Under the pieces are notes generated by a model. It saw only the letters and a list, made by a program, of their open reading frames with translations, made no database searches and was not told the DNA's origin. The position numbers and the translations under genes were made by a program. Positions 1 through 64,000 of a stretch of DNA of 64,000 nt are shown piece by piece (within the stretch, counting starts at the first letter, position 1; each line of letters opens with the position of its first letter). This DNA comes from Geminocystis sp. NIES-3708 (GTDB lineage: Bacteria > Cyanobacteriota > Cyanobacteriia > Cyanobacteriales > Cyanobacteriaceae): positions 1,053,656-1,117,655 of the forward strand of contig NZ_AP014815.1 of NCBI RefSeq assembly GCF_001548095.1. Direction: 5' to 3'.

Positions 1-1856
1 GTTTAGGCTATTTTTATGGTGCTAAAATTAATAAATCTCCTCAACCTTTTCATGGTAGAATCAGTAAAATTTATCATCACCAACACACTATTTTTCAAAG
101 TATTCCTTCTCCTTTTTCGGTGATGCGTTACCATTCTTTAATTATTGAGAATTCTTTATCTGATGATTTAGAAGTTATTGCTAAAACCGATGATAATTTA
201 GTTATGGGAATTAAACATAAATATAAACCTCTTTGGGGTGTACAATTTCATCCTGAATCCATCGCTTCTGAATATGGCAAAGAGTTATTAATTAATTTTC
301 ATAATCTAACAAAAAGCTATTATAAATCTGTAAATAAAATTGATTATTTATCATCTTCTCTACAAAATAAAAGTAATAATAAACAATACGAAATAAATGA
401 AAAAAATCAACTAAATAATTTAAAAATAAGTAATAATAATTATCAAGTTTATAGTAGAAAAATAGACATATTTATAGATTCTGCTCTAGTTTTTGAAAAA
501 ATTTACAGTCAATCTAATCATAGTTTTTGGTTAGATAGTAGTATGATAGCCCAAGGTTTATCAAGGTTTTCTTATATGGGAGACAGTGAAGGTGATAATA
601 GTTTTTTAGTTGAATATAATGTTAATAATCAACAAATAAAAATTACTCAAAATAATAACATAGATATTTTTACTGTTGATATTTTTAAATTTTTACAAGA
701 TACTTTAGATATTTACAGTTTTGATAACCCAGATTTACCCTTTAATTTTAATGGTGGTTTTATTGGTTATTTTGGTTATGAATTAAAAGGATTATTAGGT
801 AATAAAAATAAACATCAATCCTTCTTACCAGATGCTAATTTTATATTTTGTGATCGACTAATTATATTTGATCATATTTGTCAGGAAATTTACTTAATAT
901 TTGTCGATAAAGTTAATCAAGAAAACAAAGCAGGTCAATGGTTTAAAGAAACAGAAAATAAACTTAAACTAATTAGTAAAAATAAAGATATAATTCATGG
1001 GAATAAAATACCCAATAATCAAAACAATAAAAAACAAAAATACTCTTATAAATTAAGTCGAGATAAAAGAGAATATTTAGATAATATAAACACTTGTTTA
1101 GAGAAAATAAAACAAGGAGAAAGTTACGAAATTTGTTTAACAAATCATCTTTATTTACCGACTATATCAGAGCCTTTAAATTTTTACTTAAAACTAAGAA
1201 AAGAAAATCCCGCTCCTTATAGTGCTTTTTTAAAATTCGATAAGATAGCTATTATTTGCTCATCTCCTGAAAGATTTTTATTATTAGAAAAAGATGGTAA
1301 TTTAGAATCAAAACCAATTAAAGGCACAGTAAAAAGAGGTAATAATAAAGAAGAAGATATACACCTAAAAAATAGTTTAAAAAAGTCCGAAAAAGAGAAA
1401 GCCGAAAACTTAATGATTGTAGATTTATTGCGTAACGATTTAGGTAGAGTTTGCGAAATTGCTACAGTAACAGTCCCTAAATTAATGGCTATTGAAACTT
1501 ATGCAACTTTACATCAAATGGTATCTACGGTCAAAGGCAAAATTCGGGAAGAAGTAAAACCTGTTGATTGTATTAAGGCTTGTTTCCCCGGTGGTTCAAT
1601 GACAGGGACACCAAAAAAGAGGACACTAGAAATAATTGATGAATTAGAAACTGAATCAAGGGGTATTTACTCAGGCAGTATCGGATTTTTAGCCCTCAAT
1701 GGTACGATGGACTTAAATATAGTAATTCGTACCGCCATTATAACTCCAGAGCAAACTTCGATTGGCGTTGGTGGTGCAATAACAATCTTATCACAGCCAG
1801 ACAAAGAATTTGAAGAAATAATACTTAAAGCTAAAGCCTTGATTGATAGTCTTTAA
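1..1856 (+). CDS. pabB: Aminodeoxychorismate synthase, fused PabA-PabB (5' end outside window)
   Basis: Open from the left edge (codons in phase with base 3), so the N-terminus with the glutamine amidotransferase cysteine lies upstream. The visible start matches the middle of a class I GATase, and the GVQFHPES motif near 238-261 supplies the catalytic His and Glu. A low-complexity Asn/Lys-rich linker follows, then a chorismate-binding synthase domain with PIKGT (1314-1328), DLLRNDLGRV and GGSMTGTPK. PIKGT, rather than PIAGT, is the known mark of PabB over anthranilate synthase TrpE. The enzyme would make 4-amino-4-deoxychorismate from chorismate and glutamine for folate. An internal ATG at 120 is not the real start, because homology continues upstream of it. 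Confidence 0.9.
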   Translation, partial: LGYFYGAKINKSPQPFHGRISKIYHHQHTIFQSIPSPFSVMRYHSLIIENSLSDDLEVIAKTDDNLVMGIKHKYKPLWGVQFHPESIASEYGKELLINFHNLTKSYYKSVNKIDYLSSSLQNKSNNKQYEINEKNQLNNLKISNNNYQVYSRKIDIFIDSALVFEKIYSQSNHSFWLDSSMIAQGLSRFSYMGDSEGDNSFLVEYNVNNQQIKITQNNNIDIFTVDIFKFLQDTLDIYSFDNPDLPFNFNGGFIGYFGYELKGLLGNKNKHQSFLPDANFIFCDRLIIFDHICQEIYLIFVDKVNQENKAGQWFKETENKLKLISKNKDIIHGNKIPNNQNNKKQKYSYKLSRDKREYLDNINTCLEKIKQGESYEICLTNHLYLPTISEPLNFYLKLRKENPAPYSAFLKFDKIAIICSSPERFLLLEKDGNLESKPIKGTVKRGNNKEEDIHLKNSLKKSEKEKAENLMIVDLLRNDLGRVCEIATVTVPKLMAIETYATLHQMVSTVKGKIREEVKPVDCIKACFPGGSMTGTPKKRTLEIIDELETESRGIYSGSIGFLALNGTMDLNIVIRTAIITPEQTSIGVGGAITILSQPDKEFEEIILKAKALIDSL

Positions 1857-1949
1857 AATTATTTTTTCACAATTTTATTAAGCACCTAAAAGTGAAGACA
1901 ATTTGAGTTAATATTCATCGGTTTTTTTTGAATCAATGAGGTATGGATC

Positions 1950-3098
1950 GTGTTATCGTTTTTACTGGTAGCTATTGTTACCAGCTTAATCTTGATTCTC
2001 ATACATATACAAATCGATAGAATGACTCTCGCTAAATTTCCCCAGAAAACTGGTTTTTATAAAACCTTAAAACTTCGTGTTGATGAATATTTTGCCGAAG
2101 AAAATTTACATTATCATGGCAATTGGCGAATATTTCTGAAAACAGGAATTATCCTCATAGGTTATATAACTTGTTATATTTCTCTAGTCTTTTTTACTCA
2201 TAATATTTGGGTAGCTTTATTAATTGGTTTTTTGTTATCCCAGTTTTATGTCATGATTGGCTTTAATATCCAACATGATGCAAATCACAATAGTTATTCA
2301 AATCATTCATGGTTAAATAAGTTAGGATCATTATCCTTAGACTTTGTCGGTGGTAGTAGTGCGTTATGGAAACAAGCCCATAATTTTTTGCATCATACCT
2401 ACACCAATATTGACAATATAGATGCAGATATGGAAACATTATCTTTATTAAGATTAAATCCTCATCAAGAATGGAAACCTTGGCATCGTTTTCAACATTT
2501 ATATTTTGTTTTTATTTACGCAATTTTACTATTTTATTGGATTTATCTGTCTGATTTTCAAAAGTTAATTACAGGAAAAATAGGAGATTATAAGTTACCA
2601 AAATTAGGATATAAAAGACTTAGTATATTATTATCATTTAAGGCTTTTTATATTTTTTATGCCTTAATATTACCTTCCTTTTTTCATCCTATATCTCACG
2701 TAATCATTGCGAATCTTTTAATTTTAGGAATGGTAGGATTTAATCTTTCGATTATCTTTAATCTTGCTCACATTATGAATAAAAATGAGTTTCCTATGAT
2801 TAAAGGTCAATATTTACAAGATGAATGGGCGATACATCAAGTAAAAACTACCGCTAATTTTGCTACAGATAACTGGTTTTTGACTTGGTATTTAGGGGGA
2901 TTAAATTTTCAAATCGAGCATCATATTTTTCCTCGTATGTCACATATTCATTATCCGAATATTCACTCTATAGTTAAACAAACTTGTCAAGAATTTAATA
3001 TTGACTATGTTAACTATGGTACTATCTGGGAAGCGACTATAGAGCATATAAAGTATTTACAAGACTTAGGTAAACCACAATTTGTCATTGATAATTAA
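1950..3098 (+). CDS. desD: Acyl-lipid fatty acid desaturase, DesD (delta-6)-like
   Basis: A 382-residue membrane desaturase with the three His boxes of the family: HDANH (about residue 109), HNFLHH (about 144) and QIEHH (about 322). The third box begins with Q, as in front-end desaturases. Hydrophobic pairs around residues 1-20, 65-100, 180-200 and 230-275 fit a di-iron membrane enzyme. Overall similarity to cyanobacterial DesD is strong (motifs such as DANHNSYS, LHHTYTNI, TTANFAT). It probably inserts a delta-6 double bond into glycerolipid-bound C18 chains using ferredoxin. The start codon is GTG; nearby ATGs at 1936 and 1943 are out of frame. Regiospecificity is inferred and could differ. 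Confidence 0.85.
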   Translation: MLSFLLVAIVTSLILILIHIQIDRMTLAKFPQKTGFYKTLKLRVDEYFAEENLHYHGNWRIFLKTGIILIGYITCYISLVFFTHNIWVALLIGFLLSQFYVMIGFNIQHDANHNSYSNHSWLNKLGSLSLDFVGGSSALWKQAHNFLHHTYTNIDNIDADMETLSLLRLNPHQEWKPWHRFQHLYFVFIYAILLFYWIYLSDFQKLITGKIGDYKLPKLGYKRLSILLSFKAFYIFYALILPSFFHPISHVIIANLLILGMVGFNLSIIFNLAHIMNKNEFPMIKGQYLQDEWAIHQVKTTANFATDNWFLTWYLGGLNFQIEHHIFPRMSHIHYPNIHSIVKQTCQEFNIDYVNYGTIWEATIEHIKYLQDLGKPQFVIDN

Positions 3099-3105
3099 TC
3101 CTTAG

Positions 3106-3124
3106 GGGTGAATGGTATTCACCC
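3106..3124 (+). terminator. Hairpin after the desaturase gene
   Basis: An 8-bp perfect stem (GGGTGAAT/ATTCACCC) with a 3-nt loop begins 8 bases after the desaturase stop codon. No T-tract follows, so it may be only an RNA 3'-end stabiliser or a small palindromic repeat rather than a true intrinsic terminator. It lies between convergent genes. Confidence 0.4.
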
Positions 3125-3251
3125 ACATAATTAACAATTAACACTCATCGCACATATGGGAAAAAAATTAACCTTAATTTTTGTTTAGAAATCACTAATT
3201 ATTATCGTCATCATTGCCCATTGCTTGATTTCTGAAAGAGATTTATTGTTT

Positions 3252-5801
3252 TTACTCTATCCTTAAAGGATCAGCGTCAATAACTAAGGATACATTAACA
3301 TGACAATATTGTTTTAAAGTTAACAATTTTTCCTTGATCTCTACTGTAAAATTATTTGCAGATTTGAGTAATATTTGCCAACGATAACGCCTTGCAACTC
3401 TCATTACATTTGCCGGTGCAGGACCTAATATTTCGATATGATCTGGTAATAAGTTAGCACAAATATCAGCGATATTGTCGGCAGATTGTCGAACTTTATC
3501 ACCGTCAGTGCCACTCAATCTGAGCAAAATTAATTTACCGTAAGGAGGATAATTTAAACTCTCTCTTTCTGGTAATTCTCGTTTACAAAAGGCTAAATAA
3601 TCATGATTTTTTACAGCTTGAATTACGGGATGCTCTGGGGAGTAAGTTTGAATGATCACTTTTCCCGCATCATCACCTCTACCTGCACGTCCTGCCACTT
3701 GAGTTAAAGTTTGAAAAGCTCGTTCACTAGCTTTATAATCAGAATGAAAGAGTAAACCATCAGCAGAAACGACACCAACGAGGGTTACTTGAGCTAAATC
3801 GATACCTTTGGTTAACATTTGAGTGCCTATTAACACATCAGCTTTACCCTCAGCAAATGCCTCTAAAATACGTCTATGGGCATTTTTTTTGCTAGTAGTA
3901 TCGCTATCAAAACGTAAGATTTTTAAATCAGGAAATTCTTTTTCTAACTCTAATAATACTTTTTGTGTGCCTGTACCGAAAAACTTTAGGTAAGGAGAAA
4001 AACATTGAGGACATTTTTTCGGATGCAATTCGGTATGGTTGCAATAATGACATCGTAATAATTCTGTTGCTCCTTCGTGGGTGTAATGATAGGATAAAGA
4101 TACATCACAATGGGGACATTCCATGACATAACCACAGCTACGACAAGAAACAAAAGTACTGTGTCCTCGGCGAGAAATAAATAAAATTCCCTGTTTTCCT
4201 TCGGCTTTTAGGTTGTTTAACCCATTGCGAAGGCTATAACTAAAAATACTGCGATTACCTTTTCGCAATTCTTGACGCATATCCACAATTTCTACAGGTG
4301 GCAATGGGCGATTTTGAATACGATTAGGCAAGGATAAGTAGTAATGTTGGTGTTTTTGTCCTTCAACCTCCAAGTCTGAGGAAGATAAAAGTTCGGTATT
4401 TTGGAGTATTAAAGGCTTATTTTCAGTTGCCAGTCGCCAAGATTCGAGGGAAGGAGTAGCAGAGCCTAAAATTAGCGGACAATTGACTAATTTTGCTCGA
4501 TATTGAGCTATTTTGACGGCATGATAGGTGGGGACAGGTTGATGTTGTTTAAAGCTGGTATCATGTTCTTCGTCTAAAATAATGATGCCTATATTGGGTA
4601 ACGGTGCAAAAACTGCACTCCTTGTGCCAATGACAACTTGTGATTCTCCTGTTAACATTTGTCGCCAAGTGTCATATCTTTCACCGTCACTTAAGGCACT
4701 ATGATATACACAGACTTTATCGCCGAATCTGGCTCGAAATCTATCGGTTAATTGAGGAGTTAAGCCAATTTCTGGCACTAACACTAAGGCGGATTTTTTC
4801 TGTTGTAAAATAGGTGCGATCGCCTGTAAATAAACTTCGGTTTTGCCTGAACCTGTCACTCCATGTAATAATACAGTAGAATAAGAATATAGACCGTTGA
4901 TGATTTCTAAAGCACGGGATTGATCTTTTGTCAATATTTTAGGTTCATCTTTTTTTGGGGAAGAATCCTGTAATAAACGTAAAGTTTCTCTTTCTTGAAT
5001 TACGACACAACCTTTTTTTGCCAAAGTATTCACCACAGAATTACTATTTAACTCACAGATTCTCAGTAATTCAGGTAAAGGCAATTCACCATCATTATTT
5101 TTCAGAATCGTCAATACATCCCGTTGTTTTTGAGTAAGCTGATTATCTTCGTTTTCCCCTAAAAATGTCACAACTTTGGTTAACTTTGGGGTTGCCCTTG
5201 AGGGTGGTTGCAAATAAATTTCTAACCACTGTTTTGTAACTAATCCTTTAATAGCATTTCTGGCGTTTTTAACTTTTTGATTAATGAAGTTGTAAGTATA
5301 ATCTCCTGTTTTGCTTTGTTTAAGTAAATTAATTACTTCTAATTGGTTGACAGTACAATCATTCTCACTATTATCAGGATTATCAGGGATATTTTGATTT
5401 AACAATCTTACCCGTCGTTGAGATTTACCTAACAACTTTGGCGGTAAAGCCACTCTTACTACGTTGATTAAATCCGTAAGATAATATGTTGCACTACGTT
5501 GGAGTAATTCCCAATAATGTGGAGGAAAAAAACCAGTGGTAATAATATCATCAATTTCTTTAATTTTTTCTATTTCTAAATTTTCGGGAAGTTGAAATAA
5601 TAATTTAATGACAATGCCACCAACAATAGAATTACTAAAGGGAATACTGACAATATCACCCGTTTTAATAATAGTATTAGGCTTAATTTTATAAGTGTAT
5701 AATCCTTCTGCATAAACACAATCAACTAAGACTTCTACCCATTGAGGAGATGACATTTTTTCCACTTTATAATCATAAATTGGTTCGGCAACTTTCATCA
5801 T
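3252..5801 (-). CDS. priA: Primosomal replication helicase PriA
   Basis: 849 residues, the long form usual in cyanobacteria. It has an N-terminal DNA-binding region, a superfamily 2 helicase core with Walker A GVTGSGKTE (about residue 313) and DEEH box (about 409), and paired Cys motifs (CRSCGYVMECPHC, then CHYCNH...CPQC, roughly 550-595) that bind two zincs in this family. C-terminal helicase motifs include GTQMLTKGID and QVAGRAGRG. PriA reloads DnaB at stalled forks. It lies 8 bp downstream of mnmG on the same strand, so they are probably co-transcribed. Start is at MMKV; a start at the internal Met before SSPQWVEV would shorten it by about 15 residues. Confidence 0.95.
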   Translation of the reverse strand: MMKVAEPIYDYKVEKMSSPQWVEVLVDCVYAEGLYTYKIKPNTIIKTGDIVSIPFSNSIVGGIVIKLLFQLPENLEIEKIKEIDDIITTGFFPPHYWELLQRSATYYLTDLINVVRVALPPKLLGKSQRRVRLLNQNIPDNPDNSENDCTVNQLEVINLLKQSKTGDYTYNFINQKVKNARNAIKGLVTKQWLEIYLQPPSRATPKLTKVVTFLGENEDNQLTQKQRDVLTILKNNDGELPLPELLRICELNSNSVVNTLAKKGCVVIQERETLRLLQDSSPKKDEPKILTKDQSRALEIINGLYSYSTVLLHGVTGSGKTEVYLQAIAPILQQKKSALVLVPEIGLTPQLTDRFRARFGDKVCVYHSALSDGERYDTWRQMLTGESQVVIGTRSAVFAPLPNIGIIILDEEHDTSFKQHQPVPTYHAVKIAQYRAKLVNCPLILGSATPSLESWRLATENKPLILQNTELLSSSDLEVEGQKHQHYYLSLPNRIQNRPLPPVEIVDMRQELRKGNRSIFSYSLRNGLNNLKAEGKQGILFISRRGHSTFVSCRSCGYVMECPHCDVSLSYHYTHEGATELLRCHYCNHTELHPKKCPQCFSPYLKFFGTGTQKVLLELEKEFPDLKILRFDSDTTSKKNAHRRILEAFAEGKADVLIGTQMLTKGIDLAQVTLVGVVSADGLLFHSDYKASERAFQTLTQVAGRAGRGDDAGKVIIQTYSPEHPVIQAVKNHDYLAFCKRELPERESLNYPPYGKLILLRLSGTDGDKVRQSADNIADICANLLPDHIEILGPAPANVMRVARRYRWQILLKSANNFTVEIKEKLLTLKQYCHVNVSLVIDADPLRIE

Positions 5802-5809
5802 TTCTATGA

Positions 5810-7723
5810 TTAATTATTGTTAGCTTTACAAAGATTTTTTTGCACTTCTAAATAAACTAATAAAGCATTGACATCTGCAGGATTTACACCGCCAATTCTC
5901 GTAGCTTGTCCGATGGTTAAAGGTTTAACTTTTGTTAATTTCTCTCTGGCTTCCATGGATAAAGTTTCTATGTTCATATAATCTAAATTTTCGTCTAATT
6001 TACGATTACTATGACGAGCAACTTGATCAATTTGAGTTTGTTGTCTTTTGATGTAACCAGAGTATTTTATTTCAATTTCTGCTCCTTCTTTTTCAGCTTT
6101 ATTTAACTCAGGATTATGTAAATTATATTTAACTAAATCTTCATAGTGAAAACTTGGACGACGCAATAAATCTGCTAAAGTAATTGAGCCTTTTATTTTC
6201 TGTTGTGTATCAGTAATAATTTTTATCGAAACTTCCTCTTTTTCTTTAATTCTTGTTTCATATAATCTTTCTTGTTCTGCAATTATATTTATTTGTTTTC
6301 TTTGATATAACTCCCAACGGCGATCGTCAATTAAGCCTATTTCTCGACCTAAAGGAGTCAAACGTTGATCTGCATTATCTGAGCGTAAAATAAGCCGATA
6401 TTCTGAGCGTGAGGTTAACATTCGGTAAGGTTCACGAAGGTCTTTAGTACACAAGTCATCAATAAGCGTACCAAGATAACTTTGCTCACGGGAAAACACA
6501 ATCATCTCTTGATTTTGAGCAAATTTGGCGGCATTTATTCCAGCAACAATTCCTTGAGCTGCGGCTTCTTCATAACCAGTTGTACCATTAATTTGTCCTG
6601 CGGAAAATAACCCCTCAATTTTTTTCGTCATCAAAGTTGGATAACACTGAGTAGCTGGTAAAAAATCATATTCTACTGCATAGGCAGGGCGTAACATGAC
6701 ACAATTTTCTAAACCGGGTAAAGTGTGTAACATCGCTAACTGAATATTTTCAGGTAAACCAGTGGAAAAGCCTTGTATATATAATTCAGGGATGTCTCTA
6801 CCTTCAGGCTCGATGAAAATTTGATGACTTTCTTTATCAGCAAAACGGACGATTTTATCTTCAATACTAGGGCAATATCTCGGTCCTTTAGAATCAATGA
6901 AACCACCGTAAATAGGAGATAAATGGAGATTATCTTTAATTAATGTATGAGTTGCTTGGGTGGTGCGAGTGAGATAGCAGTTCATTTGTTCTCGTTCAAT
7001 CCATACTTCAGGATCAAAACTAAACCAACGTATTTCATCATCAGGAGGTTGTACTTCCATTTTGGAGTAATCAACAGTTCTTTTGTCAACCCGTGCAGGT
7101 GTACCAGTTTTTAGCCTTCCCGTTTCAAAGCCTAAATCATTAAGAGTTTGGGTTAAGCCAATGGCTGCAAATTCTCCTGCCCTTCCTGCTGACATGGATT
7201 TACCGCCAATCCAGATTTTTCCGTCTAAAAATGTGCCTGTAGTCAATACTACTGCTTTGGTTTTGAAACAAGTTCCGAAGTAAGTTTGAACGCCAATAAT
7301 TTCATCATTTTTCCCTAATACTAAATCTGTTACCATCCCTTCTCTGATGGACAAGTTAGGCTCATTTTCAACAATATTTTTCATCACGGCGGCATATTCT
7401 CTTTTATCAGTTTGCGCTCGTAATGCCCATACCGCAGGACCTCTTGAATTATTCAACACTCTTTTTTGTAAGTAAGTTCGATCAGCCATTTTGCCAATTT
7501 CACCCCCTAACGCATCGACTTCGTGGGTAAGTTGGGATTTTGCTGGTCCACCTACGGCTGGATTACAAGGTTGCCACGCAATTTTATCTAAATTGAGAGT
7601 TAACATCATAGTGCGACACCCCAATCTAGCACTAGCCAAAGCCGCTTCACAACCTGAATGTCCTCCGCCAATTATAATTACGTCAAACTCATCTTGAAAT
7701 TCTACAGGGGTTTTAATGGTCAT
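5810..7723 (-). CDS. mnmG: tRNA uridine-5-carboxymethylaminomethyl modification enzyme MnmG (GidA)
   Basis: 637 residues, normal length for the family. An FAD-binding Rossmann motif [15 protein letters not shown] starts near residue 16. The family signature block [14 protein letters not shown] and the Cys/Asn-rich region [14 protein letters not shown] are present, and the C-terminal helical domain ends with the usual [15 protein letters not shown] stretch. With MnmE it adds the carboxymethylaminomethyl group to wobble uridine 34 of several tRNAs. It is first of a likely two-gene unit with priA. Confidence 0.97.
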
Positions 7724-7837
7724 TTTTATCTATGCTTTACGAGAGGATAACTTAAGTTTAAGTAAGGATAAGTAACAGTTTTAAGCTGACACCACATTAT
7801 AATCTTAACAAGTTTAGTTATTCTCTTCAATTTAGCG

Positions 7838-8119
7838 TTATTTTCTAAACTCATCTAAAGGTGATTCAGCTTCATCGGGAATAAAATCAACACATAGCCT
7901 TACTTTACCTTTACGCCAAAGTTTTCCCGCTACTAAAACATTAGCAGATACACCATTATTTAACCATTCTTTTTGATCTTCATTTAAGCTTAAATATTTT
8001 GCAAGTAAATTTGTGAATTCTTCTACTTTAAAAGTTTTATGAGGCATTCTTGGGTTAATTTTATCATTTTCGACACTGATAACGTCTTGTGAATTTAAAA
8101 GTTCTATTTTCTCGGTCAT
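7838..8119 (-). CDS. KGK-domain protein
   Basis: 93 residues. The C-terminal half carries the KGK signature (LWRKGKVRLCVDFIPDE) of a small cyanobacterial family of unknown function, usually with a conserved short helix-rich N-terminal part such as the TFKVEEFTNLL segment here. No signal peptide or membrane segment, so cytoplasmic. It sits alone, 114 bp upstream of mnmG on the same strand; co-transcription is possible but not shown. Function unknown. Confidence 0.8.
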   Translation of the reverse strand: MTEKIELLNSQDVISVENDKINPRMPHKTFKVEEFTNLLAKYLSLNEDQKEWLNNGVSANVLVAGKLWRKGKVRLCVDFIPDEAESPLDEFRK

Positions 8120-8302
8120 AATTAATATTATTATTTAGCTTAATCACTACATTATATAACTGATTTATCTTCAAGTTTATCTAAAAAATTTGTATCGATT
8201 TTCTCTTAAATAAATTAAATGATTGATTATATTTTTTCTAATAACTATTTTTTTATATTAATAATTGAAAATTTTGATATAAACTAAATTCATGCCATAT
8301 TT

Positions 8303-9250
8303 TTATTTAATGATTAATTGTTGACAATCTAATTTTATTTGTTTTTTTAGCTCATCTAAAGAAGAAAATTTTTGCTCAGGACGAATAAATGTCAGCAATT
8401 TAACTGTTAAAATTTGATTATATAAATCTCCTTTCCAATCTAATAAATGAATTTCTACTGATATATTTTTACCTTCGATAGTTGGACGTGTGCCAATATT
8501 CATTACGCCATGTAAATTAGATAGAATATGATTATTTTTTACCTCTACTTTAACACTATAAACTCCTTTTTTAGGTAAGAATTTTTCGGAAGAAATTTCT
8601 AAATTAGCAGTAGGAAAACCAATTTTTCGACCTAATTTTTTCCCTTCAATTACTTTGCCAATAATTTGATATTCTCTTCCTAACATTTCTGTTGCTAATT
8701 CTGGTTTACCATTACTTAAACTGTGTCGAATAGAAGAGCTACTAATTCTAACATTTTCTTTTTTTATCGTGAGATTTTGTTGTTTAGTAATACTGACTTT
8801 TACATTATATTTATTAGCTAATGATTCTAAATATTTTGCATTTCCTTGTCGTTGATAACCGAAACAAAAGTCTTCCCCAACACTAATAAATTTAGCGTTG
8901 ATTTTTTTAATTAAAATATCTTCTACAAATTTTTCGGCACTTAAATGAGCTAATTCTCTGTCAAAAGGTAATAATATTAACTGTTTAATTCCTAACTTTT
9001 CTAACAAAATACATTTTTCAGGAATAGGAGTAAGAAGTTGTTTCTTTATGCCTGTAAAAAATTCTTGAGGATGAGGAATAAATGTAACTAAAGAAGGTGT
9101 TAAATTTGAATATTTAAAAATAGGTTGAATTACTTGTTGATGCCCTTTATGTATTCCATCAAAATTACCCAAGGCTATAGCACAGGGATACAATATTTTT
9201 TCCGTAGAAGAGGAAATATTTTCGAGGGATGCAGTAATAATCTTCAACAC
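8303..9250 (-). CDS. ribF: Bifunctional riboflavin kinase / FMN adenylyltransferase RibF
   Basis: 315 residues in two domains. The N-terminal nucleotidyltransferase domain has GNFDGIHKGHQ (about residues 28-38) and the later SSSSIRHSL element. The C-terminal flavokinase domain has GRKIGFPTANLE (about 207-218) and GVMNIGTRPT. It phosphorylates riboflavin to FMN and adenylylates this to FAD in the cytoplasm. Length and domain order are typical. It lies 127 bp downstream of menC on the same strand. Confidence 0.95.
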   Translation of the reverse strand: MLKIITASLENISSSTEKILYPCAIALGNFDGIHKGHQQVIQPIFKYSNLTPSLVTFIPHPQEFFTGIKKQLLTPIPEKCILLEKLGIKQLILLPFDRELAHLSAEKFVEDILIKKINAKFISVGEDFCFGYQRQGNAKYLESLANKYNVKVSITKQQNLTIKKENVRISSSSIRHSLSNGKPELATEMLGREYQIIGKVIEGKKLGRKIGFPTANLEISSEKFLPKKGVYSVKVEVKNNHILSNLHGVMNIGTRPTIEGKNISVEIHLLDWKGDLYNQILTVKLLTFIRPEQKFSSLDELKKQIKLDCQQLIIK

Positions 9251-9377
9251 AATTAATGGTAAGTAAAATTTCAGAGAATTTTATTGATTCTAAACATTTC
9301 TTAAAACAAGTTAACATTTTACTATACTTTCACACCGAATCTTTTTTACATCTTCATGTGCAACTCCTAATTATTGG

Positions 9378-10487
9378 TTATCGAAAAACTTGTTGATGGT
9401 GACAATATTTCGACAAAAGATTTTCGTCAACTTCTATACCAATACCTGAATTTGTGGGTACAGTAATGGTAGAATCTTCAGAATTAAGATCAATTACTGT
9501 TTGAGTTATATCTTCCTGAAAATAGCGATTAGTAGAAGAAATATCGGCAGGATAAACAAAATTACTCAAACTAGCTAAGTGTAGATTCGTTGCTCTACCA
9601 ATAGCTGATTCTAGCATTCCTCCGCACCATAATTTTATGCCCTTTTTTTCGCATAAATCATGAATGGCTAGACTATTAGTGATACCTCCGACTCTGGAAA
9701 CTTTTAAATTGATGACTTGACAAGATTTTAAGGCGATCGCCATTCTGGTATCATGGAGAGAATTAATGCTTTCATCGAGACAAATAGGAGTATTAATCTG
9801 ACTTTGTAAAGTACGATGATCTAATAAATCATCATAAGCCAAAGGTTGTTCAATCATCGTCAAATTTAATTCATCCATTTTTTGAAATAAAGCGACATCA
9901 TCGAGGCTAAAAGCCGAATTAGCATCTGCCATTAACTGTAAATCAGGATATTTTTTCCTAACTTCTCGTAACGGTTTTAAATTCCAATCAGGGGCAATTT
10001 TTAATTTAACTCTTTGATAACCTTCATTAACGTAACTTTCAACTCTGTTTAATAATTGAGAAATATCTCCTTGTAAAGAAACACTCACCCCTACTTTAAT
10101 AGAATTTTTTATACCCCCCAAAAATTGACTTAAAGAAACTTTTTGTTTTTTAGCAAATAAATCATAAATTGCACAATCTAAAGCTGATTTTGCCATATTA
10201 TGCCCTCGAATGGGTGCTAATAAATTCCTTATTTCTTGAGGGGAATTAATAGTTTTATTGATAATTCTAGGTATTAAAAAATCTTTTAAAATATGACTAG
10301 CAGTGTTAATAGTTTCATAAGTATAGTAAGGATTATCAAAAGTTGGACATTCACCCCACCCTGTTAAACCTTCACTTTTTACCTCAATAATTAAGCAAGT
10401 ATGATTTAATAATTCACCATTACTAAATTTAAAAGGAAAAACAAAAGGAATTGAAACATTATAAAGTGCAATTTGCTCAATTTTCAT
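9378..10487 (-). CDS. menC: o-Succinylbenzoate synthase MenC (NSAR/OSBS-type enolase-superfamily enzyme)
   Basis: 369 residues with the enolase-superfamily layout. A capping N-terminal domain precedes a barrel with KLK (VKLKIAPDW, about residue 160), metal ligands in MADANS (about 187), IEQP (about 213) and CLDES (about 238), and a second catalytic Lys in NLKVSRVGG (about 262). Sequence blocks such as CGGMLESAIGRA resemble Bacillus MenC closely. The likely reaction is SHCHC dehydration to o-succinylbenzoate in phylloquinone synthesis. N-succinylamino-acid racemase activity is a known alternative in this subfamily. It overlaps the upstream small membrane gene by 4 bp. Confidence 0.85.
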   Translation of the reverse strand: MKIEQIALYNVSIPFVFPFKFSNGELLNHTCLIIEVKSEGLTGWGECPTFDNPYYTYETINTASHILKDFLIPRIINKTINSPQEIRNLLAPIRGHNMAKSALDCAIYDLFAKKQKVSLSQFLGGIKNSIKVGVSVSLQGDISQLLNRVESYVNEGYQRVKLKIAPDWNLKPLREVRKKYPDLQLMADANSAFSLDDVALFQKMDELNLTMIEQPLAYDDLLDHRTLQSQINTPICLDESINSLHDTRMAIALKSCQVINLKVSRVGGITNSLAIHDLCEKKGIKLWCGGMLESAIGRATNLHLASLSNFVYPADISSTNRYFQEDITQTVIDLNSEDSTITVPTNSGIGIEVDENLLSKYCHHQQVFR

Positions 10488-10774
10488 AATTTAGATTTAG
10501 AAACAAATTGAAAAACAATATAACCTATGACCACTAAAATAGCTAAACTGAAAGTTAATTGTACTAGAGATAAAACGGTTTTTAAAAGAGAAAAAGCAAC
10601 CATTAAACCAAACACACCAACAATAACCTTACCCCCTGAAGGCAAACTTATAAACCAATTTTGAACAGATATAATCAAACTACTAAATGTTTTTGGTTTA
10701 ATGGGAGTTGAATTAAATAATTCAGCTTCAATTTCTTCTATTTTTTTTCTGTTATTATTCTGTGAATTTGACAT
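10484..10774 (-). CDS. Small membrane protein, unknown function
   Basis: 96 residues. An N-terminal Asn/Glu/Lys-rich soluble part precedes two closely spaced hydrophobic segments (about residues 49-66 and 68-90) and a basic tail ending KSKL. No family recognised. The stop overlaps the menC start by 4 bases (ATGA type), so the two are probably translationally coupled. The N-terminal part is likely cytoplasmic because of the charge distribution, but topology is inferred. Confidence 0.65.
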   Translation of the reverse strand: MSNSQNNNRKKIEEIEAELFNSTPIKPKTFSSLIISVQNWFISLPSGGKVIVGVFGLMVAFSLLKTVLSLVQLTFSLAILVVIGYIVFQFVSKSKL

Positions 10775-10847
10775 GATATTTATTATATTTTTATATTAAT
10801 TTTTGTTTAGTTTTATTACTCATTAACTATTCATTATCAATTATTGA

Positions 10848-12935
10848 TTAACTATTTTCTGCCCAAGGAGAAAAATCTACATCTTCTGATGGTGACACAG
10901 ATTGATCTATTTCATCTATAGTGGAAGATGAATTTTCAGCATTAATAATTTCTGAATTAACATTATATTCCAAATTCAAATCATTGTTTAATTGAGTATT
11001 ATTTTGTAATTGATCTGACTGTAATAAGCCTTTAATTTGAGCAAGAATATTGCCTAATTTACCCTCATCTAATAAAGTATTAATTAAAGATAAACCGCTC
11101 GTAGAAAGCAGAATTTTATTAATGTCATTACCATTATTTGTGCCATTACCATTTAATCCGGGAAAAGCATAAATTCGAGCATCTCCTAATACTCCGGGTT
11201 GAGGAGCTAAAGATTTGAGGATTTCAGGCAATTGAGGGGCAATGATGGGGAAAATGACTTTTATGAGGTCAGCCGTGCGATTTGCATCACTGAGAGTGTT
11301 TTCAGCTTGAATCGCTGATAATTTACCTTGGGCTTCAGCTAATAATTTATATTTTTCAGCATCCGCTAAAGTACGAATAGATTCAGCTTCTAATTCTGCT
11401 GCTTGACGGGCAATTTCTGCTTGACGACGACGACGAAATACATCAATTTCTACTACGTTTTGATCGGTAATACGTTTTTCTGCTGCTTCTCTTTCGGCGA
11501 CAATTAAAGATAACTGTTTCTCTCTCTCAGCATTTTCCACTTTACGGGCAGTATTAACGGCTTCTTCTGCTTTAGCTCTTTGTGCTTCAGCTGTAAATCT
11601 TTCCCGTTCTTTTTCCGTAATAGCGATGGCGGCTTGTTGTTGTGCTATTTGAGATTGTTGATCAGCTTCAGCAATGGCAATTTGTGCCAATAATCTAGTC
11701 GCTTCTACAATTCTTTGACGATCAATTTCTGCTACTTCTGCTTCTTGAGTTTGAGCAATTTGAGCAACTTTGAATTGTTTATTTCGTTCTTCAAGGGAAA
11801 TATTAGCATCAATTTGACTCTGTTGTACTGCTAATTGTTGCTTAATTCTTTCTTCCTCAATAGCTTGTTGTTGGAGAATTTTATTTCGTTCTATTTTAGC
11901 TTGTTCTTGATCTCTTGCTTCTTGAACTTCTCTTTCCCTTTGAACTTTCAAAAATTCAATTTCTTTCATTTGTGTTAGCTTGGCTTCTTCTTTTTCTTTA
12001 TTAATATTTAAAGATTGTTTTTCCGCCGCTAATTCTTGTTGTTGAATAGCTACCTGAGTATTCAATTCAATCTCTCTTTTTTCCCGTTGAGTTTCTAATT
12101 CTACACCTAATTTTTGTTTAATAGATTTTTGAATTGTTTCTGTACGTAAACGAACCCCTTGAGCATCAAAATAATTATTTTCATCGTAGGTATCACTCTC
12201 CTCAATTTCGGAAACAGCAATATTATTTAAGGTTAAACCAACTTTTCTTAAATCTTGTTGAATTAAATTTAAAACTTCTTCAGCAAAACCTAACTTATCT
12301 GAGTCAATTTCAGCAATACTTTTTTGTTTGGCGGCTGCCCTAATAGCATCATCTGCTCGTTTTTCTAAAGCATCTTTGATGTCAGTTTCAGAAATTTTAC
12401 CTTGTTTAGATAACCTTTGAGCGGCTGTTAAAACTGCATCTTTGTCTGCACTAATGCAAACATAAAAAGTCACCCGCATATTTGCTCTTAAATAATCTTT
12501 TGTGCGTACGGCTAAATTACCTTGTCTAACTACGTCAATAAAAATTTCTCTTAAAGGCACACGAGTTAATTCATGAATCCCCGGAATCACGATACAACCA
12601 CCATTAAGAATTACTTTTTTTTCTTTGGTAAATAAACCGCCATTGCGTACAAATGCCTCGTTATTTGGAGTCACAACGTAAACTCTAGTATAACCCCAGA
12701 TAGCAAGTAAACCCAGCAATACTAAGCCACCAATTAACCCTCCAAAAAAAGTCATACTACCCAAATTTAATTGAGCTAAAGTGGGGGTATTTGTTACAGG
12801 AACTTTAACAATATTTACATTTAATTTACTATTTATTTGTGGTAAATTATGATCATAATCAATAAAATTATTAACTTGAATATTTTTTAAATTACTAATA
12901 GGTAAAGTCTGAATAAACAATAACCAAAATTTCAT
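10848..12935 (-). CDS. Flotillin-like SPFH/band 7 protein
   Basis: 695 residues. A single membrane segment (about 62-84, GGLIGGLVLLGLLAIWGY) is followed by an SPFH domain (about 88-265) and a long Glu/Gln/Arg/Ala-rich coiled coil (about 270-570) with repeated EIAR, AEAQ and AQIAIAEA heptads. The tail is acidic and Asn-rich. Flotillins scaffold ordered membrane microdomains. The 60 residues before the membrane segment are unusual for the family; translation may begin at Met61 (position 12755), just before the membrane helix. The partner NfeD-like gene lies 77 bp upstream on the same strand, the standard pairing. Confidence 0.88.
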   Translation of the reverse strand: MKFWLLFIQTLPISNLKNIQVNNFIDYDHNLPQINSKLNVNIVKVPVTNTPTLAQLNLGSMTFFGGLIGGLVLLGLLAIWGYTRVYVVTPNNEAFVRNGGLFTKEKKVILNGGCIVIPGIHELTRVPLREIFIDVVRQGNLAVRTKDYLRANMRVTFYVCISADKDAVLTAAQRLSKQGKISETDIKDALEKRADDAIRAAAKQKSIAEIDSDKLGFAEEVLNLIQQDLRKVGLTLNNIAVSEIEESDTYDENNYFDAQGVRLRTETIQKSIKQKLGVELETQREKREIELNTQVAIQQQELAAEKQSLNINKEKEEAKLTQMKEIEFLKVQREREVQEARDQEQAKIERNKILQQQAIEEERIKQQLAVQQSQIDANISLEERNKQFKVAQIAQTQEAEVAEIDRQRIVEATRLLAQIAIAEADQQSQIAQQQAAIAITEKERERFTAEAQRAKAEEAVNTARKVENAEREKQLSLIVAEREAAEKRITDQNVVEIDVFRRRRQAEIARQAAELEAESIRTLADAEKYKLLAEAQGKLSAIQAENTLSDANRTADLIKVIFPIIAPQLPEILKSLAPQPGVLGDARIYAFPGLNGNGTNNGNDINKILLSTSGLSLINTLLDEGKLGNILAQIKGLLQSDQLQNNTQLNNDLNLEYNVNSEIINAENSSSTIDEIDQSVSPSEDVDFSPWAENS

Positions 12936-13012
12936 ATTTTTAACTCCTATATTTTATACTTATTAACTCTTAATCTACGTATTTAATTTTTCAATATTAG
13001 AGATTTTTATTA

Positions 13013-13765
13013 TTAATTATTCATTGAATTAAGCCATTTATCTTGATCAGAAGTATCTTTTGCGACTGCAATAAAACAGTGTTTCTGGCGATCGATAATG
13101 ACAACTTCTTGTCGCCTATGGGGTATAACTTTCGCCCAATCGGGTAAACAGACTTCAATGGTAACTAAATTTCCAGCACTATCAACTACATCAACTTGAC
13201 CAATTCTGCCATGAATGAGATAAGGAATTTGTTTTGATGTTACAGTTCCCGTACAACCAATTAGGCGATCGCCTTCAGTGTCTTCTCCAAAATTAGCAAA
13301 AATTTTACCAATAGGATTAGAAGTTAATTTACCAACCCAAAGACTAAATAGAAAAGAAAGAAGGAAAATTAAAGCAGCAATTAAACCATCAGGAATACCA
13401 TTAATAAAACCTCCCACTAAAACATTTAAAAACCAACCGCTAACTCCCCATGTAGAAAAATCAATGGCTAATAAAATTAAAAGAGGAGATTTTCCAACCC
13501 CTAACCATGACAACATAAGGAAAAAATCAACATCAGAATCATTATCAGAAGCTAAATCAGGAGTGACATGAGTATCAAAATCATTATCAACATCACCGTC
13601 TAAATCCATATCAGCGTCCAAATCAACATCAGTATCTATATCTTGATCTTCCCCACCTCCAGTGAGAATTACAATAAGAAATAACAAGATACCAATACCT
13701 AAAAAAATCCAATAAGTTAAATTTGCCGCATCAAAAAGCATTTTTGTGATTAAAAACTTATCCAA
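13013..13765 (-). CDS. NfeD/YqiJ-like membrane protein with OB-fold C-terminus
   Basis: 250 residues. A first membrane helix (about 13-36) is followed by a strongly acidic Asp-repeat linker (about 40-80, alternating D-x-D), two to three further membrane segments (about 82-150) and a soluble C-terminal beta domain with GCTGTVTSKQIPYLIHGRIGQVDV. That last part matches the OB-fold of NfeD-like partners. These proteins are typically encoded next to flotillins, as here, and probably act with them in membrane organisation. The Asp-rich stretch resembles DxDxDG calcium loops, but binding is only inferred. Confidence 0.8.
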   Translation of the reverse strand: MDKFLITKMLFDAANLTYWIFLGIGILLFLIVILTGGGEDQDIDTDVDLDADMDLDGDVDNDFDTHVTPDLASDNDSDVDFFLMLSWLGVGKSPLLILLAIDFSTWGVSGWFLNVLVGGFINGIPDGLIAALIFLLSFLFSLWVGKLTSNPIGKIFANFGEDTEGDRLIGCTGTVTSKQIPYLIHGRIGQVDVVDSAGNLVTIEVCLPDWAKVIPHRRQEVVIIDRQKHCFIAVAKDTSDQDKWLNSMNN

Positions 13766-14027
13766 AAAGTTAAATAACTCTTATTTATTAGCTTACTCTT
13801 AAGATCAAGGAAATATTCATAATGTAAAGAAAATCTTTATATATATGAAGATAAATAGCTAATTTTCGATTATATTGGAATCTTCAAAAATTTAAAAATC
13901 TTGATATAGTGTAATTAAGTGGCAAATTAACTATCAATTTAGTTTGATATGTTATCGAGGGAAACCATAAAGTAAAATAGTCGTCTTAGTTAAACATCAC
14001 CACCAAAATTAATCTTTTAAAAAAATT

Positions 14028-14771
14028 ATGTCGAAGAAAAAATCTTTATTAAGTAAAGTTAAAAATGTCAGTTTAGTCGGCGCCACGGTACTTAGTTGCT
14101 GGTTAACCCAAACCACCAAATTATTAGCCTTACCCCAAGAAGTAATCGTACAAAAACTAAAACCAATTCCTGTATTTACTATTGCTGATGCCCAAGGTGC
14201 ACCTCTAATTGCCTCTAATGATCAAGATGGCAAAGTAGCAGGAGTTTTTATCAGTCAACAGGATGCTAACGGTTTTGTCCAAAAATTAAAACAAGAAAAT
14301 CCCGAATTGGGTAAACAAGTGCAAGTTGTGCCTGTGTCTTTAGGAGAAATCTTTGAATTATCAGAAGCCAATGCTAAACAAAAAGATGCGGTTAATTTTG
14401 CTTATGTGCCTTCCAAAAATCAAGTAGATCAAGCCAAAAAACTCAATAATCAATATCAGGCAGGTGTGCCTTTATTTGTCGCTAAAGCAGGAGATGAGCA
14501 AGGTTATTTAACTATTAAACAAAATGATCAAGAAGTAATACCATTCTTTTTCGATCAACAACAAGTAGAACAATTAGTCGAAAGTTTCAAAAAATCTCAA
14601 CCTAACTTAGCTTCTAGTGTCAAAATTGAAGTCGTTATTTTAGAAGGAATATTAGACGCATTAAAACAAGGAAAAGACGAAATGCTCACCAAAATTGTTC
14701 TTTGGCCTTCCAAAGAGTCTATTGAGTTTCTCCGTGCTAATGCTCCTAAAACTGAAGCTCCTAAAAAATAA
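14028..14771 (+). CDS. Tic22-like periplasmic/thylakoid-lumen protein
   Basis: 247 residues. The N-terminus is lysine-rich followed by a hydrophobic stretch (about 12-30) ending near LLALPQE, a plausible signal peptide. The rest is a duplicated alpha/beta Tic22 fold; the two halves each open with a strand similar to VPLFVAK or IPVFTIA and carry GVFISQQDA / IPFFFDQQQ repeats. Cyanobacterial Tic22 is a soluble chaperone-like factor linked to Omp85 outer-membrane protein assembly. The gene is divergent from nfeD and convergent with purK; the large tamB gene is about 2.3 kb away. Confidence 0.85.
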   Translation: MSKKKSLLSKVKNVSLVGATVLSCWLTQTTKLLALPQEVIVQKLKPIPVFTIADAQGAPLIASNDQDGKVAGVFISQQDANGFVQKLKQENPELGKQVQVVPVSLGEIFELSEANAKQKDAVNFAYVPSKNQVDQAKKLNNQYQAGVPLFVAKAGDEQGYLTIKQNDQEVIPFFFDQQQVEQLVESFKKSQPNLASSVKIEVVILEGILDALKQGKDEMLTKIVLWPSKESIEFLRANAPKTEAPKK

Positions 14772-14839
14772 GTAAATTAAATAAAGGAGACTAGAAAAAA
14801 TTTCTTGATTGTTAATTATTAATTATTCATCTTAATTAT

Positions 14840-15970
14840 TCATCGCCATATAGATTCAACTTTTTCGATCGCCAACTTAGCTTGTTGATATAATTTTTCT
14901 GGGTTATCATCGGTTAATAATACCGTCACATGACCCAGTTTTCGCCCGACACGAGATTCTGTTTTTCCATACCAATAGACAAATGCTCCTAAACTTTCAA
15001 TTTTTTGTCGTTTTTCTAAATAATCAGAATTCGCCGATTCATAACCAAGTAAGTTAATCATCACTGCCCCAGAAGTCTTTAATGTTGTATCACCAAAAGG
15101 TTTTCCCGTAATAGCTTGTAACTGTAAAGCAAACTGAGAAGTTTCACAAGCATCAAGGGTATAATGACCAGAATTATGAGTACGAGGTGCAGTTTCATTG
15201 ACTAAAATTTTTCCATCTTTAGTCAAAAATAGCTCAATAGCTAATACTCCTACATAATCTAATGCTATAAGCAGTTTTTGAGTAATGGTTTCAATTTCAG
15301 TAATTTTATCAGAATTAAGCAAAGCAGGGGCAATTACCCAGCGACACACTTGATTCTGTTGATAAGTTTCCACCACGGGATAAACTTTAATTTCTCCATT
15401 TACACTACGAGCGGCGACAATTGCTAATTCTTTTTCAAAAGTAATAAATTCTTCAATTAACAACGAAACACCATCAAATTTAGGCAAAATAGTCTTTAAT
15501 TCTGCTTCAGACTTAACAATAATTGTACCCTGTCCATCATAACCGTGACGACGAGCTTTTAAGACCAGAGGAAAAGAAAAAGAATCAAAATCATTGAATG
15601 AATTATAAGCCTTAAAATTAGGCACTGGAAAACCATTATCTTTCAAAAAACATCTTTGCTCATATTTATCTAGTAAAGGCGATAAACTAGAAAGACGAGG
15701 ATAAAAACAAACGCCTTTATCAGCTAATTTCTGCAACTCATCTAAATTAACAAATTCATTCTCAAAAGTAATAATCTCAGAATTTTGGGCTAATGTTGCT
15801 GTGGCGATCGCATCATCAATAGGAGCAAAAATTGTTTTTGTAGCAAGACTAACGGCAGAATCGGAGTTACTAGGGGTTTGTATTAATAAATCAATATTTT
15901 GCGATGGTGCAACTTGTGCCATCATCCATGCTAACTGACCACCACCGATAACTCCAACTTTTTTTTTCAT
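14840..15970 (-). CDS. purK: 5-(Carboxyamino)imidazole ribonucleotide synthase PurK
   Basis: 376 residues with an ATP-grasp fold. The N-terminal GVIGGGQLAWMMA phosphate loop, the central LKARRHGYDGQGT nucleotide loop and the ETAPRTHNSGHYT block near residue 265 are all standard for PurK. It converts AIR, ATP and bicarbonate to N5-CAIR in purine synthesis. It stands alone; its partner purE is not in the window, while purH is at 48.4 kb. Confidence 0.96.
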   Translation of the reverse strand: MKKKVGVIGGGQLAWMMAQVAPSQNIDLLIQTPSNSDSAVSLATKTIFAPIDDAIATATLAQNSEIITFENEFVNLDELQKLADKGVCFYPRLSSLSPLLDKYEQRCFLKDNGFPVPNFKAYNSFNDFDSFSFPLVLKARRHGYDGQGTIIVKSEAELKTILPKFDGVSLLIEEFITFEKELAIVAARSVNGEIKVYPVVETYQQNQVCRWVIAPALLNSDKITEIETITQKLLIALDYVGVLAIELFLTKDGKILVNETAPRTHNSGHYTLDACETSQFALQLQAITGKPFGDTTLKTSGAVMINLLGYESANSDYLEKRQKIESLGAFVYWYGKTESRVGRKLGHVTVLLTDDNPEKLYQQAKLAIEKVESIWR

Positions 15971-16133
15971 TATTATATTTTTTTTAATTACTTTTTAATT
16001 ATTGCCAATAATGTATCTTTAATTGTTAATTATTAATTGGAATTGTTGTGAAATAGGATTGTTCTAAAATTTACCCCTGATATGACAAGGATTTCAGATA
16101 TGCAGATATTTAATTCACCCCAAGTCTATTGAT

Positions 16134-16949
16134 TTATTTTGCATCTAAAGTCAAGAAGTTCTCAAGTGCTATAATCATAGTGGGAGGCCAACGTCTAACC
16201 TCTTTTAACCACTCCACATCTTTATAACGACTATCGATGCCGATGGTAGCAACCCAGTTACTTTCAGCTTCCCCTTGTTTTCCATTTTCCCATAAAACCG
16301 CCGTCAACGCCGCCCGCATATCAGGAAACATCGGATACTTACGCACAAGATTACGCATTTTTCTCAAGGCTTCATCTTTTTTCCCTAATTCATATAAGGC
16401 AAGAGATTCATTCGCCCCAGCAAAGGCAAAATTGGGGGCTAATTCTGTGGCTTTATGATAATATTCTACGGCGGTTTTCCAATCATTTAATCCTGCTTTA
16501 GCATTACCAATGTTATTATACGCCATAGCATCTTCTGGATCTAATGTTAATACTTTCTCATAATCGGCGATCGCCTGTTCATATTCTCCTAAACCTTCAT
16601 AGGCAGTACCACGATTGAGATAAGGATCTGGTGCAGTGGGGGCAAGTTTGATAGACTCGTTATAGTCAGCAATAGCTTCTTCTAATTTATTTTGACTAAC
16701 TCTGGCGTTACCTCGATTACTCCATACCGCAGGATTAGTAGGGAATTTTTCAATTAAATCACTCCAATATTTTTCCGCAAGGATAAAATTACCTTCATCA
16801 GTAGCTTGTAAGGCTTCAATAGCGATGTTTTCCCCTTCTTGTAACTGTGCTTCGGTGATGGAAGTATTGATATTAATTTCTTCAGCGATAGTCGGATTAA
16901 TAAAAAAACAGGTACAAAAAAGCACCATGACAATAATTAGTCTTAACAT
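16134..16949 (-). CDS. Secreted TPR-repeat protein
   Basis: 271 residues. An N-terminal signal peptide (hydrophobic residues 2-20, cleavage near the first Ala-Glu) is followed by at least four tetratricopeptide repeats between about 45 and 200. Examples are AVWSNRGNARVSQNKLEEAI, DPYLNRGTAYEGLGEYEQAI and AMAYNNIGNAKAGLNDWKTA. The C-terminal part (WVATIGIDSRYKDVEWL) is conserved in cyanobacterial and plastid lumenal TPR proteins. Probably a periplasmic or thylakoid-lumen assembly scaffold; partner unknown. It is downstream of tamB on the same strand with an 80-bp gap. Confidence 0.8.
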   Translation of the reverse strand: MLRLIIVMVLFCTCFFINPTIAEEININTSITEAQLQEGENIAIEALQATDEGNFILAEKYWSDLIEKFPTNPAVWSNRGNARVSQNKLEEAIADYNESIKLAPTAPDPYLNRGTAYEGLGEYEQAIADYEKVLTLDPEDAMAYNNIGNAKAGLNDWKTAVEYYHKATELAPNFAFAGANESLALYELGKKDEALRKMRNLVRKYPMFPDMRAALTAVLWENGKQGEAESNWVATIGIDSRYKDVEWLKEVRRWPPTMIIALENFLTLDAK

Positions 16950-17029
16950 AAGATTCTGTATTTTGATGATAAAAATTAATCAAGAACAAAAGATAAATAT
17001 TTATATTGTTAATTGTTCATTGTACATTG

Positions 17030-20000
17030 TCAAAATCGCATTTGATACCTCACTTTAAACTCACCATAGATATAGTCATAAGAAACCGTAACATTAGAGT
17101 TATCTTTTACTTCATAAACCCCTTCAACCAAAGGAAAAACCCTTAAATCTTTCATCCCTAAAGGTTTACCCCAAGTACTAACTTTTTCATTGATCCCGAA
17201 ACTGATATTATTGGCTAAAGGTACAACCAAAAATTGGACTAAACCATTTTCAAATAATTCCTCACCGCTTAACTCTTGTAATTGAGTTGCTAAATTTAAC
17301 AATTGTCCCCCTATAATTAAATTAATTAATTCCCCTTCACTACGATTAGGAGTACTACTCAAAGAAACTAACGGAGAATTTAACAAGTTTAAGTTTGTGC
17401 CTTGTTGGTTTAAGACTGTTAAGTTAATACATTGTGATACTTTATTTAATTGTGACGGTGATAGTTGAATATTATTAGAGATAGGAGTCGAAGACGGCAC
17501 ACGACAAATACCATAACCGTTATCGGATAAAACTGGTAACAATTGAGCCAAGCCACCATCAATTTTTAACACTACTCTGATGGTTTCTCCCCTTCCACCC
17601 TTTAAAATAGGATCTGATATTTCGTTTCGTTGAGTAGTGGGTAATTGTCTTGAGTAATCTACTATATCCCCTTGAAATTCTAAATCAATGTCTGGATTGA
17701 GAATATTTTCATCAGGTTGAAATGTGATTATATTCTTATTTGTACGAGATAGAAAAAATGTAGTTTGTCCTACAGCTAAATCGGATGATAAACTTGTTAA
17801 AGGACTTGCTCCTCCCAAGTAAATTTGACCTCTACGAATATTAATTGCCCCATCTGCCCTGATATTTTGCCAATCTAATACACTACCATTAAGACTAAGT
17901 TCACCACCGAATAAAAAGCGATAAAGTCTTCTTTCAATAGCTTGTGTATTATTTAGTTTCAGAGCAAAATCTTTAAATTCAGGTTGAAAAAAGTAGGAAT
18001 TTGAGGAGGAAGAATCACCAAGCCAATCTTGCCACAGTTGTTTATTTTCCGATTTTGTGATAGTTGTTTCGGCTTCAGGAAGGCTAAAGTTGCCACCGTT
18101 TAGATTTACATAACCACCGATTTGTGGCTTTAATACTGTACCATCTATGGTTATATCAGCGTCAACTTTCCCTGAATAAATATCTTTTATTTGTAAGGCT
18201 TGGTTAGGAATGTTTAAGGTAAGGAGATTTTCGTTATTTTCTAAAGGTTTAATTAAGGGTAAAATTCCTGAAATATTAACATCAGTATTGTTAATTTTTG
18301 CTTGTAAATTAGTTACATCAATCGCTTGTTTATCTTCTAATAAGTTAACTTCTCCTGATAAATTAATAGGGGTATTCAAAGTAATAGAATTGATTTTTGC
18401 TTCCTCAAAATTTATGTTTCCTCCCACTCTAATTTGGTCTAAATTAAAGTTATTAAAAAGTTGTGATAATGAAGCAGTAGTTATCCTTAAATTGGTAGAG
18501 ATTTTACCTTCTTGTAATTGTAAATTACCTCTAGTAAATAGCTCTAAAAATGTTATATTTTCAGTGTTAAGATGTAAATTAATTTCTGCTAGTTTCTCTT
18601 CTAAATTTAAAGGATGATAAGGTAAAATAGCATTAAATTTAATATTTTTAGTATCAAATGTGGCTATATCTAATTGATAATTTTGATAAGTAAATTTAGT
18701 ATTAATTTTATCTTCAATTATTGCCCCATCTATAGCTGTGTTATTTAAAACTAAGTTACCTTTTATTTCCGGATTTAATAAATTTCCAGCGAGGTTTCCT
18801 TCCATATCAATAATACTATTCACATCGAATGGTAATGGGAAAAATGCCGTAATAAAATCGAGAGGAAAATCTTTGATTTTAAATTTTCCTTCTTGGGTTT
18901 CAGGAGATAAATTTCCAGCAAAGAAAATTTGACTATTGGCAACATTTAGAAGAAAAGGATTAACAGTTAAATTATCATTTTTGAAATTAGCATTAACAGC
19001 AATTTTTTGAATGGGAATTGCTTGACTGTCTTGAATTATTAAGCCTAAACCTTCAACAATATTCGGAAAAGGTTGTTGTGGTAGCCATTGCCATTGATTA
19101 CCCTCAAAGTTAACTCCAATCTCAGGTTTAGTTAGTTTACCTCCCAGAAGAATCTCTCCTTTATAGCCACCAGATATGTCTAAATCATTAGGTATTGTAC
19201 CAGATTCCACTTGTTTGGCGATCGCACGAATTTGATCATCTATACGAGAAAGTAGATTGATTTTAGTTTTAATGGAGTCGTCTTTCTTGTCAAGAAATTG
19301 GGAAGGAATAGCAGAAGCATCGGCGAAAAAGTCTTGATTTTGCCATTGTTTGAGTAAGCCAGTTAAGGTAGCGACATCGGTTATTTGTAAAGTGTTAAAA
19401 ATGTCTTCGATATTGCCTTGTAAGTTAATTTTGCCTTCGATATTTTGCGTGACTAAGTTTATTTTTCCTTGTAAATCATAGACAGTTTCGGCAAATTTTA
19501 GCCGTCCATTATTTAATTGTGCGATATTATTTTGATAGTTAAAATTTGTTATAAATTGTTTACCGATAATATTGCCAATACCGAGGTTATCTAACTTTAA
19601 GTCGCCTTTTGCTGTTAAATCAGTTAAATTGATAGCAAAATTTGTTGCTAGGTTTCCTTTAATTTCGCCTTTAATACCATAATTAATAACTGGTTTTAGT
19701 TGTAAAGTTTCTAAGGCAAAGTTTTTTACGGAAGCAATAAACTGATTTTCTTCTCGTCTTCCTTGAAAATTAAAAGGAAAATTCCCACTTTTATTAATTT
19801 CGATATTGTTAGGAGTGAAGGGTAAAGTAAAATTAGCTGATGGAATTGATAACTTTTTGTTAATAAATTCGGCAGCGATGATGTCTTCTTTTCCTTGTAA
19901 ATTGAAGAAGATTTTTTGACTCGGATTAATAATAACTTTTCCTGTCAATAAAGACTCGAATTGCAATTGACTAAAATTAAGGTTATGAAGAGTTAAATTT

Positions 20001-23000
20001 CCTTCGAGGTTAAGATTATTTTTGCCAAGGGGATTAGTTAATAAATTTGTTGCCGTGAAGACTCCCTCAAAATTTGCCTTACCATCGAGATTAACTGATT
20101 GCGGAAGAAAATTCATCCCTTTATTGTTAGGCAAGGAAGAAACTTGATTATTTTTTTTAACTTCTTTTTTTCCTTGAGAAACAAAATTCTTTTGATTATT
20201 ATTCAAAGACAAAAGTTGATTGACGGGAATAACATTTAAGCTAGAGTTAGCCGTTACTTGCAGTTGTAAATTATTAACATCAGGTTTAGTGAAAACATTG
20301 ACAAGATTAAACTTACCTTTAGCATTGACGATATTTTTTCCTGATTCGATAACCGCCGATAAAATATTGACAGGAAAAGAAGTGACTTTCTCACCAAAAA
20401 CGAGAAGATTCCCCCCAATATTTATTTGACTATTAATATTTTCGACATCAGCAAGATTAATTTTCGACTTACTATCAAGAAATGCTAACTGTTGATTGAG
20501 ACTTTTAAGATTAAGATTTTCACTATTAATTTGACTTTGCCACTGATTGTTATTAACTTGCGTTGAAAGAAAAACTTTTCCTTCAGCAATATTCGTATTA
20601 ACTTTTCCTTGCAAATTTAAACTCGGCAACGGTGAAAAAGTTTGAGTATCGATATAGTTAACGGCAAAAGACAACAACTCAGAAAAATTACTAGAGAGAC
20701 TGATATTAGTATGAATATTTTTTGCTTTTAGCTTACTATCAGGTAAAAATTGTGAAAGAGAAATATTTTGAGTCTTTCCATCTAAGGTAAAAACGCCATT
20801 GTTAACGGTAGCTTGACTATTAAAATTTCCATCTCCGAAATTACCTTGAAAATTTCCTGTCAAGTTAAGACTATTAATGGTAGAAAAATTATTTAAGTTA
20901 GAAGGTAGCCTTACTAATTGATATAACTCCCTCGTTTTAGCTGAAACATTTATTTGACTAGCAAAATTATCATTTTCTTTTAGCTTTGGTTTTCCTTCTT
21001 CTTCTCGAAAACTATTAATGATTTGATTAAGACTAACTTGATTGAGATTAGCGGAAAATTCAGTCTTTTCCTCATCAATTTTAACGACAGTATTTAATAA
21101 ACCGTTGTTGTCAATGTGCAGTTGACTATCAGCAGTAATAACTAAACTCGAAGGAAGATTCTCTCTGTTTTCGTTACCGATGTCTAATAATTGTGCAACA
21201 TCACCACTAAGATTAAATTGACTATTAATAATATGAGTCGTTGTGGGTAAAGAAGGGAATAAATTATTGACAGAAATTTGATTTGCTTCACCGTTAATAA
21301 CTAAATTGCCATTAACTAAACGAGTATCTAAATCTAAATTACCATCATCGATAATAAGGTTAACTTTTCCTTCCCCTTCTATACTATTAAAATTAATTCT
21401 TGCCAATTCATTACTATTTTGATATTGATTTTTTTCTTCACCTACTCTTCCTGTCTGCCTGTCTTCCTGTCTTCTTGTCTCCCCGTCTCCCCGTCTTCCT
21501 GTTTCAACGAAATTGCCTCGAAAACTAACATCAAAATCTTTTGCTTTGATGGGTAAGTTAACATTGACAGGAAGATTCCCACAGTTATCAGAGTTTTGAC
21601 AAAATTGACGAAGAAAAGGAGTTAAGTTGATATTGTCATTACTAACTGCCGAAACTTGCCAACTTTTTTCTTGAAAATTACTATTACCGTTAACTTGAAT
21701 CTGACTTTCATTAATAAGTAATTCCGTATCGAGAAGATTAACCTCATTTTTACTAATAACTAACTTTCCTTGTGTCGAAATGATACCTAAATTTTCTCCC
21801 GTCATATTCGGCAAAGAAAAAGAGACTCTTCCTTGAGGTTGCAAAAGATTGCCTTTAATTTCTCCCGCCGCTAATAAATTTCCTATATCAATGCCAGTCG
21901 GTAAAATATCATAACTATCAATTAATTGACTTGAAGGTAAATTGGCAGTAAATCGAAAATTGAAAGGAGTCTTCTCGATTTGAAAAGGTTTTTTATCAGT
22001 AAGAGTTTGACGAAAATTAGTATTAATAACTCCTTGACTGACAATTTTTCCCTTAGTCGGAGGTTGAATGACAATTTCTTTAACAGTAACTTTATCTAAG
22101 TCTGCCAAAAATTGACTATTAATTTCCCCTAACTCTAATTTATCGATTTCACTATTTTTTACTTTAACCTTTCCTAAAATTTTGGGATTATCTATCTCTC
22201 CTTTAACCTGAAAATTTCCTGATAATAAACCATTAACAAAAACAGGAGTCTTGATATTTAAACTAGGTAAAACTCGATTGATAATTACTGGGTTAATATT
22301 TGCTGTTAAATTATATCCTTCTTCTCTAGCAATATCACCGTTAACAAAACCGCCTAACTCACCTAAAGTAAATTTAGCCGTTTCAATATTAAGAGAATCT
22401 TCTTCCAAATTTAAAAACACATTCGCTGTAAACTTTTTTTCTAAGAGGGGAATCTTATTTAGTTTTTCTATTTCACTAATCTTCGAGGAGTTTAATTTTC
22501 CTTCTACATCCTCCAAACTAATATTACCCTTAACTTTTGTCGCCCTAAATTCTGGCAAGGAAGAAGTCACTAATTCTAAATTACTGTTAAATCTTCCTTC
22601 TTTTATCTCTAAAGGTAAATTAGGAATTAAATAAGCAACTTCTGGCAAATAAAGATGATGAATTTCCACCTGATTTTTACTTTTCGTATTGCTTAATAAA
22701 GTTTCTCCCTTAATATCAATGCGACTATTGTTAATGGAATTTTCTAACTGATAACTTAATGGTTGAGTGTCATTATCATAAACTAACTGAAGTTTTCCCT
22801 TTGTCTTTATTTCCACCGCTTGAGTTTGCATATTAGGAGTAACTGCAATCTTGCTATTATTTAAACGTAAATTAATTTTCGTTTCTATGGGTAATGGTGA
22901 TAACTTAAAAGAATTAGGTAAAGGCTTTTTTTCCTCCATTAAGAATAAAGTATCTAATTGCCCATAACCCATAACATCATTAACAATAACATCAAGAAAT

Positions 23001-23368
23001 AATTGACGATGCAAAATTATTGATAATAAATCAACCCTCACTTTAATCGCATCTATTTCCAAAAAACTTGAGTCTTTTTGTGTCTGTGGAATCTCTAAAT
23101 TTTCAAAAATAACTTGATTAAACGAAAAAAAACTAATGTTTCCTAAACTAACATCTCTGTTTAAAACTTTCTCTAATTCTTTTTCTACTTTTAAAGGAAT
23201 AACTGTTAATAAATGCTTACCACCAGCATAACCACCCATAATTATCGCCGTTAACGTTATCAAGGAGATAACTTGAGTTTGAGGTTTCTGTAAGATTTTT
23301 ACCACCTTATTGCCGAAACTCCTTGTTGCTTGATTATTTTCTGAATCTAGCGGTGATTGATTAGTCAT
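17030..23368 (-). CDS. tamB: TamB/TIC236-type translocation and assembly module protein
   Basis: 2112 residues. A single N-terminal membrane anchor (about 34-52) is followed by some 1600 residues of repetitive beta-strand sequence (recurring GxxNLxG, INLQGN, GEIKGNL units). The C-terminal DUF490/TamB domain (about 1700-2112) ends in YQMRF with an aromatic last residue. The beta-taco family spans the periplasm and works with Omp85 proteins in outer-membrane biogenesis and lipid transfer; TIC236 is the plastid descendant. Length fits cyanobacterial homologues. Residues about 620-645 are encoded partly by a nucleotide octamer repeat (see 21450-21505) and break the beta pattern. Confidence 0.93.
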   Translation of the reverse strand: MTNQSPLDSENNQATRSFGNKVVKILQKPQTQVISLITLTAIIMGGYAGGKHLLTVIPLKVEKELEKVLNRDVSLGNISFFSFNQVIFENLEIPQTQKDSSFLEIDAIKVRVDLLSIILHRQLFLDVIVNDVMGYGQLDTLFLMEEKKPLPNSFKLSPLPIETKINLRLNNSKIAVTPNMQTQAVEIKTKGKLQLVYDNDTQPLSYQLENSINNSRIDIKGETLLSNTKSKNQVEIHHLYLPEVAYLIPNLPLEIKEGRFNSNLELVTSSLPEFRATKVKGNISLEDVEGKLNSSKISEIEKLNKIPLLEKKFTANVFLNLEEDSLNIETAKFTLGELGGFVNGDIAREEGYNLTANINPVIINRVLPSLNIKTPVFVNGLLSGNFQVKGEIDNPKILGKVKVKNSEIDKLELGEINSQFLADLDKVTVKEIVIQPPTKGKIVSQGVINTNFRQTLTDKKPFQIEKTPFNFRFTANLPSSQLIDSYDILPTGIDIGNLLAAGEIKGNLLQPQGRVSFSLPNMTGENLGIISTQGKLVISKNEVNLLDTELLINESQIQVNGNSNFQEKSWQVSAVSNDNINLTPFLRQFCQNSDNCGNLPVNVNLPIKAKDFDVSFRGNFVETGRRGDGETRRQEDRQTGRVGEEKNQYQNSNELARINFNSIEGEGKVNLIIDDGNLDLDTRLVNGNLVINGEANQISVNNLFPSLPTTTHIINSQFNLSGDVAQLLDIGNENRENLPSSLVITADSQLHIDNNGLLNTVVKIDEEKTEFSANLNQVSLNQIINSFREEEGKPKLKENDNFASQINVSAKTRELYQLVRLPSNLNNFSTINSLNLTGNFQGNFGDGNFNSQATVNNGVFTLDGKTQNISLSQFLPDSKLKAKNIHTNISLSSNFSELLSFAVNYIDTQTFSPLPSLNLQGKVNTNIAEGKVFLSTQVNNNQWQSQINSENLNLKSLNQQLAFLDSKSKINLADVENINSQINIGGNLLVFGEKVTSFPVNILSAVIESGKNIVNAKGKFNLVNVFTKPDVNNLQLQVTANSSLNVIPVNQLLSLNNNQKNFVSQGKKEVKKNNQVSSLPNNKGMNFLPQSVNLDGKANFEGVFTATNLLTNPLGKNNLNLEGNLTLHNLNFSQLQFESLLTGKVIINPSQKIFFNLQGKEDIIAAEFINKKLSIPSANFTLPFTPNNIEINKSGNFPFNFQGRREENQFIASVKNFALETLQLKPVINYGIKGEIKGNLATNFAINLTDLTAKGDLKLDNLGIGNIIGKQFITNFNYQNNIAQLNNGRLKFAETVYDLQGKINLVTQNIEGKINLQGNIEDIFNTLQITDVATLTGLLKQWQNQDFFADASAIPSQFLDKKDDSIKTKINLLSRIDDQIRAIAKQVESGTIPNDLDISGGYKGEILLGGKLTKPEIGVNFEGNQWQWLPQQPFPNIVEGLGLIIQDSQAIPIQKIAVNANFKNDNLTVNPFLLNVANSQIFFAGNLSPETQEGKFKIKDFPLDFITAFFPLPFDVNSIIDMEGNLAGNLLNPEIKGNLVLNNTAIDGAIIEDKINTKFTYQNYQLDIATFDTKNIKFNAILPYHPLNLEEKLAEINLHLNTENITFLELFTRGNLQLQEGKISTNLRITTASLSQLFNNFNLDQIRVGGNINFEEAKINSITLNTPINLSGEVNLLEDKQAIDVTNLQAKINNTDVNISGILPLIKPLENNENLLTLNIPNQALQIKDIYSGKVDADITIDGTVLKPQIGGYVNLNGGNFSLPEAETTITKSENKQLWQDWLGDSSSSNSYFFQPEFKDFALKLNNTQAIERRLYRFLFGGELSLNGSVLDWQNIRADGAINIRRGQIYLGGASPLTSLSSDLAVGQTTFFLSRTNKNIITFQPDENILNPDIDLEFQGDIVDYSRQLPTTQRNEISDPILKGGRGETIRVVLKIDGGLAQLLPVLSDNGYGICRVPSSTPISNNIQLSPSQLNKVSQCINLTVLNQQGTNLNLLNSPLVSLSSTPNRSEGELINLIIGGQLLNLATQLQELSGEELFENGLVQFLVVPLANNISFGINEKVSTWGKPLGMKDLRVFPLVEGVYEVKDNSNVTVSYDYIYGEFKVRYQMRF
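21450..21505. repeat. Seven octamer units inside tamB
   Basis: Seven imperfect 8-bp units of the form CCTGTCTT / CCCGTCTC run head to tail. Read on the coding strand they give an Arg/Gly/Glu/Asp-rich peptide (ETGRRGDGETRRQEDRQTGR). Such tracts are normally intergenic in cyanobacteria; related degenerate CTGTCTTC tracts occur between genes near 27404, 28700 and 39628. Confidence 0.8.
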
Positions 23369-23706
23369 GTTTCACTCTCACAATATCAATTCAATCTGAT
23401 ATTTTCTTTTAACTATAACAGACGTTAAAAGACAAAGGTGAAGTATTGATTTTAATTAGTTTTTAGGTTGCATAATATTTTAATTAATATATTATCCACC
23501 AGATAATGACGTTGTTAAAAAATCAAAAATTATTTGTTAACTTTTCTTTTCAAATTTTTCAATATTACCCTTGACAAATCATAATTATTTTGACACAATA
23601 GAGTACATATGATAATAGTGATCCGCCTATTTTGTAATATAAAAGAATTAAAATGGCTGACAATAAATTCATCAACCATTTACATACAAAAAAATAATCT
23701 TCAAAA
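23369..23706. other. Intergenic stretch between tamB and petL-type gene
   Basis: 337 bp of AT-rich sequence. It holds the tamB upstream region, one good sigma70-type promoter on the plus strand (23590-23618) and a 14-codon open frame (23653-23697) too short to call. No RNA gene was recognised. Confidence 0.5.
23590..23618 (+). promoter_or_regulatory. Sigma70-type promoter without an obvious gene
   Basis: TTGACA (23590-23595), a 17-bp spacer and TAATAG (23613-23618). The predicted transcript would start near 23625 and run antisense across the PetL-type gene. No coding gene follows on the plus strand before 24047. Confidence 0.4.
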
Positions 23707-23802
23707 TTAAAGAAATTTAATAGCACGGAAACCATAATATAAGCTTAAAGCAATCACGGAAAATCCACCAATAAATCCTACGTAAGCAATCAATCCGGTC
23801 AT
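23707..23802 (-). CDS. petL: Cytochrome b6f small subunit, PetL-type (31 residues)
   Basis: A 31-codon frame beginning ATG ACC GGA and ending KFL-stop. A clear ribosome-binding site AGGAGA sits 6 bases upstream of the ATG. The peptide is one hydrophobic helix (IAYVGFIGGFSVIALSLYYG) ending in FRAIKFL. The YxGF...LYYGxRAIK pattern matches PetL, a peripheral single-helix subunit stabilising the cytochrome b6f dimer in the thylakoid. It stands alone, as petL usually does. Assignment rests on recalled family pattern, so another single-helix photosynthetic peptide is possible. Confidence 0.72.
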   Translation of the reverse strand: MTGLIAYVGFIGGFSVIALSLYYGFRAIKFL

Positions 23803-23862
23803 AAAGAAAATCTCCTAATAAATTATTAATAATTTCGTATTTTATAATACTTTAAGACAATG

Positions 23863-23980
23863 AACAAGGTTAAGTAAGTGAGTATAATTATTTGTGGATT
23901 TTATTTTTTCTAAGCTTTTGGTAATAATGGGTTTAAACCCCTTGGCTACTTATACACAATTAATTTTGCCGAAGTACTTA
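23863..23980. repeat. Left arm of a ~120-bp inverted repeat flanking the NERD-helicase gene
   Basis: This segment matches the reverse complement of 25991-26122 along its whole length, with two small gaps (about 9 and 6 bp) and scattered mismatches. A 24-bp block is identical (23947-23970 against 26001-26024). It contains the palindrome GGGTTTAAACCC. It lies between the PetL-type start (23802) and the NERD-helicase start (24047), so it may also carry promoters for either. Confidence 0.85.
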
Positions 23981-24046
23981 AGAATATTTCAGATTTTTAC
24001 ATAGGATAGTAAAATGTAAGTCCCAATATTTATTGTGAGTTAAAGT

Positions 24047-25966
24047 ATGGCAAAAGTATTTCCTTCTTTAGAGCAATTTCCTAATCTTCGTCAAAAACCC
24101 ACTGATGGAGAATCTCATTTAATCAATTTTTTGATCAATAATTTAGATGATTCTTATGAAATCTATTTTCAGCCTTTTTTAAATGGCGATCGCCCTGATA
24201 TTATATTAATGAGAGAATATTCGGGAGTAATGATTATTGAAGTAAAAGACTGGCATTTAGAAAATTATAGAATTAATCAAAAAAAGCAATGGGAAGTTAC
24301 TCAAAATGGTGAAAATTGGTATAGTATTAAATCACCAATAGATCAAGTTTTAGTTTATAAACAAAATCTTTATGATTTGCATATTGAGAATTTATTAGAA
24401 AAAAATATTAAACAATCTCATCATTGGGCAATTGTCACTTGTGCGGTTTATTTCCATTGTGAAACAGAAGCAAAAATTAATCACTTTTTAACTGGTCATT
24501 TTCAACAGGATCAAAGTTATCTTAACTTTTTAAGTCATCAAATAATATTAGGAAATGATTCTTTAAAAAAGGAGAATTTTAATAAGATTTTAGATAAAAA
24601 TTATTTGAATAAAAAATCAAAATATTTTGATGAGCAATTATATAAAAGTTTTAAACGTCATTTACAACCTCCTTATCACACAAAAGAAGAAGGGAAAGAG
24701 TTAAATTATACCAGTAAACAACAAGAGTTAATCATCAGTAAAATAGGGCAACAAAAAGCTAAAGGTGTAGCTGGTTCGGGAAAAACTTGTGTGTTAGCAA
24801 AAAGAGCAGTAAATGCTTTAAAAAGAATAGAAAATGAAGATAATATTTATCAACCAAAAATTCTGATACTCACATATAATATAACTTTAATAAATTATAT
24901 TCATGATCGAATTAGTGAGATAAAGGAAGATTTTAATTGGAGTAGTTTTCATATTATAAATTATCACGATTTTATCACTCAAGAATTAAATAATTTAGAA
25001 ATAAAAATAGATATTCCTGATGATTTTGATGATTGGAATAGTGAATCCCGTTCTCTATATTTTGAGACTAATTATTATAGCAATCTTGATTTATTTCTTA
25101 ACAATACAAGAAAAATTAAGCAATATTCTGTCATTTTTATTGATGAAATTCAGGATTATAAAAAAGAATGGGTAGAAATAATTAAAAAATGTTATTTAGA
25201 AGATAATGGAGAATATGTAGTTTTTGGAGATGAAAAACAAAATGTTTATGAACGAAAAATGGAAGTAGATAAAAAACCTTATACTGGAATAGGTGGTGCA
25301 TGGAATTTATTAAAACAATCTTTTCGTTTATCCTCTAATATTGCTAATTTAGCTAGTAATTTTCAGCAAGAATTTTTTACTGATAAATATGAAATAGAAA
25401 AGGTGGAAATTAGCGAACATAATATATTTTCTTTTTCACAAAATATAGAATATATTTCTATGACTTCATTTTCTTCAGAAAAAATCACTAATTTAATTAA
25501 AGAAAAAGTAGAAAAATATGCTATTCACCCTAATGATATTTCTATTCAAAGTTCACGAATAGGATGTTTAAGAAAAATAGACTATTATTTTAGAAATACT
25601 CAAAAATTAAAAACAACTAGAATATTTGAAACTCAAGAAATCTATCAAAATTTAGCCGAAAAAAATCTCACTAGAAATAGATTTAGAAATACTTTAGAAA
25701 CTATCAGAAAAAATAAAAAAAGACATTTTTGGATGAATACAGGAAATACTAAATTTTCTACCATACACAGCTTTAAAGGTTGGGAAATCGATACTTTATT
25801 TTTACTTATTGAAAAAGACTCAGAAAAAAACTGTTTTATAACTGATGAATTAATTTATACGGCTATTACTCGTTGTCGTAATAATTTATTTATCATCGAT
25901 TTAGAAGGCAATCGTTATAAAGATTTTTTCCAATCTTTTTTATCATCTGATCACATCCGTGTTTAA
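24047..25966 (+). CDS. NERD nuclease-SF1 (UvrD-like) helicase fusion
   Basis: 639 residues. The N-terminal NERD nuclease-related domain (about 15-130) has PD-(D/E)xK residues in order: Glu22, Asp51 (DRPDIIL), Glu65 and Lys67 (IIEVKDW). A superfamily 1 helicase follows: Walker A GVAGSGKT (about 239), Walker B VIFIDEIQD (about 362), a QSFRLS motif (about 424), and C-terminal STIHSFKGWEIDTLF and YTAITRCRNNL motifs. All core motifs look intact. Such fusions are found scattered in bacteria, often in predicted defence or repair loci. Here the gene is alone and fully enclosed by inverted repeats. Function is not established. Confidence 0.88.
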   Translation: MAKVFPSLEQFPNLRQKPTDGESHLINFLINNLDDSYEIYFQPFLNGDRPDIILMREYSGVMIIEVKDWHLENYRINQKKQWEVTQNGENWYSIKSPIDQVLVYKQNLYDLHIENLLEKNIKQSHHWAIVTCAVYFHCETEAKINHFLTGHFQQDQSYLNFLSHQIILGNDSLKKENFNKILDKNYLNKKSKYFDEQLYKSFKRHLQPPYHTKEEGKELNYTSKQQELIISKIGQQKAKGVAGSGKTCVLAKRAVNALKRIENEDNIYQPKILILTYNITLINYIHDRISEIKEDFNWSSFHIINYHDFITQELNNLEIKIDIPDDFDDWNSESRSLYFETNYYSNLDLFLNNTRKIKQYSVIFIDEIQDYKKEWVEIIKKCYLEDNGEYVVFGDEKQNVYERKMEVDKKPYTGIGGAWNLLKQSFRLSSNIANLASNFQQEFFTDKYEIEKVEISEHNIFSFSQNIEYISMTSFSSEKITNLIKEKVEKYAIHPNDISIQSSRIGCLRKIDYYFRNTQKLKTTRIFETQEIYQNLAEKNLTRNRFRNTLETIRKNKKRHFWMNTGNTKFSTIHSFKGWEIDTLFLLIEKDSEKNCFITDELIYTAITRCRNNLFIIDLEGNRYKDFFQSFLSSDHIRV

Positions 25967-25990
25967 TCTCAAATCTCAATTATAAATTGT

Positions 25991-26122
25991 TAAATACTTA
26001 GGCAAAATTAATTGTGTATAAGTAGTCTAAGCCAAGGGGTTTAAACCCCTTGTTACCCATTGTTGCCAAAGGTTTAAGAAAGATAAAATCCACAATTAAT
26101 GATACTCATTTACTTAATTGTT
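25991..26122. repeat. Right arm of the inverted repeat flanking the NERD-helicase gene
   Basis: Reverse-complement partner of 23863-23980. It has two short extra segments relative to the left arm, one of which completes a perfect 20-bp palindrome (26033-26052, CAAGGGGTTTAAACCCCTTG). It ends 10 bp from the stop codon of the RNase D gene, so it may also serve as a shared transcription end for these convergent genes. Confidence 0.85.
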
Positions 26123-26131
26123 AATTTTTAA

Positions 26132-26767
26132 CTACGTTTGATGTTCAAACACATTGTTATAATACATCAAATCTAAATCTACAAATAAAGAAATGGCTTC
26201 AAAACATCTTTTCGTTAACTCCCAACGATCTTCTCTTTGCAACATTGTAATTAGCTTTTGTCTTACAGGAATTAAATAACGAACATCATTAGCCGCATAA
26301 CTTAGTTGTTCAGCTGATAAACTATTAACATTACCCCAATCTGAACTTTGAGCCTTTTTATCTAATTCTACCCCTTCTAATTCTTGTACAAGGCTTTTTA
26401 AACCATGACTTTGAGTATAAGTACGTGCAATTTTACTAGCTATTTTCGTACAAAAAATAGATGCTGTTTCCACATTAAAAGTATATTTGAATTGACAAAC
26501 ATCAAATCGAGCGTAATGAAAAATTTTCGTAATTTTAGAAGATTCTAATAATCTAGTCAAATTAGGAGCAGAAGTTTGCCCTTTCGTAATACGAATGGCG
26601 GTAACAAAACCTTGAGGATCACATATTTGTACTAAACAAAGGCGATCGCGCTGTGGTACTAAACCCATAGTTTCAGTATCCATAGCTAAACATTCTGCTT
26701 GGAGATACTGATTAAAAATATTTTCAGGTAAATCCCCTTCACACACTAAGAAATTATTTAATGACAT
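26132..26767 (-). CDS. rnd: Ribonuclease D-like 3'-5' exonuclease
   Basis: 211 residues, comprising only the DEDDy exonuclease domain without the HRDC domains of E. coli RNase D, as is usual in cyanobacteria. Exo I is AMDTETMG (about residue 29), exo II is IFHYARFDV (about 82) and exo III is YAANDVRYL (about 157). It probably trims 3' ends of tRNA or other stable RNAs. It is convergent with the NERD-helicase gene. Confidence 0.9.
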   Translation of the reverse strand: MSLNNFLVCEGDLPENIFNQYLQAECLAMDTETMGLVPQRDRLCLVQICDPQGFVTAIRITKGQTSAPNLTRLLESSKITKIFHYARFDVCQFKYTFNVETASIFCTKIASKIARTYTQSHGLKSLVQELEGVELDKKAQSSDWGNVNSLSAEQLSYAANDVRYLIPVRQKLITMLQREDRWELTKRCFEAISLFVDLDLMYYNNVFEHQT

Positions 26768-26861
26768 TTATATAAAAGTTGAGAATTGAGAGATTGAGGA
26801 TTAGAGATGAGGAATTTTTATTGTCCTCTTTTTTCTCTTGTGATTACTTATTACTTATTAA

Positions 26862-27164
26862 TTATTCTTCTTGGTGACGAGGATAAATTTGCTCGGCTTC
26901 AGGACAATCATCTGACACAAGTATTTCACTATAACCACGAGGCACAGAAGCTAATTTCCGACTAATAGCACCAATGCTTTCAAGACGAACAAATTCTTCC
27001 CAAGAGCTATTCTCATAGTCTTCTTCCATTTCATAACGAATAGTAACTACATCGCCCTCGATGGCAATGACTTGAGCGTCTTCAATCCAACGTTGTTGAT
27101 CTCGCAGGAAAATAGAGACATCACAACCTTCTTTATACATCTGATAAATTTTGCGGTCTAACAT
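26862..27164 (-). CDS. Conserved cyanobacterial protein (DUF6679-like)
   Basis: 100 residues, no signal or membrane segment. The pattern VSIFLRDQQRWIEDAQVIAIEGDVVTIRYE, WEEFVRLESIGAI and LASVPRG is one I recall from a small protein family widespread in cyanobacteria, with a compact beta-barrel-like N-terminal half and an acidic C-terminal tail. No function is known to me. Upstream of RNase D on the same strand with a 94-bp gap; co-transcription is possible. The DUF number is from memory. Confidence 0.7.
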   Translation of the reverse strand: MLDRKIYQMYKEGCDVSIFLRDQQRWIEDAQVIAIEGDVVTIRYEMEEDYENSSWEEFVRLESIGAISRKLASVPRGYSEILVSDDCPEAEQIYPRHQEE

Positions 27165-27597
27165 ATACTTCTCCTTACACTGCTAAAGATCAAAATAATT
27201 TTTAGAATAATTGTAATGGTAAAACTTCTTAAGGCGAGTTTTTTTTTCAAAATCAAGGTAAATAAAAATGTCTATGGTAACTAATTTTTATCTAAGTTCG
27301 AGCTAAAAATAAGCGGTGACTGACTCTCATTGACACGTAGATTGTGTTTTTCATAAATTAATAAAACTTTCTCAAAAATATACAAAGACTGAGATTTTTT
27401 CTCCTTGTCCACTTTTCTACTCGTCCTTCTGTCTTGTCTTCATTATTTTTTTTCTATCGAACTGAAATAATTTTTAAGATTTGAGTACATAAACATTATT
27501 GGAAACATCAAAAATATTAAAAGCCATGAAGATAAACTTTGGATGGGCATGGTTATTTCTTAGGGAGAATTGATTCTAAAATTTTGAACTTATTGAT
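27165..27597. other. 433-bp intergenic region with dispersed repeats
   Basis: No supported gene. It holds a 16-bp motif (27320-27335, CTGACTCTCATTGACA) that recurs with one change at 38153-38167, and a CTTGTCC/CTGTCTTG tract ending TCGAACTGA (27404-27470) that is similar to 39628-39680. It contains the upstream regions of the minus-strand gene at 26862-27164 and nothing else recognisable. Confidence 0.6.
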
Positions 27598-28521
27598 CTA
27601 TCGTAGCATTTTATTTGGATTAATCTTGATCTTATTAGATTGAATAATATTAAAAGTATATTCAGCGACCAATTTTGTTTGTTCTAACATGGCAAAATGT
27701 CCACAATCATTAATTTCATACACATTTTGTTGATGATGTTGAAAAAGAGTATGAAAACTAGCTAAATGTTTAACATATTGAGTTTCCATAATTTGATCTT
27801 GTTTTCCAGCGATAAAATATACGGGTTGATTTAAACGAGCTACTATTTGCGGTAAATAATGAACTTCATCTTCAGTGGTAGATTCTAATAATGAACCAAT
27901 AGCCGCTTTTTCATCAGCGAATAAAAAATCTTTGAGTCTTTGTTTACCCCACCGAAGTTTTAAAGGTTTTTTGACCATCATTATAGCAAAAATAAAATCA
28001 AAAAATGGTATCTTCAACAACCATTGAGGACGAAATTTAACTAAGTTTTCTCCTGCTTTGCGAAAACGCTCAAATTCTTCTTGAAGATAAATTCCTCCCC
28101 CAGCATTGACACAAATCACTCCTTCGACAATATCACTGCAAATATCAGCTCCCCATAAAGCAATACTACCACCCAAAGAATGACCAATAAGCCAAGCATT
28201 TTGAATATTTAATTGAGTTAATAATTCTTTTAAATCTTCCGCATAACTATGTAAACTAAAAGATTTATTTTTTGATAATAGTTGATTCTTTTCATCACTT
28301 TCTTCCGTTGATGAAGATAAAATCTGAGAAGCGCCAAATCCTCTTAAATCATAAACTAAACAAGAATATTGATGCTTGAGTTGATCAATTAATGGTGTCC
28401 AATATTGACCACTTAATAACCATCCATGAATAAAAACCAATATTGGTTTAGATGAGTCGTAAGATTCACTTTTTGTAAATTCATAATAATGATTAACACC
28501 ACGAATATTAATTTTATTCAT
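27598..28521 (-). CDS. Alpha/beta-fold hydrolase
   Basis: 307 residues with a single alpha/beta hydrolase domain. An oxyanion-hole HGWLLSG lies near residue 32, the nucleophile elbow GHSLGGS near 117, an acid candidate in AGKQDQI near 240, and the catalytic His in CGHFAMLEQ near 275. No signal peptide. A poorly conserved Ser/Glu-rich insertion occurs at about 70-88. Substrate cannot be told; related cyanobacterial enzymes are annotated as generic esterases or lipases. Confidence 0.85.
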   Translation of the reverse strand: MNKINIRGVNHYYEFTKSESYDSSKPILVFIHGWLLSGQYWTPLIDQLKHQYSCLVYDLRGFGASQILSSSTEESDEKNQLLSKNKSFSLHSYAEDLKELLTQLNIQNAWLIGHSLGGSIALWGADICSDIVEGVICVNAGGGIYLQEEFERFRKAGENLVKFRPQWLLKIPFFDFIFAIMMVKKPLKLRWGKQRLKDFLFADEKAAIGSLLESTTEDEVHYLPQIVARLNQPVYFIAGKQDQIMETQYVKHLASFHTLFQHHQQNVYEINDCGHFAMLEQTKLVAEYTFNIIQSNKIKINPNKMLR

Positions 28522-28750
28522 CGATTTAGTTGGCTTTCACTACTTCCTAATACATTTTAGGAAACGATTAAATTCTTCCATTTTTTCAATATAACTCACA
28601 ATGGTTAAAGAAAAAAATTGACTCCCAATATTGTATAAATTATTGTTAATGATATAAAATATTATGTTATCAACTATCAATTAGGCGGAAAGTCTTCGCC
28701 TCTCCTGTCTTCCGAGTCTTCCGATTTACCAGTTTTCGCCAGTAAATTAT

Positions 28751-29293
28751 TTACTGCAACAAATTAGTAGGAATATTCAATACGTTTCCTTTTATATCAG
28801 TCACTACAATATCCCATTGACCATTATTAGCTATTTCAAAAGTTATTCTTTCACCGTTACTGCTAATCATGGCATTTCTAATTTCATTTTTGAGCTGAGT
28901 AATTAAAGGACGTTTTTGCTGAGTTGTACGATCATATAAAAATAAACTTGATTTTCCTTGCACTAAAGCAATAAATAATAAATAACGTCCATCCTCTGAT
29001 ATAGAAGGGCTAGAAGCAATTTCTTCTATAGAATTTAAACCGGGCAAATCAATTAAACGTCTATTTTTTGCATCAAATAAAAAAACATCTTGAGAGCTAT
29101 TACGATCAGAAACAAATGTAATATACTGACCTGAAATAGAAGGATTTAATTCTGATGAACGACTATTAAAACTTTTATTATTATCAGAAAAAGAAAAACT
29201 TAATAATCGAGGATAATTACTACAACTGGTTAAGACAAAAACACACACACCAACATTGACAAAACGAAGTAATTTCACACTATTTACAAGCAT
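28751..29293 (-). CDS. Lipoprotein with TolB-like (PD40) beta-propeller repeats
   Basis: 180 residues. An N-terminal hydrophobic stretch ends in LTSC, a good lipobox with Cys24 as acylation site. The rest contains three repeats of the PD40/WD40-like type: NPSISGQYITFVSDRNSSQDVF, SPSISEDGRYLLFIALVQGK and AMISSNGERITFEIANNGQWD. Three blades are too few for a full propeller, so it may oligomerise or be a shortened relative of TolB. Probably periplasmic and membrane-tethered. Function unknown; divergent from pstS. Confidence 0.78.
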   Translation of the reverse strand: MLVNSVKLLRFVNVGVCVFVLTSCSNYPRLLSFSFSDNNKSFNSRSSELNPSISGQYITFVSDRNSSQDVFLFDAKNRRLIDLPGLNSIEEIASSPSISEDGRYLLFIALVQGKSSLFLYDRTTQQKRPLITQLKNEIRNAMISSNGERITFEIANNGQWDIVVTDIKGNVLNIPTNLLQ

Positions 29294-29394
29294 TCAGCAA
29301 AAGAATAATTAAGAGTAGTTGAATGTAAAAAAAACTTTTAATAAAACATTTGTAAGCCCAAAAATATTATCATAAATTCAACGATTAAACAACT

Positions 29395-29435
29395 CTTAAT
29401 TTACTAATTTGTTTTCCTTTACCTGAATTTAAACT
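29395..29435 (+). promoter_or_regulatory. Pho-box-like 11-bp spaced repeats upstream of pstS
   Basis: Octamers CTTAATTT (29395), AATTTGTT (29406), CTTTACCT (29417) and TTTAAACT (29428) are spaced exactly 11 bp apart, as in the cyanobacterial SphR/PhoB-type Pho box (CTTAACCT repeats with 3-bp gaps). The two best-matching units are the last two. The gene start is 55 bp further on. Confidence 0.45.
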
Positions 29436-29489
29436 ACCTAAGATATTGTTGTTTTAGAAATAGTTATTCATGGACATATTTAGGGATTT

Positions 29490-30575
29490 ATGGTTAAGGT
29501 ATCTAAAAATTTAGCTTCTAGTTTATTTGGTGCAGTTCTTTTTACCGGAGTATTAACTGGTTGTGAAAGTAAATCTAATTCGTCCGTCAGTGCACCTAGT
29601 ATTGATCCCAATCAAACAGTCATGATTAAAGGTGCTGGAGCTACATTTCCTGCTCCATTATATCAGCTATGGATACAGAAATATAGCGAAGAAAAAGATA
29701 AACAAAATATTAAAATTGCTTATGATTCCGTCGGTAGCGGTGCAGGGGTTAAAAATTTCTTAAGTGAAAATGTAGATTTTGGTGCTAGTGATGCACCTTT
29801 AAATGAAGAAGAAAAGCAAAAAATGCCTAAAAATAGGGGTAAGGCTTTACAAATTCCCATGACAGGAGGATTAGTTGTTTTTGCTTATAATCTCTCAAAT
29901 TATGAAGGATTAGAGGATATTCGTCTTTCTAGGGATAGTTATTGTGGTATTGTTACTGGCAATATTACGAAATGGAATGATCCCCAAATTATGGCGGATA
30001 ATCCTGATTTAAGATTACCAGATCTTCCCGTAATTTTTGTTCATCGTTCTGATGGTAGTGGAACTACTTTTATCTTTACAAGTCATATCGAAAAAGTCTG
30101 TAATGATTGGAAAGCAGGAGCAGGAAAAAAGGTTGAGTGGCCTTCGGGCATTGGGGCTGATGGAAATGAGGGAGTAAGTACGCAAATTCAACAAACTGAT
30201 GGTGCTATTGGCTATATTGAGTATTCTTACGCTAAAACCAAAAATTTAAAAACAGCCACCATTGAAAATAAAGCAGGTAACTTTATTAAGCCTTCTCCTG
30301 AAAGTGCTTCTAAAGCATTTGCTAATACTAATGTCCCTGACGATTTTGCTTTGGTGATACCAGATACAGACATTACTGATGCTTATCCTATTGTCGGTTT
30401 AACGTGGTTGCTTCTATATGCAAACTATAATGATCCTAATAAAATAGAAGTTATTAAAAATTTTGTACAATGGAGTTTAATCGAAGGAGACCAAAATGCA
30501 AGTACTTTAGGTTATTTACCTATTCCTGATGATTTACAAGAAAAGGTGATCACTTCCCTTAATAATAGTTTTTAG
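29490..30575 (+). CDS. pstS: Phosphate ABC transporter substrate-binding protein PstS
   Basis: 361 residues. The signal peptide ends in LTGC (Cys25), a lipobox. Mature sequence shows the PstS signature GAGATFPAPLYQLWI and the phosphate-binding loops SVGSGAGVKNF, DFGASDAPL and HRSDGSGTTFIF. It captures phosphate in the periplasm for PstCAB. No pstC, pstA or pstB lies nearby, so it is a stand-alone copy. A Pho-box-like repeat upstream fits induction by phosphate starvation. Confidence 0.95.
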   Translation: MVKVSKNLASSLFGAVLFTGVLTGCESKSNSSVSAPSIDPNQTVMIKGAGATFPAPLYQLWIQKYSEEKDKQNIKIAYDSVGSGAGVKNFLSENVDFGASDAPLNEEEKQKMPKNRGKALQIPMTGGLVVFAYNLSNYEGLEDIRLSRDSYCGIVTGNITKWNDPQIMADNPDLRLPDLPVIFVHRSDGSGTTFIFTSHIEKVCNDWKAGAGKKVEWPSGIGADGNEGVSTQIQQTDGAIGYIEYSYAKTKNLKTATIENKAGNFIKPSPESASKAFANTNVPDDFALVIPDTDITDAYPIVGLTWLLLYANYNDPNKIEVIKNFVQWSLIEGDQNASTLGYLPIPDDLQEKVITSLNNSF

Positions 30576-30708
30576 TATCAGGCTTTGGGCTAGAGAAAAT
30601 GAGTTGATTAGGTTATGATAAAACCCTCAAAAGTAATTCGTTACTAATATTTCTCTTTTGCCCTTTGCCGTTTATTTTTTATTATTAGAACAAGATCTAA
30701 GTTAAGTT

Positions 30709-31299
30709 TTACCATCCCGTAATAGCAGGAGTATCAAGAAAAGTTTTTTCCTGATTGTGTATCGAATTTTGATTTTTCGGAGTTTCTCTTACTTCGATAC
30801 AAAAAGTTGCCGTATTAAAGCCACCAAAACGTTTTACAGTGCTAGTTCTCATCCTAATATCATCGGTGACAAACCAAAATCTTTCATGAATTGTCATGGT
30901 CTCATACTCTGTAGTTAAAACTAGAGCATCATCATGATCTAAGTAATATTCTCCAGCAACGGGTACTATTTCAGCATAACCTCTTTCTCTTAATAATTTA
31001 CCTTGTCGAGGATTATCAGTGGCAGGAATTAAGGCAAAAACTGTCTCACCTTTGTGATCTTCATTTTCCTTATCCCATTGCATAGCACCATCCCACGTTA
31101 CATAAGAACCACCAACAGATAATTCTGGTTCAAAGGAGTGCATTTGACAAATTTCGACTATTTTAGGGTCATTTTTGTTTAATGTCTCTACTTTAATTTC
31201 AGATCCTCCTGTTTCTGCTCTTCTAAAGGGTAAATGATGAGTTGTACGCTGCGATCGCCATTTTCCTGCACTATTTTGAAAAAAGGTTAAACCATCCAT
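30709..31299 (-). CDS. cpcS: Phycobiliprotein lyase CpcS
   Basis: 196 residues of the lipocalin-like CpcS/CpeS lyase family. Diagnostic blocks are FFQNSAGKWRSQRTTHHLPF, AMQWDKENE, GETVFALIP, ERFWFVTDDIRMRTSTV and RFGGFNTATFCIEVR. It attaches phycocyanobilin to Cys-84 type sites of phycocyanin and allophycocyanin subunits in the cytoplasm. Presence shows a phycobilisome-containing organism. Single gene, convergent with pstS. Confidence 0.93.
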   Translation of the reverse strand: MDGLTFFQNSAGKWRSQRTTHHLPFRRAETGGSEIKVETLNKNDPKIVEICQMHSFEPELSVGGSYVTWDGAMQWDKENEDHKGETVFALIPATDNPRQGKLLRERGYAEIVPVAGEYYLDHDDALVLTTEYETMTIHERFWFVTDDIRMRTSTVKRFGGFNTATFCIEVRETPKNQNSIHNQEKTFLDTPAITGW

Positions 31300-31379
31300 A
31301 AAATGTAAAAAAAATTTAGATTAACAGATTATCTTATCATAAGTAATTTATAAAGATGAATAGGAATAAAAATATTTTA

Positions 31380-32468
31380 TTAATAAGAATTCAACTTTAA
31401 TAAAGACTGAGAAAAAATTAAACCACTATAAAGTTGAAAAGCCTCATCCCAGATATTTTTCTCTCGATGAAAAAGATTAATATGAGATTCAATTTGTTTT
31501 AACATTTCAGGAAATTGTATCACCCCTTCGCCAAATAAATTAAAATCGGACCATAATTTTTGCTCAGGCATATTATTAGTTAATAAATTAATTAAAATTT
31601 GCCATTTTTCTTTAGAAGTTTTTTGTTCTTTGATCATCTTTAAACCTTGATCAAATTTATAAAAATTATCAGTAAATCTTAAAATTAAATTATTTGATAA
31701 TAAATGTAAATCATAAAACTGTGCGTAATCTAGTATAGATTGTTTTCGATATGGTTTTCCTTTAGCATCAAAATTTAAAGTTAACTCAAAGATGGGAATT
31801 AAACCCTGTACTTTATTATTGATATTATTCCATTTGAATGTTATTTCTTTTTCTTTTTGCTCTTTATCTTCCACTAAAATAGTTACTTGTTCACTATCTT
31901 GAATAATATATTTTACTTGATAAACTACGATTTTATTAATGTTCTTAATCGTTTCACAAAAACAAGGTATATTAACTTGAGATAATTCTGTTTGCCAATA
32001 ATTAAGTTCGCCTAAATGACCAGTTTTATATAAACGCCAACTACGAGTAGGTATTTGTAAAGTAGCAGTATAATTATCGATGTTCATAATTTTAGATAAC
32101 TTAGGCGCTAAGATTTTTTTTTCAATTAAACTAACAGACTCTAAAATTAATACAGCTAAATCTTGACCATTTTCAATATTTTTAAAATCATTAATTTTTT
32201 TTTGCTTTATTTGTTTTTCAATTTCAACTATTCTTTCAATACTATCACGAATTATTTTAATTAAAGTTGGATCAGGATATATACTATCTTTAATAATTTG
32301 ACGATAATTTGCTTCTGCTTCTTGGAAATTTCCTTCTCTTTCTAAAATTAATGAATAATAGTATTTTATCCATAAATTATCATAATCATCCATAGCTAAT
32401 TGATTTAAAATTTCTTTAGCTTGATTATAATTTTTGTTCTCAATTGCTAGTTTTACTTCTTCAAACAT
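31380..32468 (-). CDS. Unknown protein with N-terminal TPR-like helices
   Basis: 362 residues, no signal peptide or membrane segment. Residues 1-60 form two TPR-like helical hairpins (YNQAKEILNQLAMDDYDNLW, YSLILEREGNFQEAEANYRQ). The middle is beta-rich with a conserved-looking TRSWRLYKTGHLGELNYW and CFCETIKNI, and the C-terminal part is helical. I do not recognise the family. It lies directly downstream of rsmE on the same strand (85 bp), with cpcS following, so it may belong to their transcript. Confidence 0.6.
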   Translation of the reverse strand: MFEEVKLAIENKNYNQAKEILNQLAMDDYDNLWIKYYYSLILEREGNFQEAEANYRQIIKDSIYPDPTLIKIIRDSIERIVEIEKQIKQKKINDFKNIENGQDLAVLILESVSLIEKKILAPKLSKIMNIDNYTATLQIPTRSWRLYKTGHLGELNYWQTELSQVNIPCFCETIKNINKIVVYQVKYIIQDSEQVTILVEDKEQKEKEITFKWNNINNKVQGLIPIFELTLNFDAKGKPYRKQSILDYAQFYDLHLLSNNLILRFTDNFYKFDQGLKMIKEQKTSKEKWQILINLLTNNMPEQKLWSDFNLFGEGVIQFPEMLKQIESHINLFHREKNIWDEAFQLYSGLIFSQSLLKLNSY

Positions 32469-32553
32469 TTTAATAATTTTATTTCGCTAATGGTTAATAA
32501 TTAATCAATATTTTGAAATTTATTTTTTGTTATTAGTATTTAATTCTCAATTC

Positions 32554-33282
32554 TTATTTATTACTTATTTCACCAACAGAAGCGATTAAAGACATCGCCA
32601 TAATCGGTGCAGTAACAGCCCTTAAAATTCTTTTACCTAAAGAAATTTCTTGAAATTTACAGTCAGTAGCTATTTGAACTTCATTAGGAGTCCATCCTCC
32701 TTCACATCCAGTAGCAATCACAATTTCCGAAGCATAATCAGATAAATCCCTTGTCAAAAAATTAAGTAAATGAGGTGCATTTGTACGGGCAACACCGATA
32801 TATTTTGGAATATTTCTGTCACTCATCTTCTTGAAAGCCTCAAAAATAGATACTGGTTGGGCAATATAAGGCACTATTTGTCTTTCTGATTGTTCTGCCG
32901 ACTCTATCGCTATTTTACGCCATCGTTCCAATTTATTGTCTTTGGGTTTTAATAAAGTGCGCTCACTGATGACGGGCTGTAATTGATTGACTCCTAATTC
33001 TGTGGTGCAACGAATAATATCTTCAAAACCATTCCCTTTTGGTAAAGCAACTATTAAAGTCACAGAAGAATTCAATTCCCGATTTTCTTGAAGATAATTA
33101 ATAATTTCTCCTCCTCTATCTGTCAATTTTACCAACCAACAATTTCCTTTCCCATCTAAGGCGATAAAATTTTGTTCATTATTGAGTCTAACTACTCGAC
33201 GTAAATAATGTTCTTGTTCTGAAAAAAGGTTAATCAGATTATCTTGTTTTTGATGAGGATTAATAACTAAACGGTATAACAA
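32554..33282 (-). CDS. rsmE: 16S rRNA (uracil-1498-N3)-methyltransferase RsmE
   Basis: 242 residues, family length. N-terminal PUA-like domain has HYLRRVVRL near residue 26. The C-terminal SPOUT trefoil-knot domain shows the SAM-binding motifs IATGCEGGWTPNEV and LGKRILRAVTAPI, plus the SAEQSERQIVP element. It methylates N3 of U1498 in 16S rRNA. First gene of the minus-strand set running to cpcS. Confidence 0.95.
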   Translation of the reverse strand: MLYRLVINPHQKQDNLINLFSEQEHYLRRVVRLNNEQNFIALDGKGNCWLVKLTDRGGEIINYLQENRELNSSVTLIVALPKGNGFEDIIRCTTELGVNQLQPVISERTLLKPKDNKLERWRKIAIESAEQSERQIVPYIAQPVSIFEAFKKMSDRNIPKYIGVARTNAPHLLNFLTRDLSDYASEIVIATGCEGGWTPNEVQIATDCKFQEISLGKRILRAVTAPIMAMSLIASVGEISNK

Positions 33283-33376
33283 ACTAATTAAAATTTTAAG
33301 CTAACTTGATTATTTTTTTACTATAACGATATTTATTTAATTTCTGAATCTAATTTTTGACTCTAATTCCTAGTGT

Positions 33377-33723
33377 ATGAATTATTATATAACTATAAAG
33401 CTATTTAAGATTTTAAAAAGATATAAGCTAATAAAAATTATCATACTGTTTTTATTAACCATAACGATCAATTTTTCCGTAGCTGACCCCAGTTTAGCGA
33501 ATATTATCAAACAAACAGAAGGACAAGGACAAATGCTATATCAAGCCAGAAATCGCCTAGTAGATAATAACGGGAATAGGGAGAATATAATTTTGTAGGA
33601 ATATTACCTCAATTAGCAGAAGAAAAATCTATCACCGTATCACTACCTGTTAAGGAAACATATCTGACTCTCAAAATACCTTATCCCGTTTTATTGGAAT
33701 GGCAAGAAATCGCCAACAAATAA
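33377..33723 (+). pseudogene. Decayed DUF3122-like secreted protein gene
   Basis: The first frame (33377-33598) encodes a signal peptide followed by GQMLYQARNRLVDNNGN, the conserved N-terminal motif of cyanobacterial DUF3122 proteins, and then stops early. In the +2-shifted frame, 33580-33723 encodes LPQLAEEKSITVSLPVK...PVLLEWQEIANK, which resembles the usual C-terminus of the same family. The central part, perhaps 60-70 residues, is absent. So an internal deletion plus frameshift is likely. Family assignment is from memory of the motifs. Confidence 0.6.
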
Positions 33724-33916
33724 TTATTAGTAGCCAGAGAAGTTTGCTCATGAGGATGAAAAAAGCGGAAAAAATCAAAAATAAACTGACTTATTTTTAT
33801 GTAGCATTATTTCTATCTTTAATTATTCATGTTTAATTTTTAACTTATAGTTGGCAATCTATACAAAACTTAATACAATAAGAAAGAGATTCACTAAGTA
33901 TAAATTACTATTAGTC

Positions 33917-35494
33917 ATGATTAGTTCAGAATTTCCGTGGCTTACCGCAATTATTCTTTTTCCATTCATAAGTGCCTTTGCGATTCCTCTTATTCCTGAT
34001 AAATATGGTAAAAATATCAGAAACTATGCTCTTAGCGTTGCTTTAATCAATTTTTCTTTAATAATTTACGGTTTCTGGCAAAATTATACTACTACTACTA
34101 AAGATTTTCAATTACAGGAATCTTATAGTTGGTTACCTCAAATTGGTTTAAATTGGGCATTAGGAGTTGATGGTTTATCAATGCCCTTAATCATCTTATC
34201 AGGTTTAATTTCTACCCTTGCAATTCTTGCTTCATGGCAAGTCAAACACAAATCTAAATTATATTTTTTCTTATTATTAGTTTTATATAGTGCTCAAATC
34301 GGTGTATTTGCAGCTCAAGATTTATTTTTATTTTTTATTATGTGGGAATTAGAATTAGTTCCCGTTTATTTATTAATATCTATTTGGGGTGGGAAAAAAC
34401 GCCTTTATGCCGCCACAAAATTCATTCTTTACACCGCCTTAGCTTCTATTTTCATTCTCGTTGCTGGTTTAGCCATGGCATTTTATGGGGATAACTTCAC
34501 CCTTAATATCGCTGAATTGGGCATGAAAAATTATCCTATAGCTTTAGAAACATTAGCTTATGTAGGATTCTTAATCGCTTTTGGTGTAAAACTACCTATT
34601 TTTCCATTCCATACATGGCTGCCAGATGCCCATAGCGAAGCCTCAGCCCCTGTATCGATGATTTTAGCCGGAGTTTTGTTAAAAATGGGGGGATATGGTT
34701 TAATTCGCTTCAATATGGAGCTTTTACCTGATGCTCATATCAAATTTGCTCCTTTATTGATTACATTAGGGGTAATTAATATAGTTTATGGTGCATTTAC
34801 TGCCTTTGGACAAACTAACCTTAAACGTCGTTTAGCTTCTTCTTCTATTTCCCATATGGGATTTGTTTTAATTGGTATCGCTTCCTTTACTGACTTAGGT
34901 TTAAACGGTGCGATGTTGCAGATGTTGTCTCACGGTTTAATAGCCGCCGCTTTATTCTTCCTTTCAGGAGTTACTTATGAAAGAACTCATACCCTAATGA
35001 TGGATGAAATGGGAGGCATGGGAAAAATAATGCCAAAAACCTTTGCTTTATTTACAGCAGTTTCTATGGCTTCTTTAGCTTTACCCGGCATGAGTGGTTT
35101 TGTCAGTGAATTGAGTATTTTCTTAGGAGTTGCCCAAAGTGATGCTTATAGTTCAACTTTTAAAGTAGTTATCCTCTTTTTAGCTGGAGTTGGTTTAATT
35201 TTAACTCCTATTTATTTACTTTCAATGTTAAGAATCGTTTTTTATGGTAAACAAGAAACCAGTTTAAAATTAGAGGGTTTTTCTTTTGATGCTAAACCTC
35301 GTGAAATTTTTATTACTGCTTGTTTAATTTTACCAATTATCGCTATTGGTTTATATCCTAAAATTGCGATGGATAGTTATGATGTGAAAACAGTTGAAAT
35401 AGCTAGTAAAGTTCGATCTTCTTTAGAAGTTATTGTCTTAAAATCTGATCTTAATTCTGAAGCTAATTTCACAATTGCAGATATTAATCATTAA
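33917..35494 (+). CDS. ndhD: NAD(P)H-quinone oxidoreductase subunit 4 (NdhD1/2-type)
   Basis: 525 residues from ATG 33917. A longer in-frame extension to TTG 33851 exists, but family members begin as here ([11 protein letters not shown]). About 14 membrane helices. Proton-channel signatures include the Glu in [14 protein letters not shown], Lys in [20 protein letters not shown], and [15 protein letters not shown]. NdhD forms part of the membrane arm of thylakoid NDH-1. The FHTWLPDAH and [15 protein letters not shown] blocks point to the respiratory/cyclic-flow D1/D2 type rather than the CO2-uptake D3/D4 type. No other ndh gene is nearby. Confidence 0.93.
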
Positions 35495-35495
35495 T

Positions 35496-35529
35496 AATTA
35501 ACAATTAACAATTAACAATTAACAATTAA
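35496..35529. repeat. Heptamer tandem repeat, about 4.9 copies of AATTAAC
   Basis: Perfect 7-bp units begin at 35496, 35503, 35510 and 35517, with a near-complete fifth. It starts two bases after the ndhD stop. Heptameric short tandem repeats are characteristic of cyanobacterial intergenic DNA. Confidence 0.9.
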
Positions 35530-35544
35530 TCTCTGATTACCTGA

Positions 35545-35655
35545 GATAAAACCCATTTAATCTGCTTCCTTTTAAATTAGTCACAAATAAAAAAACTCAT
35601 AAGCTAAAACGCATTTAACTTGCATTTTTTCAAACTAATGAAAACACCTAAAAAT
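35545..35655. repeat. Two degenerate ~50-bp direct repeats
   Basis: 35545-35594 and 35603-35655 align over about 50 bp with roughly 70 percent identity by eye; both contain TAAAAC-CATTTAA followed by TTGC/CTGC and a T-rich segment. The remaining sequence to 35797 has ATTGCCT-type heptamers (near 35660-35680) and no gene. Confidence 0.5.
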
Positions 35656-35797
35656 CTTGCCCATTGCCTATTGCCTGTCTTTACCACTAGCTTATCTTGT
35701 GCATAGTTGTTATTGCAAGAGTGCTGATTAGACATCTTTAAAAAAAGAAACTTAAAATTAATTATTGTTTAAAAATCATCAATTGCCTATTGATTAC

Positions 35798-37306
35798 CTA
35801 AAGATTTAACCACTGTGCAACGGTAGGTGGCAACGGTAATAAAATGGTAATTAACAAAATTAGTGCTAGTAATCCTAAAAAGTCTCTAACATTATCCAAT
35901 TCTGTAACATCATTTAAAGCTGGTTGATCTGTCACTGGCATAAATATTAAAATTATTGCCCATAACAAAAATTCTCCCCGTACTAGAGCTAACATTATGA
36001 CTAAAATTCGAGTTATCTGTCCGATGATTAGAGCTTTTCCTTGTCCAAACATAGCATGAACCATATGTCCCCCGTCAAGTTGTCCTACGGGCATTAAGTT
36101 TAAAGCGGTGATGATTAAACCTATATAACCTGCTACGGCGGCTGGATGTAAACCAATGGCTTGATCTGCTACTAATTTACTACCTAATGCAATTTTACTA
36201 ATAATAGCAAACAAAAGAGAAAAGCGAGGATCTAATGCTTCAAAATTTAACATATTTATCTGTTCAGGCATTGGTACTACTTTAGAATAGGCTAAACCCC
36301 ATACTAATACTGGTATAGTTACTAAAAATCCACCAATAGGGCCTGCGATCGCCACATCAAAAACTGCTTTACGATTAGGCATAGGAGATTTAATGGAAAT
36401 AAAAGCACCAAAAGTACCTAAAAAGAAGGGAATAGGAATAAAATATGGTAAAGTTGTACGAATTTGATAGTAAACGGCGAAAAGATAATGACTTAATTCA
36501 TGAATACCTAAAATAGCAATTAAAGATAAACTATAGGGTAATCCTTGCAAAATTAAGAATGGATTTGTTTCTAATTCTGAAACTTGTACACCACTAATTT
36601 CTGCACCAATAATAGTAGTTGTCAAAATGGTTAATAATAATAATACTAAAGCCATACCCGGACGAGTTAATTTTTCTTGGGGTAATTTTTCTTGAGCTTT
36701 ATTAGAATAAGGATTTGGTACTAATGCAAAAAAAGGTTGACCTTGTAATGTTTCTTGAAAGATAACTAAAAAACGATCCTCAAAAACTTTTTCTAAATTA
36801 TTCTTAACCATTGGATAAGCTTTTTCTGGTGCTGTCATTAATTTACCCATACACAAAATTGCTTGAGGTAAATAATCAATTTTTTGTAGATAATAAACTC
36901 CCCAAGGAAAGCAATCTCTTAAGGCTTTTTCTTCTTGTGCGTTGATAGGATGAGGTGGCTTATTTTTTTCTTTATTTTCAGATTCAGATTCTGGAGGTGA
37001 TTTTTCTAAATTTTCCATCGTAGATGGAGATTGATGATCCGATTCTTCTTTTTTTGGTGGTATTTTACCTATTTCAATCAACCAAATGTAGAGTAAAGGG
37101 GAAAGAAGTAAAGGAATAAAGATGAGAATTGGTGGCATGGAATTTTGATTCGGATTAATCATATACCATCCTGCCCAAATTAACGGTGGACTCATTAAGG
37201 CTAACCATAATAACCAAATGGGAGTGGTGGTAATTTTGCCTATATTTCGTTTAATTACCATATAACTAATGGTACTGAGCAAGAGAAAAAGAATAATTAA
37301 TTCCAT
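35798..37306 (-). CDS. Site-2 family intramembrane metalloprotease (EGY-like)
   Basis: 502 residues. Two N-terminal membrane helices precede a charged Glu/Lys/Pro-rich loop (about 80-125) and a soluble domain with DCFPWGVYYLQKI. A multi-helix catalytic core follows. Zinc motif HELSH lies near residue 268 and the third ligand in NLMPVGQLDGGH near 404. These are the canonical S2P residues, so the enzyme should be active. The architecture matches the cyanobacterial/plastid EGY branch, which cleaves membrane proteins in thylakoid or plasma membranes. Substrate unknown. Confidence 0.9.
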   Translation of the reverse strand: MELIILFLLLSTISYMVIKRNIGKITTTPIWLLWLALMSPPLIWAGWYMINPNQNSMPPILIFIPLLLSPLLYIWLIEIGKIPPKKEESDHQSPSTMENLEKSPPESESENKEKNKPPHPINAQEEKALRDCFPWGVYYLQKIDYLPQAILCMGKLMTAPEKAYPMVKNNLEKVFEDRFLVIFQETLQGQPFFALVPNPYSNKAQEKLPQEKLTRPGMALVLLLLTILTTTIIGAEISGVQVSELETNPFLILQGLPYSLSLIAILGIHELSHYLFAVYYQIRTTLPYFIPIPFFLGTFGAFISIKSPMPNRKAVFDVAIAGPIGGFLVTIPVLVWGLAYSKVVPMPEQINMLNFEALDPRFSLLFAIISKIALGSKLVADQAIGLHPAAVAGYIGLIITALNLMPVGQLDGGHMVHAMFGQGKALIIGQITRILVIMLALVRGEFLLWAIILIFMPVTDQPALNDVTELDNVRDFLGLLALILLITILLPLPPTVAQWLNL

Positions 37307-37390
37307 GTTTATTTATAATAGTAACGCTGTCAGCTATTTTTAGGATTATCTTGAAAAAAAAGAAGATAGTAAATAATCAATAATTTTAAA

Positions 37391-38077
37391 ATGAACTCTA
37401 ATCTTAATTCTACAGAAAAAAATAACCATCAGACAAACCAGACTAATCCCCGTTATAAATCTCCAAAACTTATTTTAGAAAATATTTTTGCTTTTTCTCC
37501 TAATCGGGATACCCTAGGAGGTACTTCTTATCTACTGATTCATCCTAAAGGAAATATTTTAATTGATTGCCCATTATGGAATGAATTTAATCAAAAATTT
37601 TGTCTTGAGAAAGGAGGTGTAAAATATTTATTTTTAACTAATCGTGATGGTATTAGTAAGCATATTAGTCAAATAAAAAAAGAACTTGACTGTGATTTAA
37701 TTATTCAAGAACAAGAGGGTTATTTATTACCTCATCAAAACCCAATTACTTTTGTTCAAGATTATCAAATATATGATGATTGTCAACTGATATGGACATC
37801 TGGTTATTCTCCCGGATCTTCTTGTTTATATTATGATGGTAATGGTGGAGTTTTGTTCTCAGGCAGACATTTATTACCTATTGGAAATAATCAAGTTACC
37901 GCCTTAAAATTAAAAAAAACGTTTCATCATCCAAGACAATTACGTAATGTAAAGTTATTATCTCATCGCTTTTCAAAAGAGAATTTAAACTATATATGTC
38001 CGGGAGCAAATACAGGTTATTTACGGGGTAAAGGTTTTATTGATAATGCTTATACGAGTATGAGTATTCTTAACTAG
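37391..38077 (+). CDS. Metallo-beta-lactamase-fold protein lacking metal ligands
   Basis: 228 residues. The fold is visible as the opening LGGTSYLLIHPKGNILIDCPLW, a strand-turn FLTNRDGISKH in place of the THxHxDH motif, SGYSPGSSCLYY in place of TPGHTPGS, and VLFSGRHLLP in place of the GDxLF motif. Each usual histidine/aspartate metal position is changed, so it is probably not a hydrolase. I believe related cyanobacterial proteins share this degeneration, suggesting a retained non-catalytic role. Divergent from the S2P gene with an 84-bp gap. Confidence 0.75.
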   Translation: MNSNLNSTEKNNHQTNQTNPRYKSPKLILENIFAFSPNRDTLGGTSYLLIHPKGNILIDCPLWNEFNQKFCLEKGGVKYLFLTNRDGISKHISQIKKELDCDLIIQEQEGYLLPHQNPITFVQDYQIYDDCQLIWTSGYSPGSSCLYYDGNGGVLFSGRHLLPIGNNQVTALKLKKTFHHPRQLRNVKLLSHRFSKENLNYICPGANTGYLRGKGFIDNAYTSMSILN

Positions 38078-38464
38078 AATGTGATGAAAAAGTTTTTTGG
38101 TGAAGGTAGGAGATAGGATGTAAGCTGAATTCAATATAAGAATAAGAGACAACTGACTCTCGTTGACAAGCTGACACAGAGATAGGGGGATTATTTTTTT
38201 TGTTAATCAATCAAATTATTTTAAAAATGCACAAGTATTGGGAAATTTTTTCTCATGTAGTATTTCTTAACAATTGTTTTTCAATGTTATAAACTAAATG
38301 TATTATATTATAGAAAATAAGTAAAATTTGAAATGTTGACCGTTAAAAAATCATCAGAAAAATAGGTAAAAAAAGAATGTGTTTAATCTTTTTTGAAGTT
38401 TTATCTTGTTAGAGAAAAATAAATAACAAGATAATTATATAAACCTGTCGATAATATAAAAAAA
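38078..38464. other. 387-bp intergenic region
   Basis: No gene supported. It contains a second copy of the CTGACTCTCGTTGACA motif (38153-38167, first at 27320) and otherwise AT-rich sequence upstream of the REC-kinase gene. No clear promoter or RNA structure was recognised. Confidence 0.5.
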
Positions 38465-39574
38465 ATGGGGATAATTGCAATGCCTAAAATTCTAGTCATA
38501 GAAGATGAAAGTAATATTGCCAAAAATATCAAGCAAATTTTAGATTTATCAAATTTTCAAACTATCATTGCCAAAGATGGAAAAGAAGGATTAAGTTTAG
38601 TAAAAAAAGAAAACCCCGATTTAATTTTATGTGACATAATGATGCCAGAATTAGATGGTTATCAAGTATTAACTGAAATCAGAAAAGATGATGATAATGG
38701 GAATCTACCCTTTATTTTTTTAACGGCTAAATCAAATAGTCAAGATTTTCGTAAAGGAATGAATTTAGGTGCAGATGATTATTTAATTAAACCTTTTACT
38801 TCTGAAGAATTATTAAAAGGAATCACAACTCGTTTAGAAAAACAGGCTAAAATTAATAACAAAAATCAAACTTTACTTGATAAACTGAGTTTTAAAATTC
38901 AAAAAACATTACCTCATGAATTATATACACCGTTAAATGGAATAATTGTTTCTGGAACTTTGCTACATGAATATGCAGATACCATGAAGGTCGAAGAAAT
39001 TAAAGAAATAGCAAAGATTTTGGTAGAATCTTCTCAACGATTAAAAACTTTGAGCGAAAAATTTTTACTTTGTACTTATTTAGAATTAATAATCAATAAT
39101 CCTGAAAAATTACAGACTATTCATGAGAAAAACTATGAATGTAACACTAAAAATATTTTATCGACAATCGCTGAAAAACAAGCCAGAAAAATTCAAAGAG
39201 AAAATGATTTAAAATTAGAGTTAGAAGACATTAATATTAATATGTCTGAAAGTGATTTTGTGAAAATAGTTGAAGAATTAGTTGAAAATGCTTTTAAATT
39301 TTCTAATAAAGGTGATGAAGTTATAATTAGAACAAATATTAATGATGATAATTATCTCAATCTTTTTATTCAAAATCAAGGTCAAGGAATGACATTAGAA
39401 GAAAGAGAAAATATAGCGGCATTTATGCAGTTTCATAAAGATATTTATGCCCAAAATGGTTGTGGATTAGGTTTAATTATTGTGCAAAAAATCATTGAAA
39501 TTTATCAAGGTATTCTTTTTATTGAAAGTGTACCTCATGAACAAACAACAATTCACATTCTACTTAAGCGATAA
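38465..39574 (+). CDS. Response regulator-histidine kinase hybrid (REC first)
   Basis: 369 residues. N-terminal receiver domain: acidic pair Glu13-Asp14, phospho-acceptor Asp57 (LCDIMMPELDG), Thr87 (FLTAK) and Lys109 (IKPF). A HisKA-like helix follows with His151 in LPHELYTPLNG, then an HATPase domain with an N-box (EELVENAFKFSN) and G-boxes (NQGQGM, GCGLGLIIVQKI). The kinase looks intact. Input therefore comes by phosphotransfer to REC rather than from a sensor domain. No partner kinase or regulator gene is adjacent. The Met6 start (38480, MPKILVIEDE) is the more typical beginning. Confidence 0.88.
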   Translation: MGIIAMPKILVIEDESNIAKNIKQILDLSNFQTIIAKDGKEGLSLVKKENPDLILCDIMMPELDGYQVLTEIRKDDDNGNLPFIFLTAKSNSQDFRKGMNLGADDYLIKPFTSEELLKGITTRLEKQAKINNKNQTLLDKLSFKIQKTLPHELYTPLNGIIVSGTLLHEYADTMKVEEIKEIAKILVESSQRLKTLSEKFLLCTYLELIINNPEKLQTIHEKNYECNTKNILSTIAEKQARKIQRENDLKLELEDININMSESDFVKIVEELVENAFKFSNKGDEVIIRTNINDDNYLNLFIQNQGQGMTLEERENIAAFMQFHKDIYAQNGCGLGLIIVQKIIEIYQGILFIESVPHEQTTIHILLKR

Positions 39575-39705
39575 TTGATTGTAATCATTATTTCTAATTC
39601 CCTTATTGGTAATTTTTGCAGTTATCCACCTGTCCACTTGTCCATCTGTCTTGCCTTCACCTTTTTTTTGTCGAACTGAGGTGATACCCTGACGGAATTT
39701 TCAAT

Positions 39706-39734
39706 TTAGTCAAACATCTCAGTTATGGTATAAT
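39706..39734 (+). promoter_or_regulatory. Promoter for plsX
   Basis: TTAGTC (39706-39711), a 17-bp spacer and TATAAT (39729-39734), with an extended -10 TG one base before the hexamer. Predicted start of transcription about 20 bases before the plsX ATG. Confidence 0.5.
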
Positions 39735-39764
39735 TTGAGAGATTTTAAACCAATAAAATGAGCA

Positions 39765-40802
39765 ATGGCACAGACACGCGCAAAAATAGCAGTGGATGCA
39801 ATGGGCGGAGATAACGCCCCAGATGAGATTGTTGCTGGTGCAATCCGAGCCGCAGCAGAACTCGAAGTCGATATATTATTAGTCGGTGATCCTGATGCAA
39901 TTCAGGCACAAATAGAAAAACATGGTAACACTGTCAACAATATCGAAATTGTACCTGCTGATGGTGTTGTCTCTATGGATGAAGAAGCTCTCGTGGGTGT
40001 TCGCCGAAAACCTAACGCTTCCATCAATGTAGCCATGAATTTAGTAAAAGAAAACCGTGCTCAAGGGGTAGTCTCCGCAGGTCATTCTGGGGCGGCAATG
40101 GCAGCAGCATTACTAGGATTAGGTAGGATTAAGGGTATTGATCGTCCCGCTATTGGGGCTGTTTTTCCTACGATGTATGCCAATAAATCGGTAATTGTGC
40201 TAGATGTGGGGGCAAATGTTGACTGTAAACCTAAGTATTTAGAACAATTCGCTCTCATGGGTTCGATTTATAGTAAATATGTTTTAGAGGTTGAAGATCC
40301 TAAAGTAGGTTTAGTGAATATCGGTGAAGAATCTAGTAAGGGTAACGAATTAGCTAAGGAAAGCTATAAATTATTAGAGAATAATCCTAAAATTTCTTTT
40401 CTTGGCAATGCTGAAGGTAGAGATGTTTTGTCGGGAGATTTCGATGTAATTGTTTGTGATGGTTTTGTGGGAAATGTTCTCTTAAAATTTGCGGAAGCAG
40501 TGGGAGAAATTATGTTACAAATCATTAAAGAGGAATTACCCTTCGGCATCAGAGGTAAAATTGGCACAGCGATTTTAAAACCTAACCTTAAACGCATTAA
40601 GCAAAGAATTGATCACGCTGAACATGGAGGGGCGTTACTTCTTGGAGTTAATGGTATTTGTATTGTCAGTCATGGTAGTTCCCAAGCACCTTCTATTTTT
40701 AACGCCATTCGCATTGCAAAAGAAGCTATTGGTCATAATGTGATCGAGAGAATACAAAATGATCAGTATCAAGTGGAAAAAGAGGTAACCGTTGACAGTT
40801 GA
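39765..40802 (+). CDS. plsX: Phosphate acyltransferase PlsX
   Basis: 345 residues, family length. Conserved N-terminal AVDAMGGDNAPDEIVAGA and central blocks GVVSAGHSGAAMAAALLGLGRIKGI and DVGANVDCKP are present, with GVNGICIVSHGSS near the end. It makes acyl-phosphate from acyl-ACP for glycerolipid synthesis at the membrane (PlsX-PlsY pathway). Followed 131 bp downstream by fabH, the classic pair of lipid genes. Confidence 0.97.
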   Translation: MAQTRAKIAVDAMGGDNAPDEIVAGAIRAAAELEVDILLVGDPDAIQAQIEKHGNTVNNIEIVPADGVVSMDEEALVGVRRKPNASINVAMNLVKENRAQGVVSAGHSGAAMAAALLGLGRIKGIDRPAIGAVFPTMYANKSVIVLDVGANVDCKPKYLEQFALMGSIYSKYVLEVEDPKVGLVNIGEESSKGNELAKESYKLLENNPKISFLGNAEGRDVLSGDFDVIVCDGFVGNVLLKFAEAVGEIMLQIIKEELPFGIRGKIGTAILKPNLKRIKQRIDHAEHGGALLLGVNGICIVSHGSSQAPSIFNAIRIAKEAIGHNVIERIQNDQYQVEKEVTVDS

Positions 40803-40933
40803 TAGTAAATAGTTGATAGTGAAAAAAGGAATAGAGAATAGGGAAGAGCTAGAATTTTTTGATCTGAGTCTCCTAGTTTTCCCTAATTATTGATTCCTAA
40901 TGGCTAATTACTAATTATTTAAGGAGTAGATCA

Positions 40934-41938
40934 TTGGAGCAGGTAAAAAAAGGCGTAACTATTATCAGTAGTGGTTCAGCAACTGCTACACAAGTTTTAG
41001 ATAATCATGATTTGAGTAAAATAGTTGATACTTCTGATGATTGGATAAAAACCCGTACAGGTATCAGAAAACGTCATATTTCTGCTGTTAATTCTCTTAG
41101 TGATTTAGCTTCTCTCGCCGCACAAAAAGCTATTCTCAACGCTGGGTTGACTCCTGCGGATATTGATATGATTATTCTTGCCACTTCTACCCCTGATGAT
41201 TTATTTGGTAGTGCTAGTCAAATACAGAGTATGATCGGTGCGACAAAAGCCGTTGCCTTTGATTTAACGGCCGCTTGTTCTGGTTTTGTCTTTGCTTTGA
41301 TTACTGCTAGTCAATTCATCCGTAATGGTGTTTATGAAAATATTGTCATCATCGGTGCTGATTGTCTTTCTCGTTGGGTGGACTGGACTGATCGCACTAC
41401 TTGCGTACTTTTTGGTGATGGGGCTGGGGCTGTTGTTTGTCAAGCTAGTGAATTTAGCGATCGCCTATTAGGTTTTGAAATGTGTAGCAATGGTAAGCTC
41501 AATAATGCCCTAAATCTAGCTTATCAAGGGGAGATAAAGAATATTGGTCATAATAAACAAATTGTGCAAGGTGGATTCGGTAAAATCACGATGAACGGTA
41601 GAGAAGTTTATCGTTTTGCCGTTAATAAAGTACCAGAGGTAATCGAAAAAGCACTATTTAGAGCAGATTTAACTACAGAACAAATAGACTGGCTAATTTT
41701 ACATCAAGCAAATCAAAGAATTATTGAAGCCGTCGCTGAAAGATTAAATATTCCTAGTTGGAAAATCATTAGTAATCTCAGCGAATATGGTAACACTTCC
41801 GCCGCTTCTATTCCCCTCGCTTTAGATGAAGCTGTTAGTCATGGAAAAATTCGCAATGGTGACACCATCGTAACTTCTGGTTTTGGTGCCGGTTTGACTT
41901 GGGGGGCTGCAATTTTTAAATGGGGTGCTTTTGAATAA
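40934..41938 (+). CDS. fabH: 3-Oxoacyl-ACP synthase III FabH (KAS III)
   Basis: 334 residues of thiolase fold. Catalytic Cys is in TAACSGFVF (about residue 115), His in LILHQANQRI (about 257) and Asn in EYGNTSAAS (about 287). It starts fatty acid synthesis by condensing acetyl-CoA with malonyl-ACP. The start is TTG: no in-frame ATG precedes it closely, and a strong AAGGAG ribosome-binding site (40921-40926) is spaced 7 bases upstream. Likely co-transcribed with plsX. Confidence 0.96.
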   Translation: MEQVKKGVTIISSGSATATQVLDNHDLSKIVDTSDDWIKTRTGIRKRHISAVNSLSDLASLAAQKAILNAGLTPADIDMIILATSTPDDLFGSASQIQSMIGATKAVAFDLTAACSGFVFALITASQFIRNGVYENIVIIGADCLSRWVDWTDRTTCVLFGDGAGAVVCQASEFSDRLLGFEMCSNGKLNNALNLAYQGEIKNIGHNKQIVQGGFGKITMNGREVYRFAVNKVPEVIEKALFRADLTTEQIDWLILHQANQRIIEAVAERLNIPSWKIISNLSEYGNTSAASIPLALDEAVSHGKIRNGDTIVTSGFGAGLTWGAAIFKWGAFE

Positions 41939-42096
41939 AATAGTTAGAAATTCAGGATAAAAAATTAGCTAACTTTCAGTTGACTAAGATTTTTATTTTT
42001 TTGATCTTAAATGCAAATATAACAGTTATGATTGAAATAGATTTTGTTCTAAGTGAATTTAAGGTCACTTTCAATCCCTATTGTTAACCTCCCATT

Positions 42097-43953
42097 ATGA
42101 CAACAAAGATCACGGAAATTAGATGTATCAATAAAAGATGTAAAGCATCAAATCTTTTAGAAAATACATTCTGTCATCGTTGTCGGACTCCTCTGGTTAA
42201 ACGTTACTTACGTATTGGAGGATTGTTAACTAAAGACTATCCTATCGGAGAATTAGTCGAAAATCGCTTTTTTGTTTGTCAACGAAATATTGTCATAGAT
42301 ACTAAACCTAGTATAGCTCCTATCTTACCTGAACATATTGCTGATGAAGTTATACCTTATCTAAAATTATTTTCCCATCGTTTGCATATACCTCAAGTTT
42401 ACGGCTATATAGACCAAGAATTCTCAGCTTGGTTATTAGAATATGAAAGCATTCCTCTTGATGAGAAAGGCGATTTATTATATCCGAGTTTATTTCCTGA
42501 TATTGAATTGAGTTTTTCAAATGCTTCACCTTTACGGCAGGTAAATTGGTTATGGCAAATGGTACAACTTTGGAAACCATTGGCAAAACGAAAAGTATTA
42601 TCTAGTTTATTTTTACCCAATAATATTAGAGTTGGAGGGGGAATTATTAAATTAATTGAGTTAAAAATTGATGAAGATAGTAGTCCTAGTTTAGTCGATT
42701 TAGGAAATTTATGGTTTGATTGGCTACCAAAATTAAATCCTTTAATTCAAGATATTTTTGAAAAAATTATTTTATCTTTACAGCAAAGTCTTTTTGATAA
42801 TACTGATCAAATTTTAGTTATTTTAGATCAAATTTTATATATTTTAGGTAATAGTTATTATCAAAGAAAATATCAAATAATTACCGCTAGTGATCCTGGT
42901 AAAAAAAGAAATAACAATGAAGATTGCTGTTATCCTAAAGTTAATAAACTTAAAAGTACGAGATCAAGTTTAGAAACTTTAGCTATCGTTTGTGATGGTT
43001 TAGGAGGGCAAGATGATGGAGAAATTGCTTCTAATATGGCTATCGAAATTATCCAAAAAGAACTAGAAGATTCTTATAAAAAAACCTTAAAAGAAACTTT
43101 ACAAAATAAATATTGGACACCTTTAATTGACGCAGAAAAAATTTATAATGCTATTTATAAAGCCAATGATAAAATCACAAATATTAATAATACGAAAAAA
43201 CGGAAAGATAAAGAAAGAATGGGTACGACAACTGTCATTACAATGGCGATCGCCCACGAAATATATTTAGCTCATGTAGGAGATTCTCGTATTTATTGGA
43301 TTACAAAAGACAGTTGTCATCAAGTGACAGTAGATGATGATTTAGCTACAAGAGAAGTACGACTAGGTCATGGTTTTTATCGAGAAGTAATCCGAAATCC
43401 TCAAACAGGGGCATTATTACAGGCTTTAGGGATGGAATCTTCCCGTCGTTTAAAAGTCCATATTCGACGATTTATTTTAGATGAAGATAGTATATTTTTA
43501 TTATGTTCTGATGGATTATCTGATTATGATCGAGTCGAACAATATTGGAAATCAGAAATATTACCGATCATTAAACAAGAAATTAATATAGAAGAAGCGG
43601 CAAAAAAAATTATGGATATAGGTATTAATAAAAATGGTCATGATAACATCACAATTGCTCTACTTCACTGTCAATTAGAAGAAAAAAAACCTGATGATCA
43701 TGACGGAAAATTATCATGGCAATATTTACAAGAAATAGTCTCTAATTTACCTCAGCCAAAAGGAGAAATTAAATTGAATAAAACTCAAAATATTACTAAT
43801 AATAATTCAATTAATTTTCTACTTAATCAGCCAAAAATAATCTTATTAATCGTCAGCTTAATTTTAATACTTTTAGGCATTTTATTATGGCATCAAAATA
43901 AATCTGCTCAAAATAAGTCTATGATTAATGAAAACTTATTCTTAATGATGTAG
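42097..43953 (+). CDS. PP2C-type protein phosphatase with N-terminal zinc ribbon
   Basis: 618 residues. An N-terminal zinc ribbon (CINKRCKASN...CHRCRTPLVKRY, about residues 9-36) is followed by a kinase-like or unknown helical region (to about 255). A PP2C domain (about 265-530) has SDPGKKRNNNED, CDGLGGQDDG, MGTTTV, AHVGDSRIYW, LCSDGLSDY and GHDNIT, so all metal-binding aspartates are present. One C-terminal membrane helix (about 585-605) with a short tail follows. It removes phosphate from Ser/Thr, probably at the membrane. The region between ribbon and phosphatase resembles a degraded Ser/Thr kinase fold, but I cannot confirm this. Confidence 0.87.
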   Translation: MTTKITEIRCINKRCKASNLLENTFCHRCRTPLVKRYLRIGGLLTKDYPIGELVENRFFVCQRNIVIDTKPSIAPILPEHIADEVIPYLKLFSHRLHIPQVYGYIDQEFSAWLLEYESIPLDEKGDLLYPSLFPDIELSFSNASPLRQVNWLWQMVQLWKPLAKRKVLSSLFLPNNIRVGGGIIKLIELKIDEDSSPSLVDLGNLWFDWLPKLNPLIQDIFEKIILSLQQSLFDNTDQILVILDQILYILGNSYYQRKYQIITASDPGKKRNNNEDCCYPKVNKLKSTRSSLETLAIVCDGLGGQDDGEIASNMAIEIIQKELEDSYKKTLKETLQNKYWTPLIDAEKIYNAIYKANDKITNINNTKKRKDKERMGTTTVITMAIAHEIYLAHVGDSRIYWITKDSCHQVTVDDDLATREVRLGHGFYREVIRNPQTGALLQALGMESSRRLKVHIRRFILDEDSIFLLCSDGLSDYDRVEQYWKSEILPIIKQEINIEEAAKKIMDIGINKNGHDNITIALLHCQLEEKKPDDHDGKLSWQYLQEIVSNLPQPKGEIKLNKTQNITNNNSINFLLNQPKIILLIVSLILILLGILLWHQNKSAQNKSMINENLFLMM

Positions 43954-44002
43954 ATAAGTAAGAGTTAAGTAACTTTTAAAAATAATTATTAATTATTAGT
44001 TG

Positions 44003-44779
44003 TTATAACTCTATTTTTCGGACTAAATTATCTAAATCATCGGGGGTAATATTGATATTTGCTAAAATATTTTGAGTAAAATAAGATAAGTTGTTTTGAT
44101 CTAAATAGAGAAAATCTTGAGAATTAAAAGTATAAAAAGATTTATGACGAGATTTTTGTACATATTGCCAAAATCTTTTCATGATAAAATAACAAAAAAT
44201 TAAAGGTAATTGTTGTTCAATTATATTTGCTTCACTATCTGAATTACAAATATTATTAATGGTTATATATTCACCATTATTTTTACTAAAAATTAAACTA
44301 CATTTTGGCTCATCATCAACAAAAGAAATAAAAATATGATCCCAATAATCCCAAGGAATTAAATCATATTTTTCATCACATTTATATTGAGATTGATTTG
44401 ATAGAAAAAGAGGGTAATCTAAAATTAAACCTTCTAAAGTGAAAATTAAAAAAGTATCAAATATTTTTGTTTCTAGGAATGTATTAGAAAAACTCTCTAC
44501 TTGAAAATTTGAGCCAAAAAATAAAGATGATTGATTTTTACCTAAAGATTTTTGAATAATATTACTTACTGATAAAATTTTATTTTCATGATTTGTAACT
44601 AACCCAGAAATTCCATCATTAATATTTTTACCATCATCCATTAAAAATAAGGGAATTAAGTTTTCACTTTCTAAAACTAACAAAAATTTGATCACTAAAC
44701 TAGCAGATTGAGATTCATCAGGAAAAATATAGCTAAAAAGATTATTGAAGTTAGATTGAATCATATTCATTGTCATCAT
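44003..44779 (-). CDS. Unknown protein
   Basis: 258 residues. No signal peptide or convincing membrane segment. It starts MMTMNMIQSNF and alternates Asp/Asn-rich loops with beta strands (YPLFLSNQSQYK, DDEPKCSLIFSKNNGEYITI) and a helical C-terminal part (LPLIFCYFIMKRFWQYVQKS). I do not recognise the family. Convergent with the PP2C gene and divergent from the methyltransferase gene. Confidence 0.55.
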   Translation of the reverse strand: MMTMNMIQSNFNNLFSYIFPDESQSASLVIKFLLVLESENLIPLFLMDDGKNINDGISGLVTNHENKILSVSNIIQKSLGKNQSSLFFGSNFQVESFSNTFLETKIFDTFLIFTLEGLILDYPLFLSNQSQYKCDEKYDLIPWDYWDHIFISFVDDEPKCSLIFSKNNGEYITINNICNSDSEANIIEQQLPLIFCYFIMKRFWQYVQKSRHKSFYTFNSQDFLYLDQNNLSYFTQNILANINITPDDLDNLVRKIEL

Positions 44780-44922
44780 ACATCACCATTGATAGTTTCT
44801 ATTTGTTTATCCAGTGACTTTTTCAACTTTATGCAATTTCTCAAAAAAAAATTAGTACCCTATCCCAAAATTCTCTATCTATAATTAATTTGAACTTGAT
44901 TTAACCTTCAAAATCTAAAAAA

Positions 44923-45567
44923 ATGTTATTACATCCCCATCAGCGCACGAAACTTGATGATAGCGAAGATAGTTTTTTCTATTCTTTCCCTCGTTTTGTC
45001 AATCACGTAGATGATAATTTTATTAATCAATTAACCGAACTTTATCGACAACAATTAAAGCCTAATAGTCGAATTTTAGATTTAATGAGTAGTTGGGTAT
45101 CACACTTACCATCAGAAATAGAATTTACCCATATTGAAGGGCACGGTATGAATGAAGAAGAATTAAAGAAAAATAAATCCTTAAATCATTATTTTATCCA
45201 AAATTTAAACCAAAATATTGAATTACCCTTAAAAGATCAAGATTTTGATGCAGTTTTATGTGCAGTTTCCGTACAATATTTACAATATCCCGAAGCAATT
45301 TTTAGTGAAATGGCGAGAATTTTAAAACCCAATGGAGTAGCAATTATTAGCTTTTCTAATAGAATGTTTTATCAAAAAGCTATTTCTGCATGGCGTGATG
45401 CTACTGATAGGCAAAGAATACACTTAGTTAAATCCTATTTCCAATCAGTACCAGATTTTAGTCCACCTCAAATAGTTGCTACACAACCAGAAATACCTGC
45501 TATTTTACAAATGTTTGGTATTGGCGGTAGAGATCCATTTTATGCACTTTTTGCTCATAAAAATTAA
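44923..45567 (+). CDS. SAM-dependent methyltransferase (class I)
   Basis: 214 residues. Motif I is RILDLMSSWVSHLP (about residue 47), motif II-III region LPLKDQDFDAVLCAVSVQYL (about 104-123), and post-motif ARILKPNGVAIISFSNRMF (about 129-148). Motif I lacks the usual glycine-rich DxGxGxG loop (DLMSSWVSH), as in a family of cyanobacterial methyltransferases near UbiE. Substrate unknown. It is followed after 73 bp on the same strand by the PedR-like regulator. Confidence 0.78.
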   Translation: MLLHPHQRTKLDDSEDSFFYSFPRFVNHVDDNFINQLTELYRQQLKPNSRILDLMSSWVSHLPSEIEFTHIEGHGMNEEELKKNKSLNHYFIQNLNQNIELPLKDQDFDAVLCAVSVQYLQYPEAIFSEMARILKPNGVAIISFSNRMFYQKAISAWRDATDRQRIHLVKSYFQSVPDFSPPQIVATQPEIPAILQMFGIGGRDPFYALFAHKN

Positions 45568-45640
45568 ATGTTTTTCTCTCACACTTTTCGTTAGAATGAA
45601 ATCAGGAACAATAGGCAAATTTACTGGGTACATAAGACTT

Positions 45641-45928
45641 ATGAGTAGTGGCAAAACAACAGAATCGACTTCTCTATCCCAACGGGAATTAGAAATATTA
45701 GAGTTAGTGGCCACTGGCTTAACCAATCATGATATTGCTGAAAAATTAGAAATCAGTAAAAGAACTGTAGATAATCATATCAGTAATATTCTCACGAAAA
45801 CTAAAACTGATAATCGAGTGGAGTTGGTGCGTTGGGCTTTACAATGGGGCAAAATTTGCATCGATGAAATTAACTGCTGTATATTACCTAATCCTTCTGA
45901 TTCTTCTTCCGTTGCCATTGTTGAATAA
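45641..45928 (+). CDS. pedR: LuxR/NarL-type HTH regulator, PedR-like
   Basis: 95 residues from ATG 45641 (an in-frame ATG at 45596 would add 15). The whole protein is a GerE-type helix-turn-helix: LSQRELEILELVATGLTNHDI then KRTVDNHISNILTKT, with a short C-terminal tail containing CIDEINCC. Size, lack of receiver domain and the Cys motif match PedR, a redox-responsive regulator of photosynthetic genes whose activity is controlled by thioredoxin. Identity as PedR is from memory of the family. Confidence 0.78.
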   Translation: MSSGKTTESTSLSQRELEILELVATGLTNHDIAEKLEISKRTVDNHISNILTKTKTDNRVELVRWALQWGKICIDEINCCILPNPSDSSSVAIVE

Positions 45929-45930
45929 AA

Positions 45931-46521
45931 CTAAAAATTTTGAGAACAATCTCTTAACCAAAGTTTGATGGCTTGTCCTATTGTACCTTCTGTGGTGTCA
46001 ATAGGAGGAGAAGAAATAAAGTTTTGATCGGGAGAATTATCAGGATAACCGAATTTCGTTAATGCCATAACTAATTTCCAATCTTGTGGAGTTTTTGTTA
46101 ATATTAACCAATGAAAATTTTGGGTCTCGATGATACGATTATTAGTTGAATATTGTTTTTCTAAAGTAGTAAAAAAAATCTGATAAGTGTTACTATAATT
46201 ATTAGATTTTAGTAAACTTTTATATTGACTTTGATTCAATAATAAAGGATCTAAATCTGGTTTTCCAGCCGTAATAATAAATAGAGGAAAAAACTCTAAA
46301 GGATGAGAATAAATGCGATTTCTTTGAATAACTCTATTGGCGTAATCAGGAATATCATTAACTAATAAATTTGCTAAATCTTCTAAATTATCTCCACACT
46401 TTTTATGATTAATTGAGGTGTCGGCTAAAGCAATTTTTGGCAAAATATCGGATAAAAATAAGCAATTAAAAATAGTGAGTATTGATAATAAATATCTATT
46501 TAGCAAATGACTAATTACCAT
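45931..46521 (-). CDS. Secreted conserved protein of unknown function
   Basis: 196 residues. An N-terminal signal peptide (hydrophobic 8-33, cleavage after ALA) precedes a mature part with LANLLVNDIPDYANRVIQR, FPLFIITAGKPDLDPLLL, QIFFTTLEKQY and FHWLILTKTPQDWKLVMA. The pattern recurs in cyanobacterial exported proteins without known function. Two cysteines (in HKKCGDNL and LRDCSQNF) may form a disulfide. Convergent with the PedR-like gene, only 2 bp apart. Confidence 0.7.
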   Translation of the reverse strand: MVISHLLNRYLLSILTIFNCLFLSDILPKIALADTSINHKKCGDNLEDLANLLVNDIPDYANRVIQRNRIYSHPLEFFPLFIITAGKPDLDPLLLNQSQYKSLLKSNNYSNTYQIFFTTLEKQYSTNNRIIETQNFHWLILTKTPQDWKLVMALTKFGYPDNSPDQNFISSPPIDTTEGTIGQAIKLWLRDCSQNF

Positions 46522-46546
46522 AATTTTTAGTTAATTTTGTACATTC

Positions 46547-47245
46547 TTAAGTTTTAATTTCTTCTATAATTTTAGACCATGCGATCGCAGGATTTTCAGT
46601 TTGAGTAATAGGGCGCCCGATAACAAGATAATCTGCCCCTTGTTGTAGTGCTTGTTTTGGAGTCATAATCCTTTTTTGATCTCCTGCCGAAGCCCATATA
46701 GGACGAACTCCAGGACATACCAATAAGAAATCTTTTCCACATACTTCTTTTAATTTTAGTACTTCATGAGGAGAACAGACAGCACCATCAATGCCACACT
46801 CTTTAGCCATCAAAGCATTATTTAAAGCATATTCAGGCAACTCTAGGGGAATTTTGAGATCAAAAGCTAATTGTCTGGTGTTAATACTCGTTAAAACGCT
46901 AATAGCTAACAATTTAAGACGGGTATCCCCGCTATTCTTTACTACTTCTTTGGCGGCAGTTAAGGCTTCTCTACCTGCGGTGGCATGAATGGTTAATAAA
47001 TCAACTTGATGCTTTAAAGCTGATTGGGTGGCACTTTTAACAGTATTGGGGATGTCGTGAAATTTAAGATCCAGAAAAATACGTTTGTTTTCATCTTTTA
47101 AAAACTTAAGTATATCTGCACCGGTAGCGACAAATAACTCTAAACCAACTTTCCAAAAAGTTACTTCTGGTAATAATTTGATTAATGCGATCGCCGAATC
47201 TAAATCAGAGACATCGAGAGGTACAATAATTTGATCTTGATTCAT
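46547..47245 (-). CDS. pyrF: Orotidine 5'-phosphate decarboxylase PyrF
   Basis: 232 residues. The catalytic [12 protein letters not shown] (about residue 60) contains the conserved Lys-Asp tetrad, and [12 protein letters not shown] near residue 208 binds the phosphate. It decarboxylates OMP to UMP in pyrimidine synthesis. Stand-alone; 25 bp from the stop of the downstream secreted-protein gene's upstream end, so they may share a transcript. Confidence 0.96.
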
Positions 47246-47335
47246 CGTTATATTTTAATAAAGACTTATAAATTTATTTTGAAAATGGATATAAATTTTA
47301 ATATTTTAGAGTAAATTGTCAAAAATATTTAAGAT

Positions 47336-47629
47336 TTATTCGCTGAAGAATTTTTCTAAATCTCTGCAACTATTAATAACTTTTGTAATTATAATTCCAT
47401 TAGTTTGAGGATAATAAAAAATAATATAATCATCAACGAAAAAACCGTTTAAACTAGGTTTAATTTTATAATAATTTTTATCTAAATTTGGAAAATTAGT
47501 CACTAAATTACATTTATTCCTAATACTATCAAACAGATTACTCGCACTTCTTCTACAAATAAATACAAAAGTCCCCATAGTTGGGGATTTAGGGGCAAAA
47601 CTAATTAGTATAAAAATGACGTAATACAA
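47336..47629 (-). pseudogene. ParE/RelE-type toxin relic
   Basis: The C-terminal 70 residues (SNLFDSIRNKC, FPNLDKNYYKIK, GFFVDDYIIFYYPQ, KVINSCRDLEKFF) match the conserved second half of ParE-family toxins. The first 25 residues instead come from a CCCCTAAATCCCC-type intergenic hairpin sequence and do not resemble ParE. The only available start is TTG, and no antitoxin gene precedes it. So this is probably a truncated relic. An N-terminally odd but functional toxin cannot be excluded. Confidence 0.65.
47573..47586. repeat. Short hairpin (CCCCA-TAGT-TGGGG)
   Basis: A 5-bp G/C stem with a 4-nt loop, followed by GATTTAGGGG. This resembles the small dispersed CCCCAAATTTGGGG-type palindromes common between cyanobacterial genes. 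It lies within the reading frame of the ParE relic and marks where its real N-terminus was lost. Confidence 0.5.
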
Positions 47630-47859
47630 TAAATATCATCAGTTAGCCTAATTGATTAGTAAGGGGTTTTGATTCTCTGATTTTTAAAATAATGAAACCC
47701 AAGTAGAGTGAAAAATACAAAGATTTTTGACTAACAATAATATAATTTTTAGAAAAAATCTTCCTGTCCACTTATCCTCTAAATCCAAAACAGAAATTTT
47801 TGGCTCAACTTTGAAAATCCCTTGATTTATTAAGGGCTATAAGCTAGAAATTAAGAATA

Positions 47860-48234
47860 TTAGTTTGAATATTCGTAAGTTTCTCCATCACAAACTTGTA
47901 CTTTTGACTGTATTAATTCACCTACGCCAACAGAACCATCATCCGATGGACCAAGAACACCCTTGAAATCATAAAGACAATCTTCTCTTCCATCATCAAT
48001 GGTTATCTCTACAGACTGACCGGGTAATAATACATCAGTACCCAAGATATCATCTTCCCAATCATCACTAGATGGTGGAGAAGCATAAAATTCCAGAAGA
48101 GGACGATCTGTATTATTCTCTAAGGTAAATGTTGCGGATTCGGTTTCTGCTAAAGCAGGATAAAGAAAAGACAAAGCCATTGATAAACCTAATACATTGG
48201 TAGAAAACAGTCTTTGAATATTTATTTTTTTCAT
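47860..48234 (-). CDS. Small secreted protein of unknown function
   Basis: 124 residues. The signal peptide (about 1-29) is cleaved after ALA. The mature part is acidic and beta-rich: TFTLENNTDRPLLEFYASPPSS, DDWEDDILG, LPGQSVEITIDDGREDC. Two cysteines late in the protein probably pair. I recall similar short periplasmic proteins in many cyanobacteria, without a known role. Stands alone between the ParE relic and purH. Confidence 0.72.
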   Translation of the reverse strand: MKKINIQRLFSTNVLGLSMALSFLYPALAETESATFTLENNTDRPLLEFYASPPSSDDWEDDILGTDVLLPGQSVEITIDDGREDCLYDFKGVLGPSDDGSVGVGELIQSKVQVCDGETYEYSN

Positions 48235-48376
48235 AATTAAACAATGTCAATATTATGTGATCTAATAGAATATTATCTTGATTAATGATCAATTTTTCTG
48301 AATTTTATACTGCTCTATTATTTTGAAAAGGAGAAAATATATGAATAGTTTTGATAATTGAAGATTTCGGAATTAA

Positions 48377-49915
48377 TTAATGTAAGAAATGACGTACTCC
48401 AGTAAATACCATGACCAAACCCAATTCATTAGCGGCTTTAATGGAGTCTTCATCACGGATTGAGCCTCCGGGTTGAATAATGGCAGTGATACCAGCTTCG
48501 GCGGCTGTTCGGACAGAATCATCAAAAGGAAAAAACGCATCACTAGCTAAAAATGCCCCAGAAGAGTCTTCTCCTGCTTGTTCTAAGGCAATTTTTACTG
48601 AGCCGACTCGGTTCATTTGCCCTGCACCAACTCCAAGGGTAGTAAGATTTTTGCTGATAACGATGGCATTAGATTTAACGTGTTTAACAATTTTCCAAGC
48701 AAATAATAATTCTTGTAATTCAGTTTCTGTGGGTTGTTTTTCCGTGACAATTTGCCATGTTTCTGGTAATTCTATCGCTACATCATTTTCTTGAATTAAA
48801 AATCCTCCTGCGATCGCTTTGATGTTATCTTGACTACCAGCGTTTAAATCTGACAATAACAGTACTCTGAGATTAGATTTTTTAGCTAAAATGGCTTTGG
48901 CTTCTTCCGTAATATTCGGGGCAACAATACATTCTAAAAAGATTTTACTCATGGCTTTAGCCGTAGGTGCATCGAGAGGTTGATTTAAAGCCACAATCCC
49001 CCCAAAAGCAGACACAGAATCAGCATTATAAGCCTTTTGATACGCCTCAAAAAGAGTTTCCCCTACTGCCACACCGCAAGGATTTGTGTGTTTTATAATC
49101 ACTGCTGCAAGTTCACTACTAGGAAATTCACAGACAATTCTTCTAGCGGCTTCTAAATCAACTAAATTGTTATAGCTTAATTCTTTACCTTGTAATTGAT
49201 TTGCCCCCGCCCAACCTTTAGCCTCGCTTCCGTTTTGATACCAACTAGCTTTTTGATGGGGATTTTCACCATAACGAAGAGTAGCGATTTTTTTCCCTCC
49301 AATACCATAATAATCAGCAGATTCCGGGTTAATTTGGGCAAAATAACGACAGATGGCTTGATCATAATTGGCAGTCATGGCGAAGGCTTCAACGGCTCTG
49401 GCTTGACGAAACTCAAGGGTAGTTTTTCCTTGATTAGCTCTTAATTGTGCCAAATAATCCTCATAACGAGCAGGATTACTTAAAATAGTTACATGGGCAT
49501 AGTTTTTTGCACTGGCTCTTACCATAGCTGGACCGCCAATGTCTATTTGTTCTATAGCATCTTCTATCGTACAATTTTCTTGGGTAATGGTTTTTTCAAA
49601 GGGATATAAATTAACGACAACTAAATCAAAAGGGCGAATTTGATTAGCTTGTAAGTCTTCTTGATGGGATTCTAATTCTAATCTTGCTAAAATACCGCCA
49701 TGAATGCGAGGATGTAAGGTTTTGACTCTGCCGCCTAAAATTTCAGGAGATTGAGTATAGTCACTAACTTTAGTAACGGGAATACCAGCCGATTGTAAAG
49801 TTTTTGCTGTGCCACCACTACTGATAATCTGGAAATTAAATTCTTCTACTAATGTTTTCGCTAATTCTACAATGCCTGTTTTATCGGATACACTTAATAA
49901 GGCTAAACCTGTCAT
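48377..49915 (-). CDS. purH: Bifunctional AICAR formyltransferase / IMP cyclohydrolase PurH
   Basis: 512 residues from the ATG at 49915 (MTGLALLSVSDKTGIVEL). An extension to 49987 is open but does not look like the family. The N-terminal IMP cyclohydrolase part has ISSGGTAKTL and GGRVKTLHPRIHGG; the C-terminal AICARFT part has LRYGENPHQ, IIKHTNPCGVA and SDAFFPFDDSV. It catalyses the last two steps of purine synthesis. Confidence 0.97.
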   Translation of the reverse strand: MTGLALLSVSDKTGIVELAKTLVEEFNFQIISSGGTAKTLQSAGIPVTKVSDYTQSPEILGGRVKTLHPRIHGGILARLELESHQEDLQANQIRPFDLVVVNLYPFEKTITQENCTIEDAIEQIDIGGPAMVRASAKNYAHVTILSNPARYEDYLAQLRANQGKTTLEFRQARAVEAFAMTANYDQAICRYFAQINPESADYYGIGGKKIATLRYGENPHQKASWYQNGSEAKGWAGANQLQGKELSYNNLVDLEAARRIVCEFPSSELAAVIIKHTNPCGVAVGETLFEAYQKAYNADSVSAFGGIVALNQPLDAPTAKAMSKIFLECIVAPNITEEAKAILAKKSNLRVLLLSDLNAGSQDNIKAIAGGFLIQENDVAIELPETWQIVTEKQPTETELQELLFAWKIVKHVKSNAIVISKNLTTLGVGAGQMNRVGSVKIALEQAGEDSSGAFLASDAFFPFDDSVRTAAEAGITAIIQPGGSIRDEDSIKAANELGLVMVFTGVRHFLH

Positions 49916-50136
49916 TATGGCTTCTACTTTCAATGATTTTTCTGTTTCATTATACTGAGATTTTGCACGAAAATATATCGCTATCATTAATGATTAATCA
50001 TTAGTTATTCATTTTCAATTATTAACTGTCATCTCCTAACTAATCTATAATAGTTATAAAGAATAAGCCATGAAAATAAACAATTAAGTAATATTAAGAT
50101 TTATTGGGTTATATTAGTTATTCTGGGTAAAATTAC

Positions 50137-52605
50137 ATGAGTGAAGTACAAGAATTTCGTCATATTTTCGTTATCGAAGATCGTAAAGGTAGAAGAATTG
50201 TTTCCCTAGAAGAAAGTAACTATACATTAGGTCGAGATTCTCATAATCCTATTATTCTTTATGATTATCAGGTTTCTCGTACTCACGCAACGTTAATTCG
50301 CAGAATGGATGATGAAGGTGATGGTTTTTCTTATCGCATTATTGACGGTGATTTACAAGGAAAAAGAAGTACGAATGGCATTTTAATCAATGGACACGCT
50401 AGTATTTCCCATGAATTAAAACATGGTGATACTATTCGTTTTGCTAATGAGGCTAAAGCTAATTATTATATTATCCCCACAGATTCTGGTATTGATTTAT
50501 TTAATCCTGATGGTTTAGATCGAATTAATGCTTCTCGTACTACTCTCACTAATCAATCTAGTGAAACCATGATTGGGAAACAAACAGAATCTAGTAACCC
50601 CGAAGATCAACAAGAGTTAATTCGTCTAGCTTCCTTTCCTGAATTAAGTCCTAATCCCATTATCGAATTAGATTGGGATGGTAATATTACTTATCTTAAT
50701 CCTGCGGCTAGTATTAAATTTGATACTATTTACGATGAAAAATTAGATCATCCTATTCTCTCAGGTTTATTAACAGAATATAATAATCGACAAGGTAATT
50801 TATTTTTAAGAGAAGTTAAAATTGGAACTGAAGTTTTTGAGCAATATGTTCATTATCTATCTGAAAAAAAATTAATACGTTGCTACATTTTTGATTTTAC
50901 CAAAAGAAAACAAGCAGAATCTCAATTAAAAGAAAGTGAAGCTCGTTATCGTGCCATTGCCCGACAAACTTCTGAAGGTATTTTATTAGCTTATGCAAGT
51001 AATAAGCGAATTATTGAAGCTAATGATTCTTATTTGAATTTGTTAGGTTATTCCAGTGAAGAAATTACTAATTTAACACTTTATAATGTCATTGCCAGTG
51101 ATTTAACTATTTTTAATCAGGATTTAATTAATGTTTTAGAAAATAAAGAGGATTTTACTAAACAATATTTACATCGTTGTCAAGATGGTTCTTTAATTAA
51201 TTTAGATTCTAGTGTTAGTTTAATTAGCTATCAAAATAAAGATATTTTTTGCTTTGTGGTTAAAAATGCTACTACCTCAGAAAATATCGCTTTTTCTAGT
51301 GATCAACTTTTTCATGATTATACAACTCATCTTCCTAACCAAAGGTTGTTTAATGAACAGTTAACTGTCGCCATCGCTAATGCAGAACGTTATCAATATT
51401 TAATGGGTTTAATAGTCGCAGAAATTGGTAATTTTAAAGAATTTAAAGAAAAGAATAATCAAGAAAATAATGAAAAACTAATCAAAAGTTTTGCTCAAAC
51501 AATTCAATCTTGTCTGCGCATAGGAGATTTAATTGCAAGATGGGATGAGAATAAATTTATGGTATTATTTCCCCGCATAAAAGGACCAAGAGATCCAGCT
51601 AAAATTGCAAAAAAAATGTCTAGTACTTTAGAGCAATTTTTACAAGAATATTCTAGTAATGTTTCTCTAACTCTTAATATAAATTTGGGTATTTATCCCA
51701 TTGATGGCGATGAACTTTCATTACTCATTAAAAATAGTTTACTTTCCCTTGAACAAAATAAAACAGCTAATAATTCTAGCTACGGTGTTACAGGATTTAC
51801 CATCAGTCCGAAAACAGCTAGTTTGTTAAAATTAGAGAATTTAATTGGTAGTGCCATTAAAGAACAACAATTTTTCTTGTGCTATCAGCCTCAAATTGAT
51901 ACTCATACTACAAAATTAACTGGTTTAGAAGCATTATTACGCTGGGATCATCCTGAATTAGGCAAAGTAACTCCTCGTCATTTTTTACGGTTAACAGAAG
52001 AAACAGATTTCATGTTACCATTAGGAGTATGGATTTTACAAACAGTAATGTTGCAAATGGAAGCATGGGAAAAACAAAATATATCTCCTTTACCTATTGG
52101 TGTTAATATTTCTGCCAGACAATTTTCTCAACCCAATTTTGTCGAAACCATTGAAAAAATTTTAGAACAAACCACATTACCACCTCAATTATTAGAATTA
52201 GAAATTACGGAAAATTCTTTTTTACAAAATCCTGAATTAGCCTATAAAACTTTAGCTCAATTATCCTCTTTAAAAGTCAGGCTCTGTTTTGATAATTTTG
52301 GCTCTGGGAATTCTTCTTTAATTTATTTGCAAAAAGTTGCTTTTGATACAGTAAAAATAAGCCCTAGTTTAATTAATTTATTAGAAGAAAATGTGAAAAA
52401 TAAAGCATTTATTCAGAGCATGGCGGTGTTATGTCAAGGATATGGCACTAGATTGGTAGCTGTAGGTGTAGAAAAACTAGAACAGATGGAATTAATTAGA
52501 GATTTAGGTTGTACAGAAATTCAAGGTAATTTATTTAGTAGGCCTCTTCCTGCTAAAGATGCAACTATTTTTCTTCATAAAGCAGAACATAGTATTATCA
52601 ACTAA
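50137..52605 (+). CDS. FHA-PAS-GGDEF-EAL protein 1 (both catalytic motifs degenerate)
   Basis: 822 residues. An N-terminal FHA domain (about 20-110; LGRDSHNPI, SRTHATL, STNGILING) is followed by two PAS-like regions (about 165-270 and 275-385), a GGDEF-like domain (about 400-550) and an EAL domain (about 565-815). The GGDEF motif is WDENKF. In EAL, EALLRW is kept, but DDFG is DNFG and the AEGVE glutamate is lost (AVGVE). It is thus probably a phospho-Thr and c-di-GMP-binding or regulatory protein rather than an enzyme. First of three tandem paralogues. Confidence 0.88.
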   Translation: MSEVQEFRHIFVIEDRKGRRIVSLEESNYTLGRDSHNPIILYDYQVSRTHATLIRRMDDEGDGFSYRIIDGDLQGKRSTNGILINGHASISHELKHGDTIRFANEAKANYYIIPTDSGIDLFNPDGLDRINASRTTLTNQSSETMIGKQTESSNPEDQQELIRLASFPELSPNPIIELDWDGNITYLNPAASIKFDTIYDEKLDHPILSGLLTEYNNRQGNLFLREVKIGTEVFEQYVHYLSEKKLIRCYIFDFTKRKQAESQLKESEARYRAIARQTSEGILLAYASNKRIIEANDSYLNLLGYSSEEITNLTLYNVIASDLTIFNQDLINVLENKEDFTKQYLHRCQDGSLINLDSSVSLISYQNKDIFCFVVKNATTSENIAFSSDQLFHDYTTHLPNQRLFNEQLTVAIANAERYQYLMGLIVAEIGNFKEFKEKNNQENNEKLIKSFAQTIQSCLRIGDLIARWDENKFMVLFPRIKGPRDPAKIAKKMSSTLEQFLQEYSSNVSLTLNINLGIYPIDGDELSLLIKNSLLSLEQNKTANNSSYGVTGFTISPKTASLLKLENLIGSAIKEQQFFLCYQPQIDTHTTKLTGLEALLRWDHPELGKVTPRHFLRLTEETDFMLPLGVWILQTVMLQMEAWEKQNISPLPIGVNISARQFSQPNFVETIEKILEQTTLPPQLLELEITENSFLQNPELAYKTLAQLSSLKVRLCFDNFGSGNSSLIYLQKVAFDTVKISPSLINLLEENVKNKAFIQSMAVLCQGYGTRLVAVGVEKLEQMELIRDLGCTEIQGNLFSRPLPAKDATIFLHKAEHSIIN

Positions 52606-52729
52606 TAATCAATAATTATTTTTGATCTATTATTTCAAAATAAGTATTATTAATTATTAACTATTTGTTTAACTGTTATGTTAATTTATTATCCTTGACA
52701 TAAAATAGCTTACATATTATTAAAATTTT

Positions 52730-55285
52730 ATGAATAATGACTTTATTAAAACAACTTTAAATCGAGATTTACAACCTATTACTCATGTTTTAGTTTTAGA
52801 AGATGAAAATTCTCGACAAACTATTATTTTAGAGGAAGCAAATTATTCCATTGGGAGAGATCCACGAAATAAAATTGCATTATCATCTAAAAAAGTTTCT
52901 CGTTTTCATGCCACTTTATTAAGAAGAACTGATACTAAAAATAGGTCATTTTCTTACTGGCTTTTGGATGGTGATTTACAGGGAAATCGAAGTACAAATG
53001 GTATTTTTATTAATGATAAAAGATGTTTAGTTCAGGAGTTAAAACATGAAGATATAATTCGCTTAGGTTTTGAAATTCAAGCTAGTTATTATATTTTAAA
53101 TAATGTATCTGATTTAGCTTTATTACAATCAGGTGATTTTCAGCAATCTTCTGAAAGTATGATTAAGGAGGATAAAATCTCTAATCCTAGTCGAGATATG
53201 AAGCAAACTTTAGTTATTTCTGAGCCGAATGTTGAGGCTGAAGAGACCACTAATTTTCAAAATTCCGAAATTACAAAATTAGCTTCTTTCCCTGAATTAA
53301 GCCCTAATCCTATTATAGAAATGAATTGGGATGGAAAAATTACTTATCTTAATCCTTCTGCGATTAGTAAATTTCCTGAACTTCAAAATAATCCTTCTAC
53401 AGAAAATCATCCTCTTTTATTAGGTTTAATTAAGAATATAGAAAATCATGGTAAAAATAGTAAATTATTTGTTAGGGAAGTTACGATAAAAGATCAAGTT
53501 TTTGAGCAATATATTCATTATCTATCAGACAAACAATTAATTAGAAGTTATGTTTTTGATTTTACTAAAAGAAAGGTTTTAGAAACTCAATTACAAGAAA
53601 GTGAAGAAAGATATAAGGCTTTTATCAGTCAAACAAAAGAAGGTATTTTCTTAGTCGATGCTCATAATAAGAAGATTTTAGAAGCTAACAATGCATTAGC
53701 CGATTTATTAGGTTATAGTTTAGAAGATATTTATTCTTTAAAATTATATGATTTAATTGATCTTAATACGGCGGCTTTAGATGAGCAAATTAAAGCTATT
53801 TTAAAAACTAAAAAAAATAATAATTTAGTTAAACAATTCCAGTATAAATCTCAAAATAAGTTAATAGTCGAATTAGAATCAAATATCACATGGGTTAGCT
53901 ACGGTGATCAAATAATTCTTTCTTTTGCAGTACGTCCAGCTAATAAAAACATTCATCAAGAAACTTTTATTCAAGAGCAAGGATTATATGATCTCGAAAC
54001 GGGTTTACCAAATCGGCAGTTATTCATGGAACAGTTTAACACTGCCATCGCCAATAGTCGCAGGAATCCTAATTTATTGTGCATTATTTTCCTTGAATTA
54101 GAGATTTTGGACGAAAATAAAGAAAAATTAAATTATAATCTTAGAACCAGTATTTTAGATGGTTTTGCGAAACGTTTAAGGGCTTCTCTACGTTCGGGAG
54201 ATACTGTAGCACATTGGGATATGTATCATTTTGTTGCCTTACTGCCCCAAGTTAGAAGCATAAAAGATGTAGGAAGGGTGAGTCATCGAATGTTAGATTC
54301 TTTGAAACCGCCATTTTTCTTAGATAATCGGAAAATTCACATCAAAACCAGTATGGGTATTGCTATCAAAGCCCCAGATGCTAACCATATCACGGCGGAA
54401 ATTCTACTTAATCAAGGGCAAAGTGCATTATCTAAAAGCCAAGAATCTGGTAGTAATAATTATAAATTCTTTGACCAAAATATACAATTAGAAGTCGAAC
54501 GTTTACTCAGAATTGAAAAGTTATTAGCCCATGCTTTACACAGAAATGAATTTTTATTGTACTATCAGCCACAAATAGATACAGAAAAAAATAGTTTAAC
54601 AGGATTAGAAGCACTAATCAGATGGGATCATCCCGACTTAGGAAGAGTTACCCCAGATCAATTTATTCCCTTAGCTGAGGAAACAGGGTTAATTGTCTCC
54701 ATGGGAGAATGGGTAATTGAAACCGCTTGTACTCAACGTCAAATCTGGCAAAGAAATCATTTACACTTAACAAAACAACCTATTTGTATTAATATTTCTA
54801 ATCAACAATTTCAGCAACCAAACTTTACTACCACGGTTAAAAATATCCTATATAAAACTCAAATAGATCCTAACCTATTAGAATTAGAAATTACAGAAAA
54901 AACCATCGGAGAAGATCTTGAATCGGCAAAGAAAACTTTAAAAGAATTAACTGAATTAGGGGTAAGAATTGCTTTAGATGATTTTGGTAGTGGTGCTTCC
55001 GCATTAGGTTATTTAAAACAATTTAACTTTTCAACTTTAAAAATTGACCTTCCTATCGTCAAAAATTTTATTAAAAATAATCAAGATAAAGCCATGATTA
55101 AGGCAATGATTGCCATAGCAGAAAGTTTTGATTTACGAGTAATTGCTGAAGGGGTAGAAACAAAAGAACAAGTTGAGAAATTATTAGAATTAGGATGTAA
55201 TCAAGTGCAAGGTAATTGGTTAAGTGAGCCTGTTAATACCGAAGATATAAGCAAATTTTTAGCCTATTCTAATGATTTAGAATAA
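52730..55285 (+). CDS. FHA-PAS-GGDEF-EAL protein 2 (EAL motifs kept, GGDEF degenerate)
   Basis: 851 residues, same order as its neighbour: FHA (IGRDPRNKI, SRFHATL, STNGIFIND), PAS (LASFPELSPNPIIEMNWDG), GGDEF-like domain with WDMYHF in place of GGDEF, and EAL domain with EALIRW, ITEKT, LDDFGSG, KIDLP and AEGVET. EAL metal and catalytic residues are present, so c-di-GMP hydrolysis is plausible; diguanylate cyclase activity is not. The gene is 125 bp after paralogue 1 and 8 bp before paralogue 3. Confidence 0.9.
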   Translation: MNNDFIKTTLNRDLQPITHVLVLEDENSRQTIILEEANYSIGRDPRNKIALSSKKVSRFHATLLRRTDTKNRSFSYWLLDGDLQGNRSTNGIFINDKRCLVQELKHEDIIRLGFEIQASYYILNNVSDLALLQSGDFQQSSESMIKEDKISNPSRDMKQTLVISEPNVEAEETTNFQNSEITKLASFPELSPNPIIEMNWDGKITYLNPSAISKFPELQNNPSTENHPLLLGLIKNIENHGKNSKLFVREVTIKDQVFEQYIHYLSDKQLIRSYVFDFTKRKVLETQLQESEERYKAFISQTKEGIFLVDAHNKKILEANNALADLLGYSLEDIYSLKLYDLIDLNTAALDEQIKAILKTKKNNNLVKQFQYKSQNKLIVELESNITWVSYGDQIILSFAVRPANKNIHQETFIQEQGLYDLETGLPNRQLFMEQFNTAIANSRRNPNLLCIIFLELEILDENKEKLNYNLRTSILDGFAKRLRASLRSGDTVAHWDMYHFVALLPQVRSIKDVGRVSHRMLDSLKPPFFLDNRKIHIKTSMGIAIKAPDANHITAEILLNQGQSALSKSQESGSNNYKFFDQNIQLEVERLLRIEKLLAHALHRNEFLLYYQPQIDTEKNSLTGLEALIRWDHPDLGRVTPDQFIPLAEETGLIVSMGEWVIETACTQRQIWQRNHLHLTKQPICINISNQQFQQPNFTTTVKNILYKTQIDPNLLELEITEKTIGEDLESAKKTLKELTELGVRIALDDFGSGASALGYLKQFNFSTLKIDLPIVKNFIKNNQDKAMIKAMIAIAESFDLRVIAEGVETKEQVEKLLELGCNQVQGNWLSEPVNTEDISKFLAYSNDLE

Positions 55286-55293
55286 TTATATTT

Positions 55294-57393
55294 ATGCCTA
55301 TTCAAAATAATAATAAAAATCATTTTTTACTGTTACTTCCTGAAAATTTTGCAGAACAAATAGTAATTTCTTTAACTGAGAATATCTATTCTATTGGTCG
55401 TCATTCTGATAATAATATTAAATTAAATTCAGGAGCAGTATCCAGACATCATGCAACTTTGATGAAAAAAGATGTAACAACAGGAGAAAGTTCATATATT
55501 TTAATTGATGGAGATTTAAACGGTAAAAGAAGTCAAAATGGTATTTTAGTTAATGGCAAAAAAACTATTCATCATCATTTAGAAGATGGAGATGTAATTG
55601 TTTTTGGTACTAGTGAAATTAAAGCTATTTATAAGAAAGAGAATGTTTTATCAGCAAATTTATCTGATGGTAATTTATCATCTAAAACTTTAAAAAAAAA
55701 TACCCTATCTTCTTTTGATTTAAGTAGAGAAAAGTTGCAGGAAACTTTAATTATTTCAGAAGAAAATCTTAGTGAAAATTTAAGTGATAAAGATATTAAA
55801 AGATTAGCCTCTTTCCCTGAATTATCACCTAATCCTATTATCGAATTTGATTTTAATGGAAAAGTAACTTACACAAATCCTGCGGCTAATTTATGTTTTG
55901 GAGAGCTATTAATTCAAGATAATTTAATTACTCCTTTGACGGATGGTTTAAATAATAATGATAATAAAAATAAAGAATTAACTATCAGAGAAATTAAGAT
56001 TGAAGATAAATATTTTGAGCAATATATTCATTATTTATCTAAAGAAAATGTCATTAGAAGTTATATTTTTGATATTACTCGTCGTAAAAATTATGAAGAA
56101 AAATTAAAATATCAAGCCTTTCATGATTCTTTAACTGGTATTCCTAATCGGGATTTTTTTTACTGGAAATTAGCGATATATCTTAAAGAAATAAAAGAAC
56201 AAAAAAAAGAATTAGCCATCTTCTTTATTGATATAGATCGTTTTAAAAATATCAATGAAACTTTAAATCATACGGTGGGAGATAAATTATTAGAAAGTTT
56301 TGCTCAACGTCTAATTTCTTGCCTTCCTTTCGACTGTTTTTTAGCTCGTTGGGGAGGAGATGAATTTACACTTATTACCCCATTAGATCATAATTTACCT
56401 AGTGCTAGAAATATTGCAGATATTATTATTAATAGTCTGAAAAAACCTTTTTTAATTGAAAAATATACGGTTTATGTTACTTGCAGTATTGGAATTTCTC
56501 TTTATCCTGAAGATGGTTTAGACGAACAACAACTAATAAAAAATGCTGACATTGCATTATTTAGAGCAAAACAAATGGGTAAAAATAATTGTCAATTTTA
56601 TACCAGTAAATTAAATCGAGAACAAACCTTATTATTTGAGCTAGAAACGACTTTATATAATGCCTTAGAAAATCAAGAATTATTTTTAAATTTTCAACCT
56701 CAATTAGATTTAAAAACTAATAGTATCTCATCTGTAGAAGTATTGTTACGTTGGCAACATCCAAATTTAGGTATTGTTTCTCCCAGTAAATTTATTCCTT
56801 TAGCAGAAGAAACTGGATTAATTTTATCTATCGGTAAATGGGTATTAGAAACTGCTTGTATTCAAGGTAAAAAATGGCATGATTTAGGGTATAAAAACCT
56901 AATTATTGCTGTTAATGTTTCTGCTAAACAATTTCAACAGGAAGATTTTACCGAACAAGTAAAACATATTTTAAAGAAAACACAATTTAATCCTCAATAT
57001 TTAGAATTAGAAATTACTGAAAGTATTTTAATGCAAGAAGTAAGTAGAACTGAATTTATTATTAATGAATTATCTAGTCTTGGTGTTAAATTTTCCTTAG
57101 ATGATTTTGGCACGGGTTATTCTTCTTTTAGTTATTTAAAAAATTTCCCTTTTCATATTATTAAAATAGATCAATCTTTTGTCACTGATTTAGTGATTAA
57201 TAAACAAGATCAAGCATTAATTTCAGCTATAATTACCTTAGCCAAAGGATATAATATGATGGTGGTAGCAGAAGGAGTAGAAACGGAAAAGCAAAAACTT
57301 TTTTTAAAGCAACTTCAATGTGATTTAATTCAAGGTTGGTTAGTTAGTAAACCTTTAAAAGAAGAAGATTTTTTAGTTTTTTTAAACAAATAA
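55294..57393 (+). CDS. FHA-PAS-GGDEF-EAL protein 3 (GGDEF intact; EAL motif reads EVL)
   Basis: 699 residues. FHA (IGRHSDNNI, SRHHATL, SQNGILVNG), one PAS (LASFPELSPNPIIEFDFNG), an intact GGDEF domain (RWGGDEFTLI, about 352-361) and an EAL domain with EVLLRW, ITESIL, LDDFGTGYSS, KIDQSF and AEGVET. The second PAS of paralogues 1 and 2 is missing, explaining the shorter length. Both enzyme activities may be kept, with c-di-GMP synthesis likely. It starts 8 bp after paralogue 2, so they are very probably one transcript. Confidence 0.92.
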   Translation: MPIQNNNKNHFLLLLPENFAEQIVISLTENIYSIGRHSDNNIKLNSGAVSRHHATLMKKDVTTGESSYILIDGDLNGKRSQNGILVNGKKTIHHHLEDGDVIVFGTSEIKAIYKKENVLSANLSDGNLSSKTLKKNTLSSFDLSREKLQETLIISEENLSENLSDKDIKRLASFPELSPNPIIEFDFNGKVTYTNPAANLCFGELLIQDNLITPLTDGLNNNDNKNKELTIREIKIEDKYFEQYIHYLSKENVIRSYIFDITRRKNYEEKLKYQAFHDSLTGIPNRDFFYWKLAIYLKEIKEQKKELAIFFIDIDRFKNINETLNHTVGDKLLESFAQRLISCLPFDCFLARWGGDEFTLITPLDHNLPSARNIADIIINSLKKPFLIEKYTVYVTCSIGISLYPEDGLDEQQLIKNADIALFRAKQMGKNNCQFYTSKLNREQTLLFELETTLYNALENQELFLNFQPQLDLKTNSISSVEVLLRWQHPNLGIVSPSKFIPLAEETGLILSIGKWVLETACIQGKKWHDLGYKNLIIAVNVSAKQFQQEDFTEQVKHILKKTQFNPQYLELEITESILMQEVSRTEFIINELSSLGVKFSLDDFGTGYSSFSYLKNFPFHIIKIDQSFVTDLVINKQDQALISAIITLAKGYNMMVVAEGVETEKQKLFLKQLQCDLIQGWLVSKPLKEEDFLVFLNK

Positions 57394-57439
57394 TTAAAAA
57401 TTGAGAATTAATAAATATCTCGAATGTGTAAAATGTATG

Positions 57440-57457
57440 GACGTAGCACGCTACGTC
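57440..57457. repeat. Palindromic hairpin between convergent genes
   Basis: GACGTAGC-AC-GCTACGTC, an 8-bp stem with a 2-nt loop, followed within 10 bases by a T-run (57469-57475). It resembles the dispersed TAGAGACG...CGTCTCTA palindromes common in cyanobacterial genomes and may also end transcription of the EAL-gene operon. Confidence 0.65.
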
Positions 57458-57483
57458 TCTAGTAATTATTTTTTTAATGAAGA

Positions 57484-59001
57484 TTAGTGATTATAATTTA
57501 ATTGTTTAAATTGATCAAAAAATGTCCATAAACGATTAGCTATTTTATCTACTCCACCCTCAATATTTGTTTCTATGTTTAAAGGCAAAACAGGATCATG
57601 AAGAGATAAACGCAATAAAAACCAGCCTTTTTCTGATTCATTTTGGCAAGAAACTCTAATACCTTCGTAATTATTAGGAATTATATTCCAATCTGATTGA
57701 CTAGCACTAAATTCTGTTAATTTTTCGATAATTTTACTACCATAATCTTTAAATTTTTCTGCTGTAATTATTAATCTAAATTCCTCACTTTCTACAGGCT
57801 CTTTAAGTTTACTAATTAAGTCAATTAAATTCTGATTATCTAGCTTTAATTTAGCTAATTCTATTAATAATTTAGTCACCAAATATGCACCATCATCGAG
57901 AAAATAGTTTTCTTTTAATGCGGCGTGTCCTGATGTTTCAATGGCTAACCACGATTCTACACCCTCTTGATTTAACCGTAAAGCCTCATTAATGACATTC
58001 TTATAACCTCGCTTAAAACGGTGATGTTTTCCCTTTAATTCTTCTTCGATAAATTGAGTTAAACCTTCAGAAGTTATGGAATCAGTAACTATTGTACTTT
58101 GAGGATGTTCTTTTAAAATTATGGCACTAATTAAGGCGATTAATTTATTACGATTTAACTCTTTTCCTTGACTATCAACAGCCGCACTACGATCAACATC
58201 AGTATCAAATATAATACCAAAATCGGCTTGATGATTAATCACTGCCTGAGAAATAGATTCCATCGCTTCCTTATTTTCAGGATTAGGAATATGATTAGGA
58301 AAATTGCCATCAGGATTTAAAAACTGACTACCTTCTATATCCGCGCCTAAAGGTAGTAAGACTTTTGTTGCATAAAAGCCACCTGCACCATTTCCCGCAT
58401 CAACAATAATTTTTAAGCCTTGTAAGGGAGTTTCATAATTATCAGGATGGTTGACAGATTCTCTAATTTTAGTGACAAACTGGTTAGCATAAACCGACAT
58501 AAAATCACGTTTTTCAATGTTACCTTTTTCTTCTACCGTCGGAAACTCTCCTTTTTCCGCAATGGTAAGAATTTCAGTAATGTCTTGTTTTTGCAAGCCT
58601 CCTTTATCAGTAAAAAACTTCAAGCCGTTACGATTAAAAGGAAGATGACTAGCGGTTAACATGATTGCACCGTCACATATATAGTCATCAGTAATAGTAC
58701 TCATAAACATCGCAGGAGTGGAAGCCATAGCAAAATCATACACCGTTACCCCTAAATTGCCGATCGCATTTATACAAGAAGTCATCAAAGTTTCACCAGA
58801 TAAACGACTATCCCTACCGATGGAGATGATTAATTCAGAAGTCGGTTTCTGTTTTTGTTGACTTAACCATAGAGAAAAAGCCTTACCTATAAAAGCAACA
58901 ACATCAGGGGTAAGATTAACTTCTTCTCCTTCAACTCCTTTTAAAGCAACACCTCGAATATCAGAGCCATTTTGCAGTTTTTGCCAATTAATATTAATCA
59001 T
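57484..59001 (-). CDS. Phosphoglucomutase/phosphomannomutase-family phosphohexomutase
   Basis: 505 residues. The phosphoserine loop is TASHLPFNRNG (about residue 116) in place of the common TASHNP. The magnesium loop is DTDVDRSA (about 263), and the sugar loop is probably IETSGHAALKEN (about 350). The HLPFNRNG variant marks a clade shared with plastid enzymes. Interconverts hexose 1- and 6-phosphates, feeding glycogen or exopolysaccharide synthesis; substrate preference cannot be told. Convergent with the EAL operon. Confidence 0.9.
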   Translation of the reverse strand: MININWQKLQNGSDIRGVALKGVEGEEVNLTPDVVAFIGKAFSLWLSQQKQKPTSELIISIGRDSRLSGETLMTSCINAIGNLGVTVYDFAMASTPAMFMSTITDDYICDGAIMLTASHLPFNRNGLKFFTDKGGLQKQDITEILTIAEKGEFPTVEEKGNIEKRDFMSVYANQFVTKIRESVNHPDNYETPLQGLKIIVDAGNGAGGFYATKVLLPLGADIEGSQFLNPDGNFPNHIPNPENKEAMESISQAVINHQADFGIIFDTDVDRSAAVDSQGKELNRNKLIALISAIILKEHPQSTIVTDSITSEGLTQFIEEELKGKHHRFKRGYKNVINEALRLNQEGVESWLAIETSGHAALKENYFLDDGAYLVTKLLIELAKLKLDNQNLIDLISKLKEPVESEEFRLIITAEKFKDYGSKIIEKLTEFSASQSDWNIIPNNYEGIRVSCQNESEKGWFLLRLSLHDPVLPLNIETNIEGGVDKIANRLWTFFDQFKQLNYNH

Positions 59002-59142
59002 GATGAATAAGTCTGCGTAAATAAAATATCGTCACTTTTATTATTAATCAGTTTTTATTGAATCGCTATCTCTTCTTTTAAATAAGGGATAATGCGTTTT
59101 TAGGCAACTTTATTGAGCTTTTTTTTCTTTCTAACTCGTGAA

Positions 59143-59362
59143 TCAATGATAATCTGCTAAATCAAGGTTTTTCTCTAATTCTTTAAGAGTTAAGTAAGAC
59201 TTCAGGATTATCTAACCGATATTTAGTATCCTTAATGTCTTCTAAATCCTCTAGGTAATTAATGATAGCATCTTGTAATAATTCTTCTTCTTTTTCTCCT
59301 AATTCATGAGCTAAAATTGATAAACGATTTTCAACCTGACGAGATAGATTAAGAGTTACCAT
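59143..59362 (-). pseudogene. RelB-like RHH antitoxin relic with frameshift
   Basis: Reading on the minus strand from ATG 59362 gives MVTLNLSRQVENRLSILAHE, then a helix ending YLEDLEDIKDTKYRLDNP, the RHH antitoxin pattern. The frame then stops at 59183. One base over, the expected end LTLKELEKNLDLADYH continues to a stop at 59143. A single-base indel near 59205 thus splits the gene. The first frame (59 residues) might still fold as an RHH dimer. What follows (to about 59030) only faintly resembles a RelE toxin. Confidence 0.65.
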
Positions 59363-59398
59363 AACGATAAAAATTATAAGTATTTCTAACTATTTATC

Positions 59399-60304
59399 TT
59401 ATATTTTAGCCGTATCAATAAATTTAATTACCCCTTCATCGCCATCAATTTCCACTAAGCCACCAACGGGTAAACAAGCATTAACGCCGTCATGACCAAA
59501 GGGTAATTCACTTATAATTGGTATGTTAAAATCTGAGAGACGATCATGTAATACTTCCTCAACATTCCAACTGGGGATACTATCAGGAGGATTACAACCG
59601 CTAAATCTTCCTAAAATAATGCCTTTTACCTGATCAAAAATTCCCATTAATCGCCATTGAGTTAACATCCTATCAAGACGATAAGGTGCTTCTTGGACAT
59701 CTTCCAAAGCTAAAATTATATTATCAAAATTAGGACAAATTGGGGTTGCTAATAAGTGAGTTGCTACGGTTAAATTGGCTGGTAAGAGCCTTCCTTGAGC
59801 TTTGCCACCACCCCAGCCATGTCCTTTTAAGGGGAGTAGAGGTTTCCCTTCAATATAGTTAAATAAGCGTTTTAATGACCAATCTGGCTCTTGGGATATA
59901 GTAGTTAAAACTGCACCGTGAATACTAATAATTTTTTGGTTATATAAACTCCACAGAAGGCTAGTTACATCAGAAAAACCGATTAACCATTTCGGTTGAG
60001 AAATTGTTTCCCATTGCCAATTTTCCAGTAACCTTACACCACCATAACCACCTCTAACGCAAATAATGCCTTTATATTCGGGATTTGTCCATGCTTTTTT
60101 TAGAGCTTGACGGCGAATTTCGTCTTTTCCTGCTAAATAACCTTCTTGAGCTCCATAATTTTCCTCTAAAATAACTTTATACCCGTTTTTTCGCCAAATT
60201 TCCACTCCTTCCTCAAATTTAGCTCTTTCTTTATCTCTAAGTGTACCACTAGGTGCGATCGCCAATAAAGAATCGCCTTTTTGTAATTGTGATGGTAGTA
60301 ACAT
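59399..60304 (-). CDS. LD-carboxypeptidase (peptidase S66, LdcA/MccF-like)
   Basis: 301 residues. N-terminal block LLAIAPSG and ICVRGGYGG fit family S66. Nucleophile Ser is in LIGFSDVTSL (about 110), with catalytic Glu in ALEDVQEAPYRLDRML (about 197) and His in PFGHDGVNACLPVG (about 273). No signal peptide, so cytoplasmic. It trims the terminal D-Ala from murein tetrapeptides during cell-wall recycling; MccF-type immunity to microcins is the alternative. Confidence 0.92.
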   Translation of the reverse strand: MLLPSQLQKGDSLLAIAPSGTLRDKERAKFEEGVEIWRKNGYKVILEENYGAQEGYLAGKDEIRRQALKKAWTNPEYKGIICVRGGYGGVRLLENWQWETISQPKWLIGFSDVTSLLWSLYNQKIISIHGAVLTTISQEPDWSLKRLFNYIEGKPLLPLKGHGWGGGKAQGRLLPANLTVATHLLATPICPNFDNIILALEDVQEAPYRLDRMLTQWRLMGIFDQVKGIILGRFSGCNPPDSIPSWNVEEVLHDRLSDFNIPIISELPFGHDGVNACLPVGGLVEIDGDEGVIKFIDTAKI

Positions 60305-60417
60305 AGAAAGATGATGATCGATAATGAATGAGACTCATGTTATCATAATTCGTAATGAGCAATGGGTAATGAACAAAAAGACAGAAACATTTTCTTTTCC
60401 TAAATTCTAATTTTTCA

Positions 60418-60687
60418 ATGAGTTATTTTTTTATTATTTTCGGCTTAATTCTTTGGTTATGGGGTACATCTTATTTATTAAGTAAACGTTCACCTCTTTA
60501 TAAACTTCATAATCTTTCAGTATCAGATACTCTAGGATCAATAGCTATTGTTGTCGGGTTATTATGGAAAATACCCAGAGAATGGCCTTTATTAGTTTTA
60601 GCAATTATCTCTCTTGCTCTTTGGAATACTATGTTAGGTTATGTTTTAGCTTATTGTTCTAGTGATCGTCAAAATACTAATGAATAA
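60418..60687 (+). CDS. mnhG: Mrp-type Na+/H+ antiporter subunit MnhG
   Basis: 89 residues with three hydrophobic segments (about 3-17, 36-46 and 55-77). The pattern LSVSDTLGSIAIVVGLLWK and WPLLVLAIISLALWNTMLGYVLA matches the short MnhG/PhaG family. First gene of a three-gene set. The next start overlaps its stop by 8 bp. Confidence 0.8.
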   Translation: MSYFFIIFGLILWLWGTSYLLSKRSPLYKLHNLSVSDTLGSIAIVVGLLWKIPREWPLLVLAIISLALWNTMLGYVLAYCSSDRQNTNE

Positions 60688-61267
60688 TCCTGATTTTACT
60701 ATATATATCATTGTTGCTTTATTGCCATTATCAGCTTTTTTTTTGGTAATTCAAGTTAATCCTTTTTATGCTTTAATTATTCGAGGTATGTTAGGTGCGA
60801 TCGCCGCTTTAGTCTATGCTTTATTAGGTGCAGCGGATGTCGCTTTAACAGAGGCTTTAATGGGAACATTGTTAGCTATCTCTTTGTATGTAATTGCGGT
60901 ACGTTCTTCCTTAGTAATGCGTTTGGGAGTCTTAAAAAAAGATTTATCCACTGCGAATAATCAACAAAATACTTTAGATAAAGATAACTTATTTTCTCTA
61001 ATAATAGAGCATTTTAAATCAGTAATTGCCAAGTATTATCTACGATTAGAATTAGTAGATTATGAGGATCAAAATAGTTTGGAAAAAGCTTTAAATGAGA
61101 AAGAAGTCCATGGTATCTTTTTCGCAAAAGAACATGAAATAAAATCTTCAAAACAAATTTATCAAAGTATCATTAGAATTGAGCGATTATACGAAATTTT
61201 CCAACAAGAAGAAAATAATTCTATGGATAATTTAACCTATATTTATTTAGCAGATAATAAAGACTAA
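60680..61267 (+). CDS. DUF4040 membrane protein, MrpA C-terminal/MbhD-like subunit
   Basis: 195 residues from ATG 60680; a GTG at 60662 is in frame. Three membrane helices (about 12-75, ALIIRGMLGAIAALVYALLGAADVALTEA) match DUF4040, the piece that is the MrpA C-terminus or MbhD in other complexes. The remaining 100 residues are soluble and Lys/Glu-rich. It overlaps mnhG, and mnhB follows 5 bp later, so they are co-translated. Confidence 0.82.
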   Translation: MNNPDFTIYIIVALLPLSAFFLVIQVNPFYALIIRGMLGAIAALVYALLGAADVALTEALMGTLLAISLYVIAVRSSLVMRLGVLKKDLSTANNQQNTLDKDNLFSLIIEHFKSVIAKYYLRLELVDYEDQNSLEKALNEKEVHGIFFAKEHEIKSSKQIYQSIIRIERLYEIFQQEENNSMDNLTYIYLADNKD

Positions 61268-61272
61268 AATTA

Positions 61273-61935
61273 ATGAAGATAATTTATTTAATAGCTGGAA
61301 TTGCACTGTTTATAAAAATATTAATTATTGTCAATCCAGAGTTAGATTTATCGCAAACCTCTATCGTTGAAATCGTAGTCAATGATACGGGAGTGCCTAA
61401 TGCCGTATCAGGGATTATTTTTCGTAATCGTCTTTATGACACAATTTTTGAAGTAGTAGTCTTTACCATCGCTATTTTAGGAGTACAATATCTACTCGCA
61501 AATGAAAAAGTTTCTACAATAGTTTATCAATTTACCGATGAACCTTCTATCGTTTTAGCACGTTTAGCTTCCACTATTACTGCTCTTGTCAGTATAGAAT
61601 TAGCTATCCGAGGACATTTAACCCCCGGAGGCGGTTTTGCCGCAGGAGTAGCCGCAGGTACTGCTATTGGATTAATAGTGATTACATCTTCTATTGATTG
61701 GATGTATGATCTGTATAACCATTATCAGGCAGGTAAATGGGAAAAAATCATCATTATTATATTCATCCTTTTAGCCGGAATTACTTTAGCTGGTTTTGAA
61801 TTACCTTATGGGAATTTAGGATCATTACTTAGTGGTGGTATTATTCCCTTATTAAATATTTTAGTAGCCTTAAAAGTCGCATTGGGATCATGGTTAATTC
61901 TTTTGCTCTTTATTCGTTATCGAGGCTTGTTATAA
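61273..61935 (+). CDS. mnhB: Mrp-type antiporter subunit MnhB
   Basis: 220 residues with six or so hydrophobic segments. MnhB signature GHLTPGGGFAAGVAAGTAIGL lies near residue 114. An N-terminal MbhE-like part (VNDTGVPNAVSGIIFRNRLYDTIFE) is fused in front, as in many cyanobacterial Mrp loci. With MnhG and DUF4040 it would belong to a Mrp/NDH-like antiporter. The large subunits (MnhD, MnhA N-terminal part, C, E and F) are not adjacent. Confidence 0.85.
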   Translation: MKIIYLIAGIALFIKILIIVNPELDLSQTSIVEIVVNDTGVPNAVSGIIFRNRLYDTIFEVVVFTIAILGVQYLLANEKVSTIVYQFTDEPSIVLARLASTITALVSIELAIRGHLTPGGGFAAGVAAGTAIGLIVITSSIDWMYDLYNHYQAGKWEKIIIIIFILLAGITLAGFELPYGNLGSLLSGGIIPLLNILVALKVALGSWLILLLFIRYRGLL

Positions 61936-62117
61936 TCATCTTTTTGTTCTAAAAATTTTAATCAATAAAATCAATATAAATAATATTCTTAATAAAAATT
62001 AATGTTAAGAAATATAGCAATATATGAATCTTTTTAAAAAAAAGTTATTTAGATTAAAAGAAAATGTTACGTTGATTTTGATGAGAAAAAATTATATACA
62101 TTATCAAAATCAAAATA

Positions 62118-62291
62118 ATGAATAATAACCAACAAAAAGATTTAGTGAGTGCAGGTTTAACCGCTGCTATCGGTGCTGGAATTATTACTTCTTTTGCCGT
62201 TAGTCAAGGACAACATCCTTTAGTTGCAACAGGAATTACAGTTTTTTCTGCACTTTTAGCCGTAATTATTCATCAAGCGGATTTAATTTAA
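62118..62291 (+). CDS. Small membrane protein (57 residues)
   Basis: A 57-codon frame starting MNNNQQKDLVSAG. Two hydrophobic segments, about residues 12-30 (GLTAAIGAGIITSFAVS) and 36-52 (VATGITVFSALLAVII), with a short QGQHP turn between them, form a compact hairpin. No family is recognised, and it may be a member of unnamed cyanobacterial membrane peptides. Located between mnhB and ureF on the same strand; independent promoter likely because the gap to mnhB is 182 bp. Confidence 0.6.
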   Translation: MNNNQQKDLVSAGLTAAIGAGIITSFAVSQGQHPLVATGITVFSALLAVIIHQADLI

Positions 62292-62355
62292 AACATATTT
62301 ACAAGTACAAGTTATTAATCAAAGATTATTGATAATTAACAATTTTTAGTATTTC

Positions 62356-63036
62356 ATGTCAGAAAAATTATTACTACTGTTACAACTGTGTAATTCCAGC
62401 TTTCCTTTAGGAGCTTATAGTTACTCTGAAGGTTTAGAAACTTTAATAGAAGAAAAGCGAATAATTGATAATCAAAATTTAAATCAATGGTTAATTAATG
62501 AGTTAAAATATGGCTCAATTAGAATAGAATTAGCTATCGTTATTCGTAGTTATAATTGTTATTTAAAAAAAGATTTAGAAGGTTTATTATATTGGAATGA
62601 TTGGTTTAGTGCTAGTCGAGAAACCTCAGAATTAAGACAACAAAGTTGGCAAATGGGAAAAAGTTTTCTAAGATTAATGCTCTCTTTTGAGTCTGAAAAT
62701 CAAGACTTATTTGATATTATTAATAGTTTTGATAGTCATTGTAATTATGCTATAGCTTTTGGTATTCTCACTGCCCATTGGGAAATAAAAATAGAAGATT
62801 TATTATTAGGATATATTCATAATTGGATAAATAATTTAATAAATGTAGGAGTAAAATTAATCCCTTTAGGACAAACAGAAGGACAAAATTTATTATTAAA
62901 TATTAAATATGAAATCTTAAAAAATGTTGATGCTATTTTATCTTTGAAAGATGAAGAATTATCTAGTTGTAGTTGGGGTTTATCTTTAGCAAGTATCAAA
63001 CATGAACAGCTATATAGTCGTTTATTCCGTAGTTAA
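62356..63036 (+). CDS. ureF: Urease accessory protein UreF
   Basis: 226 residues, all helical. The family N-terminus LLLLQLCNSSFPLGAYSYSEGLE and the central SRETSELRQQSWQMGKSFLRL are clear. UreF works with UreG and UreD in nickel loading of urease. No other urease gene is nearby; ure genes are often scattered in cyanobacteria. Confidence 0.95.
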   Translation: MSEKLLLLLQLCNSSFPLGAYSYSEGLETLIEEKRIIDNQNLNQWLINELKYGSIRIELAIVIRSYNCYLKKDLEGLLYWNDWFSASRETSELRQQSWQMGKSFLRLMLSFESENQDLFDIINSFDSHCNYAIAFGILTAHWEIKIEDLLLGYIHNWINNLINVGVKLIPLGQTEGQNLLLNIKYEILKNVDAILSLKDEELSSCSWGLSLASIKHEQLYSRLFRS

Positions 63037-63093
63037 AGAAATTTGTTATATAATATTAAGTTAATAAATAAATTGGTTGTGAGCATAAAATCG

Positions 63094-63558
63094 ATGAAGA
63101 TTATTGTTTCAATGTTATTAATTATTAGTACCTTAATAGTAGGATGCGATCGACAAACCTTGGATGGTTTAAACTTAAAAATCAATGCGGAAGTAAATTC
63201 TGAATATGATAAAGATAAAAATCTTTCGGAAGAAGAGAATCAAACACAAGTAACAGAAAAAGAAGAAATATCTTCAGAAGAAAAAACATCAACATCAGAA
63301 TCTGACAAAGAATTAACTACAGAAATTGTTAATAATAAACAAGAAAAAGAAGAAGAAAAAATAACAGAAAATGACCCTGATCAACCCATGGCATTTAAAG
63401 AAATTAATGAATGTTCAAAGGCAGGAATTACCTCTAAAACCAACGAAATTTTTTATGCCGATAATCCTCAAGTAAAATCCATTGATTCTAAAAATGAAAA
63501 ACAAGTTAAAGCATGGAAAAAAATCTATAATGAAGTAGAAAAAAATTGTAATAATTAA
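63094..63558 (+). CDS. Acidic lipoprotein of unknown function
   Basis: 154 residues from ATG 63094; a longer open frame reaches TTG 63043 but lacks a signal peptide start. The lipobox is LIVGC (Cys18). A highly charged Glu/Lys/Ser/Thr-rich linker (about 30-105) follows, then a short conserved-looking end with ECSKAGITSKTNEIFYADNP and a final Cys. The linker suggests a membrane tether. Upstream of an ABC ATPase gene by 9 bp, so probably one transcript. Confidence 0.72.
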   Translation: MKIIVSMLLIISTLIVGCDRQTLDGLNLKINAEVNSEYDKDKNLSEEENQTQVTEKEEISSEEKTSTSESDKELTTEIVNNKQEKEEEKITENDPDQPMAFKEINECSKAGITSKTNEIFYADNPQVKSIDSKNEKQVKAWKKIYNEVEKNCNN

Positions 63559-63567
63559 GGCTTTCTT

Positions 63568-64000
63568 ATGAATCTATCTGAACCCATAATAGAGTTAAAG
63601 GAAGTCTCTAAATCTTTTGGCAATAAAATCATTTTAGATAAAGCCAATTTAAAAATTTATGAAGGTGATGCTTTAGTAATTATTGGACCTAGTGGCACGG
63701 GTAAATCAACAATATTAAGAATAATAGCAGGTTTAACAGAGCCAGACGAAGGAGAAATATATATTAAAGGAAAAAAAAGAGTCGGATTTATTGAAGATCA
63801 TCAAGACTCAATGATAATTAGTATGGTATTTCAACAAGCTGCCTTATTTGATTCTTTGAGCGTTAGGGAAAATATCGGCTTTTCCTTATATCAACATTCT
63901 GGATTGTCTCACGATAAAATCAAAGATATTGTCAATAATGCGTTAGACATGGTTGGTTTACCCCTAGAAACCGCAAATCTTTTTCCCGCAGAATTATCGG
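63568..64000 (+). CDS. ABC transporter ATP-binding protein, MlaF-like (3' end outside window)
   Basis: 144 visible residues from ATG 63568. Walker A is IGPSGTGKST (about 38-47), the Q-loop region VFQQAALFDSLSVREN near 91-106, and the frame runs off the edge before the signature motif. GPSGTGKST and the short spacing to the Q-loop fit the MlaF/TGD3 family of lipid-transport ATPases rather than the typical nutrient importers. Permease and substrate-binding partners are not visible. Confidence 0.82.
   Translation, partial: MNLSEPIIELKEVSKSFGNKIILDKANLKIYEGDALVIIGPSGTGKSTILRIIAGLTEPDEGEIYIKGKKRVGFIEDHQDSMIISMVFQQAALFDSLSVRENIGFSLYQHSGLSHDKIKDIVNNALDMVGLPLETANLFPAELS

What the first reader, a model, noticed from the sequence alone, without database searches (positions are those of the whole stretch)
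23863..26122. NERD-nuclease/helicase gene enclosed by a long inverted repeat
One intact 639-residue NERD-SF1 helicase gene is bracketed by ~118- and ~132-bp arms that are inverted copies (a 24-bp block is identical; arms otherwise diverged by substitutions and two small gaps). The arms end just outside the gene on both sides and no transposase is present. This could be a non-autonomous mobile cassette carrying a defence-like gene, a gene captured between two copies of a palindromic repeat, or a hairpin-forming regulatory structure. No target-site duplication is obvious. The family is often found in predicted defence or repair roles, but nothing else of that kind is nearby.
Basis: partly seen in the sequence, partly recalled or inferred. 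Interest (0 to 1): 0.72.

Follow-up and report, generated by a model that had tools for sequence, protein, structure and literature searches.

The report
Gene between two common mini-transposons
The inverted arms around this nuclease-helicase gene are two copies of a small, probably inactive transposon scattered about forty times through this cyanobacterial genome, and the gene most likely lies between them by chance rather than as a mobile cassette.

Summary
The inverted arms are real (23871-23980 on +, 25991-26116 on -), but each is itself a ~106-126 bp miniature inverted-repeat transposable element (MITE) with its own ~28-bp ends. The family has 44 model matches in this genome and 104 in a congener without the gene. 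A relative with the gene has no model match, only three partial BLAST matches. The ends match a 1163-bp IS630/Tc1-mariner-type insertion sequence in a congener; this genome holds no close copy of its transposase. The gene (639 aa, NERD + SF1 helicase, PADLOC candidate 'C3a187') has three close orthologues, none with arms. In one of them (G001) it lies next to a gene that is also a near neighbour in the window. A pair of copies this close arises in 50% of random placements, an inverted one in 30%, and a second inverted pair here brackets msrB and one other ORF. The cassette reading is not supported. It is not excluded: the arms are unusually alike, share a 25-bp block found in no other copy examined, and no empty site was found. 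Verdict: ordinary; a new MITE family of a known kind beside a candidate defence gene.

The parts
23871..23980 (+). MITE copy 1 (left arm), ~110 bp; outer end is the IS 'left-type' end, inner end the 'right-type' end
   Evidence: nhmmer hit 83.6 bits, E 4.6e-25; model R1 hit G000:C1:1077526-1077635
25991..26116 (-). MITE copy 2 (right arm), ~126 bp, opposite orientation; lies between the convergent NERD gene and rnd
   Evidence: nhmmer hit 76.5 bits, E 7.6e-23; model R1 hit G000:C1:1079646-1079769
24047..25966 (+). NERD-SF1 helicase gene, 639 aa, bracketed by the MITEs but not part of them
   Evidence: RPDI (49), EVK (65), GVAGSGKT (240), DEIQD (366), TIHSFKG (572) present
23981..24046 (+). 66-bp stretch between left arm and start codon, weakly alignable with a ~60-bp upstream block shared by three orthologues
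   Evidence: MAFFT alignment
23707..23802 (-). petL (31 aa), left neighbour
   Evidence: translation; Pfam PetL 4.7e-9
26132..26767 (-). rnd-type 3'-5' exonuclease, right neighbour
   Evidence: Pfam PF01612 4.1e-41

Best explanation
The 'long inverted repeat' is two separate, old insertions of one MITE family, in opposite orientation, that happen to lie on either side of an unrelated NERD-SF1 helicase gene. How the MITE works (inferred from its ends and from known IS630 biology): a DDE transposase of an IS630/Tc1-mariner-type element binds the ~25-28 bp ends in trans, cuts the short element out and inserts it at a TA. No close copy of that transposase was found in this genome, so the copies are probably immobile relics. 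How the gene works (inferred): an SF1 helicase motor fused to a PD-(D/E)xK-type NERD nuclease that acts on DNA ends or replication intermediates, plausibly in anti-phage defence.
For: Own genome: 51 BLAST matches to the left arm at E <= 1, fragments included, and 44 model matches on both strands (43 places, since two overlap). Copy number is uncoupled from the gene: 104 model matches in G003, which has no match to the protein; 0 in G008, which has the gene, though one search found three 27-33 base matches in G008 and a weak pair of ends. MITE ends match the G002 IS at 23 of 28 (left) and 26 of 28 (right) positions. That IS encodes a 332-aa DDE_3 transposase (2e-37), with 9 full-length matches of 99-100%, one with a stop, and TA at both edges in the 7 loci printed, 6 distinct. 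In G000 the only transposase hit is 27% identical, E 6e-7. None of the 30 copies examined, of 44 rows, overlaps an ORF of 100 aa or more by over 20 bp. Orthologues in G001, G009 and G008 have no family member within about 4-5 kb on either side; in G001 one neighbour is shared with the window. Random placement gives a pair this close in 50% of runs, an inverted one in 30%. A second, degenerate inverted pair brackets msrB and a 122-aa ORF.
Against: Both arms fall in one 7-copy subfamily of the 20 copies treed (100/99). In that alignment they are each other's closest, 88.4%, with 3 of 190 pairs at least as similar, themselves included. With pairwise gapped alignment over 34 own copies they are among 10 of 561 such pairs and not mutual best. 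They share a 25-bp block found in no other of the 36 own loci examined. No empty site was found, so the order of gene arrival and arm insertion is not shown.
Confidence: 0.85

Rival explanations
1. A composite MITE transposon (TIME-COMP-like): the outermost ends of the two inverted MITEs were once used together by an IS630-type transposase, moving the gene as a passenger.
For: Inverted orientation with the same end type outermost on both sides; same subfamily, unusually similar arms and a private 25-bp block; the gene's surroundings differ among the four genomes, wholly in G008 and G009. Precedent: composite structures bounded by two Tn3-derived MITEs move intervening genes (PMC13367494, abstract and passages).
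Against: Orthologues have no arms, including G001, which shares a neighbour with the window; G008 has the gene and no model match; no close transposase in this genome; spacing expected by chance; msrB and another ORF are bracketed in a similar way. A TA target duplication would not discriminate, since the consensus begins and ends in TA.
Confidence: 0.06
2. The MITEs mark a rearrangement: the junction petL-gene-rnd was made by recombination or breakage at MITE copies, which also brought the gene beside rnd.
For: petL and rnd are not neighbours elsewhere: in 6 relatives with both on one contig they are over 400 kb apart, in 6 they lie on different contigs, in 2 one was not found. The block rnd - 100-aa gene - hydrolase - 28751 gene is whole in the window, G002 and G003 but split in G001, where the 28751 orthologue lies beside the NERD gene. 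In G003 a degenerate MITE lies on the other side of rnd.
Against: Gene order around rnd and petL also differs where no MITE profile hit is near rnd (G002, G004, G008, G009, G011); no donor with the gene between MITEs was found.
Confidence: 0.08
3. The arms are a regulatory hairpin or terminator pair for the gene.
For: The right arm lies between convergent genes and has a perfect palindromic core; the family consensus folds better than shuffles (z -3.67).
Against: The two actual arms do not (z -0.44 and -0.94); no terminator-like site, and 15 promoter-like sites against 17.2 in shuffles; orthologues have no arms.
Confidence: 0.01

Closest known systems
MITEs of IS630/Tc1-mariner type (ISY100 of Synechocystis is the studied cyanobacterial relative of the parent)
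   Same: Short, non-coding, ends matching a DDE-transposase IS, TA at the edges, intergenic, multicopy. For ISY100, 30 bp of each end worked as well as the whole element and insertion is at TA (PMC2170065, passages).
   Different: Family not named here; the parent IS was found in a congener, not in this genome; copies are diverged (mean pairwise identity 78%, 82%).
TIME-COMP, composite structures bounded by two MITEs
   Same: Two MITE copies around a passenger gene, inverted orientation.
   Different: The published ones include cases with flanking duplications that show transposition (PMC13367494, passages); here nothing shows movement as a unit.
PADLOC candidate C3a187 (NERD+UvrD)
   Same: E 2e-60, residues 1-625 to model positions 1-550 of 559.
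   Different: Candidate family; I saw no functional test of it; no partner gene was recognised beside it in the window.
Gabija GajB and Nhi-like or Mokosh proteins
   Same: SF1 helicase similarity to GajB models (best E 3.9e-10); NERD is listed for Mokosh type I and Nhi-like in PMC10952713 (passages).
   Different: GajB matches are partial and far weaker; no Nhi or Mokosh model appears at E <= 0.1.

Membership tests
MITE | short element with terminal inverted repeats in many dispersed copies | tested here: met
   106-bp consensus with ~28-bp ends; 44 model matches in G000
MITE | terminal repeats match an autonomous element | tested here: met
   23/28 and 26/28 identities to the ends of the 1163-bp IS in G002
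MITE | mobility shown by an empty site | tested here: inconclusive
   G003 has a degenerate copy in a ~410-bp gap between rnd and the 100-aa gene where the window has 94 bp; no clean empty site was found
IS630/Tc1-mariner (parent IS) | DDE_3 transposase with N-terminal helix-turn-helix | tested here: met
   DDE_3 2e-37; HTH_23, HTH_32 and HTH_29 above cut-off; HTH_Tnp_IS630 below its cut-off
IS630/Tc1-mariner (parent IS) | TA target duplication | tested here: inconclusive
   TA at both edges in 7 loci printed, 6 distinct; without an empty site the TA could belong to the repeat
composite MITE transposon (TIME-COMP-like) | movement as a unit, shown by duplications or by the same unit at a second site | tested here: not met
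   three orthologues lack arms; one copy of the gene in G000
composite MITE transposon (TIME-COMP-like) | cognate transposase available in the genome | tested here: not met
   only a 27% identical hit in G000; a past or foreign source is not excluded
NERD-UvrD candidate defence protein (C3a187) | near full-length profile match with NERD and SF1 helicase motifs | tested here: met
NERD-UvrD candidate defence protein (C3a187) | anti-phage activity | not testable with these tools
   needs a plaque assay

The most novel reading that the evidence does not exclude
A fossil composite transposon: two IS630-type MITEs that once carried a candidate defence gene between cyanobacterial genomes, after which copies elsewhere lost their arms. 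In the papers seen, such MITE-bounded units are described for Tn3-derived MITEs, and integrons flanked by MITEs are reported; none seen was of IS630 type with a defence gene.
Probability: 0.05. Interest if true: 0.45.

Novelty: new member of a known kind. Interest (0 to 1): 0.14.

Why it matters
It closes a plausible but probably wrong lead: a gene neatly enclosed by inverted arms looks like a cassette, yet with 36-44 MITE copies in a 4-Mb genome such an enclosure is expected by chance about every second time. If the cassette reading were true, it would add a route by which defence genes move without their own transposase. The MITE family, with 0 to 104 model matches among near relatives, could serve to study MITE bursts in this group.

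Tried and rejected
Empty-site comparison (petL next to rnd): rnd was found in 14 of 15 family genomes and petL in 14 of 15, own included; no relative's locus held both. In G001 the contig ends 90 bp beyond rnd, so it cannot tell. Inverted repeats around three orthologues: 4, 1 and 4 short pairs, none with arms on both sides of the gene. Shared insertion sites between G000 and relatives: no match over 150 bp among 10 relative and 35 own loci, so insertions were not dated. Structure prediction was not run. One search used 36 of the 44 rows: dropped were the copy on contig C2 and seven weaker, overlapping or partial rows on C1. One search used 34 own copies and 9 from relatives.

Searches show that G001 shares a right-hand neighbour with the window and that only G009 shows more similarity in this gene than in its other genes. 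I also wrote that G008 has no family member, whereas one search had shown three partial matches, and that the second pair brackets one gene, whereas it brackets two ORFs. I lowered the cassette rival from 0.08 to 0.06 and the novel case from 0.06 to 0.05, raised the rearrangement rival from 0.06 to 0.08, and cut the hairpin rival from 0.02 to 0.01 to balance.

Full report
WHAT IS THERE. The window holds one intact 639-aa ORF (24047-25966, +) and two inverted arms. The protein has NERD, UvrD-helicase and Viral_helicase1 domains above Pfam cut-off. A PADLOC model for the candidate defence family 'C3a187, NERD+UvrD' matches over almost its whole length, E 2e-60; GajB models match weakly and in part. 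RPDI (49), EVK (65), GVAGSGKT (240), DEIQD (366) and TIHSFKG (572) are present; that these are PD-(D/E)xK and SF1 motifs is my reading. The neighbours are petL (Pfam 4.7e-9) and an rnd-type exonuclease.

THE ARMS ARE A DISPERSED FAMILY. A BLAST search of the own genome with the left arm gave 51 matches at E <= 1, fragments included. The copies share ~28-bp terminal inverted repeats (TAAGTAAGTGAGTAAAATTAATTGT and TAAGTACTTATGCAAAATTAATTGT) around a palindromic core GGGTTTAAACCC. A pattern for one end had 67 + 62 matches with up to 3 mismatches, against 20 + 25 for the backward control. A profile of 20 copies finds 44 matches at E <= 0.01 in the genome, both strands, two of them overlapping. A profile of 26 copies finds only the two arms in the window. 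Of 30 copies with loci, none overlaps an ORF of 100 aa or more by over 20 bp. Model matches at E <= 0.001 in relatives are 6 (G001), 7 (G002), 104 (G003), 10 (G004), 42 (G009), 0 (G008) and 0 (G011), with at most 150 candidates scored per genome. By BLAST with the consensus, G008 has three partial matches of 27-33 bases, and one of these places shows a weak pair of ends, so G008 may hold decayed relatives.

PARENT ELEMENT. End-only matches in G002 led to a 1163-bp element whose ends agree with the MITE consensus at 23 of 28 (left) and 26 of 28 (right) positions. It encodes a 332-aa protein with DDE_3 (2e-37) and helix-turn-helix domains. G002 holds nine full-length matches of 99-100%, one with a stop codon, besides broken ones. 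Seven loci printed, six distinct, read TA at both edges. In the window's own genome the one hit is 27% identical, E 6e-7. I infer an IS630/Tc1-mariner-type MITE family whose parent is absent from this genome. For ISY100, a cyanobacterial relative, mini-elements with 30 bp of each end worked as well as the whole, and 34 of 39 products analysed in one assay had normal TA duplications (PMC2170065, passages).

THE GENE AND THE ARMS ARE UNCOUPLED. Of 60 genomes searched, own included, 12 match the protein; G001 (82%), G009 (77%) and G008 (75%) are close, so 4 of the 15 family genomes have it. Regions of 10-11.5 kb around these three hold no MITE profile hit and no inverted repeat bracketing the gene. 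For G008 and G009, a search with 47 window ORFs and petL finds only the gene itself. For G001 it also finds, directly to the right of the gene, the orthologue (83%) of window ORF 28751-29293, which in the window lies 2.8 kb to the right in the same orientation, beyond rnd, a 100-aa gene and a hydrolase. In G001 those three lie on another contig. A third ORF match near the G001 gene is only 29% identical. That four-gene block is whole in the window, G002 and G003. Nucleotide similarity (query window 22001-28500 only) begins 5 bases before the gene; a ~60-bp upstream block is shared by the three orthologues and weakly by the window.

TRANSFER OF THE GENE. G000-G001 identity is 81.4% for this protein, 91.0% for Rnd, 82% for the 28751 protein and 74% for the hydrolase; G000-G008 75.3, 83.9 and 74%: both compatible with plain descent. 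G000-G009 is 76.5% against 72.1, 66 and 61%, and G001-G009 80.9% against 71.2% for Rnd, which suggests transfer involving G009. The gene is under purifying selection (dN 0.10-0.15, dS 0.58-0.79 among the four).

CHANCE. With 36 copies placed at random on the 3.88-Mb contig, a pair as close as this occurs in 50% of runs, an inverted one in 30%. The genome has two such pairs: this one, 2011 bp apart, and one 1174 bp apart, also inverted, of weaker copies (E 1.8e-11 and 1.7e-7), that brackets a 122-aa ORF and a gene I read as msrB (SelR 3.7e-54), with a further fragment inside.

RESULTS AGAINST MY READING. Both arms fall in one 7-copy subfamily (100/99). There they are each other's closest, 88.4%, with 3 of 190 pairs at least as similar, themselves included. 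In a gapped comparison of 34 own copies, 10 of 561 pairs reach their identity and they are not mutual best. Their 25-bp common block, and even 13 bp of it, occurs in none of the other 34 own loci examined. Gene conversion between neighbours or a shared burst would give the same, but so would a common history. No empty site was found: petL and rnd are over 400 kb apart in 6 relatives, on different contigs in 6, and one of the two was not found in 2. The composite reading is thus improbable, not excluded. [quoted passage not shown]

HAIRPIN READING. The actual arms fold as RNA no better than shuffles (z -0.44 and -0.94), though the consensus does (z -3.67). No terminator-like site was found, and promoter-like sites are not in excess.

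NOVELTY. I did not find this MITE family in the listings, which cover only the held open library and are no proof of absence. It is a new member of a known kind.

Noticed in passing
L049:3576-3947 and L051:7365-7580 / 8957-9163: In G001 a DUF4258 protein gene (Pfam 1.2e-6) lies directly upstream of the NERD-helicase orthologue. In G008 the same gene lies there in two pieces about 1.4 kb apart, with other ORFs between; the one ORF tested had no Pfam hit. No match in the window. Possibly a partner gene.
   Followed up: partly
window 26132-29293; L173, L174, L175, L180: The block rnd - 100-aa gene - hydrolase - 28751 gene is whole in the window, G002 and G003 but split in G001, where the 28751 orthologue lies beside the NERD gene.
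   Followed up: partly
L051:5020-7272: The G008 orthologue (750 aa) carries an extra stretch of about 100 residues in its C-terminal half relative to the window protein.
   Followed up: no
L167:1493-2863 (G000:C1:2120492-2121862): A second inverted pair of the same MITE family, degenerate, brackets a 122-aa ORF and msrB, with further fragments nearby.
   Followed up: yes
L160 (G000:C2:38177-38299): One MITE copy has its TTTAAACCC core replaced by an unrelated GC-richer stretch with a palindrome (GCACTCGCATGAGTGC), as if another repeat were nested in it.
   Followed up: no
window 17030-23368 (-): The 2112-aa protein next to petL contains a repetitive stretch GRRGDGETRRQEDRQTGRVGEE, which looks like a tandem repeat inserted in frame.
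   Followed up: no
L055 (G003:C308): In G003 a degenerate MITE and further repeat-like DNA (about 410 bp) separate rnd from the 100-aa gene, against 94 bp in the window.
   Followed up: partly
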